This document shows positions 1-46,103 of a DNA stretch of 46,103 bases, piece by piece (the stretch's first letter is position 1; the number at the start of each line of letters is the position of its first letter). The DNA is taken from positions 1 to 46,103 of the IMG/VR virus record IMGVR_UViG_3300020470_000031; one strand, 5' to 3'. The position numbers and the translations under genes are program-made. The DNA comes from a virus. The notes beneath the pieces were generated by a model that was not told the DNA's origin, made no database searches, and was given only the letters and a program-made list of their open reading frames with translations.

Positions 1-1
1 C

Positions 2-421
2 GAAGCCGACATCCTTAGCGAGCAGCAAGCCCGCATCGATGGCGATGGCGCTCTAACTACGAGCCTCAATGCGCTGACCACTCGGGTAGGCGACACCGAA
101 GCCGATATCCTTAGTGAACAGCAAGCCCGCATCGATGGGGATAGCGCTCTGACTACGAGCCTCAATGCTCTGACCACTCGGGTAGGCGATACCGAGGCCG
201 ATATCCTTAGCGAGCAGCAGGCCAGAGCCGATGGGGATAGCGCTCTGACTACGAGCCTCAATGCCCTGACCACTCGCGTAGGCGATACCGAAGCCGATAT
301 CCTTAGCGAGCAGCAAGCCCGCATTAACGGGGATGGCGCTCTGACTACGAGCCTCAATGCCCTGACCACTCGGGTAGGCGATACCGAAGCCGATATCCTT
401 AGCGAACAGCAAGCCCGGACC
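2..421 (+). repeat. 96-bp tandem repeats inside the tail-tip gene
   Basis: Copies begin at 2, 98, 194, 290 and 386, exactly 96 bp apart; the last decays after about 421. The period is 32 codons, so copy number can change without a frameshift. Differences are mostly single bases (for example ATCGAT to GCCGAT, giving Ile to Ala). The array probably continues left of the window. Confidence 0.95.
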
Positions 422-1645
422 GATGGTGACACGGCACTTGCAACGGACTTTTCTGGGTTGAACGCCACATTTGAGGCGCAGGAAGATACCTTCTCTCTGG
501 ACTTTGGCAGTGAAAACTTTCAATCACCCGGCCCAACAAAGTCCGCTGAGGCTCTTGTTCTTCAAGAACGGAGTGCTGCCGCATCAGCAAACCTTGCGAT
601 CTCTCGGGACGTGTATAGCCTCACTGCTCGTGTCGGGGATGCAGAAGGTGCGATTACTGCTGAGAGCGAAGCTCGCGCCGACGACATCGGAGCCGTTACC
701 TCTTCGATAAACAGCCTCTCCAGCCGAGTTGGTGATGCTGAGGCGACGATCACCACCTACGGTCAGTCGATTGACGGACTGAGAGCGAGAGCGGGTGTCC
801 GCATCAACGCAAACGGCAGGGTAACCGGCTGGGAGGCCAACGATGACGGGGATGAAGGAAACTTTATTGTTACCTCGGACAACTTCGAAATTGAACCCTC
901 CAATCCAACTGGCCCAAGAACCCAGTTCAAGGACGGTTCTTGGAGAATCTATTCTGGGAGCATCATGACAGTATGGGGAACAGGATTTGGCTCTAGCGGG
1001 CAATTCTTGGAATGGACTGGTCCTGCCAGTTCGGACCTCTCTAATTGCACTGAAAACACTGCCATCAAATATGTGAAAGTGGATGGCTCGGCATACTTTG
1101 GAGGTACTCTTTCTGCGGGCGTCCTCAAAAACGCTGCTACCTCAACCAGCATTGCTTCAAATGCATCCATCTCTATCGGTCCGTTCGCTAGCCAAGGCGA
1201 TCCCATCAATGTGGTGACCAGCTATTCTATCATTAGCACTAATACTGCTACATATCCTGCAACGTCCCAAGGATCGACTAACTGGGAAAATGCCGTTACT
1301 GCTTGGGGCGCTACGGCAACTGGGTCATATGAAAGAACCGTTAATGCCTCCAAGTCTATCAGTTGCAATGTGGTGATTAAAGTGTCCCGAAATGGGGTAG
1401 CTAATTGGGCGACACTGAATATCACGTCGGGCAGTGAGACGATATCAGGTAGAGGTCCGTTGACTTCTGAGGGTATCTCGGGTAATCTGACCTATCGACG
1501 CACTATCGGAGGAACAATTACTTCCACAGATAACGTTGGAGGAACTACTACGAGAGAATTTACCGCCGTTATCGAAACAAGAACTGGCGCTGTTAATGGC
1601 ACCATCCAAAGTCAGACCCTAAGTCTAGTAGCTACAGAAGAGTAA
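2..1645 (+). CDS. Tail tip / central fibre protein (lambda J-like), C-terminal part
   Basis: The frame is open from the left edge (codon GAA at 2) to the TAA at 1645, so this is the C-terminal 547 residues of a larger gene; the ATG at 458 is internal. The first 140 residues are 32-residue repeats of the type EADILSEQQARIDGD...LTTRVGDT, with coiled-coil character. Residues after about 265 (RINANGRVTGWEAND..., IKYVKVDGSAYFGGTLSAG) resemble the DUF1983/J-protein C-terminal region of siphovirus tail-tip proteins, which contacts the host receptor. A Ser/Thr/Asn-rich beta-type end follows. It lies 4 nt upstream of another tail gene. Family assignment is from recognisable sequence style; receptor binding is inferred. 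Confidence 0.8.
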   Translation, partial: EADILSEQQARIDGDGALTTSLNALTTRVGDTEADILSEQQARIDGDSALTTSLNALTTRVGDTEADILSEQQARADGDSALTTSLNALTTRVGDTEADILSEQQARINGDGALTTSLNALTTRVGDTEADILSEQQARTDGDTALATDFSGLNATFEAQEDTFSLDFGSENFQSPGPTKSAEALVLQERSAAASANLAISRDVYSLTARVGDAEGAITAESEARADDIGAVTSSINSLSSRVGDAEATITTYGQSIDGLRARAGVRINANGRVTGWEANDDGDEGNFIVTSDNFEIEPSNPTGPRTQFKDGSWRIYSGSIMTVWGTGFGSSGQFLEWTGPASSDLSNCTENTAIKYVKVDGSAYFGGTLSAGVLKNAATSTSIASNASISIGPFASQGDPINVVTSYSIISTNTATYPATSQGSTNWENAVTAWGATATGSYERTVNASKSISCNVVIKVSRNGVANWATLNITSGSETISGRGPLTSEGISGNLTYRRTIGGTITSTDNVGGTTTREFTAVIETRTGAVNGTIQSQTLSLVATEE

Positions 1646-1649
1646 ACAA

Positions 1650-3284
1650 ATGACAAAAGCACCTCGCTCTCTCGAACAACTCCTCACTTTCTCCCGCGCT
1701 AGTGCTGCGGGGTATTTCGGGCGGGACGGTAAGTTCGTCTGGCAGCAGCCGAGCCGGAACCTGATTACCCAACCTCTCATGTCATGGCCGGGTATCTTGG
1801 GTTGGTCAAAGACTCCTGCGCCTGACGGCTCTCTGAGTGCCGTCGAGAGCTTTGAGGCGGACACCGGCTCGAATGTTTTTAACAGGATTTACCTGCTCAG
1901 TCAGCCTATGGTATCGTGCTTCTCAATTTTCATTAAGGCTCCTGAGCACAGATACGCTTTTCTCCGTAATCGCTCAAATAACAGTTACACTCACTTTGAC
2001 CTTCAAGCAGTCTCAGTGACAAAGGTAGATGATCCCGGAACCACACCCGCTATTGTTGAGCTCGGTGACGGTTGGTTCCGACTAAGTGCGGCTTGGTCTG
2101 CCGACGGCGGCTCGTCTCAGACAATCATGGTGGGGGTATCTGACTCATTGAACGGCACACAAGCCCTCGGTCAGGGCAGGTCCTTTGTAGCTTGGGGACC
2201 GCAACTCGAAGACGCAGACTTCCCCACCCCCTACGTCGCTCCCGGCTACTCCCCGCGCATCGAGTGGGGACCGGACGGGAAACGGAAGGGGCTGCTGATT
2301 GAGGGGTCGAGCACGAACCTACTCGCGGAAAGTGAGTTTCACAACGGTAAGCCCGCAAACGGCCACACCAGTTCTGTCACTGCGGTGTCGTCCTTCCCCG
2401 GTCTGACCCGAGGAACCGGTCTACACATGGCCCACGACCCGAATAACGCTCAGTGGGCTTACGCAACGGGTCTGACGTTTACGCCAAACACCGAATACAC
2501 GTTTTCGGCTTTCGTCGTTATGGACGACGGCAGCGCCCCCGAGATTTCCAGCGCGAGTAAGGACTTTAACGTTGTTGTGGCTGGCATCGGCGGAACCACC
2601 AAGGGCGTCGAACACATAGCAGGGGACCTCTACCGTGTGTGGGGAACCAGTAATGTAGGCAGTAGTCCGGGCGGCTCGGCAGGATTGTTCAAGGCCGCTG
2701 CAGATAGCACCAAGGGCTTCAAGTTCTCTGGCTACCAGCTTGAAACCAAGCCCTACGCCACCTCCTACATTCCCACGACGACCGCGCAGGTCACTCGGGC
2801 TGCTGATGTGGCGAAGATTGAGGGTGAAGCGTTCAAGAGTTGGTATAACCAAGGCGAAGGCACTGTATATGTCGAAGTGAGCTCTTTCTCCCCCGAAGGC
2901 TTCAAGGCAGTTCTGAATATCAATGACGGCACGTTGACCAATAGATTGGCCGACCTTTCAATCGGCGCGGGACCTTCAGGTGGGGTAGGAACGTTTCGCC
3001 TCGATGTTTTCAAAAATAACACTAATCAGGCATTTCTAGGCTCATCTAGGCCATTCACACTGGGCACCCGTGAGAAAGCCGCCTTTGGGTTCAAAGAAAA
3101 CGACTTCGCCTTCTGTCATAACGGTGCGGCGCCTACACTGGACAGTTCAGGAACGCCTCCGATTGTGGACAGGATGGAGTTGGGCAATCGTCTCGGAGCA
3201 CTCCAGCTCAACGGGTACATCAAAGACTTCCGCTTCTTCCCCAAGCGGCTCTCCAACGAAGCCCTCGTGGCTCTGACTTCCTAA
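1650..3284 (+). CDS. Tail-associated protein with carbohydrate-binding and LamG-like modules
   Basis: This 544-residue protein starts 4 nt after the tail-tip gene. The opening LEQLLTFSRASAAGYFGRDG is a common N-terminal signature of phage structural proteins that carry concanavalin/CBM-like jelly rolls. Two similar modules follow (about 35-195 and 225-385), each ending in a phrase of the type WGPQLEDADFPTPYV or GYQLETKPYATSYI. The C-terminus (NGYIKDFRFFPKRLSNEAL, about 520-540) is typical of a LamG-like domain. Such proteins are surface appendages that bind glycans. The exact virion location is not visible. Confidence 0.7.
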   Translation: MTKAPRSLEQLLTFSRASAAGYFGRDGKFVWQQPSRNLITQPLMSWPGILGWSKTPAPDGSLSAVESFEADTGSNVFNRIYLLSQPMVSCFSIFIKAPEHRYAFLRNRSNNSYTHFDLQAVSVTKVDDPGTTPAIVELGDGWFRLSAAWSADGGSSQTIMVGVSDSLNGTQALGQGRSFVAWGPQLEDADFPTPYVAPGYSPRIEWGPDGKRKGLLIEGSSTNLLAESEFHNGKPANGHTSSVTAVSSFPGLTRGTGLHMAHDPNNAQWAYATGLTFTPNTEYTFSAFVVMDDGSAPEISSASKDFNVVVAGIGGTTKGVEHIAGDLYRVWGTSNVGSSPGGSAGLFKAAADSTKGFKFSGYQLETKPYATSYIPTTTAQVTRAADVAKIEGEAFKSWYNQGEGTVYVEVSSFSPEGFKAVLNINDGTLTNRLADLSIGAGPSGGVGTFRLDVFKNNTNQAFLGSSRPFTLGTREKAAFGFKENDFAFCHNGAAPTLDSSGTPPIVDRMELGNRLGALQLNGYIKDFRFFPKRLSNEALVALTS

Positions 3285-3298
3285 GGATTGTACTAAGT

Positions 3299-3637
3299 AT
3301 GATTTATTACCTTAAAAGTGACTCCCCCCAAGAACTGACCCTCGCACTGGTTAATGCAGGCGTAATCAATATGCACCTGCCCCATCTGACAGTTTCGCCA
3401 AGGTTCTTGGTGGACTACATTGGTCAAATGTCTACCTCGACAGGTGAGGTTGACGAAGAAGGACAGGTCATCTTACAACTCACAGAAGAATACTTCCTGA
3501 ATTTGAAGGTACTCCACCCAGAGAGTTCGGAGTACGCTAGTGACGAAACCGTTTGGCTTAGCCCCGAGGCCCTGTCAGTTTTGTCTGAATATGTAATTCC
3601 CGAGCCTCAAACTCCCTATAGGGTATGGGCCACATAA
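3299..3637 (+). CDS. Small hypothetical protein downstream of tail genes
   Basis: A 112-residue protein with no recognised family. It starts 14 nt after the preceding stop and is the last gene of the plus-strand tail operon, immediately followed by a strong terminator. The sequence is acidic (VDEEGQVILQLTEEYF) with no membrane segment. It could be a tail chaperone or minor virion protein, but only from position. Confidence 0.65.
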   Translation: MIYYLKSDSPQELTLALVNAGVINMHLPHLTVSPRFLVDYIGQMSTSTGEVDEEGQVILQLTEEYFLNLKVLHPESSEYASDETVWLSPEALSVLSEYVIPEPQTPYRVWAT

Positions 3638-3640
3638 ACT

Positions 3641-3674
3641 AAAAGGCCGCAAGGAGCTTCCTTGCGGCCTTTTG
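3641..3674. terminator. Bidirectional rho-independent terminator
   Basis: AAAAGGCCGCAAGG and CCTTGCGGCCTTTT form a near-perfect hairpin with A/T tracts on both sides, between convergent genes ending at 3637 (plus) and 3678 (minus). It can stop transcription from both directions. Confidence 0.9.
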
Positions 3675-3677
3675 CTT

Positions 3678-4133
3678 TTAAGAGTCGTTGAAATCTCCGT
3701 GGTCTTGGAAGTTGGCAATCATCTGACCCACTCGGCCAGCTTTTGGTCGGTTGTCGTCTAGCATACCGTTCTCTTGGGCGTCAATGATGATCGCACAGCA
3801 AGCCATGACGTGGCCGAGGTGGCTCATACCACTCTCGGGGTCTCGGTCTTCTCCGTCGAACCAAGACAGCAGGTGCCGCATGGCTGCATCGACGTAGACC
3901 TCGGCGGGGACAGGTGTCTCTCGCCAGTTGAACGGACCATATTTGGTCGCTCCCAGCTTCATCACCTCGCCCAGATGCAAGAGAGAAGCTGTCGGAATCA
4001 CGCTGACCATGGCTGGCTTCGTGCGACCGATAGCGGTCTTGGGGTTCTTGGCGGGAGCGGGAGTGGGTTTCTCGTCGTGGCGCTCACCATAAAGGTCTTC
4101 GTCACGATGAGCTTCGGTCATTGCATTTCCCAT
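3678..4133 (-). CDS. dATP/dGTP diphosphohydrolase-like protein (DUF5664/MazZ-type)
   Basis: This 151-residue protein carries the DUF5664 (dGTP_diPhyd_N) pattern: LGATKYGPFNWR, then YVDAAMRHLLSWFDGEDRD, PESGMSHLGHVMACCAIIID and a final DDNRPKAG. The acidic and His residues in the RHL...GED...HLGH helices fit a MazG-like all-alpha pyrophosphohydrolase that removes pyrophosphate from dNTPs. AGAGGA lies 7 nt before the ATG, and the ATG overlaps the thyX stop (TAATG), so both are co-translated in a nucleotide operon. In Z-genome phages MazZ supplies dGMP for 2-aminoadenine synthesis, but DUF5664 also occurs in ordinary phages. Confidence 0.8.
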   Translation of the reverse strand: MGNAMTEAHRDEDLYGERHDEKPTPAPAKNPKTAIGRTKPAMVSVIPTASLLHLGEVMKLGATKYGPFNWRETPVPAEVYVDAAMRHLLSWFDGEDRDPESGMSHLGHVMACCAIIIDAQENGMLDDNRPKAGRVGQMIANFQDHGDFNDS

Positions 4134-4927
4134 TATTGGTTCCTCTTCATAAATTCTTGCATTTCGCTGGTCAGGGATACTCCTCGATCCTCGGCAACGA
4201 TGCCCGCGTAATTAGCTAGTGTCTTAGCAAGAGCAGGGCTAATCTCGATCTTGTTCTGGATATGCTCCTCGAAAGCAGCCATTGCTACAGGGAAGTGTTC
4301 CATCAGCATCCCGTGAATGGCTTCTGCATAGACCCGAATCTCGTACTGAGCATGGGGGTCCTCACGAAGTTTCAGGAAGTGCATCAGGTTATGCAGGTTA
4401 ATCTTCCAGCGAACCTTCGTATAGAAGTTGACCGGCAGGACTGCCCGAGCAAGCTCACGAGTGAGGCCCATCCGCAGCAACTGCCGGTACTCATCATAAG
4501 AACACTCAGAAGAGTTACGGATAACATCCTGAATCGCCTTGGCAGTTCCCTCACCAAGAAACTCAGCCGAACCCTGCTTGTTGAAGGTAGACTGCGCCTG
4601 ACACCGCTCTGCTTCTGGAATGTAGTATTCGTTCACAGCCTCGGTGTACCGCATGGAGTACTCGTTGAAAGCGCCAGTACGATGCCGCATCCACTGACGG
4701 GCAACGAAGATCGGCATCTTAATCTCCAGAACTACCCCACCAAATTCGATAGGGCTAGTATGCCGATCACGGACAAGGCGAGTAACCAGTCGTGCGTCCT
4801 TCGCGGGATCACCAGAGGACTGGGTCGAGGTTCTAGCAGTCTGCGCAAGAAATTCATCATCGCCATCCACTCGCAACAGTTGAACATACCCGTGGTCCAA
4901 CACGGGTACTTGAGGGTAGTGCGTCAT
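4133..4927 (-). CDS. thyX: FAD-dependent thymidylate synthase ThyX
   Basis: This 264-residue protein has the ThyX signature RHRTGAFNEYSMRY at residues 81-94 (family motif RHR-x7-S) and a second conserved segment LRMGLTRELARAVLP. ThyX makes dTMP from dUMP using methylene-tetrahydrofolate, FAD and NADPH. Length is normal for the family. It lies between a small unknown gene and the MazZ-like gene, in a nucleotide-supply operon with 1-2 nt spacing. Confidence 0.96.
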   Translation of the reverse strand: MTHYPQVPVLDHGYVQLLRVDGDDEFLAQTARTSTQSSGDPAKDARLVTRLVRDRHTSPIEFGGVVLEIKMPIFVARQWMRHRTGAFNEYSMRYTEAVNEYYIPEAERCQAQSTFNKQGSAEFLGEGTAKAIQDVIRNSSECSYDEYRQLLRMGLTRELARAVLPVNFYTKVRWKINLHNLMHFLKLREDPHAQYEIRVYAEAIHGMLMEHFPVAMAAFEEHIQNKIEISPALAKTLANYAGIVAEDRGVSLTSEMQEFMKRNQ

Positions 4928-4929
4928 AT

Positions 4930-5316
4930 TTATCCTTCGGTCGTTAGATTGAAATAGCCGGGGCGGGGCTGAACTACTGCTCGGGGAGTCAGGTACAGCA
5001 GAAGATAGGGACCGTCTCTTCCGGTTGCCATGTCGTGTGTTCCCGCTTCATACTTTTCCCGAGCATCTGCTACCTCTGGGCGGGTGTTATCCCACACCTC
5101 GGTTGCCAAGCTTCGAGCAACGAGACGGTCCCTAAGCTCTGGTCGCCCATAGCCATCGTATTCACAACCCCCTAGATCGGGGGCTGTTTCCTTCTCCATT
5201 TTTGCTTGGATGTCTGCGACATACGCGACATTGGTGATGCCGAGCTTGTTGCAGGTCTTGAACACTGAGTTGTGTCGGCTCAGTTGTTCTCGAACATCTT
5301 TCTCTAGGTTATCCAT
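4930..5316 (-). CDS. Hypothetical protein
   Basis: A 128-residue protein of unknown family, overlapping the Rad50-like gene upstream by 13 nt and 2 nt from thyX downstream. The N-terminal third (MDNLEKDVREQLSRHNSVFKTC) is probably helical; the rest is charged with a proline-containing tail. No membrane segment or catalytic motif is seen. Confidence 0.7.
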   Translation of the reverse strand: MDNLEKDVREQLSRHNSVFKTCNKLGITNVAYVADIQAKMEKETAPDLGGCEYDGYGRPELRDRLVARSLATEVWDNTRPEVADAREKYEAGTHDMATGRDGPYLLLYLTPRAVVQPRPGYFNLTTEG

Positions 5317-7139
5317 ACTGTTTGGTCACTCTCTTCAAATTCCTTATGAGTCACTACTACGATCTGTTTCAGCTTTCCACGCAGCCTACGGAGACTATCA
5401 TGCGTAGCCTTGGTCCGTTTGTCTGCCATGTTCGCATCAATTTCGTCAGCCAAGAAGATTGGAATGACGGACTGTGTAAGAACCTGACCCAAAGCAATTC
5501 GGAGGGCTAGGTTCACCACTGAAACACCTGAACCAGATAGCGTCCGAACCGGCTGCTTGTCAACCCAAATATCGAAATTTTCATCGATAAAAATGTGGCG
5601 ACGGGCACCGTCGGTCATTTCCGTAAGCAGGTGGCTGGCTACCTTGCTCAGCGAAGGCACCAGATACCGCTTCACTTCCTTGCGAGCGTCCTTCAACGCA
5701 GCAGAGCCACGCTTGTATCCCTCGTAGGATTCCTTGACCTGTTCCAGCTTCTTGACCTGGGTCTCGTAAATGTCCTTGGTCGTCTCGAACTTGCTAAGTA
5801 GAGTCTCGTAGCGAAGCGACATTTCATACCGCTCGCTAAGAAATTCTTCTGGCTCAGGAAGATCATCTACCGCTTGCTTCTTCATCAGATAGTTGCGGTA
5901 ACTGTGGATGTCTCTGTCGTATTGATCCAGTTGACTTTGGTACTCCAGCCAAGCCTTCGCTTCTTCATCCCGCACTTCCGGTTCTTCACCGAGGTCCTGA
6001 ATCTCTTTTTGGATCAGGACCCGTTCCGGTGCAGCATCATAAGCAGAGATTCTCTCAGCAATTTCTGCTCGTGTAAGGGGACTTTCGGGGAGGTCACTAC
6101 GATATGTATGGCCTTCCCACCGCTTTTGCCTCTGGATTTGCTCAGCAATTTCCTCAAGTGAGAGGGGCGGTTCCTCCGGTAGCTCTCTGCCGGAGACGAG
6201 TGACCCGCACTCCCCACAATAGAGGGGTTCAGCTTCTCGATTTCGGATCGAGTGATCTTCCCGCCATTGTAGAAGTGTCTCTTCGTCGTAGTCTGCTTGG
6301 GGTCCTCGCTCGTCTTGATCGAGTCGTTCGAGGAAGGTTTCGAGGGCTTCTCTGGCATAGGTCTGGTCAATCTCCGGCAGTTGGGCCAGCTTGGTTTCGA
6401 GGCGAGTGTACCGAGCGTACCAGTTTTCCCTGTCACGCTCATGGTCGATAGCCGTAGGTGACCCCTCAGGTTCCTCTGGCTCCACTGGTTCTTCCATTTC
6501 CTCGAAGCTGTCCCTCAAGGCTTGGTTGCGTATCTCAGCGTCGAGACGCTTCTTGAGGGCCTCGCTTGGTTCGTAGTTGTCGGGCTTGGCTGGCTCAACA
6601 GGCTCAACCAACTGGGCCTCAAGAGCATCTGCCAGCTTGCGGAAGTCGTTAGCCTGCTGGCGACACTCCTTCTCAGCAGCCTCATACTGGTTCAGGCCCG
6701 TGACTTCGTCGATGATGCGACGACGCTCAGCAGGACCCAAGTCCTTAGTCAGCTTGTCTAGCTCGCCCTGCATGGCGTGAGCAGAGATATCGAAAACATT
6801 GAGGCCGAAGCCTAGCAGCTTTTTGACGTAATTATTTGTCGCAGTGGTGCCGATTGCCGCATCTTTATTAACTGTGGCTTTCTTTCCTTTGCGCTCGATT
6901 GTATATTTGTTCCCCTTGATTGTAATATTCAGAGTCACTTCCAGCTTATCGTAGTCAGCCAAGCTGCCACGAAGAGCCTCCGATCCGAATAGGGCGTACC
7001 TAATCATCTCAAGAACAAAGCTTTTTCCTGCTTCGTTCTCTCCTTTGATTACGGTGAGGCCTGGTTTGAAACTTATTTGGTTTTTTAGGGTGCGACCTGT
7101 GGTATTAAAGGTCACCACATATTTGAGTGATTCTAGCAT
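5304..7139 (-). CDS. Rad50/SbcC-like (T4 gp46-like) recombination ATPase
   Basis: This 611-residue protein has an ABC-type Walker A, GENEAGKS at 33-40, a long Glu-rich coiled coil (about 150-510) interrupted by a zinc-hook CGEC at 308-311, an ABC signature LSGSG near 535 and a Walker B IPIFLADEID near 559-568, then a D/H-loop (VVVTH). This is the Rad50/SbcC/gp46 plan, in a short phage form. It should pair with the Mre11/gp47-like nuclease at 9651-10607 to process DNA ends. The ATG at 7139 lies about 7 nt from a -10-like box, so the message may have almost no leader. Confidence 0.92.
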   Translation of the reverse strand: MLESLKYVVTFNTTGRTLKNQISFKPGLTVIKGENEAGKSFVLEMIRYALFGSEALRGSLADYDKLEVTLNITIKGNKYTIERKGKKATVNKDAAIGTTATNNYVKKLLGFGLNVFDISAHAMQGELDKLTKDLGPAERRRIIDEVTGLNQYEAAEKECRQQANDFRKLADALEAQLVEPVEPAKPDNYEPSEALKKRLDAEIRNQALRDSFEEMEEPVEPEEPEGSPTAIDHERDRENWYARYTRLETKLAQLPEIDQTYAREALETFLERLDQDERGPQADYDEETLLQWREDHSIRNREAEPLYCGECGSLVSGRELPEEPPLSLEEIAEQIQRQKRWEGHTYRSDLPESPLTRAEIAERISAYDAAPERVLIQKEIQDLGEEPEVRDEEAKAWLEYQSQLDQYDRDIHSYRNYLMKKQAVDDLPEPEEFLSERYEMSLRYETLLSKFETTKDIYETQVKKLEQVKESYEGYKRGSAALKDARKEVKRYLVPSLSKVASHLLTEMTDGARRHIFIDENFDIWVDKQPVRTLSGSGVSVVNLALRIALGQVLTQSVIPIFLADEIDANMADKRTKATHDSLRRLRGKLKQIVVVTHKEFEESDQTVWIT

Positions 7140-7145
7140 GGATCG

Positions 7146-7173
7146 TTCATAACATAACAGAGGTCGTTGTCAA
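7146..7173 (-). promoter_or_regulatory. Sigma70-like promoter for the gp46-thyX operon
   Basis: On the minus strand TTGACA (7168-7173) is followed after 16 nt by TATGAA (7146-7151), 6 nt before the ATG of the Rad50-like gene. It sits in the divergent gap with the plus-strand lysis cassette. Confidence 0.6.
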
Positions 7174-7174
7174 C

Positions 7175-7486
7175 ATGGAAAACTGCCCGAAATGGCTTGA
7201 AAGATTCACCGCACTGGTCCGTCCCGGATCACTCTTCGCGATGGTTGCTTTGCTAGTCTTGGGCGGGTTTATTTTCGCAGCCGTCGAGTTCTTCTCCCCT
7301 GGTTCGGGCGAGCGAGCAATGAAGGTTTTTGTAGGCTTCTTCGGAGCCATGAGTGATGATTATTACGACACCGTGCAGGTGATGTTCACCACCTACGTAA
7401 TTGGCCGTTCGGGTCAAGCTATTGCGAAGGACTTTGCGACTGCCTCTGTAGAGAAGGTAAGGAACAAATCCGTTGGAACTGATTGA
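7175..7486 (+). CDS. Holin-like membrane protein
   Basis: The ATG at 7175 (MENCPKWLERFTALVRPG) gives 103 residues; AGAGG lies about 10 nt upstream. An earlier GTG at 7127 is disfavoured because it would overlap the divergent gene. One strong membrane segment (about 20-40, FAMVALLVLGGFIFAAV) and one or two weaker ones flank short polar loops. It is the first gene of a plus-strand cassette ending in spanins, which suggests a holin. No named holin family is confidently matched. Confidence 0.6.
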   Translation: MENCPKWLERFTALVRPGSLFAMVALLVLGGFIFAAVEFFSPGSGERAMKVFVGFFGAMSDDYYDTVQVMFTTYVIGRSGQAIAKDFATASVEKVRNKSVGTD

Positions 7487-7487
7487 T

Positions 7488-7970
7488 ATGCATCTGAGCT
7501 TGGGCTTGGCAGCAACAGCACTTTTGGCGCTGAGAATGCTGCTGACCCCGCTGCTACTCTACAACATGGGCTGGTCGTTTAAGGGCTTCCGCCAACTGGT
7601 CCAAGGTAGGGCTTATCCTACCTCGCTCTATCAAACAGTTGTGTTCATGTTCTCTGGAGCGGTGCTAGGCTACAACGGCCTGACATTCGGGGGACGACTT
7701 GTTTCCGACTGGTCCGAGCCGTGGTCGCTTGGGTTCCAATGTATGATTGCAGTGGCCTCTGTTTCCGCCCTCATCGGCAGACGAATCGCTGTAACGATTG
7801 ACTTTGAAAGGTTTTACTGGCTGTTCACAAGTGACAACTTGGAGGTTGCTGTCCGAGCCGCCGAGCTTAATATGGCTGATCCGGAGTACACGCAAGAAAT
7901 GTTAAATGTAGCTGAGACCACGGTCGCAGTTCGTCTTGCTAAGAGGGCCATTAATGGAACCGCTGACTGA
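7488..7970 (+). CDS. Membrane protein of the lysis cassette
   Basis: About 160 residues with three or four hydrophobic segments (near 3-22, 45-62 and 80-100) followed by a soluble helical tail. The start could be the ATG at 7488 or the in-frame TTG at 7473, which has a better AAGG-type ribosome site but overlaps the previous stop. Unknown family; position between the holin-like gene and spanins suggests a role in lysis. Confidence 0.6.
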   Translation: MHLSLGLAATALLALRMLLTPLLLYNMGWSFKGFRQLVQGRAYPTSLYQTVVFMFSGAVLGYNGLTFGGRLVSDWSEPWSLGFQCMIAVASVSALIGRRIAVTIDFERFYWLFTSDNLEVAVRAAELNMADPEYTQEMLNVAETTVAVRLAKRAINGTAD

Positions 7971-8331
7971 GCTATTCGCCACTGTTATTAACGAGAACAC
8001 TCTTGGAGCCATCATTTTGGCTGCGTTCTTTACTATCGTAGGCTTCATCGTAAAGGGAGTTCTGACCAACCAAGGGAACATCGCTGTCGCCAAGATCAAC
8101 TCCGAGACCACTCTCGGGGCGAAGGCGATGGAAACCTTGACAACTGCCCTAGAAGTGCTGCAAGAAGAGAACCGTACTCTTAAAGCGAGTATGGTTCAAC
8201 TAGAGAGTCACATTGAAACTCTAATTGACTACATCATCCGATTGGTCAAGGCTTCCGATAAGGAGGCTGCTGACAAAGCAGTGGCCGATCTTGAACAATT
8301 CTTGAGAGCTATTGGAAGGTGGCCACAATGA
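7954..8331 (+). CDS. Small protein with one membrane segment and coiled coil
   Basis: The ATG at 7954 has AAGAGGG upstream and gives 125 residues. Residues about 16-37 (TLGAIILAAFFTIVGFIVKGVL) form a membrane segment; about 55-105 is predicted coiled coil (TALEVLQEENRTLKASMVQLESH). It overlaps its upstream neighbour by 17 nt and the next gene by 4 nt, so translation is coupled. Unknown family; an accessory lysis role is inferred from context only. Confidence 0.65.
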   Translation: MEPLTELFATVINENTLGAIILAAFFTIVGFIVKGVLTNQGNIAVAKINSETTLGAKAMETLTTALEVLQEENRTLKASMVQLESHIETLIDYIIRLVKASDKEAADKAVADLEQFLRAIGRWPQ

Positions 8332-8681
8332 GACAATGGTTTAATGGACTGAGTGTGAGCTTGAAGCTGGCTCTGATTGCCGTGGTGGCAGTCTTGGGCT
8401 TTGTTGCTATTAACTTCGCTCACGATTACCTCACAAACGACAAGGAAGTTGCTGCGGAGGTTTCGGAGGAACGTAACGATGCGGCCATAGAGAGTGGACA
8501 GGACGCCGTAAACACGGTAACAGAGATTAACCGACGTACCGTTGAGCGGTACGAAACTGTCCGAACTATACAAGAGGAAGTAGAAAATGCGGAAGATTTT
8601 GATTCTGCTCATGCCATTGGCTCTGACGGCCTGTGTTTCAACTTTGGAGTATGTTCAGAAGCAGGCGGACTCTCCGAATAG
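8328..8681 (+). CDS. Rz-like inner-membrane spanin (i-spanin)
   Basis: Starting at the ATG at 8328 (GGAAGG upstream; ATGA overlap with the previous stop), this 117-residue protein has one N-terminal membrane segment (LKLALIAVVAVLGFVAI, about 12-28) and a charged helical periplasmic domain (DAAIESGQDAVNTVTEINRR). A lipoprotein gene is embedded in its 3' end in another frame, the classic Rz/Rz1 arrangement. Spanins join inner and outer membrane to complete lysis of Gram-negative hosts. Assigned by architecture, not by sequence family. Confidence 0.75.
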   Translation: MRQWFNGLSVSLKLALIAVVAVLGFVAINFAHDYLTNDKEVAAEVSEERNDAAIESGQDAVNTVTEINRRTVERYETVRTIQEEVENAEDFDSAHAIGSDGLCFNFGVCSEAGGLSE

Positions 8682-8694
8682 TTTGACTCGGTGA
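8587..8694 (+). CDS. Rz1-like outer-membrane spanin lipoprotein (35 aa)
   Basis: In the +1-type frame inside the i-spanin gene lies MRKILILLMPLALTAC, a short lipoprotein signal with lipobox LTAC (Cys16), then a mature peptide of 20 residues ending SPNSLTR. The ribosome site AGAGGAAG is 7 nt upstream of the ATG. It runs 13 nt past the i-spanin stop. The pair fits an embedded/overlapping Rz/Rz1 set. The mature part is unusually short, so it might need a partner. Confidence 0.75.
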   Translation: MRKILILLMPLALTACVSTLEYVQKQADSPNSLTR

Positions 8695-9155
8695 GCAATA
8701 GCCTCCTCTCTGGAATCGAAGTGGCCGCAATACCTAGTCTTTCCGTCCACTTTAGGACTTCTAACAAGCCACTTATCTCTTGATTTTACGTAATAGACCC
8801 CGACACACCCCGAGGAATTGGCCGAGGTTCTGCCTTGATTCCTTTTGTTGATGCTGTTGTTAGCTGCCCTCAGATTAGTTAGGCGATTGTCAGACTTATC
8901 TCGGTTAATGTGATCAAGCATTACCGGCTCTTCACCCTCTACCATTTTGTAGATGATTCTGTGAGCTAGACATACGTTACCCCTTCCGATTTGGACTCTG
9001 ACGTAGCCTCTTTCATCGACTGACCCCGCCTCCTTGCCTGCAAACTTGGCATTAAACTGAGGATTGTCTTCTCGTTCTTTCCAAAAGAGGCGACCTGTGG
9101 TAAGGTCCAAGGTGAAGAGTTCGTGAAGTTCAGTTACAGAAGGAAGTTTTGACAT
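8655..9155 (-). CDS. HNH homing endonuclease with AP2 DNA-binding domain
   Basis: From the ATG at 9155 (MSKLPSVTELHELFTLD) this is 166 residues; a longer upstream extension is antisense to the lipoprotein gene and unlikely. HNH core: LAHRIIYKM, then LDHINRDKSDNRLTNLR (about 75-105). C-terminal AP2-like domain: GCVGVYYVKSRDKWLVR and GHFDSREEA. It runs against the plus-strand lysis genes, overlapping the spanins' 3' ends and touching the lipoprotein start codon (9154). It is probably a selfish free-standing endonuclease. Confidence 0.9.
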   Translation of the reverse strand: MSKLPSVTELHELFTLDLTTGRLFWKEREDNPQFNAKFAGKEAGSVDERGYVRVQIGRGNVCLAHRIIYKMVEGEEPVMLDHINRDKSDNRLTNLRAANNSINKRNQGRTSANSSGCVGVYYVKSRDKWLVRSPKVDGKTRYCGHFDSREEAIAHRVKLFGESACF

Positions 9156-9495
9156 GATGAAATCCCGCTTAATTGGTTCTGCCTTGGCTCTTAGCATGTT
9201 GTCAGCGTGTGTGTCAACCAGTGTGTTTGCACCGACGACCAGTTGCAGCAGCCTCGTCCCTGACGAATTTCGTGAGCGCACAGAACATACCCCTGCACCA
9301 GAAAAGGGTGCCGATCCTCTCGACACCCTCAAGAACTGGATAAATTTTGGCGTTGGTCAGACCGCTAAGGTTGAGGATTCAGACGACCGACGTATTGCAG
9401 CTATCGGTATTATCGAACGCTGCGAGGAACGAGACCGCGAGGCCATTAAGCGCGCGGCCCCCGGTAAACTAAACCTTTCGGGTCTTCGGGATTGA
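9154..9495 (+). CDS. Lipoprotein, possibly Rz1-like, of the lysis cassette
   Basis: ATGATG at 9154 follows AGAAGGAAG. Signal MMKSRLIGSALALSMLSAC has a lipobox LSAC (Cys19). The mature part (SSLVPDEFRERTEHTPAPE... IIERCEERDREA) resembles small phage lipoproteins found near holin genes. A second lipoprotein besides the 35-aa one makes the true o-spanin uncertain. Its end overlaps the convergent gene at 9446 by 50 nt. Confidence 0.7.
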   Translation: MMKSRLIGSALALSMLSACVSTSVFAPTTSCSSLVPDEFRERTEHTPAPEKGADPLDTLKNWINFGVGQTAKVEDSDDRRIAAIGIIERCEERDREAIKRAAPGKLNLSGLRD

Positions 9496-9667
9496 AGGCT
9501 CGTTCCACATAGTCCTCAATGATTTCCTTGAGTGTCAGGCCGAAGAAAGCAATCGAGAAGATTACGCCACCTTCCCAGACACTCAAGAAATCCTTCTGGT
9601 AAATGTGATACAGTCCTACAGCGAAGAACAGCAGTAGGGCACGAATAAAGTTAATCATCAACATCAA
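9446..9667 (-). CDS. Small membrane protein
   Basis: 73 residues from ATG 9667, or 70 from the ATG at 9658; two hydrophobic segments (about 5-22 and 32-48) and a polar C-terminus. The start overlaps the end of the Mre11-like gene by 17 nt. Unknown function. Confidence 0.65.
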   Translation of the reverse strand: MMLMINFIRALLLFFAVGLYHIYQKDFLSVWEGGVIFSIAFFGLTLKEIIEDYVERAFNPEDPKGLVYRGPRA

Positions 9668-10607
9668 TTCTCTCCATGATGAATGAGCCGACGTCTTCTG
9701 GAACGTCGTGCTTTTGCAAGTTTCTCTTGATCACTTCCTTGGAGTCGAAGTTATCAACCTCCACTGGTTCGTAATCTTCCTCGCTGTACTTGACATTCTT
9801 TTGAACCTTGAAGCCCAAGCAGTCTTCCAGAGGATCGACGATGTCACCATCCTCCACAATCACCCGAACATACTTGTCCTTGAGCTTGGCCTTGTCCGTC
9901 TCCTCGTATTCTTCGAGGGTCAGAGTCACATACATTTTCTTGTCGGGGTCCTCGGCGTGAGTCATAGGCTGCATCGAGCCTGTGCAATGAACCGTGTGAC
10001 CTTCGACTTTGTAGTCCCCCGCAACATGCCAGTGGCCACTATAGATTTCCTTAGCTCCCATTTCGACCAGCTTGGCCGCAGGGCAGTAGTGATCCATGTG
10101 CATTTCATCGTAGGCCACAAGGTCCCAGTGTCCTACAGCTACGTCAAAGCTGCCAGCTTCAACCTCGTCTAGCTGCTCAAGAGCAGTACGATCCCACTCC
10201 CAAGGGAAGAGAGCGATACGGTTGACGACCGTAGGCCGGTTGATGAAATGAAGGTTGTCGAAGAAACCGTTTAGCATCAGCAAGACATCGAATGAGCCGG
10301 GGTTGTTCTTCTGCGGAGAGATATCGTGGTTCCCGCACATCATCAGGAACTGTCTCTTCGGTTGTCGAGCAGCCGCAGTCAGCAGAATCTTCATCGTCTC
10401 GTGAAGATCGCTGATCGAAGTGATTGGCTTCTCGAAAAGGTCTCCCACCATAATCACATATCGCTCGGTCCCTTGATAGAGCCGAGCCTTGAAGTCCTCA
10501 AACAGCTTTTTCTCCCTCTCGCCACGACGGGCGAGAGGGACATTCTGAACGAACTTGCGAGTGATATGTGGGTCTCCGATTAGTCGGAAGTCACTACGCT
10601 CTGACAC
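9651..10607 (-). CDS. Mre11/SbcD-like (T4 gp47-like) nuclease
   Basis: A 318-residue calcineurin-like phosphoesterase with all metal motifs: GDPHITRKF (D12, H14), VGDLFEKP (D56), CGNHD (N93-D95), a conserved GHWD near 159 and GHWH at 191-194. This is the nuclease subunit that works with the Rad50-like ATPase at 5304-7139 in end processing and recombination-dependent replication. Here the two genes are separated by the lysis cassette rather than adjacent. Confidence 0.92.
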   Translation of the reverse strand: MSERSDFRLIGDPHITRKFVQNVPLARRGEREKKLFEDFKARLYQGTERYVIMVGDLFEKPITSISDLHETMKILLTAAARQPKRQFLMMCGNHDISPQKNNPGSFDVLLMLNGFFDNLHFINRPTVVNRIALFPWEWDRTALEQLDEVEAGSFDVAVGHWDLVAYDEMHMDHYCPAAKLVEMGAKEIYSGHWHVAGDYKVEGHTVHCTGSMQPMTHAEDPDKKMYVTLTLEEYEETDKAKLKDKYVRVIVEDGDIVDPLEDCLGFKVQKNVKYSEEDYEPVEVDNFDSKEVIKRNLQKHDVPEDVGSFIMERIDVDD

Positions 10608-11164
10608 GTTTCCTCCTTTGCCTTGAACAACTGGCGAAGCTGGGTCAGAGAGTCATGTAGAGCGTTGTGGTGGTCTCCCACGGTCTCTACCTCTGGGTCT
10701 CGATAGACAGGATCACCATTGAGGCCAGCGATGAAGGAACGCATATCCTTTGCCTGACGGAAGTTAAACGGCATGTCGTAGCCAGCGTCGATGAAGTAGC
10801 TCTCCACAGTCGCATGGTCCATCCAGCCTTTGCTCCACCAGCGGACGTCACCCTCTTCGGTTGCCGCGATACGCTGGGTGACCCAGTCGTAATACGCTGT
10901 GATCACAGCGCGATAGTTCTGAGCCTGAGACATGATCTTCATGTAGACTTCACGATTGTCCTGCAGCCAGAACTTGTCCGTGCCGCTGTTCCAGTAGCGA
11001 TTCTTGGGCATGGTCAAGCTCATGCAGAACATATTCTCGGTGTCGATCTGGCCCGTTTCGTAATTGAAGGGTACGGAGCCGATCTGGATAATCGCAGAAG
11101 CCTGCGGTTGGAGACCAGTGGTCTCGATATCTACCATGATATCGGGGTAGTTAGCTCTTTCCAT
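10580..11164 (-). CDS. DEDDh-type 3'-5' exonuclease
   Basis: 194 residues. MVDIETTGLQPQASAIIQIG contains D12 and E14 of ExoI; the end has DHHNALHDSLTQLR, the ExoIII His/Asp motif. The overall style (WNSGTDKFWLQDN, WWSKGWMDHATVES) matches phage exonucleases related to the Rv2179c/DUF5051 family. Possible roles are RNA or DNA trimming; substrate cannot be told. It overlaps both neighbours, within the replication operon. Confidence 0.85.
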   Translation of the reverse strand: MERANYPDIMVDIETTGLQPQASAIIQIGSVPFNYETGQIDTENMFCMSLTMPKNRYWNSGTDKFWLQDNREVYMKIMSQAQNYRAVITAYYDWVTQRIAATEEGDVRWWSKGWMDHATVESYFIDAGYDMPFNFRQAKDMRSFIAGLNGDPVYRDPEVETVGDHHNALHDSLTQLRQLFKAKEETCQSVVTSD

Positions 11165-11547
11165 TTTATAGATTTCTTTCCTGAGTTAATAGTTTCCATG
11201 TAGGTGTCGGCGTCGATCAGATACCACTGATCATTGAACAGGCTATGGATGTAGATGCGATATACGTGTCCGTGTCCGAGCTTGTGCAATCGGTAGATGG
11301 CAGATTTCTGTGCCTTTGTAAAGGCGCTGAGGGAGAAACTCGTCTTCGACGTAGTTGATTTAACCTCAGCGAAATACAGGTGGCCACTAGGATCAACGAG
11401 AAGGGTATCGCTAGGATTTCCAAAAGCAGCAACATTCTTCCCCTTATTCAGACCAACTAGATCGGCCTTGTCCCTGAGCCGGAAGACCAGCCCAAGGACA
11501 TTCTCTTCAAATATGGCCTCACTCTTTTTACCAGAGTTACGTGCCAT
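11131..11547 (-). CDS. RecU-like PD-(D/E)XK nuclease / Holliday junction resolvase candidate
   Basis: From the ATG at 11547 (MARNSGKKSEAIFEEN), preceded by GGGAGACG, 138 residues. Core: E...N near the start, PSDTLLVDPSGHLYFAEVKST gives the D...ExK catalytic set, followed by FSLSAFTKAQKSAIYRL, like the Q/H segment of RecU. Such enzymes resolve Holliday junctions or debranch phage DNA. Its stop overlaps the exonuclease gene start by 34 nt. The assignment to RecU rather than another PD-(D/E)XK family is moderate. Confidence 0.7.
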   Translation of the reverse strand: MARNSGKKSEAIFEENVLGLVFRLRDKADLVGLNKGKNVAAFGNPSDTLLVDPSGHLYFAEVKSTTSKTSFSLSAFTKAQKSAIYRLHKLGHGHVYRIYIHSLFNDQWYLIDADTYMETINSGKKSIKWKELTTPISW

Positions 11548-11890
11548 CGGTCTCGTCTCCCAGAACCCTGCTGGCGATAGTGTCAACCACTGTCAGCACC
11601 CCATCCTCCGAGAAGTCGCACTCTTCGTCTAGGGTTGGCTCGTCGGTGTCGTCTCTCAGATAAAGCTCGACCGTCTGAGTGTCCTCGTCCATCACGACGA
11701 TGTAGGGAGAGTCCTCGACCGTCACACGGATGGTCTTCTCGTCATCGAAGGAAATGAGGAAAGTGTCATAGTCCGTGTCCACTTCCATCTGCACCATGAG
11801 GGTCCCGAACAGGGTAGCTAGGTCCCCATCTTCGTGGATCATGTCATGAAACTGTGCAGCTTCGTGGTGGGACAGGTATTCAATGTTCAT
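11537..11890 (-). CDS. Acidic hypothetical protein
   Basis: 117 residues, strongly acidic (DDTDEPTLDEECDFSEDG), probably beta-rich. It lies directly between the DNA polymerase stop and the resolvase start, overlapping both by a few nucleotides. No family recognised. The acidity could suggest a DNA mimic, but that is a guess. Confidence 0.7.
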   Translation of the reverse strand: MNIEYLSHHEAAQFHDMIHEDGDLATLFGTLMVQMEVDTDYDTFLISFDDEKTIRVTVEDSPYIVVMDEDTQTVELYLRDDTDEPTLDEECDFSEDGVLTVVDTIASRVLGDETDGT

Positions 11891-14466
11891 TATCTTTTGC
11901 TTTCCATTACGTAGTTGACTACCTCTTGCACAATGTTTTCGGGCAGCGGCTTTCCGGCGTAGCTCTCAGGAATGACTCCTTCGATAGGTTCTGCTTCGTC
12001 AAGCTCGATCTGATCCTTAACACCGAAAGTCTTACCAACAGCAACAGTGCAATGCAAGGGCAAATTCTTAACGAATGTAGGCTGGTGATTCATGGCAGCC
12101 TTCATCAACACGATGAATTCCAACACATAATCCTTGTGAACCGAGAACACCAGTTCGTCGTGAATGGGCATCATGAAGCGATAGAACCTAGGATCAGCCG
12201 TTTCTCTGATCTTGATGATCGCCTGCTTCGCCATGCCTGCACACGACCCCTGAATCATAGCGTTGACCGCTTGGTTCCGGGCGCGAGTCTGCGTAGCCTT
12301 CATGAACAACTCTGCGAAGTTGCCCATAGTTGGAGAGGCATTGATCTGTGCAAACTTACGCTGCATCGCAAGCCACCACTCCGAGGTAGCCTCAAAACGC
12401 TGCCTACGATGGCCGTCAGGCAGGGTTACGAAGCCATTCTTCGTGATTTCGTCACAGACCCCCACGCGCCACTCTTCTGCCTTCCAGAAGCGTTCTCTGT
12501 AGCGCTCAGTACCTGCCCACATTTCCTCTTCGGTCCAGCCGAGGTTCTCTCCCACTGTTCCCAGAGCGCCAGAGTACCAGTAGTTGAAGTTGGCACCCTT
12601 GCCGACAGGCGTACCACGAGTCAGCTTGAAGAACTTCTTCGGCTCCATAAGCTCACCGCTAACGATATGCCGAAGCTCTCGGTTGTTCGGGTTGTTGCCC
12701 TTCTTGAACTCTAGGTACTCGTCAAGCGTCAGGCCAGGGAGCGTCTTAACGGCAAGACAGTCGGCAGCAGCTCCAGAGTGTAGGTCGTCGTAGGGGATTT
12801 GTCCGAAGACTCGTGCGAACTCTGGGTCTCCTGAGAGGTCGCCAATAAGCACAAGCTCAACACCAGACCAGTCGGCGCTAAGAACAACATGGTCTTTTTC
12901 GTCAGGCTCGAAGTACGACCGGACATAGGCACTGTCTCCGTATTTTGCCAACTGCATGGCGTTAGGGTTCTGCATGGCCATACGACGGGTCGCAAGCATG
13001 CTGTTGATGTTCGGATACACCCGACCAGTTTCTGGGTCAATCAGCAGAGTATAGGGGGTGATGTAGAGCTTCACCGCCTGTTCCACGCCGCCCATCTTGC
13101 CCATCAGGTGCAGCAGCTTGAGGGCTTTATCGTTGCCTTCCTGCTCGAAGGTCATAGCCACACGGCCCCGAGCTTCGGCATCCGACGCCACCTTGTTGCT
13201 GATACGAACGGGCTTGTGGCCGAGAAGATCATAGAAGATCACTCGGGCAGTCTGCCAGTAATTGATGTTGAGACGACCGTTGCCTTCGATGCCCGCCCAC
13301 TGGTTGCCAATGGGGTTGGACACTTGGGTGACCATTTCAAAATCATCGTCGCTGTCAGGACTGTTGGCCCAATCCTCGATCTGCTTACGCTTCTTCCTCC
13401 ACGCCTTCACGTAGTAGGGCTGCAGACGCATCATTTCAGCGTTTGGCTGATCGTCGAAAGGCAGCAATTCCTTGAGCGCAGCCTTGATCTCTCGCAGAAG
13501 CTGAGCGACGTTCTGCCTCTCAAGCTGCTGTCGCTCGTAGACCGCATCGACATTGAGTTCCAGACCATCTACTGCCGCCTCTGCGTACACGTAGATCATC
13601 GGGTTCTCTTGCTTGAAGAACGTTACAAGGGCTTGCGGGGTCTCTGCCATCATCTTGTCGTAGAGATAGCGGAAGACACGCACACACCAGTAAGCGTCCT
13701 CGGCACCGTACTGGACGGTTTCGTCACCAGTCAGTTCGCCCATGTGGGCCTTGTCACCAAGAACCTGCTCGAACGTGGTCATATCGTAGCCGAAGATTTG
13801 CTTGACCAGCTTCTTGAGTCCGTAGCTCCACGCGATCTTATCAACGTAACCGTTGTAGCTGTGGCTGGCCTTGCTACTCTTGCCTGCCCACTGGCCGAAC
13901 ACGAAGCCCTGTTGCGAAGTCAGACGACGCTTGTGCTTCTTAGGATCGTAAGTGGCAAACTCTTCAAGAATGTCCCCGACAAGCGGCTTAATGTTGAGAA
14001 TGGGGGTCTTGTAGAACTTGTTCAGGTCATAGTTATCAGGACCGTGGTGTGACACAGCCATCTGCATCGAGCAGACAAGGTTCGGAATCCAGATATTGAA
14101 CCGCTGCTTGAACGTCGTGAGTTCGTAGGGAGCGTTATGGGCGATGCCCATAGCACCCTCAGGGACGTTGTCGAAGAACTGGTACACAAAGCTGTCAGGC
14201 AGACGATTCTCTTCGTCGGCGTGATTGAGGTTGACGTAGTAGGCTTTGTCGCTGCCTTCTACCCACCAAGAGAACCCGGTGCAGGTTGCTCGACGATGAT
14301 CGAAGATAAGCTTCTTCTTCTTGATCTTCTTGATGCCATCATGTGCATTACTGTCTTCGGTCTCACAGTCGATGCCATAGACCTCGCACTCGCGTAGCTC
14401 ACGGAAAGCTTCCATGATAACTTGCTCGTCAGTTCTCGCATCAATGAGGATAGTATTGATGTTCAT
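11890..14466 (-). CDS. Family A DNA polymerase with 3'-5' exonuclease domain
   Basis: 858 residues. N-terminal proofreading domain: YGIDCETE (ExoI, about 30-37), IAHNAPYELTTF (ExoII) and YGAEDAYWCVRV (ExoIII, D...Y). Polymerase motifs: A, LSADWSGVELVLIGDLSGD; B, RGTPVGKGANFNYWYSGALG; C, MPIHDELVF near 766-773. There is no 5'-3' exonuclease domain; that activity is a separate gene just upstream with a 4-nt overlap. This is the replicative polymerase of the phage. Length exceeds the T7 enzyme because of insertions between ExoIII and motif A. Confidence 0.96.
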   Translation of the reverse strand: MNINTILIDARTDEQVIMEAFRELRECEVYGIDCETEDSNAHDGIKKIKKKKLIFDHRRATCTGFSWWVEGSDKAYYVNLNHADEENRLPDSFVYQFFDNVPEGAMGIAHNAPYELTTFKQRFNIWIPNLVCSMQMAVSHHGPDNYDLNKFYKTPILNIKPLVGDILEEFATYDPKKHKRRLTSQQGFVFGQWAGKSSKASHSYNGYVDKIAWSYGLKKLVKQIFGYDMTTFEQVLGDKAHMGELTGDETVQYGAEDAYWCVRVFRYLYDKMMAETPQALVTFFKQENPMIYVYAEAAVDGLELNVDAVYERQQLERQNVAQLLREIKAALKELLPFDDQPNAEMMRLQPYYVKAWRKKRKQIEDWANSPDSDDDFEMVTQVSNPIGNQWAGIEGNGRLNINYWQTARVIFYDLLGHKPVRISNKVASDAEARGRVAMTFEQEGNDKALKLLHLMGKMGGVEQAVKLYITPYTLLIDPETGRVYPNINSMLATRRMAMQNPNAMQLAKYGDSAYVRSYFEPDEKDHVVLSADWSGVELVLIGDLSGDPEFARVFGQIPYDDLHSGAAADCLAVKTLPGLTLDEYLEFKKGNNPNNRELRHIVSGELMEPKKFFKLTRGTPVGKGANFNYWYSGALGTVGENLGWTEEEMWAGTERYRERFWKAEEWRVGVCDEITKNGFVTLPDGHRRQRFEATSEWWLAMQRKFAQINASPTMGNFAELFMKATQTRARNQAVNAMIQGSCAGMAKQAIIKIRETADPRFYRFMMPIHDELVFSVHKDYVLEFIVLMKAAMNHQPTFVKNLPLHCTVAVGKTFGVKDQIELDEAEPIEGVIPESYAGKPLPENIVQEVVNYVMESKR

Positions 14467-15239
14467 ATTAGGAATTGCTCCATATAGATTTCGGCGGCAG
14501 CATAGTTCTGCTTGCCAACCTTCATTGCAGAATCGATCTCGTCGTTAGGTACGTCCCAGAAACTATTCAGCTTCCAACAGAGTTTTATTTCCTCCCACAG
14601 TTCTAACTGAGTGTAGTTCTTCTGAACTGCTCCCGAAAACTTGTCATAGTGAGGAACAAACAACTGGTAATCATCAGTTTTAAGGGCCAGTATTAGCTCT
14701 CTCTGACGCTCTGGCTCAAGATACTCCCAAGCCTTAGCTCCGAATCCTTTCACTCCGGTAACGTTGTCCTTGCTCTCACCTACCAGTGCTTTGAACAGAA
14801 GACAAGAGTCTGGGGTAAATTTGTGCCACTTTTTTGACACGAGGGGAAGCAGACACTTATCGCTAAGCTGCCAGAAGTCACCATCGTTGGTCTCTACTGT
14901 GATGCTATGCTGAGTGTGAAACCTGCGAACAAGCGTACCGATAACATCATCCGACTCCCATCCTACCAACTCCATCTGAATGGTGGGCGTGAACGTCAGG
15001 ATGCCCTTAGCGACATCGAAGAATGCCATCTTCGATTCCTCTTTGGGTCGTCGGTTCTGTTTGTACTTGGGGTAGATTTCTTTTCGTCGCTTGTTGGCGT
15101 ATGGGCCATCCCAGACGATTATGGTGGTTTCCTGAGGGTTGCACAATCTATTGAACAACTGCCTGACAGGGTGGACACCGAAGCCCACCCTCTCAGTAGC
15201 TAGACGGTGCAGGAGATTGTTACCGTCTATGATTCTCAT
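14463..15239 (-). CDS. 5'-3' exonuclease / flap endonuclease
   Basis: 258 residues of the PIN/FEN superfamily: MRIIDGNNLLHRL (D5), VWDGPYANKRRKEIYPKYK (the KY...R arch region), GWESDDVIGTLV, ETNDGDFWQLSD and GVKGFGAKAW (helix-hairpin-helix). It removes RNA primers and flaps. It is the free-standing partner of the family A polymerase encoded next. Confidence 0.93.
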   Translation of the reverse strand: MRIIDGNNLLHRLATERVGFGVHPVRQLFNRLCNPQETTIIVWDGPYANKRRKEIYPKYKQNRRPKEESKMAFFDVAKGILTFTPTIQMELVGWESDDVIGTLVRRFHTQHSITVETNDGDFWQLSDKCLLPLVSKKWHKFTPDSCLLFKALVGESKDNVTGVKGFGAKAWEYLEPERQRELILALKTDDYQLFVPHYDKFSGAVQKNYTQLELWEEIKLCWKLNSFWDVPNDEIDSAMKVGKQNYAAAEIYMEQFLI

Positions 15240-16216
15240 TGAGCGTTCCTTTCATCAAAGCGGCTCCAGACATCCTTCCAGTCGCCCTTGGTGGCTCCCT
15301 TCGAGTATTCCGTAGCACGGTTCTCGAAGAAGTTGGCATGCTCTACACCATTAAGCAGAGGAGACAGCCACGGGAGCGGGTGTTCCTCAATGCCATAGAG
15401 CTTAGGCAGACCCAACTGGCTCAGCCTCCAATCCATGATGTACCGGATATACCGCTTGATTCCCTGAGGGGTCATACCCTGGATCGGACCGAGTTCGAAC
15501 GCCAGATCGATGAAGTTGTCCTCAAGCTGGATAGTCCGCTCTGCTTGGTCGATGATCCGCTCCTTCACGAGCGGGGTCAGGCACTGCCTCTCCCTGCAGA
15601 ACTCATGGAAGAGACGGATGATGCCTTCGCAGTGCAGCGACTCGTCACGTACTGACCAGCTAACGATCTGTCCCATACCCTTCATCTTGTTGAAGCGAGG
15701 GAAGTTCATCAGCATGGCAAAGGACGCGAACAACTGCACACCTTCGGTGAAGCCACCGAACATGGCAAGCGTACATGCGATGTCCTCGTCGTTATCGACA
15801 CCAAACTGCTGCATGTAGTTGTGCTTGTCAGCCATTGCTTCATACTCAAGGAACGCTGAGTATTCGCTCTCGGGCATACCAATCGTGTCGAGCAGATGAG
15901 AGTACGCTGCAATATGGATCGTCTCCATGTTGCTGAACGCAGTCAACATCATCTTGACCTCGGTTGGCTTGAACACACGACCGTACTTCTCGTGGTAACA
16001 GTCCTGCACCTCGACGTCAGCCTGAGTGAAGAAGCGGAAAATCTGAGTGAGCAGATTCCGTTCCTCGTTGTTCAGCTTATCGTTCCAGTCACGTAGGTCC
16101 TCACCCAGAGGCACTTCCTCAGGCATCCAGTGAATCTGCTGCTGCCTCTTCCAGAAGTCGTAGGCCCAGGGGTAGTGGAATGGCTTGTAGGTAAGGGTTG
16201 GTTTAAGTAGGCTCAT
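15236..16216 (-). CDS. nrdB: Class I ribonucleotide reductase, small subunit
   Basis: 326 residues. Diiron ligands are visible: D67 (FTQADVEV), E98 and H101 (METIH), E158 (GGFTEG), E192 and H195 (RDESLH); the radical tyrosine is Y105 in IAAYSHLL. So it is a tyrosyl-radical R2 protein that makes the radical used by NrdA. It is separated from nrdA by an HNH gene whose stop TGA overlaps the nrdB ATG. Confidence 0.96.
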   Translation of the reverse strand: MSLLKPTLTYKPFHYPWAYDFWKRQQQIHWMPEEVPLGEDLRDWNDKLNNEERNLLTQIFRFFTQADVEVQDCYHEKYGRVFKPTEVKMMLTAFSNMETIHIAAYSHLLDTIGMPESEYSAFLEYEAMADKHNYMQQFGVDNDEDIACTLAMFGGFTEGVQLFASFAMLMNFPRFNKMKGMGQIVSWSVRDESLHCEGIIRLFHEFCRERQCLTPLVKERIIDQAERTIQLEDNFIDLAFELGPIQGMTPQGIKRYIRYIMDWRLSQLGLPKLYGIEEHPLPWLSPLLNGVEHANFFENRATEYSKGATKGDWKDVWSRFDERNAQ

Positions 16217-16839
16217 TTAACAGTCTTCTTTCCGGTAGCTATTTGTTGTACGGCAGCTTTAGAGAGGTTGTACTTCTCTTCACAATCTCTCCTAGATAGG
16301 CCCTTCTTATTCAGGTCTTCTAATATTCCTAGTATTTCTTCATCAGTTATCAGTCTTCTGCGAACTATGGGGCCACCAACTTGGGGCAGAAACCTCCCTC
16401 GGGCTAAGGCTCTGATATGCTGAGATGAAACACCAAATTCATTGGCCAAATCTTTGGCGTCCTCTTTTCCAGCAAATCTTTCTCGAATCTCAATAACCTG
16501 TTCATCAGTAAGTCGCCTGGCACCAAAATGCCTCCCTTTAGATGCCATATCTTCCATATTATCCTTATGGTTGCCTAGAAAAAGATGCTTAGGATTTACA
16601 CATTTGGGGTTGTCACAACGGTGACAGACGAACAATCCCTGAGGTATAGCCCCGTTATGCCACTCCCAGCTAACCCGATGGGCGTAGTATTTTCGACCTA
16701 TTCCCCCCAAGGTCGTGCCAATCATGCCATAGCCTGCACTGTGGCGACAGGCCGTCCACTCCCAGCAGGAATCGGGTTCTGGTCCTTTTGTAATTTTGGA
16801 CCAGAACCTTTTCTCGCGCTCTTCAGTTCTCTCGTACAT
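16213..16839 (-). CDS. HNH homing endonuclease between nrdA and nrdB
   Basis: 208 residues. HNH domain with zinc cysteines: CWEWTACRHSAGYG, YYAHRVSWEWHNG, VCHRCDNPKCVNPKHLFLG, NMEDMASKGR. Two helix-turn-helix-like segments follow (AKDLANEFGVSSQHIRALARG and LSRRDCEEKYNLSKAAVQQ), typical of target-site-binding modules. ATGA overlap couples it to nrdB. Free-standing endonucleases next to nrd genes are known from T4-like phages. Confidence 0.93.
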   Translation of the reverse strand: MYERTEEREKRFWSKITKGPEPDSCWEWTACRHSAGYGMIGTTLGGIGRKYYAHRVSWEWHNGAIPQGLFVCHRCDNPKCVNPKHLFLGNHKDNMEDMASKGRHFGARRLTDEQVIEIRERFAGKEDAKDLANEFGVSSQHIRALARGRFLPQVGGPIVRRRLITDEEILGILEDLNKKGLSRRDCEEKYNLSKAAVQQIATGKKTVK

Positions 16840-16848
16840 ATTGAGTTG

Positions 16849-16875
16849 AGTATATGAAAAGTGTTAGGTTGTCAA
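16849..16875 (-). promoter_or_regulatory. Possible promoter of the HNH gene
   Basis: Minus strand: TTGACA (16870-16875), 15-nt spacer, TATACT (16849-16854), then ATG 9 nt later at 16839. The spacer is short, so this is weaker than the TTGACA-N17-TATATG promoters at 25766, 28923 and 29751. The -35 box lies inside the nrdA stop region. Confidence 0.4.
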
Positions 16876-18695
16876 GTGCACGATAGGCATTCTTCATAGT
16901 TAGTGGGGGGAGCAACGTACACCTGCTCTCGCTCCATCTTGTTATCAGAATCCACGCCTCCTGCAAACCCTGCGCGCTGCACAGACTTCGACCGGAGGTA
17001 GTAGAGGCTCTTGATGCCCCGACGCCATGCGTCGAAGTGAAGCATCATAAGGTCCCACTTGTCGCAGTCACCTTCGATGAACAGGTTCAGTGACTGAGCC
17101 TGATCGATCTTGTCCGCACGGTCACCTGCAAACTCAAGCAACCAACGCTGGTCAATCTCGAAGCTGGTCTTGAACACAGCTTTCAGGTGATCATCCATCC
17201 AATCGAGGTGCTGAACAGAGCCGTTGTTCTCAAGGATGCTGTTCCACTGCTTCTCGTATTCAGACTGATGATACTCCTCACGGTCGCCGCACAGGTTATT
17301 GACGTAGTCCCAAATCACCCGATCAAGATACTTGTTCTTGACTACAAAGGACCCGCTCAGGGTTTTGTGGGTGTAGATGTTCGCAGGGATTGGTTCAATA
17401 CACGCAGAGGTCCCACCGGCAATGATGCTGATGCTTGCAGTTGGCGCGATAGAAGTCTTGCAGGAGAAACGCTCATGTTTCCCGGCGTCAGCCGCGTCGG
17501 GACAAGGCCCTCTTTCGTCTGCAAGGATTCGGCTAGCTTCATTTACCTTCCCCTGAATATATGAGAACACCCGCAGGTTAAATCCCTTAGCGAGGGCGCT
17601 CTCGAAGGGGATTCGCTTTGATTGCAGGTAGCTATGGAATCCCATAGTGCCAAGGCCCACGCTGCGCTCACGCATAGCAGAATACTTAGCCCGTGCCATG
17701 CTGTCAGGTGCCCGCTGGATATAGTCCTCCAAGACATTGTCGAGAAAGCGCATAACATCAAGAATAAAGCGAGGGTCATCTTTCCATTCATCCCACTTCT
17801 CCAAGTTCAGGGACGACAGGCAGCACACAGCAGTCCGGTCATTGCCCAAGTGGTCATAGCCTGTGGGGAGGGTAATCTCCGCACAGAGGTTAGAGGTAGA
17901 CACCTTGAGACCAAGGTCCTTGTGGTGCTGAGGCATGTTGTCATTCACATGGTCGATGAAGACCATGTACGGTTCGCCCGTAGCCAGCCGTGTCTCTACC
18001 ATCTTCTGGAAGAGAGAACGTGCGTTGATCATCTTGCGTGTCTCACCACTCCTAGGGGAGACAAGTGCAAAGTCTACGTCATCCATCACAGCCTGCATGA
18101 ACTCGTTGGTGATCAAGACACCGTGGTGTAGGTTCAGGCTCTTACGATTGAAGTCACCGCTTGGCTTACGGATTTCCAGAAATTCTTCAATCTCTGGGTG
18201 ACTGACATCGATGTAGACAGCGGCTGATCCCCGCCGAAGACTGCCCTGACTAATAGCCAGAGTGAGGCTGTCCATGACGTTAATAAAAGGGATGATGCCC
18301 GAGGTAGTACCATTGAGGCCAACAGGCTCCCCAATGCCACGAACGTTGCCCCAATAAGTACCGATGCCGCCACCGCGCGAGGCAAGCCATACGTTCTCAT
18401 TCCAAACAGACACAATTCCATCAAGGGAATCATCAACGCTATTGAGATAACAACTGATTGGAAGTCCACGTTCGCTTCCTCCGTTAGACAGAATGGGGGT
18501 GGCGGGCATGAACCACAGTTGGCTCATGTAGTCGTACATACGCTGTGCGTGTTCGTCGTTGTCGCTGTAGGCTTCTGACACTCGCACGAAAACATCTTGG
18601 TAGGTTTCACCGGGGAGGAGATACCGGTCAGTGAGGGTCTCTTTCCCGAAGTCAGTCAGCAGATCATCACGGCTAGGAACCGAGGTAATTGTCAT
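16872..18695 (-). CDS. nrdA: Class I ribonucleotide reductase, large subunit
   Basis: 607 residues. Active-site features: C82 in GLPISCYLNS, N269-C271-E273 in TSNLCAEI, C291/C292 in VCCLSSLNL, and the C-terminal redox pair C603/C606 (ECLSCT). There is no N-terminal ATP-cone, so dATP feedback inhibition through that domain is absent, common in phage RNRs. It reduces ribonucleotides with NrdB. Ribosome site AAGGA precedes the ATG. Confidence 0.96.
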   Translation of the reverse strand: MTITSVPSRDDLLTDFGKETLTDRYLLPGETYQDVFVRVSEAYSDNDEHAQRMYDYMSQLWFMPATPILSNGGSERGLPISCYLNSVDDSLDGIVSVWNENVWLASRGGGIGTYWGNVRGIGEPVGLNGTTSGIIPFINVMDSLTLAISQGSLRRGSAAVYIDVSHPEIEEFLEIRKPSGDFNRKSLNLHHGVLITNEFMQAVMDDVDFALVSPRSGETRKMINARSLFQKMVETRLATGEPYMVFIDHVNDNMPQHHKDLGLKVSTSNLCAEITLPTGYDHLGNDRTAVCCLSSLNLEKWDEWKDDPRFILDVMRFLDNVLEDYIQRAPDSMARAKYSAMRERSVGLGTMGFHSYLQSKRIPFESALAKGFNLRVFSYIQGKVNEASRILADERGPCPDAADAGKHERFSCKTSIAPTASISIIAGGTSACIEPIPANIYTHKTLSGSFVVKNKYLDRVIWDYVNNLCGDREEYHQSEYEKQWNSILENNGSVQHLDWMDDHLKAVFKTSFEIDQRWLLEFAGDRADKIDQAQSLNLFIEGDCDKWDLMMLHFDAWRRGIKSLYYLRSKSVQRAGFAGGVDSDNKMEREQVYVAPPTNYEECLSCT

Positions 18696-18722
18696 GTAGT
18701 ATTTTCCTTATCTTTATATGTT

Positions 18723-18761
18723 TGAGGGGAACCCCAAGGCATAACCTCAAGGCTCCCCTCA
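18723..18761 (-). terminator. Hairpin terminator after the 18784-19467 gene
   Basis: On the minus strand TGAGGGGA-GCCTTGAGG and CCTTGGGG-TTCCCCTCA pair over about 17 bp (some G-U) with loop TTATG. The downstream tract is A/T-rich but has no clean T run, so termination may be partial, leaving readthrough into nrdA. Confidence 0.6.
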
Positions 18762-18783
18762 GTCAAGCGGTGATAAGGGGTTA

Positions 18784-19467
18784 TTACGCTTCTTCGAAGT
18801 TCAGAACACCCCACTCGTAGTCGGCATTCGACTTGGCCTCATGGGTCACCTTCGTGCGAACAACTCCGCTCAGGGTAACACCGTCAGGACCAACCTGAAC
18901 CTTACCGGCATTGATCAGGCTTGCAAGGAAGCTCTGGAATCCGCCGAAGCCAGTGATCGAAGTGGTGTAACCCAGCTTCGTACCTGCCTCAATCGTGGTC
19001 TTGCCCTGAGTGACGTCCTCGACATTGGTCATGAGGATGTCAGCACCACGGTACGGGTTCTGCGGCTGAGTGCTACGGCCATTGGCCTCTGCCATAGCTA
19101 CCGTCCAAGCCTGTCCGGTGCGCGACTCAGTGCGCCCATCATAGGTCTTGATGTACTCGTACTTGTTGCCGGGGAGCGAAATACGCAGACCCTGGAACAG
19201 TTTGACGTTGGAGAAATCGATGTCCACCTCGACTTCCTGCAGGACTGCCTTGTCGTTCTTGTCGAGCTTGAAGCCCGTGTCCTTCACTGCAATCCACTTG
19301 TCGGGGCTGAGACCGCCCGACTGGAGGAAGCTAGTGAGCGACATATCGACACCAGCGTTAGCAGGAGCAAGGGCACCACCCTCCGAGGTCGTAGCGACGT
19401 CGGTTCCAGTGGTTTCATTTGCCTTAGCTTCGGCTGCGGCGATGGCGTCTTCGATCTGGGTACTCAT
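18784..19467 (-). CDS. Possible single-stranded DNA-binding protein
   Basis: 227 residues, with a low-complexity Ala/Glu-rich N-terminus, a predicted beta-rich middle and an acidic C-terminal tail ending WGVLNFEEA. An acidic tip after a beta core, its own strong terminator and its place between nrdA and other replication genes would fit an abundant ssDNA-binding protein. No family motif is recognised, so this is inference. Confidence 0.5.
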   Translation of the reverse strand: MSTQIEDAIAAAEAKANETTGTDVATTSEGGALAPANAGVDMSLTSFLQSGGLSPDKWIAVKDTGFKLDKNDKAVLQEVEVDIDFSNVKLFQGLRISLPGNKYEYIKTYDGRTESRTGQAWTVAMAEANGRSTQPQNPYRGADILMTNVEDVTQGKTTIEAGTKLGYTTSITGFGGFQSFLASLINAGKVQVGPDGVTLSGVVRTKVTHEAKSNADYEWGVLNFEEA

Positions 19468-19488
19468 AACTAGATATTCCTTATTCGA

Positions 19489-19914
19489 TTAGTTGATGTT
19501 TGACTCGGTAACGCTTACTGCTGCGTCAAAGAGCCGTTCCTTGTGAGCCTCGATGCCCTCAAGGAAGTTCGGGGCGTGAGTAGGCAACGCAGCAAGGCCG
19601 GTTCCTACCCCATCCTTCGGCCAGCATACAACCCCACCCTTGGACAGGTGTTCGTGCAGCTTGTCGAAGGCTTCCACGACAGGCACACAGTACCTGGCTG
19701 GATTCTGGTACACAAGCTCGTCAGTGATGATTTGGCTTGGCGAAACTTTTGTCGGGATACCTACGGCGTTCTTACAGCCTCGGGCTTCTTTCGCTTGGCC
19801 ACCGTACCCGGCGCGGGCGAGGTTATCTCCAAAGACGAAGAGGACATCGGGGTTTGCTGTAATGAGTTCTCGCGTGTATCGTTTGACAATTATTACGCGG
19901 CCATTTTTGTTCAT
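19489..19914 (-). CDS. Macro-domain-like protein (DUF7831-type)
   Basis: 141 residues with LFVFGDNLARAGYGGQAKEARG, NAVGIPTK and PKDGVGTGLAALPTHAP, the conserved stretches of a phage/bacterial family with a macro-like Rossmann fold that may bind ADP-ribose or nucleotides. The start overlaps the HAD gene stop (4 nt). Function unknown; a role in nucleotide-derivative handling is inferred. Confidence 0.7.
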   Translation of the reverse strand: MNKNGRVIIVKRYTRELITANPDVLFVFGDNLARAGYGGQAKEARGCKNAVGIPTKVSPSQIITDELVYQNPARYCVPVVEAFDKLHEHLSKGGVVCWPKDGVGTGLAALPTHAPNFLEGIEAHKERLFDAAVSVTESNIN

Positions 19915-20480
19915 AGAGCTAGGTCCAAGATTCTTTCGTAAAACGTTGAAGCCCTCTCATAGACGGGTGCCATATCATTGTCAACATGAAAAATGTCTAG
20001 GCGAGGATTTTTTAATTCACGAGCAGATTGAATGTGTTTCTCCCTGTCGTCGTAGAAGGTATAAGTGTTCTCAGGGTGCCTGTCAAGCAGCATTTCCAAG
20101 ACCTGTCCCTTGGGCAGGTGATCGACGTGCATGATCTTCACAGGCAGGTGTCGTTCCTGAGGCAGGTGGTCGATAAGGAACTCATGCAGACGGGTGACAG
20201 CAAAGCGGTCGCTGCGAGCGGTAAGGATGTGGTAAGGGCCTTCATAGACCTTCTCAAACATCGGTCCAGTCTCAATGGGGATGCAGGACTGCCACAAGAC
20301 TGCTTGCATGCAGATGTAGTGGGCTGACTTGGCACTCTCCCCTCGCAGGTCCAGACCCAATTCCCGAGTCACGGCCTCAACCAGTCGCCGAGACTTGTAT
20401 CCAAGAGGGAGGTTGAACAGACCCTCTTCCAGAGGATCAGCGAGGACGCCATCGAAGTCGAAGATGTTCACATGGGGCAT
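19911..20480 (-). CDS. HAD-superfamily phosphatase
   Basis: 189 residues with the HAD nucleophile motif NIFDFDGVLAD (D8, D10), motif II in HILTARSDRFA and motif IV in YTFYDDREKHIQ. The fold resembles nucleotide 5'-phosphatases and the 3'-phosphatase half of polynucleotide kinases; the substrate cannot be determined. Ribosome site AAGGAG is upstream of the ATG. Confidence 0.8.
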   Translation of the reverse strand: MPHVNIFDFDGVLADPLEEGLFNLPLGYKSRRLVEAVTRELGLDLRGESAKSAHYICMQAVLWQSCIPIETGPMFEKVYEGPYHILTARSDRFAVTRLHEFLIDHLPQERHLPVKIMHVDHLPKGQVLEMLLDRHPENTYTFYDDREKHIQSARELKNPRLDIFHVDNDMAPVYERASTFYERILDLAL

Positions 20481-20562
20481 TGGTAGTCTCCTTATATGTA
20501 TATTATATATTTTTAGAAAGCTCCACGCGACCTAAAAAATATAACAAGTTTACAACTTATAC
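20481..20562 (-). promoter_or_regulatory. AT-rich gap with a possible promoter
   Basis: An 82-bp AT-rich spacer. On the minus strand TATAAT occurs at 20502-20507, about 20 nt before the HAD ATG, but no good -35 box is seen 16-18 nt upstream. A small inverted repeat AAGTTGTAAACTT is also present. Confidence 0.3.
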
Positions 20563-21759
20563 CTAAAGTAGGTCCGAAAGACGGTTGCTGATCATCGCTT
20601 CTCGCAGCTCAGCACCTACTTTTGGCACATAACGATCCTTAAACGAACCAAATTGGTTATTTTCACCGAGCAAGAGGTTCGCCATTCGCTCTGCCTCTGT
20701 CCATTCCAGCGGGCCAATCTCGACAGAAATATCAAATCGACCGCTGCGAACCAGAGCCGGGTCCAGCTTCTCAGGGCGGTTCGTCGTGGCAAGAGTGATC
20801 AAACCGTGCGGTGTGAGAAAGCCATCCAGCACATTAAGCAGGGTGGACAGAGAGATACCCTCAGAGTCAGAGTCCCTCGCCACGTTAGCTTTCACTGCAT
20901 CGATGTCTTCAATCACCAGAAGGGACTTCTGCCAGTCCCTGCGAGCGCCAATAAGCTCCATCAACTCAGCCTCATTCTCTACGCCCGACAGGTTCAGGAA
21001 CATAATGTCCCTGTCCAGAGCCGAAGCCAGCGCATGAATCAGACTGGTCTTGCCAGTACCCGGTGGTCCCTTGAGCATGATGCCCAAGTGGTACGGCATG
21101 CCCTTGAGGCGGTACTCTTCCTCTCGATTCTCGAAGCTCTGGATATCCTCCAGCAGCTTGTCCTTGATACCGTCGTTGGTGAAGACACTTTCCATAGGAC
21201 GGGGCTGCAGGAAGCCGTGGCCGTGCCACGCCGCATGCATGTTACGCCGCAGTTTCAGCCTCTTGATCTTGCTGTGCTTCTCAATCTCCTTCGTCAGTTC
21301 GTTACAGAACTCGGTCACTCCCTTGTTGCCAAAGCCCAAGAAGGTGATAGTCAGGGTCTCTTTGAACCGTTCGGTAGCACTACTCTCTTCCATACTCCGA
21401 TGGACGATCACAGGCTTTCCTCGGTACTTACCCCAGTGACGACCGAAACCAATGGCCATTCCCTGATAGACGTCGATGTCCTTACACTGGTCCTCGTCCC
21501 ACACCGTGATGTTCTCATAGGTGAAGTCTCTGGACCACTTATCGGACACCATTGTTTCAGTGACCATCTTGTTTACGTAATAATATTCCTCCTGATCGGA
21601 ACGAAACGTAAGGTCATAACTCACAAAGTGCTTGACACTGTCCCAGATTCTGATGGGGACGTTGCGAGCAGCGTAGGTCAGAGCGGTGGCAGGGGCCGCT
21701 ATCAACGCCCCCTGCGCAAACTCGTTCGTCTTGATCAGTTCAACTACCGTGTCGATCAT
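20563..21759 (-). CDS. BCS1-like AAA+ ATPase
   Basis: 398 residues. C-terminal AAA domain: Walker A GPPGTGKT at 231-238, Walker B LLVIEDIDA near 280-288, sensor-1 LATTNRPEKLDPAL, and arginine finger region RSGRFDISVEIG. The N-terminal 200 residues include a hydrophobic segment (about 16-32) and a BCS1_N-like beta region. BCS1 proteins translocate or remodel folded proteins; the phage homologue's substrate is unknown. It overlaps the helicase gene stop by 1 nt. Confidence 0.85.
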   Translation of the reverse strand: MIDTVVELIKTNEFAQGALIAAPATALTYAARNVPIRIWDSVKHFVSYDLTFRSDQEEYYYVNKMVTETMVSDKWSRDFTYENITVWDEDQCKDIDVYQGMAIGFGRHWGKYRGKPVIVHRSMEESSATERFKETLTITFLGFGNKGVTEFCNELTKEIEKHSKIKRLKLRRNMHAAWHGHGFLQPRPMESVFTNDGIKDKLLEDIQSFENREEEYRLKGMPYHLGIMLKGPPGTGKTSLIHALASALDRDIMFLNLSGVENEAELMELIGARRDWQKSLLVIEDIDAVKANVARDSDSEGISLSTLLNVLDGFLTPHGLITLATTNRPEKLDPALVRSGRFDISVEIGPLEWTEAERMANLLLGENNQFGSFKDRYVPKVGAELREAMISNRLSDLL

Positions 21760-23138
21760 TAGCTCAGTCCTTTCACGTCGGTCATGACCGTCTCGGTCAG
21801 CTTCTCTTTCTTGACGACAATCTTTCGCACCTTCTGGTCCACCGAGTTGGCGTACTCCAGGAAGTAGATCATCAGGTTCTCGTCGCGGGCCTCACGCTCG
21901 CCACGCTTAATGGCCTGCTCCACGTTCGAGTCACTGTACGACAGCGAAGTGAACACAATCACCTTGGTTCGCTGCCAATTCCAGCCGGTGGCCGCAACAG
22001 CAGGGGTAGCACAGATCGCATCAAGCTCACCGGCATTATACGCTCGGTCAATCTCGACTCGCTTCTCGTGGCTTACGCCGCCGTGCATCACACCGACTTT
22101 GAGACCCTGCTCTCGCAGAAGCTCCGCATTGGCTTCGACCTCTTCCGGCATCGAACCGAAGACGACCATGCCCTCTTGGGCGAGACCCTCAAGGTACTCA
22201 TGCTTGGCAGTCCGCTCCTTGATGTCGAAGATGTGCGGGCAGTTAATGATCTGCCGAGCGCGCATCGTGGCAACACCAGGGTTGCTTCCATCGAGGAACA
22301 TACCATCAAGCTCGACACAAGCCATTTCGTCGAACTCATTGTACGCCTCAGCCATCTTGGGCTTCATCGTCAGGTCGTCCACGACTTCAATGTGTCGCTT
22401 CTCCTCACCGTGGACTTCTACCCATGTATGGATAACGCCGTGGCGGTTGAAGATTTCAGTAACCTTCTCTTCGTTCTGCCAATAGAGAACCTTGCCGTAG
22501 TCGTCGATAAACCCGGCATGCTGGTTCTGGAAGCCGATGTAGCTGCCGTAGTACTGCGGGCAGACAATGTGGATTGCGGTGAAGCACGAGTCCAGTCGGC
22601 CATCAATCGGGGTGCCGGTGCAATAGTAGAACCCTTCGGTGCGATCCATCAGGGCGTAAAGCTCGACGCTTGCCTTCGAATTATACGTCTTGTAGCCTTC
22701 ATGTCCTTCGTCAATAATGACCAAGTCAATCTCAGGGTGGTACTCGACCAGTTCTTCCCAATAGTTCTTGAGAAAGGTGAACCCTACAAGGAATACTTTG
22801 ATTTCGGGGTCGCGGATATAGTTGATATACCCCGTTTCTTGGCATGCCTCAGGCACACTCTTCCGCTTACGGGGGCCGAGGGTCTCGTCCACACGCTCGA
22901 TCACCTTCACCTCATGGTCCTGAAACCCCGAGAAGCGAAGCACCTCAAGCCGGTTCTTGTCCCGAAGGTGGTTCGGCTGAACAATGATGGTCTTCTTTTG
23001 CTTCTTCGACCAGTAGTACCATGACAGGGCACAAAACGTAGGCGTCTTGCCCGTGCCGGGTTCCGAAAAGTTGAAGCTGCGGGGGTTGGCGATAGCGACC
23101 GCAAGGTCATCTACTTGATAGTCGCGAAGGGTTTCCAT
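21759..23138 (-). CDS. Superfamily 2 DNA helicase (SNF2/DEAH-type)
   Basis: 459 residues. Motif I SEPGTGKT at 25-32, motif II LVIIDEGHEG (DEGH variant), motif III YYCTGTPIDG, and a C-terminal half with motifs V (ATPAVAATGWNW) and VI (VEQAIKRGEREARD). It is compact, like UvsW/SNF2-like phage helicases used in replication-fork remodelling and recombination. Confidence 0.9.
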   Translation of the reverse strand: METLRDYQVDDLAVAIANPRSFNFSEPGTGKTPTFCALSWYYWSKKQKKTIIVQPNHLRDKNRLEVLRFSGFQDHEVKVIERVDETLGPRKRKSVPEACQETGYINYIRDPEIKVFLVGFTFLKNYWEELVEYHPEIDLVIIDEGHEGYKTYNSKASVELYALMDRTEGFYYCTGTPIDGRLDSCFTAIHIVCPQYYGSYIGFQNQHAGFIDDYGKVLYWQNEEKVTEIFNRHGVIHTWVEVHGEEKRHIEVVDDLTMKPKMAEAYNEFDEMACVELDGMFLDGSNPGVATMRARQIINCPHIFDIKERTAKHEYLEGLAQEGMVVFGSMPEEVEANAELLREQGLKVGVMHGGVSHEKRVEIDRAYNAGELDAICATPAVAATGWNWQRTKVIVFTSLSYSDSNVEQAIKRGEREARDENLMIYFLEYANSVDQKVRKIVVKKEKLTETVMTDVKGLS

Positions 23139-23177
23139 GAGAACTCCTAGTTTTGGGTTTAGATCAGAGATATAAAT

Positions 23178-23203
23178 GAGGGAGAGGCTGGCACCTCTCC
23201 CTC
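23178..23203 (-). terminator. Hairpin terminator after the small membrane gene
   Basis: GAGGGAGAGG and CCTCTCCCTC form a perfect 10-bp stem with a 6-nt loop, just after the stop of the 62-aa gene and before the helicase. The tail is ATTTATAT, not a strong T run. Confidence 0.65.
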
Positions 23204-23214
23204 GAACAGCGCAC

Positions 23215-23403
23215 TTAGCTGCGGGATGTTTCTCCTCGCATCAGAATCAGGAACACGAAGGCGGCAAGCCAGTTCCAGAACGTGATGTCGAGACCTTCAC
23301 CTTGGAACATTGTGCCTACGGACCAGAGTAGGAGCGCGGGGCCAATGAAGATGAAGAAGAGTACGACGACAACGAGTAGAGCGATTTTAGTAAGGTCTGT
23401 CAT
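23215..23403 (-). CDS. Small two-pass membrane protein
   Basis: 62 residues with two hydrophobic segments (about 7-30 and 42-56). It follows rtcB by 2 nt in the same direction and precedes a terminator. Unknown function. Confidence 0.65.
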   Translation of the reverse strand: MTDLTKIALLVVVVLFFIFIGPALLLWSVGTMFQGEGLDITFWNWLAAFVFLILMRGETSRS

Positions 23404-23405
23404 AA

Positions 23406-24638
23406 TTATCCTTTAATGTTGACGATCTGACGAAGCGTGTGAACAACCTCAACTAGATCAGTTTGAGCGGACATCACTGCATCGATATCCTTATAGGCGG
23501 AAGGAGTTTCGTCCAAGGTAGACGCATCCACCCGAGCTTCAATTCCTTCCAGAGCTTTGGCGTGGTCCTCAAGGGATACCTGACGCTTAGCTTCTGACCT
23601 CGACATTACACGACCAGCGCCGTGGGAGCAAGAACAAAAACTATCCGCATTGCCAAGGCCACGAACGATGAACGACTTGGCTCCCATCGAACCGGGGATG
23701 ATGCCCATGTCGCCCTCACGAGCGCGGACAGCACCCTTACGGGTCACCCACACGTCCTCGCCAAAGTGGTGTTCACGTTCAGCGTAGTTATGGTGACAGT
23801 TGATGGCCTTCGCATCAAGCGTGAACGGGACTGGAAGGACGTCTCGAAGGGCCTGCAAGGTTCGATCAAGCATAATCTCTCGGTTAATCGAGGCGAAATC
23901 TTGCGCCCAAAGCATGGCTTCAACATAGTCATCAAAGTTCTCCGTGTGTTCGACGAGATAAGCCAAGTCCCCGTTAGGGAGATAGCTAGTGATGCGATAC
24001 TTTTCAGCTTCTTCCTTCGCCTTGTCGATGAAGTAGCGCCCGATAGCGTTGCCTACGCCTCGACTGCCACTGTGAAGCATGACCCAGACTCGGTCTTCAA
24101 GGTCAAGGCAGACTTCGATGAAATGATTTCCTCCACCAAGGCTTCCAAGGTGGTTGTAGGAATTACTCTTTCCGATTTTAGGATGTCTGTCAGTGATCTT
24201 CTCAAAACGTCCTTCAAGGTCGTGCCTCCAGCGACTTGCAACTGAGTTAGGTACGATTGACCAGCCGCCTTTGTCGTGGTTTTGCTTTCCATTTCCGGTG
24301 CGTCCATGAGGAACCTTCCTTTCGATTGCTGCTCGGATATGCCCGAGGCTGTCTGGTAGATCGTTGGCAGTGAGCGTAGTACGAACTGCACACATACCGC
24401 AGCCGATATCAACACCCACCGCACTAGGGATGATAGCCTTCTCAGTAGCGATTACACTACCGACCGTCGCCCCGTAACCGAGGTGGACATCGGGCATTCC
24501 TGCCACGTGCTTGAAGATCACAGGCAGAGCCGCAGTCTCATACAACTGCTGCATCGCCTGAGGCTCGAACTCAGCATGAGAGTTCCAGAGCTTGAGGTTC
24601 TTCCCGCCGAGCGGGTTTTCTACATAACTATACGACAT
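23406..24638 (-). CDS. rtcB: RNA-splicing ligase RtcB
   Basis: 410 residues with the full RtcB set: VGVDIGCGM (D77, C80), GSLGGGNHFIE (N171, H172), HSGSRGVG (H189), NCHHNYA (H282/283), IPGSMGAKSFIVRG and SCSHGAGRVMSR with the guanylated His H339. RtcB joins 2',3'-cyclic-phosphate (or 3'-phosphate) and 5'-OH RNA ends using GTP and Mn2+. Those are the ends left by anticodon nucleases and many toxins. It lies directly downstream of the tRNA array on the same strand, which suggests tRNA repair. Confidence 0.95.
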   Translation of the reverse strand: MSYSYVENPLGGKNLKLWNSHAEFEPQAMQQLYETAALPVIFKHVAGMPDVHLGYGATVGSVIATEKAIIPSAVGVDIGCGMCAVRTTLTANDLPDSLGHIRAAIERKVPHGRTGNGKQNHDKGGWSIVPNSVASRWRHDLEGRFEKITDRHPKIGKSNSYNHLGSLGGGNHFIEVCLDLEDRVWVMLHSGSRGVGNAIGRYFIDKAKEEAEKYRITSYLPNGDLAYLVEHTENFDDYVEAMLWAQDFASINREIMLDRTLQALRDVLPVPFTLDAKAINCHHNYAEREHHFGEDVWVTRKGAVRAREGDMGIIPGSMGAKSFIVRGLGNADSFCSCSHGAGRVMSRSEAKRQVSLEDHAKALEGIEARVDASTLDETPSAYKDIDAVMSAQTDLVEVVHTLRQIVNIKG

Positions 24639-24918
24639 TCAATTCTACCTTTCTAGGGGCCAACTTGCCCTCCCATTCAATTTTACGATTAGGGTCAGTC
24701 TGTTTAATGGGATACCATCCCCAGTCTTCATCAAACTGGCCAATATAAGGCCCTGCGAGCCACTGACCAAGAGCCAGCTTCGCACTCAGTTCGTTGGTGA
24801 AGAGGCGGGGGACGTTGCCCTCACTGCCTCTCTTAGCAACATCTTGTATAGTGTTTTTGCCTTTGGTCTTGGACCACGGAATGTAGTACTCAAGGTCCTC
24901 TGTTGCGATTATATACAC
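24628..24918 (-). CDS. Hypothetical protein upstream of rtcB
   Basis: 96 residues, Trp/Tyr-rich, no recognised family. It overlaps the rtcB start by 11 nt and starts 18 nt after tRNA-His, so it is probably co-transcribed with the tRNAs and rtcB. Confidence 0.65.
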   Translation of the reverse strand: MYIIATEDLEYYIPWSKTKGKNTIQDVAKRGSEGNVPRLFTNELSAKLALGQWLAGPYIGQFDEDWGWYPIKQTDPNRKIEWEGKLAPRKVELNVV

Positions 24919-24936
24919 GAGATTTCCTTTCTAGAT

Positions 24937-25011
24937 TGGGGTGAAGTGGGGAATCGAACCCTCTCCTGCCGGGTCACATCCGGCCATGCTACCAATAACA
25001 CCAACAACACC
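24937..25011 (-). tRNA. tRNA-His(GTG)
   Basis: Anticodon arm GCCGG-ATGTGAC-CCGGC, T-arm GGGTTCGATTCCC, encoded CCA. An extra G at -1 faces C73, as in tRNA-His. The acceptor stem has two T:T mismatches (positions 4-69 and 5-68). Confidence 0.85.
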
Positions 25012-25212
25012 ATGATAACCCGCGTGACTGGGAGCCTTGCGTCAACAGCAGCGATTCTCTGGGCCAATCTTGCTCGTCAAGGCACTACCCTATCGGACAC
25101 AGAGGATTGTACCGCAATCGTCGGGGTACAACTGTCAAACCAGTCGGGCAAGAACACGGTTAGTAGCCGCCTCACTCGGTTAATCTGGCGCTCCCAGCCC
25201 CTCCTCGGAAAC
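25012..25212. other. 200-bp stretch without gene
   Basis: Between tRNA-Trp and tRNA-His. No ORF with a ribosome site and no tRNA fold is seen on either strand. One hairpin (TTGTACC / GGTACAA, 25107-25131) stands out. It may be spacer or an unrecognised small RNA. Confidence 0.4.
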
Positions 25213-25286
25213 TGGCAGAAGTGTAGGGATTCGAACCCTAGCGGTATGGTTTTGGAGACCAACCGACACAACCTGCGCTCACTCCT
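25213..25286 (-). tRNA. tRNA-Trp(CCA)
   Basis: Acceptor AGGAGTG pairs with CACTTCT, G73, encoded CCA; anticodon loop CTCCAAA. The D-arm is atypical and short (17 nt between acceptor and anticodon stems). Confidence 0.85.
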
Positions 25287-25287
25287 A

Positions 25288-25363
25288 TGGTCTAGGTAGA
25301 GAGATTCGAACTCCCGTCCCCGTGGTCCCAAACCACGTGCTTTAGCCACTAAGCTACACCTAG
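25288..25363 (-). tRNA. tRNA-Pro(TGG)
   Basis: C1-G72 and A73 as expected for Pro; anticodon arm CGTGG-TTTGGGA-CCACG; encoded CCA. One nucleotide from tRNA-Trp. Confidence 0.92.
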
Positions 25364-25365
25364 AC

Positions 25366-25443
25366 TGGCTGGTAGTACTGGACTCGAACCAGTCTCGTTC
25401 CTGATTAACAGTCAGGTGCCATCACCCGGACGACTCACTACCA
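25366..25443 (-). tRNA. tRNA-Asn(GTT)
   Basis: Acceptor TGGTAGT/ACTACCA, G73, encoded CCA; anticodon arm CCTGA-CTGTTAA-TCAGG. Two nucleotides from tRNA-Pro, so the primary transcript must be cut precisely. Confidence 0.93.
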
Positions 25444-25462
25444 TTGAATTTGTTTGAAATGT

Positions 25463-25542
25463 TGGTTGCGGGAGCGGGATTTGAACCCGCGTATGTCAGC
25501 GGTTATGAGCCGCCCGAGATAACCTGACTCCTCTACCCCGCA
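25463..25542 (-). tRNA. Initiator-like tRNA-Met(CAT)
   Basis: Starts TGCGGGG and ends CCCGCAACCA, very like bacterial initiator tRNA, with loop CTCATAA and initiator-type T-loop TTCAAAT. But position 1 is T (pairs with A72) instead of the usual C1:A72 mismatch, and the anticodon stem is GGCGG/CCGCT rather than three G:C pairs in a row of the same orientation. 80 nt, with a 7-nt variable loop. Confidence 0.85.
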
Positions 25543-25566
25543 ACAGGGTGATGGGGGGAGTGTTAG

Positions 25567-25680
25567 TTAGTCCCGCCATCCTTCACGCATGGGATGTCGC
25601 ACCCATGCGGGAGTATTGGGTCGGTGACTAAGGCCACCCCAACCGTCTGCGTCAGCGATGTTATTCAGCACGTTACGCAT
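25567..25680 (-). CDS. 37-aa hypothetical peptide
   Basis: MRNVLNNIADADGWGG... ends MREGWRD. The ribosome site GGAG is 7 nt before the ATG. It is the first ORF after the promoter at 25766-25794 and precedes the five-tRNA cluster. A hairpin region (25704-25755) forms its leader. Unknown function; could be a leader peptide. Confidence 0.5.
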   Translation of the reverse strand: MRNVLNNIADADGWGGLSHRPNTPAWVRHPMREGWRD

Positions 25681-25703
25681 TTTCTAACTCCAATAGGTTG
25701 GTT

Positions 25704-25755
25704 GGGCCGAAGGTGGTTCACCGCGATCATGAAGGAGATTGAGGTCCTTCGGCCC
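25704..25755 (-). promoter_or_regulatory. Leader hairpin between promoter and tRNA cluster
   Basis: GGGCCGAAGG and CCTTCGGCCC form a perfect 10-bp stem closing a 32-nt loop. It begins about 5 nt after the expected transcription start of the promoter at 25766-25794, so the 5' end of this transcript is structured. Confidence 0.55.
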
Positions 25756-25765
25756 GATGGATGAT

Positions 25766-25794
25766 CATATAGACGAGCTATTTTTTCTTGTCAA
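25766..25794 (-). promoter_or_regulatory. Sigma70-type promoter, TTGACA-N17-TATATG
   Basis: TTGACA at 25789-25794, exact 17-nt spacer, TATATG at 25766-25771. The spacer ends GCTCGTC, nearly the same as the promoter at 28923-28951 (CCTCGTC). It should transcribe the 37-aa ORF, five tRNAs and possibly rtcB. Confidence 0.85.
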
Positions 25795-26065
25795 GCCACT
25801 TCTTGATGGCCTCTTCCGCTACCTCTTCCAAACCAGCGCCACCATTGTACCAATACAACAGAAGCTGAGGCTTTTCCGAAGGAGGAACTACGGCGGCGAA
25901 CCCGTAGGAGTCTACTGTCAGTAGGGATTCTATGCTGTAGTAGTCTCCCCCGACGGCTACAAGGGTCAGGTTCAGACGTTCACCAGCTTCGTAGGCATCC
26001 TCATCTTCGAGAAGCTCTCCTTCAAACTTGGTGAAGGTCCCATAGAAGAATTCCATTTCACTCAT
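25778..26065 (-). CDS. Hypothetical protein
   Basis: 95 residues, acidic N-terminal half, Lys-rich C-terminus (EEAIKKWLDKKK). Its stop lies within the downstream promoter spacer. It overlaps the phosphoesterase gene by 8 nt. No family recognised. Confidence 0.65.
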   Translation of the reverse strand: MSEMEFFYGTFTKFEGELLEDEDAYEAGERLNLTLVAVGGDYYSIESLLTVDSYGFAAVVPPSEKPQLLLYWYNGGAGLEEVAEEAIKKWLDKKK

Positions 26066-26591
26066 TGATAATCTCCATCAAATCGACAGGCTTGAAGTCC
26101 GTCTGTTCCAGACTTACGCAGCGATAGCGTTCGTCGGGACATTTCAAATCCTCAGGAAGGAGGTAATCCCCATCCTGATACCTGTCATCTACCTGCACTT
26201 GATACTCATGCAGGTGACCATGTACATTAAGCTTCCAGCGCCCCATGCTCTGGGGATGGATCGGAATGTGAGACATGATCAGGTCGTGCTTCGGCTTCAC
26301 GATGTAAGCTCTTATGTCCTCGAAGTGAGGGAGATAGTCTTTGAGCTTGAAGATATCGTGATTCCCTTTTACTAGTACCTTCTTTCCGTTGCATCGTGAT
26401 ATGGTTCCTACGTGTCTGCGGTTCATGCACAAGTCTCCGAGGACGTACACACGGTCCTGCGGAGCTACAAGGCTGTTCCAGTTTTCGATGATTGCTTCGT
26501 CGTGTTCTTCAATCGTATCCCACGGTCGAAGCTTTGCCATTAGTTGGTGGCCGAAGTGCGTGTCAGCCGTGACCCACGTTCGCTTTGACAT
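26058..26591 (-). CDS. Calcineurin-like metallophosphoesterase
   Basis: 177 residues with the metal-binding set WVTADTHFGH (D10, H12), VYVLGDLC, VKGNHD, MSHIPIH and NVHGHLHE. This is a compact YfcE/phage-type phosphoesterase. Possible substrates include cyclic nucleotides or RNA 2',3'-cyclic phosphates; none can be chosen from sequence. It lies in the tRNA region, so a role in RNA end processing is a possibility only. Confidence 0.85.
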   Translation of the reverse strand: MSKRTWVTADTHFGHQLMAKLRPWDTIEEHDEAIIENWNSLVAPQDRVYVLGDLCMNRRHVGTISRCNGKKVLVKGNHDIFKLKDYLPHFEDIRAYIVKPKHDLIMSHIPIHPQSMGRWKLNVHGHLHEYQVQVDDRYQDGDYLLPEDLKCPDERYRCVSLEQTDFKPVDLMEIINE

Positions 26592-26937
26592 TTAGATTTC
26601 CTTTCGCCTCTGCCAAGAGTTGGTCGTGCATCTGCTTGGCGGTGCTGTTGTGCCACTCCTTCATAGCACTGTAGCCCTCTTCAAATGCTGCCTTGAGCAT
26701 CAGGGCCTGTTGCTTGAGTTTTGTATCGTTTCTCATGCTGCTTTCCTTGAAATGATCGTCAAACCAAAATATACCACACCAACCGAGCCTGTCTGCACCT
26801 TTCTCAGAAGTTCCGAAGTGAATGAACCCGCAGCTGCGCCCTGCTTCTGGCTTATCACTAGTTTCCGCGTCGTAACAATAGACTCTGCCATACTTAGGAT
26901 GATAGAACCACCCCGGAATTTTTTCATGAAGTTTCAT
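26563..26937 (-). CDS. Hypothetical protein
   Basis: 124 residues; aromatic N-terminal half (IPGWFYHPKYGRVYCYDAE) and helical C-terminal half. The start overlaps the previous gene's stop (TGATG) and the end overlaps the phosphoesterase start by 29 nt. Family unknown. Confidence 0.7.
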   Translation of the reverse strand: MKLHEKIPGWFYHPKYGRVYCYDAETSDKPEAGRSCGFIHFGTSEKGADRLGWCGIFWFDDHFKESSMRNDTKLKQQALMLKAAFEEGYSAMKEWHNSTAKQMHDQLLAEAKGNLNVKANVGHG

Positions 26938-27104
26938 CAGACTTCCTTTCTAGGCTCAAGAGTGTAGGTGCCATCACCGTTGTCGGTCCAAGTCACACTC
27001 TTCATTTCGCCCCACTCTTCAACAAGTTCAAGAGGCAGACGCAGATACGGCATACCATCTGCGTCCTTGTCTACCCATTGGCTATAATGTGGTCCTTGTC
27101 TCAT
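26937..27104 (-). CDS. 55-aa hypothetical protein
   Basis: MRQGPHYSQWVDKDADGMPY... ends TYTLEPRKEV. The ribosome site AAAGGAAA precedes the ATG, and the stop overlaps the next ATG by 1 nt (TGATG). The LRLPLELVEEWG stretch looks like a SpoVT/AbrB-type strand-helix, but this is weak. Confidence 0.65.
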   Translation of the reverse strand: MRQGPHYSQWVDKDADGMPYLRLPLELVEEWGEMKSVTWTDNGDGTYTLEPRKEV

Positions 27105-27161
27105 AACTTTTTCCTTTCTGAAACTCGACCCAAAATCTTCTGAAAAATTTTAGCAAAAATC

Positions 27162-27236
27162 TGGATGCCCCTGCTGGATTCGAACCAGCGTTAAGAGCTT
27201 CAAAGGCTCCGGTCCTACCACTAGACGAAGGGGGCA
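27162..27236 (-). tRNA. tRNA-Gln(TTG)
   Basis: T1-A72 as in Gln tRNAs, loop CTTTGAA, T-arm GCTGG-TTCGAAT-CCAGC, encoded CCA; position 7-66 is a C:A mismatch. Confidence 0.9.
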
Positions 27237-27241
27237 GTAAT

Positions 27242-27316
27242 TGGATGCCCGCCAAGGGTTCGAACCTTGAATAGCTGATTCAGAGTCAACCGTGTTACCA
27301 GTTACACCAACGGGCA
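27242..27316 (-). tRNA. tRNA-Gln(CTG)
   Basis: Acceptor TGCCCGT/GCGGGCA, T73, encoded CCA; anticodon arm GTTGA-CTCTGAA-TCAGC. Acceptor and discriminator resemble tRNA-Gln(TTG), suggesting duplication. Confidence 0.92.
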
Positions 27317-27319
27317 TTA

Positions 27320-27396
27320 TGGTCCTCCGGGTGAGATTCGAACTCACGATCTACCTCTTATGAGGAGGCAGCTTTCGACCGCTAAGCTACCGGAGA
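27320..27396 (-). tRNA. tRNA-Met(CAT) or Ile2(CAT)
   Basis: Acceptor TCTCCGG/CCGGAGG (T1:G72 wobble), A73, encoded CCA; anticodon arm GCCTC-CTCATAA-GAGGT. The CAT anticodon could be elongator Met or lysidine-modified Ile. Confidence 0.88.
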
Positions 27397-27399
27397 GTC

Positions 27400-27475
27400 T
27401 GGAGCGGATACCGAGATTCGAACTCGGACCATCAGCTTGGAAGGCTGTTATGCTGCCGTTAAACACCATACCCGC
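27400..27475 (-). tRNA. tRNA-Gly(TCC)
   Basis: Acceptor GCGGGTA/TATCCGC, T73, encoded CCA; loop CTTCCAA; T-arm CCGAG-TTCGAAT-CTCGG. Its 5' end abuts the stop of the HNH gene at 27476. Confidence 0.93.
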
Positions 27476-27841
27476 TCAATTTCTAACTTGCGAACGATAC
27501 CTAGTGTCTCTCTCATGAGTGACTCTTCGGTGACAGTTCGCACACCGTATCTCACACTTGGCTATTTCTTCCTTCACCTTTTTAAGTGACCTATAGAGGC
27601 TGGTAGCTCTAGCCATAGTAAACTTTTTCTCGCCCCGCACATGATCGAAGTCCAGAACTATTGGGTCGTCCTCCTCACAATCTACACAGGGATTATTGCT
27701 CTTATAGTCCCAGATAAACTGCTTCACCTTTAAGCGACCCTCTGCTCTCTCCTTATTAACTTTTTCTCTTCTGCTATCCTTATTCTTATGATACCAGTCT
27801 AATGCGGCTTGTCGCTGCTTCTCTTTATCTTTGTATGCCAT
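27476..27841 (-). CDS. HNH endonuclease inside the tRNA array
   Basis: 121 residues. Lys/Arg-rich N-terminus, then HNH zinc core NPCVDCEEDD, LDFDHVRGEKKF and EIRCANCHRRVTHER. Free-standing homing-type nuclease. The stop codon touches tRNA-Gly, so it shares a transcript with the four tRNAs downstream. Confidence 0.88.
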   Translation of the reverse strand: MAYKDKEKQRQAALDWYHKNKDSRREKVNKERAEGRLKVKQFIWDYKSNNPCVDCEEDDPIVLDFDHVRGEKKFTMARATSLYRSLKKVKEEIAKCEIRCANCHRRVTHERDTRYRSQVRN

Positions 27842-27847
27842 GCAATT

Positions 27848-27876
27848 GCATTACAATAAGTTCTAGTCTCAGTCAA
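27848..27876 (-). promoter_or_regulatory. Promoter of the HNH gene and tRNA-Gly/Met/Gln cluster
   Basis: TTGACT (27871-27876), 17-nt spacer, TAATGC (27848-27853); ATG follows 6 nt later at 27841, so the mRNA is probably leaderless. A 10-bp palindrome TGCAATTGCA overlaps the start region. Confidence 0.5.
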
Positions 27877-27895
27877 GAGAACTTGAACTAAAACG

Positions 27896-27972
27896 TGGCG
27901 CGAACGAAGAGATTTGAACTCTCGTCTCCTCGCGTGACAGGCGAGTGCTTTAGGCCGCTAAGCTACGTTCGC
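27896..27972 (-). tRNA. tRNA-Asp(GTC)
   Basis: Acceptor GCGAACG/CGTTCGC, G73, encoded CCA; anticodon arm CTCGC-CTGTCAC-GCGAG. Confidence 0.94.
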
Positions 27973-27978
27973 AAAACT

Positions 27979-28053
27979 TGGTGGATCGTCAGGGATTCGA
28001 ACCCTGACTTTCGGCTTGCAACACCGACGTGCTCCCGTTAACACTAACAACCC
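27979..28053 (-). tRNA. tRNA-Ala(TGC)
   Basis: Acceptor GGGTTGT/ACGATCC with the Ala identity pair G3:T70, A73, encoded CCA; anticodon arm TCGGT-GTTGCAA-GCCGA. Confidence 0.93.
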
Positions 28054-28060
28054 ACTATTC

Positions 28061-28136
28061 TGGCGCGGAAAGATGGAATCGAACCACCGACACGCGAGGC
28101 TTCAACTCGCTGCTCTACACACTGAGCTACTTCCGC
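28061..28136 (-). tRNA. tRNA-Phe(GAA)
   Basis: Acceptor GCGGAAG/TTTCCGC, encoded CCA; anticodon arm GCGAG-TTGAAGC-CTCGC. Discriminator is G73 rather than the usual A73. Confidence 0.92.
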
Positions 28137-28139
28137 AAT

Positions 28140-28310
28140 TCAAATACTTAAATCTATCTCTGTCCCATTTCCATCTTCAATATCTTTTTTAACTTTAGCT
28201 ACCATTCGCAGCAGCTCTATCTTCGAGAGTTTATGCCCCTCTGGTCCTAGAGTGACGTGAATGTATTCACCCTGCCTCTTGCGAACGACTACTGTGTCCA
28301 TGTCTGCCAT
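28140..28310 (-). CDS. 56-aa hypothetical protein within the tRNA cluster
   Basis: MADMDTVVVRKRQGEYIHVT... ends TEIDLSI. AGGAGACC lies just before the ATG, and the stop is 4 nt from tRNA-Phe. Basic N-terminal beta stretch, helical middle (KLSKIELLRMVAKVKKDI). Unknown. Confidence 0.65.
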   Translation of the reverse strand: MADMDTVVVRKRQGEYIHVTLGPEGHKLSKIELLRMVAKVKKDIEDGNGTEIDLSI

Positions 28311-28324
28311 AACGGTCTCCTAAT

Positions 28325-28399
28325 TGGTGCCGGATCAAGGACTTGAACCCTGTTCTTCTGCTTACAAGGCAGCTGCATCACCATTATTGCTCATCCGGC
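28325..28399 (-). tRNA. tRNA-Thr(TGT)
   Basis: Acceptor GCCGGAT/ATCCGGC, A73, encoded CCA; loop CTTGTAA; T-arm CAGGG-TTCAAGT-CCTTG. Confidence 0.93.
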
Positions 28400-28407
28400 A
28401 TTAAACT

Positions 28408-28488
28408 TGGAGCGCCCGGCAGGACTCGAACCCGCATCTTCCTCCAGTTACCTTACTCTTCGTTCGTAGCGAAGGTGGTTACGGACGC
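28408..28488 (-). tRNA. tRNA-Arg(ACG) lacking a recognisable D-arm
   Basis: Acceptor GCGTCCG/CGGGCGC, T73, encoded CCA, T-arm GCGGG-TTCGAGT-CCTGC and anticodon arm CTTCG-CTACGAA-CGAAG are all good. But only 7 nt (TAACCAC) separate acceptor and anticodon stems, and 22 nt lie between the anticodon and T stems. tRNA-Arg(TCT) at 29863 has the same plan. Confidence 0.7.
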
Positions 28489-28495
28489 ATTAAAC

Positions 28496-28570
28496 TGGTA
28501 GCCACTGAGAGATTTGAACTCCCGACGCCCTGCGTGTAAAACAGGCGCTCTACCCCTGAGCTAAGCGGCT
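28496..28570 (-). tRNA. tRNA-Val(TAC)
   Basis: Acceptor AGCCGCT/AGTGGCT, A73, encoded CCA; anticodon arm CCTGT-TTTACAC-GCAGG. Confidence 0.93.
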
Positions 28571-28575
28571 ATGTT

Positions 28576-28653
28576 TGGTCGTCCCAGAGGGATTCGAACC
28601 CCCGACACAGCGATTATCGGTCGCTTGCTCTGGCCAGACTGAGCTATGGGACA
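28576..28653 (-). tRNA. tRNA-Ile(GAT) with C33
   Basis: Acceptor TGTCCCA/TGGGACG (T1:G72), A73, encoded CCA. Anticodon arm AGCGA-CCGATAA-TCGCT: the residue before the anticodon is C, not the nearly universal T33. Confidence 0.88.
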
Positions 28654-28684
28654 CTGAAACTCTTTTACTCTCCTATTTAATTCT

Positions 28685-28759
28685 TGGTCCCCCCGAGGGG
28701 AATCGAACCCCTATTCCAACATTGAAAGTGTCGTGTCTTAGCCATTAGACGACGGGGAG
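28685..28759 (-). tRNA. tRNA-Glu(TTC)
   Basis: Acceptor CTCCCCG/CGGGGGG, A73, encoded CCA; anticodon arm CGACA-CTTTCAA-TGTTG. First tRNA after the promoter at 28923. Confidence 0.92.
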
Positions 28760-28823
28760 TCATCTACTGCCAAGAACAAACTTCAATTGTGGATTGAGGG
28801 TGTTGTTACTTAGACTAGTAGAT

Positions 28824-28913
28824 TCAGGCTTGCTGAATCTCTCGTTCGCGCACGACGACGCCACCGCGTGTCGCGGCTCCGGTCATATCAATAAAGGCGA
28901 ACTGGCTAGTCAT
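28824..28913 (-). CDS. Possible 29-aa leader peptide
   Basis: MTSQFAFIDMTGAATRGG... ends REREIQQA. The ATG lies 9 nt after the -10 box of the promoter at 28923, so it could be read from a nearly leaderless transcript; no ribosome site is seen. A hairpin GATTCAG-CAAGC-CTGAATC covers its stop. The rest of 28760-28922 shows nothing else. Confidence 0.3.
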   Translation of the reverse strand: MTSQFAFIDMTGAATRGGVVVREREIQQA

Positions 28914-28922
28914 AGTCTGGTC

Positions 28923-28951
28923 CATATAGACGAGGTTTAATCGTCTGTCAA
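28923..28951 (-). promoter_or_regulatory. Sigma70-type promoter, TTGACA-N17-TATATG
   Basis: TTGACA at 28946-28951, 17-nt spacer ending CCTCGTC, TATATG at 28923-28928. It should drive the tRNA-Glu to tRNA-Asp cluster. Confidence 0.85.
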
Positions 28952-29098
28952 TAGCCTAAAATCCTCTTCAGGATATTTTTTAATGTGCGCTTCGGCCTCG
29001 GTCAGAGATTCAAAGCCTTGAGTGAGCCTTCGGTTACTGTCGCATATAGTCCTGTAGGGCATCAAGGCCCATGCTGGGATAACATTGTTCCAACTCAT
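28937..29098 (-). CDS. 53-aa hypothetical protein
   Basis: From the ATG at 29098 (AAAGGA upstream): MSWNNVIPAWALMPYRTICD... ends EDFRLLTDD. It contains a segment like SPOR/short DUF strands (GFESLTEAEAHIKKYPEEDFRLL). It follows tRNA-Cys by 21 nt. Unknown. Confidence 0.6.
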   Translation of the reverse strand: MSWNNVIPAWALMPYRTICDSNRRLTQGFESLTEAEAHIKKYPEEDFRLLTDD

Positions 29099-29119
29099 GA
29101 TTTTCCTTTCCAAAAATAG

Positions 29120-29196
29120 TGGAGCGCCGAGTCGGGATCGAACCGACATGTTCCAGCTTTGCAGGCTGGCGCGATTTCCAAATCCGCCACCGACGC
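29120..29196 (-). tRNA. tRNA-Cys(GCA)
   Basis: Acceptor GCGTCGG/TCGGCGC, T73 (the Cys identity base), encoded CCA; anticodon arm CCAGC-CTGCAAA-GCTGG. Confidence 0.93.
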
Positions 29197-29206
29197 TTAG
29201 TTTAAC

Positions 29207-29283
29207 TGGTAGACCTGTCGGGACTCGAACCCGAATCTCTCAACTTAAAAGGATGGCGCACTCACCTATTGTGCTACAGGTCT
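29207..29283 (-). tRNA. tRNA-Lys(TTT)
   Basis: Acceptor AGACCTG/CAGGTCT, A73, encoded CCA; loop CTTTTAA. The anticodon stem CCATC/GTTGA has two mismatches (27:43 C:A and 30:40 T:T), unusual for a functional tRNA. Confidence 0.85.
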
Positions 29284-29285
29284 AC

Positions 29286-29361
29286 GGTTGTCCCGATGGG
29301 ATTCGAACCCATGTCTCGTCCCTTATGAGGGGAGGGCACTAGACCACTGTGCTACGGGACG
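29286..29361 (-). tRNA. tRNA-Met/Ile2(CAT) with C1:A72 mismatch
   Basis: Acceptor CGTCCCG/CGGGACA, A73, anticodon arm CTCCC-CTCATAA-GGGAC, T-arm ATGGG-TTCGAAT-CCCAT. The 3' end reads ACC-G, so CCA is not fully encoded. Its first 23 nt overlap the 3' end of the HNH ORF at 29339-29743. Confidence 0.82.
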
Positions 29362-29743
29362 CTCGTTTATAGTTCTTATGGTATTCGTTATTCGCCTTTC
29401 GGCACAAATCGCATTTACAATGCCGGTAACCCGAAAGCGTACCGTGTCTCCACCGCTGTAATCCTTTCTCATGGATTGACTTAGTTTCATGGCAATATCG
29501 GCAACGTAGGACACATTTCTCTATCTCTCTCGCTAACCTATCATTGGCCATTGAAGAGAAGGCTTTAGCTATGTCAAAGCTCTTCGAGGTTCTATCCTCA
29601 TGATCAAATTCCAGATCGTCTTTAGAGTTACAGTCTATGCATTGCCCACCCAGCTTTTCAATAGCTTCCGATCTACGACGATGATACCGCTTCAACATAT
29701 AGTCAGCCATGTAGGCGTTATATTCTTCTCGGGTCTTTTTCAT
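29339..29743 (-). CDS. HNH endonuclease overlapping a tRNA
   Basis: 134 residues. Zinc HNH core: GGQCIDCNSKDDLEFDHEDRTSKSF and VLRCRYCHETKS, then a second Cys pair HCKCDLCRKAN. Basic throughout. Its C-terminal codons (SRSTVV) run into tRNA-Met. Same family style as the HNH at 27476, but with an extra zinc knuckle. Confidence 0.85.
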   Translation of the reverse strand: MKKTREEYNAYMADYMLKRYHRRRSEAIEKLGGQCIDCNSKDDLEFDHEDRTSKSFDIAKAFSSMANDRLAREIEKCVLRCRYCHETKSIHEKGLQRWRHGTLSGYRHCKCDLCRKANNEYHKNYKRASRSTVV

Positions 29744-29750
29744 AGTAAAG

Positions 29751-29779
29751 CATATAGATTTTTAATTTTAGATTGTCAA
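29751..29779 (-). promoter_or_regulatory. Promoter TTGACA-N17-TATATG of the HNH gene
   Basis: TTGACA at 29774-29779, 17-nt spacer, TATATG at 29751-29756. The HNH ATG is 7 nt beyond the -10 box, at about the expected +1, so the mRNA is probably leaderless. Confidence 0.85.
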
Positions 29780-29782
29780 GAG

Positions 29783-29858
29783 TGGTAGACCCATCCGGAC
29801 TTGAACCGGAATCTCGCTGATTAAGAGTCAGGCGCACGACCAATTGTGCTATGGGTCT
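29783..29858 (-). tRNA. tRNA-Lys(CTT)
   Basis: Acceptor AGACCCA/TGGGTCT, A73, encoded CCA; anticodon arm CCTGA-CTCTTAA-TCAGC (27:43 C:C mismatch). Closely related to tRNA-Lys(TTT) in acceptor and D-arm. Confidence 0.92.
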
Positions 29859-29862
29859 AAAC

Positions 29863-29944
29863 TGGAACCCCGAGTGGGATTCGAACCCACATTTTCAACT
29901 CCATTACCGATAATAGGGTAGAAGCCTAAACGGGTTATCGGGGT
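29863..29944 (-). tRNA. tRNA-Arg(TCT) lacking a recognisable D-arm
   Basis: Acceptor ACCCCGA/TCGGGGT, T73, encoded CCA, T-arm GTGGG-TTCGAAT-CCCAC, anticodon arm TTAGG-CTTCTAC-CCTAT. Only 8 nt (TAACCCGT) precede the anticodon stem, and 22 nt containing GGTAATGGAG follow it, as in tRNA-Arg(ACG). Confidence 0.68.
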
Positions 29945-29950
29945 TCATAC

Positions 29951-30319
29951 TTATTCTTTTTCTAGCTCTTCAAGCTGCTGCCTGAGGCGTTCTTTCTTCC
30001 TCTGTTTCTCTTCCTCTGACTTCTTCTTTTCCTCAGCCTGAGACTTCTCGAAGTCCTCCTTAATTCTCTGACTACGGAGCGTCTCGTCCCTAACAAACAG
30101 TTCTATTGGAATTTGGACATCTTCGTAGTTGTAACAGGACCTAGCGGAGGTATCGTTTCTAACAGTAACATGGTGCCCGTATTCCTCCCAAGACTCCACC
30201 CCGTAGGCAGTATGCCACCCACGGATGGCGTAGTATTCATTAAATACCTGTTCAACAAGCTCGTCCGTCAGGAAATTATCATCGACCTCTCCTGTTCCGT
30301 GACACGTAGGACAGTCCAT
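29951..30319 (-). CDS. Zinc-knuckle coiled-coil protein
   Basis: From the ATG at 30319 (GGAGG 6 nt upstream), 122 residues. The N-terminus MDCPTCHGTGEVDDN is a DnaJ-type CxxC half-finger; the last 50 residues are a Lys/Glu coiled coil (KKKSEEEKQRKKERLRQQ). Function unknown. The 50-bp palindrome lies 28-77 nt upstream. Confidence 0.7.
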   Translation of the reverse strand: MDCPTCHGTGEVDDNFLTDELVEQVFNEYYAIRGWHTAYGVESWEEYGHHVTVRNDTSARSCYNYEDVQIPIELFVRDETLRSQRIKEDFEKSQAEEKKKSEEEKQRKKERLRQQLEELEKE

Positions 30320-30346
30320 TTTTACCTCCACTCTAATTTTTGATAC

Positions 30347-30396
30347 TACATGACATATCATGTGTAATTGCGCAATTAGACCTGATATGTCATGTA
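30347..30396. repeat. 50-bp near-perfect palindrome
   Basis: Outer arms TACATGACATATCA (30347-30360) and TGATATGTCATGTA (30383-30396) and a central palindrome TAATTGCGCAATTA (30365-30378) share one centre. Of 25 base pairs only two fail to match. It lies between the terminator of the outer-membrane gene and the gene starting at 30319; it may be an operator, cruciform or processing site. Confidence 0.95.
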
Positions 30397-30409
30397 TGCT
30401 GAAACAAGA

Positions 30410-30433
30410 AAGGGGCCGCAATCGCGACCCCTT
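30410..30433 (-). terminator. Rho-independent terminator of the outer-membrane barrel gene
   Basis: AAGGGG-TCGC and GCGG-CCCCTT stem with a GATT loop, followed on the minus strand by TCTTGTTTC. Just after the stop at 30457. Confidence 0.75.
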
Positions 30434-30456
30434 CCCACACACAAGTCGTTGCCGAC

Positions 30457-30945
30457 TTAAAAGCGGATACCGAGGCTAACCAGTCCTGCATGTTTTCCTG
30501 CACCTGCTTCGAAGTCAGTGTAGCGGTACTCCGCTCCGACGAAGGTGTTGGTGCTGATGTTGTATTCGAGACCGCCACCGACACGGAGACCGTCAAGCTC
30601 GCGGCTGAAAGCATCGCGATAGTTGGCGTAGCCAGCTTCGCCATAGACCATCACCTGATCGAAGGTATAACCGAGACGGGCCGAGGCACCGATCTCACGC
30701 TCGTCTTCGAACACGTTGTCCACAGTTGCTTCGACACCAACAATGGCGTCGCCCAGCGGAATGTTCACACCAGCGTTAGCACCATACACAACGTCGGTCG
30801 TGTCGGGACGACTGGTTACATCATCGAAACCTGCCGTAGCCGCGACATAGATGCCACCAAAGTCGTTGGCACTTGCCTCAGCGGGCTGACATGCTGCTGC
30901 AAGAGCGATACCTGCGGCGGCGATCAGGACAGTAAACTTACGCAT
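30457..30945 (-). CDS. Outer-membrane beta-barrel protein
   Basis: 162 residues. Signal peptide MRKFTVLIAAAGIALAAAC...ASA, then alternating amphipathic strands (GGIYVAATAGF, VYGANAGVNIPLG, IGASARLGYTF, LRVGGGLEYNI) ending in ...VSLGIRF, the terminal Phe typical of outer-membrane barrels (OmpA/Omp25-like porin family). Phage precedent is lambda Lom. It could change the infected cell surface. It has its own terminator and follows the tmRNA. Confidence 0.82.
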   Translation of the reverse strand: MRKFTVLIAAAGIALAAACQPAEASANDFGGIYVAATAGFDDVTSRPDTTDVVYGANAGVNIPLGDAIVGVEATVDNVFEDEREIGASARLGYTFDQVMVYGEAGYANYRDAFSRELDGLRVGGGLEYNISTNTFVGAEYRYTDFEAGAGKHAGLVSLGIRF

Positions 30946-30969
30946 TCTAGTATTCCTTTACATGGTTGA

Positions 30970-31212
30970 ACTAAGTGCCGAGTTCTGTTTCAAGGCCCCG
31001 GCTGGCCCATGCATTCAGCCCTTAGGCTGCGATGCGAAGTGCAGTTTCCTGCGAGTTATCATTTGCGGTTGTTTTCCGAGCTTTTCAAGGCAGCAACGCC
31101 TATAGTCTCATAACCTTCTCTCTGCTCCGTCGATTCCCATATCACCCACATAACTGGTGTAGGTGCCGGGGTTTGAACCCGGGTCCGTGAGGTTCGATAA
31201 TGTTAGTCACCG
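30970..31212 (-). ncRNA. ssrA: Circularly permuted tmRNA
   Basis: Reading on the minus strand, the tRNA-like 3' half comes first: T-arm CCGGG-TTCAAAC-CCCGG, acceptor CACCTAC, A73, CCA (31155-31157). After a 5-nt linker comes the 5' half GTGGGTG...GGAATCGAC, then the tag frame (31066 to 31022) GCA AAT GAT AAC ... TAA = ANDNSQETALRIAA. The acceptor halves pair with the Ala identity G3:U70. This is the split, two-piece alphaproteobacterial form that rescues stalled ribosomes and tags nascent proteins for proteolysis. Outer ends are approximate. Confidence 0.88.
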
Positions 31213-31213
31213 A

Positions 31214-31750
31214 CTATTCTTTAATCTCTTTAATGATTCTCCATCCCTTCCACTCTCCACGCTTAGGCCCAGCGGTGCTGTTTCTGTACGCAGCGTATAA
31301 GTTACTCCAGCGTTTTCCCAAAGAGCGAGAGAATTTATAGCTACTCTCAACTATGATTTTAGTTCTATCGGGTTTCTCGACCAGCCACTTCTTTCTATTG
31401 TGGCCTCCGATATTCGAGTTACCTCGGTTAGCGTGACCATTTCCTCCAGCGGAAGACCTCTTCACGTTGTAGTACCGTACTGTCCCCTCTCGAACGTTGG
31501 TCGAGGTCAATAGCTCATGCGAGTCTATCTTGTCAAGCCATTTTTGTTCTGCGGCTCGTACGTCTTGTGTGTCCCCCTCTACAAACTCCAAGACTCGGAA
31601 CCTAAATGTCTCGGGTCTTTTACTATACGCGGCCATCATGGTTTTGGATGAGGACACGTAAGAATCCTCGGGTTTTCCTACGTGTCCTCCCACATAATAC
31701 CAGCCTAGCAGAGTGTCCCACCAGATGTATATGTATCCAATTTTATTCAT
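31214..31750 (-). CDS. GIY-YIG homing endonuclease
   Basis: 178 residues. GIY-YIG core: KIGYIYIWWDTLLGWYYVGGH (GYIYI...YYVG), R-containing FRFRVLEFVE and catalytic E in AAEQKWLDKI. The C-terminal part (NRGNSNIGGHNRKKWLVE, then SRSLGKRWSNLYAAYRN) looks like NUMOD-type DNA-binding modules. It sits directly upstream of the tmRNA gene. A strong promoter and inverted repeat cover its start. Confidence 0.9.
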   Translation of the reverse strand: MNKIGYIYIWWDTLLGWYYVGGHVGKPEDSYVSSSKTMMAAYSKRPETFRFRVLEFVEGDTQDVRAAEQKWLDKIDSHELLTSTNVREGTVRYYNVKRSSAGGNGHANRGNSNIGGHNRKKWLVEKPDRTKIIVESSYKFSRSLGKRWSNLYAAYRNSTAGPKRGEWKGWRIIKEIKE

Positions 31751-31790
31751 AAACGCAAATTAGTTTAAGTTTGCGTTTATGTCATGTCAA
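31748..31790 (-). promoter_or_regulatory. Promoter with overlapping operator-like inverted repeat
   Basis: TTGACA (31785-31790), 17-nt spacer, TAAACT (31762-31767). A 12-bp perfect inverted repeat (CATAAACGCAAA / TTTGCGTTTATG, 31748-31759 and 31770-31781) flanks the -10 box and includes the ATG of the GIY-YIG gene. A protein bound here would block its transcription. Confidence 0.75.
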
Positions 31791-32395
31791 CCGTCGTCAA
31801 CCTCTTTTATCTCAACTCCGTCCAGAGCAATTTCAAAGTCGGGGTACTTTTCCTTGAGCCGAACGATGCGATTGATCGACGACCCGAGTGCGCTCTTACT
31901 CGCACACCGACGAACATTCAGCAACTTATTGGCACTGTCGCTCTTGAACTCTTCTGAGATATCAAGATAGTGACCGTCGTAGGTGATCCTACAGATACCC
32001 ATATCGAACCGAAGGTGAATCCGGTCCGTTCTCCAGTTGACGAAGATAAGCTGCACCGGCAGGCCGGTCTCGTTTCTGCCGGGGTAATCCTGAACGAGGA
32101 TAACCTCCTGCATGCTCTCTGGGTAGGCTCCACCGTTTTCGTCCATGTCGGCAAGATCAGCGAGGCCATAATGGCAATTTCCGAAAGCGTCGGGAACTTC
32201 CCCACCCAGTAGCTTGAACAGACCCCAAGCCTCCTGCTCTCCGCCTGCTTCGATGAAGATATCGATGTCCTTGACAGGCACACCATGATAGAGGTCTCGA
32301 AGGGCACCACCAGAGATTACTGCTGAGGGGCACACGTTCTGGATATCATCCAGAACGTGCAGCCAGCCTACTGGAATGTCGTGGACATCAATCAT
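31787..32395 (-). CDS. Nucleotidyltransferase-fold protein (pol beta superfamily)
   Basis: 202 residues. VISGGALRDLYHGVPVKDIDIF has the GG...RD...D-x-D pattern of the class II CCA-adding enzyme/poly(A) polymerase head domain. It lacks the RNA-binding C-terminal domains of cellular CCA enzymes. In a genome with a tRNA whose CCA is incomplete, a tRNA-related role is possible but not shown. It overlaps its upstream gene by 8 nt. Confidence 0.7.
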   Translation of the reverse strand: MIDVHDIPVGWLHVLDDIQNVCPSAVISGGALRDLYHGVPVKDIDIFIEAGGEQEAWGLFKLLGGEVPDAFGNCHYGLADLADMDENGGAYPESMQEVILVQDYPGRNETGLPVQLIFVNWRTDRIHLRFDMGICRITYDGHYLDISEEFKSDSANKLLNVRRCASKSALGSSINRIVRLKEKYPDFEIALDGVEIKEVDDG

Positions 32396-32807
32396 CGGTC
32401 AGTCTCACGCCACATTCTTCAAGCTTTTCAGCGAGAAGCTCCGAGGAATAGCCCAGCATCCTAGCCAGCTTGTCCAGCTTAGTTGGTTGGAGCTTCCTGA
32501 TAAGCTCCTGTGATCGATGCACGATCATCCTACCTTTAGCAGCCTCTTGGATAAGGTGCCACATTTCCTGAACGACCTCCTCCGAGAACTCTGGGTCCTC
32601 TTTAACGTTGCGAACAATCCACTTGGACCCGCAATTGCAACTACCGTCGGCTCGCCAAAACCTGTTGGACTCTCCGTGAGGGGTGTCTTCGGTGGTAAAC
32701 GAGTAGTTAAGCGCGGCCCTGTTGGCAATGCTGTCCAGCTTCATAGGGACTACCTCCCCGGTTTCGGGGTGGTAGGCTTCAATTGCTTTGGTCAGGTCAA
32801 CTTTCAT
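32388..32807 (-). CDS. Hypothetical protein
   Basis: 139 residues from the ATG at 32807 (AAGGATATT upstream). It has one CxC (SCNCGSKW), a helical C-terminus (RSQELIRKLQPTKLDKLARML) and overlaps the NTase-like gene by 8 nt. Family unknown. Confidence 0.7.
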   Translation of the reverse strand: MKVDLTKAIEAYHPETGEVVPMKLDSIANRAALNYSFTTEDTPHGESNRFWRADGSCNCGSKWIVRNVKEDPEFSEEVVQEMWHLIQEAAKGRMIVHRSQELIRKLQPTKLDKLARMLGYSSELLAEKLEECGVRLTDD

Positions 32808-33004
32808 ATTGAATATCCTTTCAGTTTCAGACACTTAATGGTAATTTGTCGGGCAATAATAGCGTTGAGAGGAGAGGCCCGCTGACCTTCATACTCACAC
32901 TCCGCAATGTCCCGCTGCATTTGAGCAGACGTGGTGCCGGGTCGAGTGACCTGAGTAGTAGCACAGGCACCCAACAGCAACACCAAGGGTATTAACTTAA
33001 TCAT
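32804..33004 (-). CDS. Small lipoprotein
   Basis: 66 residues from the ATG at 33004 (AAGGAG upstream; TGATGA overlap with the ligase stop). Signal MIKLIPLVLLLGAC with lipobox LLGAC (Cys14), followed by ATTQVTRPGTTSAQMQRDIAECEYEGQRA, like bacterial entry-level lipoproteins of unknown role. Probably outer-membrane anchored. Confidence 0.75.
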   Translation of the reverse strand: MIKLIPLVLLLGACATTQVTRPGTTSAQMQRDIAECEYEGQRASPLNAIIARQITIKCLKLKGYSI

Positions 33005-34109
33005 CACGTTCTCCTTCATAAAGCTCAAGACAGATACCGAAGCGAGGCACACCATCTGGTGTCAGCTCGAAGTACCTTACTTTTGCATAAGCAAAATCTC
33101 TTCCCATGAGACCTTCGGCGTACTCTCTGGTTCCTTTAACACCTGCGCCAAACTCTTTGTTGTTAGCGGCTCGGCAGACGACCGATTTAATCGCCCCAGA
33201 CCAATTGCCTTCGCCCTCAACCATGCGAAGCACCGGGAATTCTGCATCAATAAAGTCCTTTCGCTTGAGCAGATACTTGCTCCGTTTCTGCTCGTAAGGC
33301 TTGTCGAGACGGAGCATCGAACCTTCGTAGCCAGCTTCGACACATTTACCGTGGAACTCATTGAACTGCTCGACACTCCCAATGGTCAATGTAGTCACCT
33401 TCCAGATCGGAAAGTCCCCGTCCAGCTTCTGTCCCAGATCACCCATAGCTTGACCGAGGAACACCATGCGGGTGCTGAACTTGAAGCTGCCCTTCGAGGG
33501 ACAATCGTAAACATGGTACTGAACCATCTTTGCCGACTCTTCGAGTTCTTCCTCGCTCGGGTCCTTCTTCTTGCACAGGCTCATGAGCTTGGGGAAGTCG
33601 TCCTTGAGGTCGTGGTTGTAAAGCTCTCCGTCAAGGATGAGAGTCGGGTCCTTCTTGAACGCAGGTTGGAGCGCCTCAAAGATATGAGGGCAACCGAGGA
33701 TGGGCTTGCCCTGCCGAGAGAACAGACCGTCCTTCGTAGCAATACAGCGCATCCCGTCCAGCTTGGGCTGAGCATACAGGTCTTGCCACAGGGGCAGACC
33801 CTTGTACTCTTGAGCAAGCATCGGCTTGAAGAAGTGAGCGCCCGACTTGGCCGACTCTTTCGTCGTATGATACTCACGGGCCAGCTTGTGTTCATACTTG
33901 CTGGCTACCTCAGCCTGCGCCTGTTCCTCGGCAGAAGTCTCATTCGCTCGCCCAACATTCTTGGGCTTTGCGGTGGTCCACTTGGACTCCGTGAGGTTGC
34001 CATCCTCGATGCCGCTGATAGTGCGATAGCGAGCGCCATCAATTTCCATCCTCCAGACACGGCAGTTTCCTTTCGAATCGAATTTGTAGATAGTGGGGGT
34101 GTCAGTCAT
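32997..34109 (-). CDS. ATP-dependent DNA ligase
   Basis: 370 residues. N-terminal about 55 residues form a WGR-like module (CRVWRMEIDGARYRTISG). Motif I PKLDGMR with the adenylated Lys K116; motif III ILDGELYN; motif IV EGSMLRL; motif V KYLLKRKDF. An OB-like end follows. It seals nicks in phage replication and repair; the extra N-terminal module may bind DNA. Confidence 0.93.
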   Translation of the reverse strand: MTDTPTIYKFDSKGNCRVWRMEIDGARYRTISGIEDGNLTESKWTTAKPKNVGRANETSAEEQAQAEVASKYEHKLAREYHTTKESAKSGAHFFKPMLAQEYKGLPLWQDLYAQPKLDGMRCIATKDGLFSRQGKPILGCPHIFEALQPAFKKDPTLILDGELYNHDLKDDFPKLMSLCKKKDPSEEELEESAKMVQYHVYDCPSKGSFKFSTRMVFLGQAMGDLGQKLDGDFPIWKVTTLTIGSVEQFNEFHGKCVEAGYEGSMLRLDKPYEQKRSKYLLKRKDFIDAEFPVLRMVEGEGNWSGAIKSVVCRAANNKEFGAGVKGTREYAEGLMGRDFAYAKVRYFELTPDGVPRFGICLELYEGERDD

Positions 34110-34695
34110 TGAGACTCTCCTTTAGTTTCTTGATCCAGGCATTGCGCTGAGAGGTACGCATCACTTCTTTTTCATATTCCCCAGAATGATACATGATTTC
34201 TCTATCCAGCCGCCCTAGTTCAGCTTCCCTCCACTTCTCGGGATCAGCATCAGGTAGCTTACCGTAGTACTTGAATGGCTCTCGACAATCGAAATCCCGC
34301 CCCGTGCGGAGTTGTTTAAGGGCAAACTCTCGTATCCCCTCTGGCGCTCCTGTCCAGTTACGAGCATGCTCGATCATGTCCTCGTAGCGTTCTTTACGAG
34401 CATCGTGTTCTTCACGAGCTTTTGCTTTCGCGTCATAATACTCTTGCGTCAGCTTCTGAACTTCGACCTCGCACTGCTGCTCTGTCAGGTTCAGGACCCG
34501 TCGGTATTCTGTTCTCAGCTTTGAGAGAGCCTCCATGTGATACTTTGAAGGCTCCAAACTGTCAGGGATGGGCGCATCCCAAGGCTCGTCCCTCATGGTA
34601 ACGAGAGCGCCCATCCCTCTGGCCAGTTGGAGTGCAAAGGTTTTGAAGTCAGTGACCGTCCCGTCGGCCACACCTGCAGTAAATCCTGTGGGCAT
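34102..34695 (-). CDS. Conserved phage protein of unknown function
   Basis: 197 residues. The opening MPTGFTAGVADGTVTDFKTFALQLARGMGA, then MRDEPWDAPIPDSLEPSKYH, and an end VMRTSQRNAWIKKLKESL are the recognisable landmarks of a widespread phage family; the middle is a long coiled coil (about 65-115). Function not known. The stop overlaps the ligase ATG by 8 nt, suggesting a replication-linked operon. Confidence 0.8.
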   Translation of the reverse strand: MPTGFTAGVADGTVTDFKTFALQLARGMGALVTMRDEPWDAPIPDSLEPSKYHMEALSKLRTEYRRVLNLTEQQCEVEVQKLTQEYYDAKAKAREEHDARKERYEDMIEHARNWTGAPEGIREFALKQLRTGRDFDCREPFKYYGKLPDADPEKWREAELGRLDREIMYHSGEYEKEVMRTSQRNAWIKKLKESLND

Positions 34696-35594
34696 TATTT
34701 TTCTCCTTCATAAGGACGCAGCCGGTCCTTGTTTTCGTGGAACAGGGCGATGTAATCCATTTCGCCCCGCTTGTAATACAGTTCCAGCACCTCGTCGTAG
34801 TGTTCCCAAGCGAACTCACGGAACCAGCCTGACGTGATGGACGTGCAGACCTTCTCCAGAGCCTTCTTGAAACTCCACTCGGGGGTCACCCTCTTGAAGT
34901 CGTTCGGAATCTGCGACCGTTCGAGTGCTAGGACACAGGTCTCTTCATAGACACCTGCAATCCGAACTTCGTGACTAGCCTCGAAGAACTTCTGCTTCGA
35001 GGACAGGACTTCGGCCCCCTCCACAGCGTACTTCGTGTACGCCGGGGCACCGTCGATAGCAACCGCCTCATGAATAGAGTCATGGTCATAGACGTAAAAG
35101 CTGTCGTCTGGATTGAAGAACTCTTCCTTGGTGCGGTTCAGGTTTGGATGCTCGTACCAATAGGTAGCATCCCGGCGCTTCTTGAAGAAGTCAAAGTGAT
35201 CTGACTGAATAAACGCACCTGCTGCCCGCATCTTCTGAATGTCCCGCATCGTCTTGAGGAAGTGAGGGCTATTCTTCTTGTAGCGGTGGCTCATCTTGAG
35301 CATGTAGAGAACGTTCAGGCTCGGGACCCACGCTTTAAGATAGTTATCCCAAGTCGTTTTGTCGTCAGACAAAATAAGCTCGGCCAGTTCCAGACTGTCA
35401 CTGTCGGGCCAGATCAATTCGCAGTCATAAATACGATAGTGACCCTTGAAGTGAGCATGGTTCTTATCTGTGATAGTTGGTTTATTTATAGGATGTATAT
35501 ATTCCTGAAACTCTGACAGAGTAGCGAGCAGATCAAGGTCCTTGGCCTCACGACCAAGCAGTTTCTGAATCGGGTAAGAGCCAAGAATGATCAT
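34695..35594 (-). CDS. Putative nucleotidyltransferase-like protein
   Basis: 299 residues. The N-terminus MIILGSYPIQKLLGREAKDLDLLATL has a GS...R..KDLDL pattern of pol-beta-type nucleotidyltransferases, found in a phage-specific family (DUF7275-like). The rest is helical, Trp/Tyr-rich. Substrate unknown. Overlaps its downstream gene by 1 nt. Confidence 0.6.
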   Translation of the reverse strand: MIILGSYPIQKLLGREAKDLDLLATLSEFQEYIHPINKPTITDKNHAHFKGHYRIYDCELIWPDSDSLELAELILSDDKTTWDNYLKAWVPSLNVLYMLKMSHRYKKNSPHFLKTMRDIQKMRAAGAFIQSDHFDFFKKRRDATYWYEHPNLNRTKEEFFNPDDSFYVYDHDSIHEAVAIDGAPAYTKYAVEGAEVLSSKQKFFEASHEVRIAGVYEETCVLALERSQIPNDFKRVTPEWSFKKALEKVCTSITSGWFREFAWEHYDEVLELYYKRGEMDYIALFHENKDRLRPYEGEK

Positions 35595-35614
35595 AAGATG
35601 CTCCGTTTAGAAAT

Positions 35615-35642
35615 GGGGAAAGGTTGACGTCAACCTTTCCCC
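35615..35642. terminator. 28-bp perfect palindrome, probable terminator
   Basis: GGGGAAAGGTTGAC and GTCAACCTTTCCCC form a perfect palindrome with the shared core GGTTGACGTCAACC, between genes at 35654 and 35594. ATTTCT follows on the minus strand. Either a terminator or a protein-binding site. Confidence 0.7.
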
Positions 35643-35653
35643 TAGATTTTAGA

Positions 35654-35929
35654 TTAGCAGCCCCAGCTATTGCTGGACATCCACTCACCTGCGACCTCGT
35701 CGCCCCAACTATTGGTCATTTCAGACACAGGTTCTCCGTAGTTGTTTTCGGCTTCGGGGTGCTTCGAGTAGTATTCGAGTCCACCACTGCCGTAGTTGGC
35801 GGTAAAGGGTGCGCTGCTAAGATCGAAGTTAACCCCGACCTCATCAGAGATACTCATGCCCTCGCGGGCCAGCTTTGCAATCTCGTCCTGAATTTCCGCG
35901 AGACGCTTGATTTTTGCTTCCTTGATCAT
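35654..35929 (-). CDS. Hypothetical protein (paralogue of the next gene)
   Basis: 91 residues from the ATG at 35929: MIKEAKIKRLAEIQDEIAKL coiled coil, then EGMSISDEVGVNFDL, Gly/Asn/Ser-rich end. The pattern EG-x(4)-D-x-x-G-x-x-F-x-L also occurs in the gene 1 nt upstream, so they look like diverged duplicates. Confidence 0.6.
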   Translation of the reverse strand: MIKEAKIKRLAEIQDEIAKLAREGMSISDEVGVNFDLSSAPFTANYGSGGLEYYSKHPEAENNYGEPVSEMTNSWGDEVAGEWMSSNSWGC

Positions 35930-35930
35930 C

Positions 35931-36200
35931 TTAACAATCCGCCGAGCTAGAGTTCCAATCTTCGAGCCGCCCTTCCTCCGGGCGGTACGAGATATCCGAG
36001 TAGTACCGATCAGGGATACACTCCAAGGCTTGAAGGTTAAACTCCAGCCCCGAGGCATCCGCCAGCTTGACACCTTCATTATAGAGAGTGTTCATTTCCT
36101 GCACGATCTGGGTCATGCGAGTAAGAACATCGCCACGTACGTCGGTCTTGAGGGCATTCATACGCTCCCGCAAGCTCTTCAATTCTTCGATCTTATCCAT
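35931..36200 (-). CDS. Hypothetical protein (paralogue)
   Basis: 89 residues from the ATG at 36200 (AAGGAG upstream). Coiled-coil N-terminus (MDKIEELKSLRERMNALK), then EGVKLADASGLEFNLQ and an acidic tail. Unknown function. Confidence 0.65.
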   Translation of the reverse strand: MDKIEELKSLRERMNALKTDVRGDVLTRMTQIVQEMNTLYNEGVKLADASGLEFNLQALECIPDRYYSDISYRPEEGRLEDWNSSSADC

Positions 36201-36228
36201 AAGTAGTCTCCTTCTTTTTGAAAAATTT

Positions 36229-36261
36229 GGGAGTGTTCTGGAACAGAACCGGAACACTCCC
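36229..36261 (-). terminator. Rho-independent terminator
   Basis: Perfect 10-bp stem GGGAGTGTTC/GAACACTCCC with a 13-nt loop, followed on the minus strand by AAATTTTTC. It ends the gene at 36268. Confidence 0.85.
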
Positions 36262-36267
36262 TGTGGC

Positions 36268-36597
36268 TTACTTGGCCTTGACCTTGACGGTCGGAGCCTG
36301 ACCCTTCGTCACCTTCTCGGTCTCGGTCACGATGCCCTGCTTGACAAGGTTGGCCCGAACACGGGCATCCTGTGCAAGGAAGGTAGTGGTATCGAGACCG
36401 TAGGTAACTTGGCCGGTGTTGCGGTCCTCGGTCTGGCGGGTGACCGTGATAGTCGCCAGAGTGGTTTCGATGGTGTCACCCTCGGTGCCTACGACTTCAA
36501 CGAGTTCGGCCTTGAGGCGCTTGAGCGTCTCGGCGTCGGCCTTCATCTTGGCGTCGAGGACAGCGATCTGGGTGGCGAGTGCGTCTTTGTTGGTCAT
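36268..36597 (-). CDS. Hypothetical protein
   Basis: 109 residues; helical N-terminal half (LDAKMKADAETLKRLKAEL), Thr-rich beta middle, and basic end VKVKAK. Its strong terminator implies a well-expressed message. Family unknown. Confidence 0.7.
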   Translation of the reverse strand: MTNKDALATQIAVLDAKMKADAETLKRLKAELVEVVGTEGDTIETTLATITVTRQTEDRNTGQVTYGLDTTTFLAQDARVRANLVKQGIVTETEKVTKGQAPTVKVKAK

Positions 36598-36782
36598 TAT
36601 GCAGGTTCCTTTGCGTTGATTTCACGATAGATACGTGAGGAAAGTTTAGGGAACGGCGTAGAGGCCGCTAGAGTCGGTAGTTCGTTGGTTTCGGCAAACT
36701 GACGAGAGACGGGAAACGGACTATGTTTCCACTTCTGCATCAGCTTCCAGAAGTTCAATGCGTGATCTTCCAGTCGAGCCAT
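36597..36782 (-). CDS. Small hypothetical protein
   Basis: 61 residues from the ATG at 36782, with AAAGGA about 10 nt upstream. It overlaps the previous gene's 3' end by 62 nt in another frame and abuts the next start. Either frame could be wrong, so confidence is moderate. Confidence 0.5.
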   Translation of the reverse strand: MARLEDHALNFWKLMQKWKHSPFPVSRQFAETNELPTLAASTPFPKLSSRIYREINAKEPA

Positions 36783-37104
36783 AGGCAAGCGTCCTTTCTA
36801 TCTGTGAGAGCTTCCAGTCATGGCTGAAAGGTCGTCTCTCTGCCCTGTAGCTCTCATGTTTATTCAGTCCTGTCAACTCCCCAATTTGCTCACGGGTAAG
36901 ACCGTTCTCAGACATGGTGGCGATGATCGCTCCAAGCTTGGCCCTGAGGGCATTGGTGTTGTCCGTGAGACCAAATGGGTGATCCAGTCGGGGTTTGGGA
37001 TTGTACCCCTTGGGGAGCTTGCGGCGTACTGCGACAGGGTGCCTGCCGAGTATCACCGCAATATCCTCTGGGTGGACGCGATCAGCTATTAGCTTCGACA
37101 GCAT
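36721..37104 (-). CDS. Helix-turn-helix DNA-binding protein candidate
   Basis: 127 residues from the ATG at 37104. Two HTH-like segments: VHPEDIAVILGRHPVAVRRKL and LTREQIGELTGLNKHESYRAE. Basic, small; could be a transcription regulator. It overlaps the upstream gene by 23 nt. Confidence 0.6.
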   Translation of the reverse strand: MLSKLIADRVHPEDIAVILGRHPVAVRRKLPKGYNPKPRLDHPFGLTDNTNALRAKLGAIIATMSENGLTREQIGELTGLNKHESYRAERRPFSHDWKLSQIERTLAYGSTGRSRIELLEADAEVET

Positions 37105-37474
37105 CCGCAAGCCGGTCAGCAATCATCAGGTTGAACATCGACTTGTAAATCCCATCAGCCGTGCTCTTCTCGGAGTGCAACTTGGCGTAATGCTCGAAAA
37201 TCCACTGAGCATCACGGGCAGTTGCTAAGAGCCATTCAAGGTCTTCGTTCGTCTCGGGTTCCGGCTCGTCCTCGGCAGCTTCGATGAGTTCCAAATCGTT
37301 CTCGGTAAAGCCCAATTCCATTTTGTTCCCGTTGATGTTGATGGACGCTACTGTATAGCGCGGCGGGTTTCTGTCCTCGCGGGTCTCAACTACTACCCCC
37401 TCGTCTCCCGCCCGAACGGTGAGATAGCCGCTGTGGATAATCTTTACCTTGTCACCTACTTCAAATGCATTCAT
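37082..37474 (-). CDS. KOW-like hypothetical protein
   Basis: 130 residues from the ATG at 37474 (AAAGGAAA upstream). N-terminal FEVGDKVKIIHSGYLTVRAGDEGVVVE is a KOW/SH3-like barrel; the C-terminal half is helical. Possibly nucleic-acid-binding. rIIB-like at 40249 has a similar N-terminal module. Confidence 0.65.
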   Translation of the reverse strand: MNAFEVGDKVKIIHSGYLTVRAGDEGVVVETREDRNPPRYTVASININGNKMELGFTENDLELIEAAEDEPEPETNEDLEWLLATARDAQWIFEHYAKLHSEKSTADGIYKSMFNLMIADRLADAVEANS

Positions 37475-37490
37475 TTCAATTTCCTTTCGT

Positions 37491-38270
37491 TTACAGTTGG
37501 ACAACAAAACCAGTTTCATCCTCACGGCCCTTGCCCTTGACCTTGAGGCCGACCACGACACCCCTTGGGTCGTTGGGTCGGTAATCGTGTTCGTCACCGT
37601 CGATCACAGGCCGACCGAGATACTCGTCAGGGAGCTTGCCCTTGAACACGACAGCGATATTGCGGTCCTGCTTAGTTGCAAACTCACGGTTAGTCTCGTT
37701 CAGACTGAACGTCAAGTGGTAGTTCGACGGAACGTTCTTGCGGTTGTGGATTTTGGTGTAGTCGTAGAACTGAATATCGGGGAACAGTTCCAAGATGGTG
37801 ACAGGCTGATGATTTGCAGCAACATGCCTATCGGCTCGACCGGATACCCAATCCCAGAGCTTGAACCTCACGGACTCCCAGCGAATGTCGGAAGTGCCAT
37901 TGAGCCGGATTGCAAGATCGAGGTTCTGATCATTTGCTGACTTGAGCATCTTGGCAATTTCCAAAACCAGCAGGTTCATAAACGCCTCGCGGTGAGCGAA
38001 GAATGCCTTGGTCCGCTTGATACGGGACTCGTTCTTGTTCTTCATATAGGCAGGATTGCCAGCGGTGTGTAGACAGGCTGCGGTGCAACCTTCGCTCCGC
38101 ATCGGACAGACTTCAAAGCCCGAAAGGTCCGCTGGTGCTAGATGAAGCACCCCTCCGAGGACCCCGAGCTTCTCGTTCTTGGCGACCTTGGGGTTCGTTC
38201 CCTCGCCCGACAGGAGACTGTTCACATTGAGCAGTTTCTTGAGTTGTGTAAGATTAGTTGGTTGGGTCAT
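37491..38270 (-). CDS. Conserved phage protein with cysteine cluster
   Basis: 259 residues. LGVLGGVLHLAPADLSG is followed by CPMRSEGCTAACLHTAGN, a Cys-x(6)-Cys-x(3)-Cys cluster, and later RLNGTSDIRWE and FYDYTKIHNR. These features mark a phage family resembling Gp88/DUF7227 proteins; the cysteines could bind zinc or an Fe-S cluster. Function unknown. Confidence 0.7.
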   Translation of the reverse strand: MTQPTNLTQLKKLLNVNSLLSGEGTNPKVAKNEKLGVLGGVLHLAPADLSGFEVCPMRSEGCTAACLHTAGNPAYMKNKNESRIKRTKAFFAHREAFMNLLVLEIAKMLKSANDQNLDLAIRLNGTSDIRWESVRFKLWDWVSGRADRHVAANHQPVTILELFPDIQFYDYTKIHNRKNVPSNYHLTFSLNETNREFATKQDRNIAVVFKGKLPDEYLGRPVIDGDEHDYRPNDPRGVVVGLKVKGKGREDETGFVVQL

Positions 38271-38601
38271 TAGTAACTTCCTTTCTTACTACGGGCCACA
38301 TTCCGTAGGTCCTCAAGCCATAGTCTTTAATCCATCGTCCCGCTTCCTCTCTCACGGGTATCCCATTCTCTCGCAGAGAGAACGACGACACTCCACCGAA
38401 ATCAGTGGGAACCATTTGGACCCAAGTTCTCCCGTCGTTTGCGCGATGTATTGGATTTTTGATAGTTGTGTCATAGTACTGGTACTCGTGATACTCTCCA
38501 GTAAACTCTACCTCTACTTCTTCGATCACCTTCCAGCACTTGTGCTTTTGCTCGTATTGGTCGGAGTACTCTGACTTAACTATCCGAAGCAACTTGGTCA
38601 T
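38254..38601 (-). CDS. Hypothetical protein
   Basis: 115 residues, Tyr/Trp-rich, probably a small beta protein (WKVIEEVEVEFTGEYHEYQY). Overlaps both neighbours by 17-26 nt. No recognised family. Confidence 0.65.
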   Translation of the reverse strand: MTKLLRIVKSEYSDQYEQKHKCWKVIEEVEVEFTGEYHEYQYYDTTIKNPIHRANDGRTWVQMVPTDFGGVSSFSLRENGIPVREEAGRWIKDYGLRTYGMWPVVRKEVTNDPTN

Positions 38602-39283
38602 AGTTGGCCTCCATTACTGCTATAGCGAAGCCCCGAGGGGTTTCGCTGCGGATTTGCTTGGTCTTGGCAGACTTGCCGCCAAGTTTCGAGTGTTGTGCCG
38701 AGTCTTGGCCGGGGTCTCCGACAGACTTCTTGGGTGGCATGATGAAGCCGTTGCCCGTCCACAGGCAGGTTTTCTTGCGGTACTTGTCTCGCGGGGCGAT
38801 GTATTCCGGCCAGCGCGGGTGAACGTCGTTCTCTGGCAGATAGCCGCCGTACTCGAACGGATGGAACCTGTAATCAGGTGCCCTCCACATGCTTGCCAGC
38901 ACCGACACAGGATTCTCTGCAAACCACGGCACCCCGCACAGGTTGCCCAGCTTCTCCACCTGACGGGCAAGACTGACAGCATTGATCTGAAAGTTGGCGT
39001 CCTTGATACGCTTTGAGGCGAAGTGAGCAGCACCCGACACCGCAAGATCGGTGCAAGGAGGGAAGCCGAAGATGATGTCAGGCCTGCTAACGGCGGCGAG
39101 GCCTTTAAGGCATCCGTCGTTATTGAGGTCTCGGTTATGCCAGATGATTTTCCCTCCGCTGGGGAATTCTTCGATTTTGAATTCGTTGAGAATGTCGATA
39201 CAATGGACAACCGCACCACGCTCGGCCCAAGGTCGGCCCATGTTTCCGCTTTCGTCGAACAGGCTTACTACAGTGACGGTCAT
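38576..39283 (-). CDS. DNA cytosine methyltransferase-like protein
   Basis: 235 residues from the ATG at 39283 (GGAGG upstream). Motif I-like TVVSLFDESGNMGRPW, motif IV with catalytic Cys FGFPPCTDLAVSG, and ENP (ENV-like motif VI) in PWFAENPVSVL. A target-recognition region seems very short. Probably a C5-methyltransferase protecting phage DNA; activity unproven because motifs VIII-X are not clear. Confidence 0.7.
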   Translation of the reverse strand: MTVTVVSLFDESGNMGRPWAERGAVVHCIDILNEFKIEEFPSGGKIIWHNRDLNNDGCLKGLAAVSRPDIIFGFPPCTDLAVSGAAHFASKRIKDANFQINAVSLARQVEKLGNLCGVPWFAENPVSVLASMWRAPDYRFHPFEYGGYLPENDVHPRWPEYIAPRDKYRKKTCLWTGNGFIMPPKKSVGDPGQDSAQHSKLGGKSAKTKQIRSETPRGFAIAVMEANYDQVASDS

Positions 39284-39501
39284 TCTAAACCTCCATGGTT
39301 GTTGACCCAATCTTTATATAATTGATTCATACGAGCGATAGGATCGGTTACGCTGTCCTCATCAACAGTCGGGTCATAATCCATAACAGCATGAATAGTC
39401 CAATAGTGCTGCCCTGTTCTCTTAGCTACTGCGCTAAACATTGAATACCGAAGTGGTCGAGTCTTAAGAGCTACATAGGTGGTAAGCTGCATAGTATTCA
39501 T
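39280..39501 (-). CDS. Small hypothetical protein
   Basis: 73 residues from the ATG at 39501 (GAAGCGGA upstream): MNTMQLTTYVALKTRPLRYS.... Overlaps the methyltransferase-like start by 4 nt. Unknown. Confidence 0.6.
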   Translation of the reverse strand: MNTMQLTTYVALKTRPLRYSMFSAVAKRTGQHYWTIHAVMDYDPTVDEDSVTDPIARMNQLYKDWVNNHGGLE

Positions 39502-39857
39502 TTCCGCTTCCTTTTCGAGAGGTCGTTGTAACGAAGGCTGACTGCCGAGGCGAACCGGCCCAACGTGATTACGTGTGCCGACATGATTTTCTGTATGCAA
39601 AACTCGGTGGCGTCCTTGCCATCAAGGTTTTGGGTCACAATCCGCTCGGCGGGTGTCACCTTCTCGACTGACGCCTCCGGCTCTGCTGGCTGCGGCGCTT
39701 CTTGTGTCTGCGTTTCGTCAACGAGGGAGTTGAGGGTTTCGAGCAGACCGGCTTTGTCGGTCGGGCACTCGAAGGCTTCCCACTCTTCTCCGGATTGCTT
39801 GGCATCAGCCTGCGTCCCCACGAATTTCTTGCTGGTTTTCAGACGATACAAGTTCAT
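39498..39857 (-). CDS. Hypothetical protein
   Basis: 119 residues; a short basic N-terminus, an Ala/Pro/Glu-rich linker (TQEAPQPAEPEASVEK) and a helical end with KRKRK. Family unknown. Confidence 0.65.
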   Translation of the reverse strand: MNLYRLKTSKKFVGTQADAKQSGEEWEAFECPTDKAGLLETLNSLVDETQTQEAPQPAEPEASVEKVTPAERIVTQNLDGKDATEFCIQKIMSAHVITLGRFASAVSLRYNDLSKRKRK

Positions 39858-40170
39858 TGAGATATTCTCCCCTTCGGATGCGTTGGGCGATTTGGAGGCT
39901 GTTTTCGGTGTCAGTCAGGTCGTCGCCCAGAGGCGACCATCCCTTTTCCAGCCATGTTGCGATAAGGTCCTCGGTCTTAGCATCGCCGAAGATACGGGTC
40001 TGTTGTGGGGCAGAAAGAGAAGGTTGACCGTCAACCTTTTCCAGCTTCTCCAATAGATTCCCGACCTGCTCTTGCCTCCAAGCATAGAGCTTTTGATACT
40101 TTGCTATGACCCCTGTTGTGATGAATATGATGCCTATGAGCAAGATGTTTAGAGCAAGTGAAAAGGTCAT
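39805..40170 (-). CDS. Membrane-anchored hypothetical protein
   Basis: 121 residues from the ATG at 40170 (GGAGGATAC upstream). One membrane segment (LALNILLIGIIFITTGVIA, about 5-23) and a soluble acidic domain. A copy of the GGTTGACNGTCAACC palindrome lies inside the coding sequence (40022-40036), encoding KVDGQP. Confidence 0.7.
   Translation of the reverse strand: MTFSLALNILLIGIIFITTGVIAKYQKLYAWRQEQVGNLLEKLEKVDGQPSLSAPQQTRIFGDAKTEDLIATWLEKGWSPLGDDLTDTENSLQIAQRIRRGEYLNELVSSENQQEIRGDAG
40022..40036. repeat. GGTTGACNGTCAACC palindrome, copy 2
   Basis: 15-bp palindrome with a central base, embedded in the coding sequence of the 39805 gene, flanked by AA/TT. Confidence 0.85.
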
Positions 40171-40201
40171 GTATCCTCCGCCATGCGTGTTCTCTAAAAA
40201 G

Positions 40202-40234
40202 GGTTGACCGTCAACCTTTTGGCTGACGGTCAAC
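40202..40234 (-). terminator. Terminator/attenuator-like region with palindrome copy 3
   Basis: On the minus strand GGTTGACGGTCAACC is followed by CTTTTTAG, a terminator after the rIIB-like gene. A second arm, GTTGACCGTCA (40224-40234), can pair instead with TGACGGTCAAC over 11 bp, so two exclusive hairpins are possible. Confidence 0.7.
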
Positions 40235-40248
40235 TAGGCTGGGCTAAG

Positions 40249-41394
40249 TTAGGCGATGGTGATGGTGCGGCCCGAAGGCAGCAGCGTCACGGTGTCACCC
40301 TTCTGCTCATACGAAGTAGTGTCGCCGAGGCGGTTCTTCGTAAGCTGCGTGCTACCGTCGGTAAACACGAGGGTGACTTCAGCACGGTCGCCACGAGTGT
40401 CGAGACGTTCGACAATCTTCCGTGCCTGCGTCCCACCACTATACACGGCAGTCGGCGTCTTGGTGAAGCGGGTCTTGGCTTCCTCACGAGTGACTTCTTC
40501 AATCACTTCGTAGCGGCAACAACGACCCTTGGAGGTGTTGTAGTCGCGGGGGAAGGCACCGACATCACGCGGGTTCACCTTGACCATCATGGTCCGACCA
40601 CCACCGCCATAGGAGCCGAGGTAGTCGTTCGAGCAGAAGTGGAGGCCACTCGAACAGGTCCGATCAGGGTTTTCGTCCACCTGATTACGCGGGATTTCCA
40701 CCACGCAGCCGACCGAGTTGTCGAACGTGCCGCTGTAGTGGTCCTTGTAGTCGTCTCGGACCATCTTCCACGCGATGAAGCAACCGTCCGGGGTGATCGG
40801 CAGATTGCTCTTTTCGAGCCACTCGTAGAGGCCCTCCACGGCGCGGAAGCTGGGGTTCAGCATCACGTTCTCCATGAAGTTGACCAGCGGTGCCGCCTGA
40901 CCGTTCTTGCCACCTTGGACAAGCTGAATGATGCGACGAGCGAGGCCCGTCTTCATTTCACGGTCGCCGTAGAACAGCTTGCCGTTCTCAACACGAATGT
41001 TCGTGCTTTCCGACATGCTGTTGATCGCCTTCGTCACCGAGATAAGGTTCTCAAGCTCGCCGTGGCGGCTCGGGTCCGCATAGGCGTCCTTGATAGCCTC
41101 GAAGTTCGGGTGATCGTTGGCAATCGTATGAACGTCAGTTCCGATCACAACGGTGGCCCCGCTGGAGTTCACGATCAGCGCGACGTGCTTGCTCGAAGCA
41201 CTCGGCTCCACGTAGGGTTCGAGTTCATTGTCGTAATAGAACCAAGTGTCCCCACCCCAGTCCCCGTCGATACGGACCTCCGCACCACTATAGGTGGTGT
41301 CTTCAATCGTCCCGATGCTGCCTTCGGGCACGTCGGGAGCGAAGTCACCGTTCACCGTGACGCGGTCGCCTACATTGTACTTGCTCATAGTCAT
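40249..41394 (-). CDS. rIIB-like protein
   Basis: 381 residues. N-terminal KOW-like module (YNVGDRVTVNGDFAPDVPEG), then the rIIB family core: FYGDREMKTGLARRI, LVNFMENVMLNPSFRAVEGLYEWLEK, PDGCFIAWKMVRDDYKD, SGTFDNSVGCVVEIPRN, CSSGLHFCS and KGRCCRYEVIEE. T4 rIIB, with rIIA, acts in membrane-linked resistance to exclusion by RexAB; biochemical role unclear. The T4-type order rIIA then rIIB is kept here. Confidence 0.88.
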   Translation of the reverse strand: MTMSKYNVGDRVTVNGDFAPDVPEGSIGTIEDTTYSGAEVRIDGDWGGDTWFYYDNELEPYVEPSASSKHVALIVNSSGATVVIGTDVHTIANDHPNFEAIKDAYADPSRHGELENLISVTKAINSMSESTNIRVENGKLFYGDREMKTGLARRIIQLVQGGKNGQAAPLVNFMENVMLNPSFRAVEGLYEWLEKSNLPITPDGCFIAWKMVRDDYKDHYSGTFDNSVGCVVEIPRNQVDENPDRTCSSGLHFCSNDYLGSYGGGGRTMMVKVNPRDVGAFPRDYNTSKGRCCRYEVIEEVTREEAKTRFTKTPTAVYSGGTQARKIVERLDTRGDRAEVTLVFTDGSTQLTKNRLGDTTSYEQKGDTVTLLPSGRTITIA

Positions 41395-41405
41395 TTCCTT
41401 TTCAG

Positions 41406-43466
41406 TTAGAAGAGTCGATTTTTCAGTTCGTCCGAGGCCCGGATACTCATGTGGTAGTTATCCATCAGCTCGAACAGGAGCGGATGCTTGGCTTGGGCCT
41501 CCTTAGCCAATTTGATAATCTTGTCGCGGTGTGCCGACCCGTCTACCCCCAGCAGGTGCTTTCGAGTAGCGGCATGGGTAGTGTCTGTAACCTCATCGTG
41601 CTTCTCATGCAATCGCAAAATTTGCAACAAAGGACCCCGCTTAGGGAAGTCGGGCAGCTTTGACAGTTCCTCGATGCTGTCGATGAACTCATGCCCGCCC
41701 TGTGCCAAGTACCAGCCCTGTGCTTCGGGCAGGTCCTTGTGCGTCTTCCGATACTCAGCCTTCACCCGTTTGACGCCTTCCTCGACCGAGTACCACTTGG
41801 GGTCGTTCTCGACCCCACTCGCTCGGAAGTCGGTCAGATTGAGCCACACGATGTTGTTCGGGTTGCTCCGAAGGGCAATATTGACGTCCTCAGTAGTGGA
41901 CTCGGGATTGAAGTTGTTCATCACCACATACATGCCTCCATCAGCAGGCAAAGTCGAGTGCCGCGTACTGTGATGGTACGGCTGACTGGACTGAATGTAG
42001 CAGGTGAACTGCCGAGTGGCCGTACCTGCAGCGGTCCGAACAATCTTGAGCGGGTCATACTCGCTCAACTTCGTAACGAGGCTACTCGGAGGATTCCCGA
42101 TAGCGTCCAAGAACTGTTGCAGGGTAACAGGATCATCGTCGTTCGACAGTGTGTTGTCACGAACGAACAGAATACGCTTGTTCGGATACTCGTCGATCAC
42201 CTTGCGGACACGTAGCGAAGGCTTATCCGGCCCATCGTCCCAAACGATCATATCGAACGTGTGCGGCATGAACCGGCAGTTGTCGGTCCAAGCACGGAAA
42301 CGGGGACTGACTGCCTCAGTGGTCGGGAAGCCGTAGTTGCCCTTGTCCGAAGAACCCCAGCCGTAATAGTCGCCGTAAGCGACATACACCAGCGGTAGTT
42401 CAGGGGCGTTGATGCTGAGCGACAGCTTCTGACCCTTCCACTTGCAGTGGTTCTGCAACACGTTTTTCAGACCAGAGTCGGCCTCCAACGTCAGTTCACG
42501 CAGCAGTGCCTTCGCTTCCCACTCCGTTGCGAGGTTCTCGAACTTCTTGGAAATCTGGGCACCGTATTCGTCGCCGATACCCTTGATGATTTCCTCCAGC
42601 CGAGACAGCAGCTTTTCGTCGTGGGTGACGTGTTCGCGGGACAGGGCGATGTTTGCTTCGCCAATGTCAAGGAACAGGTCAAGCCCGAAGCGGGAGTACG
42701 AGCGAAGATTCGGATAGTCATACCCGATTTCTCCTACGTTCAGGGGATAGGCCACACCTCCGATGATGATACGACCGATGCGGTTGTCACCTGCTCGGGC
42801 ACTACGGATGCCCCAGCGGTCGCCCCGAGCGTCGTACTTGACGGGTTCGAGCTTATGCTCGGTGTTTTCCAGAATAGGCATCGGATCGAAATACTGGAGC
42901 GTATCGACCAGCGAAGCCGTGAACTTCTCAATGTCGTCCTGACGGACGGGGAAGCCCACTTCTACGCCATTGGGTTCGTCGGTGGTATCCTCCGACAGGA
43001 ACGCAATCGAGGGACAGTCTTCCTCGTCCTTGAAGATCGAGTACACCCGAACAACCCCGTCGAGATAGCAGCGGATGCTGTACTGATCGGTGTAAGCGAG
43101 CGGAGCTTTCGACCCGATGCCGAAACCGCCGATGAAGTCGTCCGAGCCATCCTTCGTGGACGCATCGCCGAAAGCCATGAACTTGTTCATCATGAACTCG
43201 TGGTCCATGCTGCACCCGAAGTCCCGAACCTTGGCGTAAGGGTCGAGCATCGAGGGAGCAGTCACCACCGGAGGGCGAGTTTCGCCCGTCATACGCTGGG
43301 CGTCGATTGCGTTGGCAACTAGCTCACGCCATGCGGCGGTGTAAAAGTTGCTGTAAATCTGCTTCGAAAAGAAGTTGAAGATTTTCGAAGAAGTCTGAAT
43401 AGTTGCGCGCTTCGTCTCACCAACATTGTTGGTCTCGACATACGCCGGTTCAGTATTCATTCGCAT
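41406..43466 (-). CDS. rIIA-like protein (GHKL ATPase fold)
   Basis: 686 residues. GHKL ATPase motifs: N-box RELVANAIDA (N52), G1 VRDFGCSM (82-87), G2 IGGFGIGSKAPLAYT (113-126) and a later GVEVGF. This is the rIIA plan (histidine-kinase/Hsp90/MutL-like ATPase domain with a long C-terminal region). It precedes rIIB-like with an 11-nt gap. Ribosome site AAAGGAAA. Probably the phage's protection factor against host or prophage defence. Confidence 0.9.
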   Translation of the reverse strand: MRMNTEPAYVETNNVGETKRATIQTSSKIFNFFSKQIYSNFYTAAWRELVANAIDAQRMTGETRPPVVTAPSMLDPYAKVRDFGCSMDHEFMMNKFMAFGDASTKDGSDDFIGGFGIGSKAPLAYTDQYSIRCYLDGVVRVYSIFKDEEDCPSIAFLSEDTTDEPNGVEVGFPVRQDDIEKFTASLVDTLQYFDPMPILENTEHKLEPVKYDARGDRWGIRSARAGDNRIGRIIIGGVAYPLNVGEIGYDYPNLRSYSRFGLDLFLDIGEANIALSREHVTHDEKLLSRLEEIIKGIGDEYGAQISKKFENLATEWEAKALLRELTLEADSGLKNVLQNHCKWKGQKLSLSINAPELPLVYVAYGDYYGWGSSDKGNYGFPTTEAVSPRFRAWTDNCRFMPHTFDMIVWDDGPDKPSLRVRKVIDEYPNKRILFVRDNTLSNDDDPVTLQQFLDAIGNPPSSLVTKLSEYDPLKIVRTAAGTATRQFTCYIQSSQPYHHSTRHSTLPADGGMYVVMNNFNPESTTEDVNIALRSNPNNIVWLNLTDFRASGVENDPKWYSVEEGVKRVKAEYRKTHKDLPEAQGWYLAQGGHEFIDSIEELSKLPDFPKRGPLLQILRLHEKHDEVTDTTHAATRKHLLGVDGSAHRDKIIKLAKEAQAKHPLLFELMDNYHMSIRASDELKNRLF

Positions 43467-43494
43467 GTTGCTTTCCTTTCACTTTTACTTGGAA

Positions 43495-43508
43495 GGTTGA
43501 CGTCAACC
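43495..43508. repeat. GGTTGACGTCAACC palindrome, copy 4
   Basis: 14-bp palindrome (18 bp with AA/TT flanks) overlapping the stop codon TGA of the gene at 43503, upstream of the rIIA-like gene. Confidence 0.9.
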
Positions 43509-44087
43509 TTTCTTGAACTTACCCCATTGGCCGGGGTTGGGGTTTCTTACATTGGGCCTGAATATGCCTCGGGGGCACAGTTCGTAGACCACGTGCTTGA
43601 CCTGATTGTCGGTCAGTTCCAGAGCCTCTCCGATCTGGCGCAGAGTCTTGCCTTGTTTGCGGGCGTCCAGAAAATAAGGGAGTGCCCAACTTGGATGGGT
43701 CGCCCACTTGTTGGGGTTCCTTCGCAGGTAGTAACGCTCGATTTCTTCGTGGCCGATGAACTGGAGGTTATTCACCCCCAGCCACTCGTACTTCGCTCGT
43801 CCCGGTTGCTGGTACGCCACTCGGTTGAATATCTTTTCACCGGCGAGGGCGCTGCCTCCGTGACGCTCGAACTGATAGCATATCCACGAGAAGGGTAGCT
43901 CGGGAGTAAACCTTGTAGCTACAATGTGCATACGTTGAGCAGGAGTGAAGTGAGCGTAACTGCCACTAAGCAGCCTTCGCATGACCTTTGAACGCAGAGG
44001 TTGCTTGTTCAGCATTCCACACAGGATCAGACGATTGCGGTCAATCCAGAGGATTTTATGCTTCTCGACTTTCGACTTGGCACTCAC
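43503..44087 (-). CDS. Hypothetical protein with C-terminal HTH
   Basis: 194 residues from the GTG at 44087, which has AGGAG 7 nt upstream; another GTG at 44093 is too near it. The C-terminal GKTLRQIGEALELTDNQVKHVVYE looks like a helix-turn-helix. The N-terminus is basic. Possibly DNA-binding; family unknown. Confidence 0.6.
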   Translation of the reverse strand: MSAKSKVEKHKILWIDRNRLILCGMLNKQPLRSKVMRRLLSGSYAHFTPAQRMHIVATRFTPELPFSWICYQFERHGGSALAGEKIFNRVAYQQPGRAKYEWLGVNNLQFIGHEEIERYYLRRNPNKWATHPSWALPYFLDARKQGKTLRQIGEALELTDNQVKHVVYELCPRGIFRPNVRNPNPGQWGKFKKG

Positions 44088-44223
44088 CGCCACACTCCTC
44101 GCACTCTTCTTCTCGCTCTACAGGTCCTCGTCCTACGTAAACGATACCCTCGCCACCACAGTTGGCACACCAAGTGTGGTTTGGCAAGAGCTTAGGCTGG
44201 ATTACGGGCCTCCGCAAAGTCAT
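44056..44223 (-). CDS. 55-aa double zinc-knuckle protein
   Basis: MTLRRPVIQPKLLPNHTWCANCGGEG... with CANCGG and CEECGGEC pairs, a DnaJ/zinc-ribbon-like fold. AGGAGG lies before the ATG. It overlaps both neighbours by about 32 nt. Probably an adaptor or RNA/DNA-binding zinc protein. Confidence 0.7.
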   Translation of the reverse strand: MTLRRPVIQPKLLPNHTWCANCGGEGIVYVGRGPVEREEECEECGGECQVESREA

Positions 44224-44452
44224 ACCATCCTCCTATCGGTCGAATGTCCTTGTACTCACACTCAATCCAGGCACGGGCGCCACACTTCAGTTGGGTGCCG
44301 TTGTAGACTAAGCGGGACGGACCGGTGATTTCGATTTCGTGAGCGTATTGCGCCTTGGCACTCGGAGTTTTCTTGATCGTGTAGACCGGTCGGTTGCCTC
44401 CGTCCTTAGCGTTCTGCGCTATGAACTGTCGATTGACGTGGATGATTGCCAT
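44192..44452 (-). CDS. Small hypothetical protein
   Basis: 86 residues from the ATG at 44452 (GGAGG upstream): MAIIHVNRQFIAQNAKDGG...; probably a small beta protein. Unknown. Confidence 0.65.
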   Translation of the reverse strand: MAIIHVNRQFIAQNAKDGGNRPVYTIKKTPSAKAQYAHEIEITGPSRLVYNGTQLKCGARAWIECEYKDIRPIGGWYDFAEARNPA

Positions 44453-44654
44453 AAACCTCCTCCAATTCATCAAGCTCGTCCTGCATTTCACATCGCAGGA
44501 ACGATTTCAAGAAAGCGTATCGGGTCGGGACATTATCCTCGTAGAATCGATATTTCGCTGCGGCCCAGATATTCTGCACGACTATGTGGGTCATGCGTTT
44601 CTGGATGGCCTTGTCAATCAGCTTCCGAAGAAGCCACTTTTCGAGCCTGTTCAT
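44406..44654 (-). CDS. Small hypothetical protein
   Basis: 82 residues from the ATG at 44654 (AAAGGAAG upstream). Basic helical N-terminus (MNRLEKWLLRKLIDKAIQKR) and acidic C-terminus. Overlaps its downstream gene by 47 nt and its upstream gene by 41 nt. Confidence 0.6.
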   Translation of the reverse strand: MNRLEKWLLRKLIDKAIQKRMTHIVVQNIWAAAKYRFYEDNVPTRYAFLKSFLRCEMQDELDELEEVYGNHPRQSTVHSAER

Positions 44655-44769
44655 CTTTCTTCCTTTCATAGAAGGGACGCCCATCGGCCCCTCGCAGGGG
44701 CCATACGTCGTCACTGCCCTTGCGGGTCGTTGCCTTCGGGTCGGGCTTCATTCCGGTTGGCATGTTCAT
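44614..44769 (-). CDS. 51-aa hypothetical protein
   Basis: MNMPTGMKPDPKATTRKGSD... ends ARKVASSEAD. AAGGAG lies 7 nt before the ATG, which follows palindrome copy 5 by 16 nt. Hydrophilic, probably disordered. Confidence 0.6.
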   Translation of the reverse strand: MNMPTGMKPDPKATTRKGSDDVWPLRGADGRPFYERKKDEQARKVASSEAD

Positions 44770-44785
44770 GTTGGTTCTCCTTAAA

Positions 44786-44799
44786 GGTTGACGTCAACC
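44786..44799. repeat. GGTTGACGTCAACC palindrome, copy 5
   Basis: 14-bp perfect palindrome between two minus-strand genes, immediately before the AAGGAG ribosome site of the 51-aa gene. No T run follows, so an operator or RNA hairpin is more likely than a terminator here. Confidence 0.9.
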
Positions 44800-44802
44800 A
44801 TT

Positions 44803-45015
44803 CTATATCTCATCCTCTTTGTTGATGCGATTGATCCAGTCCCGTATCCGGTCGAAGTGGCTTCTCTCGGACTGAATCACGAACTGGCTGTCGAGCCAGC
44901 TTTTCTCCTCGCGATAGGAAACTCCGTGCTTTTGCAGGTAGCGGCGAAGGGTGCGCCGATAAAGCGCACCCACTGTTACCGTGTACCTACCAACCACGAT
45001 TGACTCGCACACCAA
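44803..45015 (-). CDS. Small hypothetical protein
   Basis: About 70 residues, Arg-rich, helical; start uncertain (TTG at 45015 or GTG at 45012), overlapping the upstream gene by about 29 nt. Unknown. Confidence 0.5.
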   Translation of the reverse strand: MVCESIVVGRYTVTVGALYRRTLRRYLQKHGVSYREEKSWLDSQFVIQSERSHFDRIRDWINRINKEDEI

Positions 45016-45286
45016 TCGGTGTCGAAGGCAGGGTCCGAGCGACCATGCGGGTCGCCTCTTCCTTGATCTTCGAGTCGCTCGGCATCGCAGTCAGGATATC
45101 CTTCTCGTCCTCGACCCGAGCTTGGTAGCTCATGGTGAGGGCCATCTGGGCACGGGTGATGTCCAGAGCGATACGCTGGTTCACGACGGGGGTGAAACCC
45201 GGCGTCCGAGCGTTCTGGCGGGCACGACGGACCCGCATACGGGTTGTGTGGTCAGTGTCGTGGCGGCGGTCCTTGTGGGTAATCAT
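44987..45286 (-). CDS. Basic hypothetical protein
   Basis: 99 residues, with an Arg/His-rich N-terminus (MITHKDRRHDTDHTTRMRVRRARQ), likely nucleic-acid-binding. Family unknown. Confidence 0.6.
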   Translation of the reverse strand: MITHKDRRHDTDHTTRMRVRRARQNARTPGFTPVVNQRIALDITRAQMALTMSYQARVEDEKDILTAMPSDSKIKEEATRMVARTLPSTPIGVRVNRGW

Positions 45287-45289
45287 AGT

Positions 45290-45445
45290 TTATTCTCCGT
45301 AGTCCATATCTTCGTCGTATGCTTCGCCGTAGTCCTCGGACTCGGCGGTTATCCAGCCTTTCTTCCACTGAGAGGTACACGCCTCATCATAGGGTTCGTC
45401 GCGGAAATAGGCTTGGTAGCCTAGCTGGAAGTCACTTGCACCCAT
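45290..45445 (-). CDS. RMF-like small protein
   Basis: 51 residues from the ATG at 45445 (AAGGAG upstream). FQLGYQAYFRDEP...C-TSQWKKGWITAE matches the ribosome modulation factor core GYQA...C...SQW--GW--A. The C-terminus is very acidic (EDYGEAYDEDMDYGE), unlike cellular RMF. RMF dimerises ribosomes; the phage copy could modulate host translation, or belong to the related CrpP group. Confidence 0.65.
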   Translation of the reverse strand: MGASDFQLGYQAYFRDEPYDEACTSQWKKGWITAESEDYGEAYDEDMDYGE

Positions 45446-45456
45446 TGTTGTTCTCC

Positions 45457-46089
45457 TTACAGGTACTTGTTGCGGATTTTTCCACCCCACCCTTCGCGGC
45501 GGGCGAGGTCCCTGATAGCACTAGCAGGGATACGCTGGCAACCCAGACGCAGCGTACCATTTTTCATCGACCAGTTGCGCCAGCGGACCGAACTCCACTG
45601 ATTATTACCATAGTACTCGCGAACCTTCACGCTCGACTGGTTGACATGGTAGTCGTAGGGTTCCTCGCCACACAGGATGCGGAAAAGGGCACGGGCATAG
45701 GTATATGCGATGGTGTGCCCGGTCGGGAGGCAGACCACTCGGCACCCGTTGCCCAGAGGCTTCACAGTGAGGATGCGGTTGCCGATATCGACGGGCACTT
45801 CCGGATATTTCTCGGGGTTCGTGAACCAGTTGCGCACGTCCTGTTCCAGATTGGTCGGGAGACTCTTGGCGGTCGCCTGTCGGATTTCCCTGACCTTCTT
45901 CGAGATGAAGTCGGGGTCCTCTTCCTCGTCAAGGGGTACGAGATATCCCTCCTTCTCAGCCCATTGGGCGAACTTGGCAATCCCGTCGATCTGGGGGCCA
46001 AAAACGGTGCGGCCCTCGGGGCTTGCTGCGAAGGCGTTCATCACCCGCTCGCCGATTGATGCCTGCTCGACCTTGACCGCTACAGGCAT
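45457..46089 (-). CDS. Hypothetical protein
   Basis: 210 residues; ribosome site AAGGAA directly before the ATG at 46089. Helical N-terminal half and a basic Trp-rich end (VRWRNWSMKNGTLRLGCQR). It belongs to a run of small minus-strand genes that continues to the right edge. No family recognised. Confidence 0.65.
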   Translation of the reverse strand: MPVAVKVEQASIGERVMNAFAASPEGRTVFGPQIDGIAKFAQWAEKEGYLVPLDEEEDPDFISKKVREIRQATAKSLPTNLEQDVRNWFTNPEKYPEVPVDIGNRILTVKPLGNGCRVVCLPTGHTIAYTYARALFRILCGEEPYDYHVNQSSVKVREYYGNNQWSSVRWRNWSMKNGTLRLGCQRIPASAIRDLARREGWGGKIRNKYL

Positions 46090-46103
46090 TTCCTTGAAGG
46101 AAA

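Follow-up and report, generated by a model that had tools for sequence, protein, structure and literature searches.

A circularly permuted tmRNA gene on a phage contig

We identified a circularly permuted tmRNA gene on the minus strand of the window (the whole stretch of DNA analyzed, 46,103 nt), extending from 31218 to approximately 30965. With a probability of about 85% we consider it an intact and presumably functional two-piece phage tmRNA, which lies in a putative translation-support island together with about 20 tRNAs and an RtcB gene. A preliminary description of this DNA had proposed a phage-borne permuted tmRNA that encodes a tag of its own; it named the lack of a match to permuted tmRNA models as part of the refuting outcome. 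The full RF04321 model (tmRNA_permuted) matches 31218–31022 (minus strand) with 74.6 bits, well above the cut-off of 47, and an E-value of 1.3e-12, calculated over the entire 46,103-base window and all 4227 Rfam families; the search was repeated on the local stretch. By reading the strand base by base we found all of the claimed elements, which bears out the proposal, including the alanine-specific G3:U70 pair (31147 opposite 31161). The locus had been placed correctly at 30970–31212, although the gene is slightly longer, starting at about 31218 and with a 3' knot that reaches to about 30977 or beyond. Along the minus strand, a P2 strand is followed by the T-arm, acceptor 3' strand, CCA, GTTAT, acceptor 5' strand and D-loop, which contains GGAATCGAC, and then by the P2 partner, PK1, the tag and the 3' knot. 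The elements and their neighbors are as follows:

31155–31218 (5' end approximate), minus strand: acceptor piece with the P2 3'-half, T-arm, acceptor 3' strand and encoded CCA (RF04321 and sequence)
30965–31149 (3' end approximate), minus strand: coding piece (RF04321 and sequence)
31212–31217, minus strand: P2, acceptor-piece strand AUAGUC, containing the TAG (31216–31214) of the upstream ORF (sequence)
31166–31182, minus strand: T-arm CCGGG-UUCAAAC-CCCGG with an elongator-tRNA-like T-loop (sequence)
31159–31165, minus strand: acceptor stem 3' strand CACCUAC, U70 at 31161 (sequence and RF04321)
31158, minus strand: discriminator A (sequence)
31157–31155, minus strand: encoded CCA (sequence)
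31150–31154, minus strand: intervening segment GTTAT, 5 nt, presumably removed from the mature two-piece RNA (sequence)
31143–31149, minus strand: acceptor stem 5' strand GUGGGUG, G3 at 31147 (sequence and RF04321)
31102–31107, minus strand: P2, coding-piece strand GACUAU (sequence)
31080–31101, minus strand: pseudoknot PK1, stem 1 AGGC/GCCU (RF04321 alignment) and stem 2 GCU/AGC (by eye)
31022–31066, minus strand: tag frame ANDNSQETALRIAA (31066–31025) and stop codon TAA (31024–31022) (sequence)
30977–31007, minus strand: candidate 3' pseudoknot, GGCC/GGCC and GCCG/CGGC, with AACAGAA at 30989–30983 (sequence)
31214–31750, minus strand: ORF of a GIY-YIG-like (homing-type) endonuclease, directly adjoining the tmRNA and overlapping it (motif and weak matches)
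31787–32395, minus strand: nucleotidyltransferase, phrog_1614, with a weak match to the PolyA_pol head, immediately upstream of the GIY-YIG-like ORF
24938–29944, minus strand: tRNA array with HNH endonuclease ORFs, downstream of the tmRNA (19 tRNAs by ARAGORN; 22 by RF00005, including one below the cut-off)
23406–24638, minus strand: RtcB-type RNA ligase (homology)

The acceptor stem GUGGGUG/CACCUAC comprises 7 bp including G3:U70, and the distance from G1 to the resume codon is 83 nt. The AACAGAA motif is also present in the RF01849 consensus and in the genes of two sister phages described below. For stem 2 of PK1 and the 3' knot, both of them short, the pairing was assessed by eye. Minimum-energy folding of the whole RNA, with pseudoknots left out, produced competing long-range pairings, and these folds were discarded as evidence; promoter and terminator scans around the gene yielded nothing better than shuffled sequences. 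As the RF04321 score is far below the 130–167 bits observed for chromosomal genes, the window gene has diverged; ARAGORN called 19 tRNAs in the window and missed the tmRNA.

Genome context and sister phages

The window, an IMG/VR virus contig, codes for a family A DNA polymerase, ribonucleotide reductase, ThyX, an RIIA-type protein, DNA ligase, helicase and RtcB. Named phages of 77–85 kb whose polymerases are related, at 35–40% identity, include Caulobacter phage Seuss (40%), Achromobacter phage JWF and Xylophilus phage Lumi. IMG/VR contigs carry related polymerases with 90, 70, 69 and 53% identity, and one relative at 53% sits in a Sphingopyxis flava contig. From this kinship in polymerase and gene content it follows that the tmRNA is phage-borne, and the contig can be assigned by homology to a Seuss/JWF-like phage, of which it is a fragment. 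The phage kinship (Seuss, the Sphingopyxis contig) together with an alpha-type gene in one sister phage suggests an alphaproteobacterial host; other polymerase relatives infect beta- and gammaproteobacteria. Among named phages no close DNA relative of the locus or of the tmRNA was found, and a search with the nucleotidyltransferase as query returned one distant locus. At the edge of the contig (1–470) we observed in-frame tandem repeats (EADILSEQQARxDGDxALTTSLNALTTRVGDT) of a large tail-like protein that runs off the contig.

We searched the first 15 relative records with the RF04321 cut-off and found permuted tmRNAs in two sister phages, G002 (polymerase identity 90%, 94.4 bits) and G003 (70%, 100.7 bits), while G005, G006 and G013 (52–53%) contain neither a tmRNA nor tRNA arrays. 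Both sister genes lie between homologs of the window nucleotidyltransferase and tRNA arrays, with a homolog of the DNA ligase nearby. The nucleotidyltransferase, with its weak PolyA-polymerase/CCA-adding head, thus adjoins the tmRNA in all three phages (L018, about 890–1479; L017, about 1740–2371, minus strand), and a role in RNA-end maintenance is possible. No RtcB homolog was found in the sister phages.

Comparing the three genes, we observed compensatory changes in P1, the T-stem, P2 and both stems of PK1, judged by eye from three sequences and without a statistical test. P1 varies between U2-A71 and G2-C71 and between U6-A67 and C6-G67, and the T-stem remains paired despite changes on both strands. 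P2 reads GACUAU/AUAGUC in the window and GGUUGU/ACAAUC in L017; stem 1 of PK1 occurs as AGGC/GCCU, AGGU/ACCU and GAGC/GCUU, and stem 2 as GCU/AGC, GAU/AUC and GGCU/AGCC. The tags ANDNSQETALRIAA (window), VNDNQPEMALRLAA and ANDNDMPVMKMAIAA share the NDN start and the AA end with a drifting middle, as expected for a coding tag under selection. Taken together, the compensatory changes and the preserved tag frame are good evidence, at the level of sequence comparison, that these genes function as tag-encoding tmRNAs.

The gene of G003 (IMGVR 2830687482_000006 = JAGVDA010000266.1, L017) occupies the same site as the window gene and shares its UUCRA-type T-loop. It has a 4-nt linker instead of 5 nt and a 14-aa tag ending in LRLAA instead of LRIAA, and it differs further in a Val at the first tag position and in the lack of an upstream endonuclease. 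It was also the best BLAST match of the window tmRNA among all fetched tmRNAs (68.9% over 148 nt), a search that revealed no clear host source. The same record (L020, 75,082 bp), a contig the size of a whole phage, is binned in a Thermosynechococcus MAG, which is probably a binning error. The gene of G002 (IMGVR 3300025126_000016, L018) has the site, the neighbors and the 3' end of the coding piece in common with the window, but carries an alpha-type T-loop (GGCAGUA; RF01849 100.6 bits), an 88-nt linker and the 15-aa tag ANDNDMPVMKMAIAA. This linker (L018:1562–1649) folds like a tRNA, with an RF00005 score of 25.1 bits against a cut-off of 29 (E-value 1.9e-4; G002:52943–53017) and a fold energy 3.6 sd below shuffled sequences. 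ARAGORN called no tRNA in it, and we regard it as a tRNA-like segment rather than a tRNA gene. One case of a tRNA-Ala gene within the intervening segment of a permuted tmRNA has been reported, from a nominally archaeal genome (PMC11915505).

Sub-type, linker and upstream endonuclease

The preliminary description had assigned the gene to the split form of alphaproteobacteria. The permuted order, the AACAGAA motif, the 83-nt spacing and the alpha-type sister gene agree with this, but the check it had proposed, RF01849 (alpha_tmRNA), did not reach the gathering score of 50 bits in the window, and the T-loop is UUCAAAC. RF01850 (beta_tmRNA) scored 43.2 bits against a cut-off of 84. Because both models remain below their cut-offs and the T-loop is UUCAAAC, we classify the gene as a permuted tmRNA of uncertain sub-type. 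In alphaproteobacterial chromosomes all 39 parsed genes have the T-loop GGC[AG]GUA, although these come from top-scoring loci and are not an even sample, so that GGC[AG]GUA denotes what recurs there and not a published definition. Among 115 viral T-loops most are of the GGC[AG]GUA type, about 33 of a UGC type and 5 of a UUCGA type. The canonical T-loop also led us to consider a beta-type origin; RF01850 found no gene above the cut-off in the phylum sample and hence provided no betaproteobacterial reference set.

Our first pattern scan of IMG/VR for permuted tmRNAs gave at least 120 matches. The 5-nt linker had been described as unusual; we found, however, about ten further viral loci, with several unrelated tags, in which the linker measures 3–5 nt (the pattern admitted 2–32 nt, and linker frequencies cannot be derived from it), and in sister G003 it measures 4 nt. 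The window gene does have a short linker, yet is not unique in this.

An endonuclease directly upstream had been pointed out as well. The ORF does abut the tmRNA, but it is absent from this site in both G002 and G003 and is GIY-YIG-like by motif and weak matches only: Pfam PF01541 matches the N-terminal part with an E-value of 1.2, and a search of the PDB gave no match. Its N-terminal half shows 35–41% identity to phage HNH and putative homing endonucleases (E-values down to 8e-14), and it resembles endonucleases from Sinorhizobium and Rhizobium phages. Since its stop codon TAG (31216–31214) falls within the P2 strand AUAGUC (31217–31212), the endonuclease has inserted right against the acceptor piece. 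In the tRNA array of the window, HNH ORFs have likewise been inserted, and such insertions are ordinary for tRNA arrays of phages.

Proposed role and alternative explanations

In the proposed mechanism, host tRNA-processing enzymes would cut the precursor at the 5-nt linker, giving an acceptor and a coding piece held together by P1 and P2, and host alanyl-tRNA synthetase would charge this RNA via G3:U70. Host SmpB and EF-Tu would then deliver it to ribosomes that, in the infected cell, have stalled on mRNA that is broken or codon-starved. There ANDNSQETALRIAA would be added to the nascent chain, ClpXP-type proteases of the host would receive the tagged product, and the ribosome could return to phage translation. 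A search of 12 phage records for SmpB found none, so the RNA presumably relies on the SmpB of the host. A viral tmRNA would naturally be of use if ribosomes in infected cells stall because mRNA decays or tRNAs are cleaved, and the nearby tRNAs and RtcB would fit this scenario; E. coli RtcB is reported to ligate broken tmRNA (PMC9650030). The tmRNA beside a tRNA array and an RNA-repair ligase points to ribosome and tRNA damage during infection. At the RF04321 cut-off, a permuted tmRNA is present in 272 of the 289 alphaproteobacterial genomes searched; if the host is an alphaproteobacterium, the viral copy would thus be additive. The host very likely encodes a tmRNA as well. The viral gene then most likely serves to raise the dosage, or to stand in for a host copy that is damaged or limiting, and not to fill a missing function. 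Viral rescue RNAs of this kind bear on the question of why phages should require trans-translation although almost all hosts already possess it.

The tag bears on a further possibility, namely that it is tuned to avoid degradation or to use other proteases or adaptors than the host tag. It ends in LRIAA and is unlike every sampled alphaproteobacterial tag (endings: 29 LAA, 9 VAA, 1 IAA and 1 MAA), and the tags of all three sisters differ from each other. However, the hydrophobic residue and Ala-Ala are retained, -IAA ends also occur on alphaproteobacterial chromosomes (ANDNEMAIAA, ANDNYAEARLIAA) and, as YAIAA, in other phage tmRNAs, and the middle of the tag varies freely among bacteria as well. 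We therefore consider a swapped tag function unlikely. In other viral tmRNAs we observed unusually long tags (L107, L344 and L364; L092, L096, L128 and L137), e.g. ANDNVAQPKFMKKRNTFARKVGFTKGMALAA and ANDNALSNVTFVDFSAPVTAVNEDFALAA. A tag-like frame, ANDNSNMDYALAA, followed by AACAGAA lies directly after a tRNA-Arg in L304 (near 1501–1593, minus strand; G499), with no recognizable tRNA-like domain around it; this is perhaps a degraded or split tmRNA.

Instead of ribosome rescue, the RNA could mainly be a decoy that, by titrating SmpB or the tmRNA function of the host, suppresses trans-translation. Such a role has been proposed for the TLD-only tmRNA of mycobacteriophage DS6A, whose expression in E. 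coli inhibits the cell's own tmRNA (PMC11915505; PMC4131195). A decoy, however, would need no tag frame, stop codon, PK1 or P2, whereas in the window gene PK1, P2 and an open tag frame with its stop are all preserved, and both sisters keep the tag frame, which makes this explanation distinctly improbable. We give similarly little weight, and slightly less, to the idea that the tmRNA is unused cargo acquired with a chromosomal tDNA site, e.g. by imprecise excision: integration often targets the tmRNA genes of hosts, fragments of which are carried by prophages (PMC9004378), but here the gene shows no decay, its structure is kept at one site in three phages with 70–90% polymerase identity, it lies in a tRNA array with no adjoining integrase, BLAST revealed no close chromosomal source among the sampled genomes, and the compensatory changes argue against it. 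Finally, ARAGORN makes no call, and RF04321 weakly matches standard tmRNAs and tRNAs in controls, as one would see for a chance tRNA-like fold or a misread ordinary tRNA. We assign practically no probability to such a misreading in view of the 74.6 bits over the full model (E-value 1.3e-12), the permuted order, and the tag frame with its stop, and we rejected it as refuted by the sister genes at the same site.

Short permuted tmRNAs apparently lacking PK1 in viral contigs

The distance from G1 to the resume codon is 83–87 nt in all 44 chromosomal genes. In viruses it falls into two groups of 43–50 and 80–87 nt with few genes outside. The short-spacing pattern (43–49 nt) was found in 81 viral contigs, 54 of them distinct, examples being L376:5274–5532, L345:1120–1422, L131:5901–6166, L358:247–5 (minus strand) and L300–L303 near 1500, the last four being polymerase relatives of the window. 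In alphaproteobacteria it matched none of 385 genomes, which, as exact patterns undercount, does not prove absence in bacteria; the same pattern at full spacing matched 48 of 96. All eight of the miniature genes that we checked exceeded the cut-offs of both RF04321 and RF01849. Most miniatures retain P2 as GUCUUC/GAAGAU with covarying forms (GUCUAC/GUAGAU, GUUUAC/GUAGAC), the AACAG motif follows the tag in 59 of 61, and TATAAATA, which resembles a T4 late promoter, lies upstream of 40 of 61. A spacing of 43–49 nt leaves no room for PK1, which is apparently missing, and the miniatures are predicted to consist of P1, T-arm, P2, tag and 3' knot only, a make-up that we did not find in the sampled alphaproteobacterial genomes. 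With 83 nt and PK1 present, the window gene is not of this class.

Two-piece tmRNAs typically retain PK1 and PK2, and plastid tmRNAs have few or no pseudoknots (PMC3985003); in a narrow literature search we found no published description of the miniature class. If the miniatures are active, PK1 would be dispensable in a natural bacterial-type tag-encoding tmRNA. In this respect they outweigh the window gene in interest, as the need for PK1 becomes directly testable. At the fixed site of the window lineage the T-loop type switches and the linker is either 4–5 nt or the 88-nt tRNA-like insert. Tentatively, and with less than even confidence, phage permuted tmRNAs might be seen as a fast-evolving set of their own rather than as borrowed host genes, with switching of T-loop and linker and, in many, deletion of PK1.

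Comparison with known tmRNAs

Compared with the alphaproteobacterial two-piece tmRNA (RF01849, Caulobacter type), the window gene has the same permuted order, a spacing within 83–87 nt, the ANDN tag start and the 3' AACAGAA, but differs in the T-loop and in its 5-nt linker, linkers in the sampled chromosomes being 10–48 nt long. We found permuted tmRNAs above the RF04321 cut-off also in three cultured phages, Mesorhizobium phage Cp1R7A-A1 (L380), Erythrobacter phage vB_EliS-L02 (L381) and Xanthomonas phage Rb1 (L382), in none of which the tmRNA site bears an annotation. Unlike the window gene they have linkers of 88–107 nt and other tags, and they belong to larger, otherwise different phages. 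Xanthomonads have a one-piece tmRNA, and the permuted form of Rb1 would therefore differ from that of its host.

Phages account for 79 unique sequences in the current tmRNA database (PMC11915505), and a survey of 18,146 phage genomes reported ssrA in 402, with 133 unique structures of which 53 are two-piece, 50 of these being marine or aquatic (PMC9004378). The SsrA of Methylophilales phage Melnitz (MZ577097; PMC9004378) resembles the window gene in its permuted order, CCA, G3:U70, ANDN... tag and AACAGAA, and in a spacing from G1 to the resume codon of 82 nt versus 83. In contrast to the window gene it has an alpha-type T-loop (RF01849 106.7 bits), a 142-nt linker and a downstream glutamine riboswitch, and Melnitz is a T4-like myophage, whereas the window gene lies next to a tRNA array. 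The window locus is real, intact and ordinary in kind, its few local peculiarities being the T-loop type, the tRNA-like linker in one sister and the endonuclease stop codon within P2. With phage-borne two-piece tmRNAs as such already published for Melnitz (PMC9004378), it is new as a clean further case.
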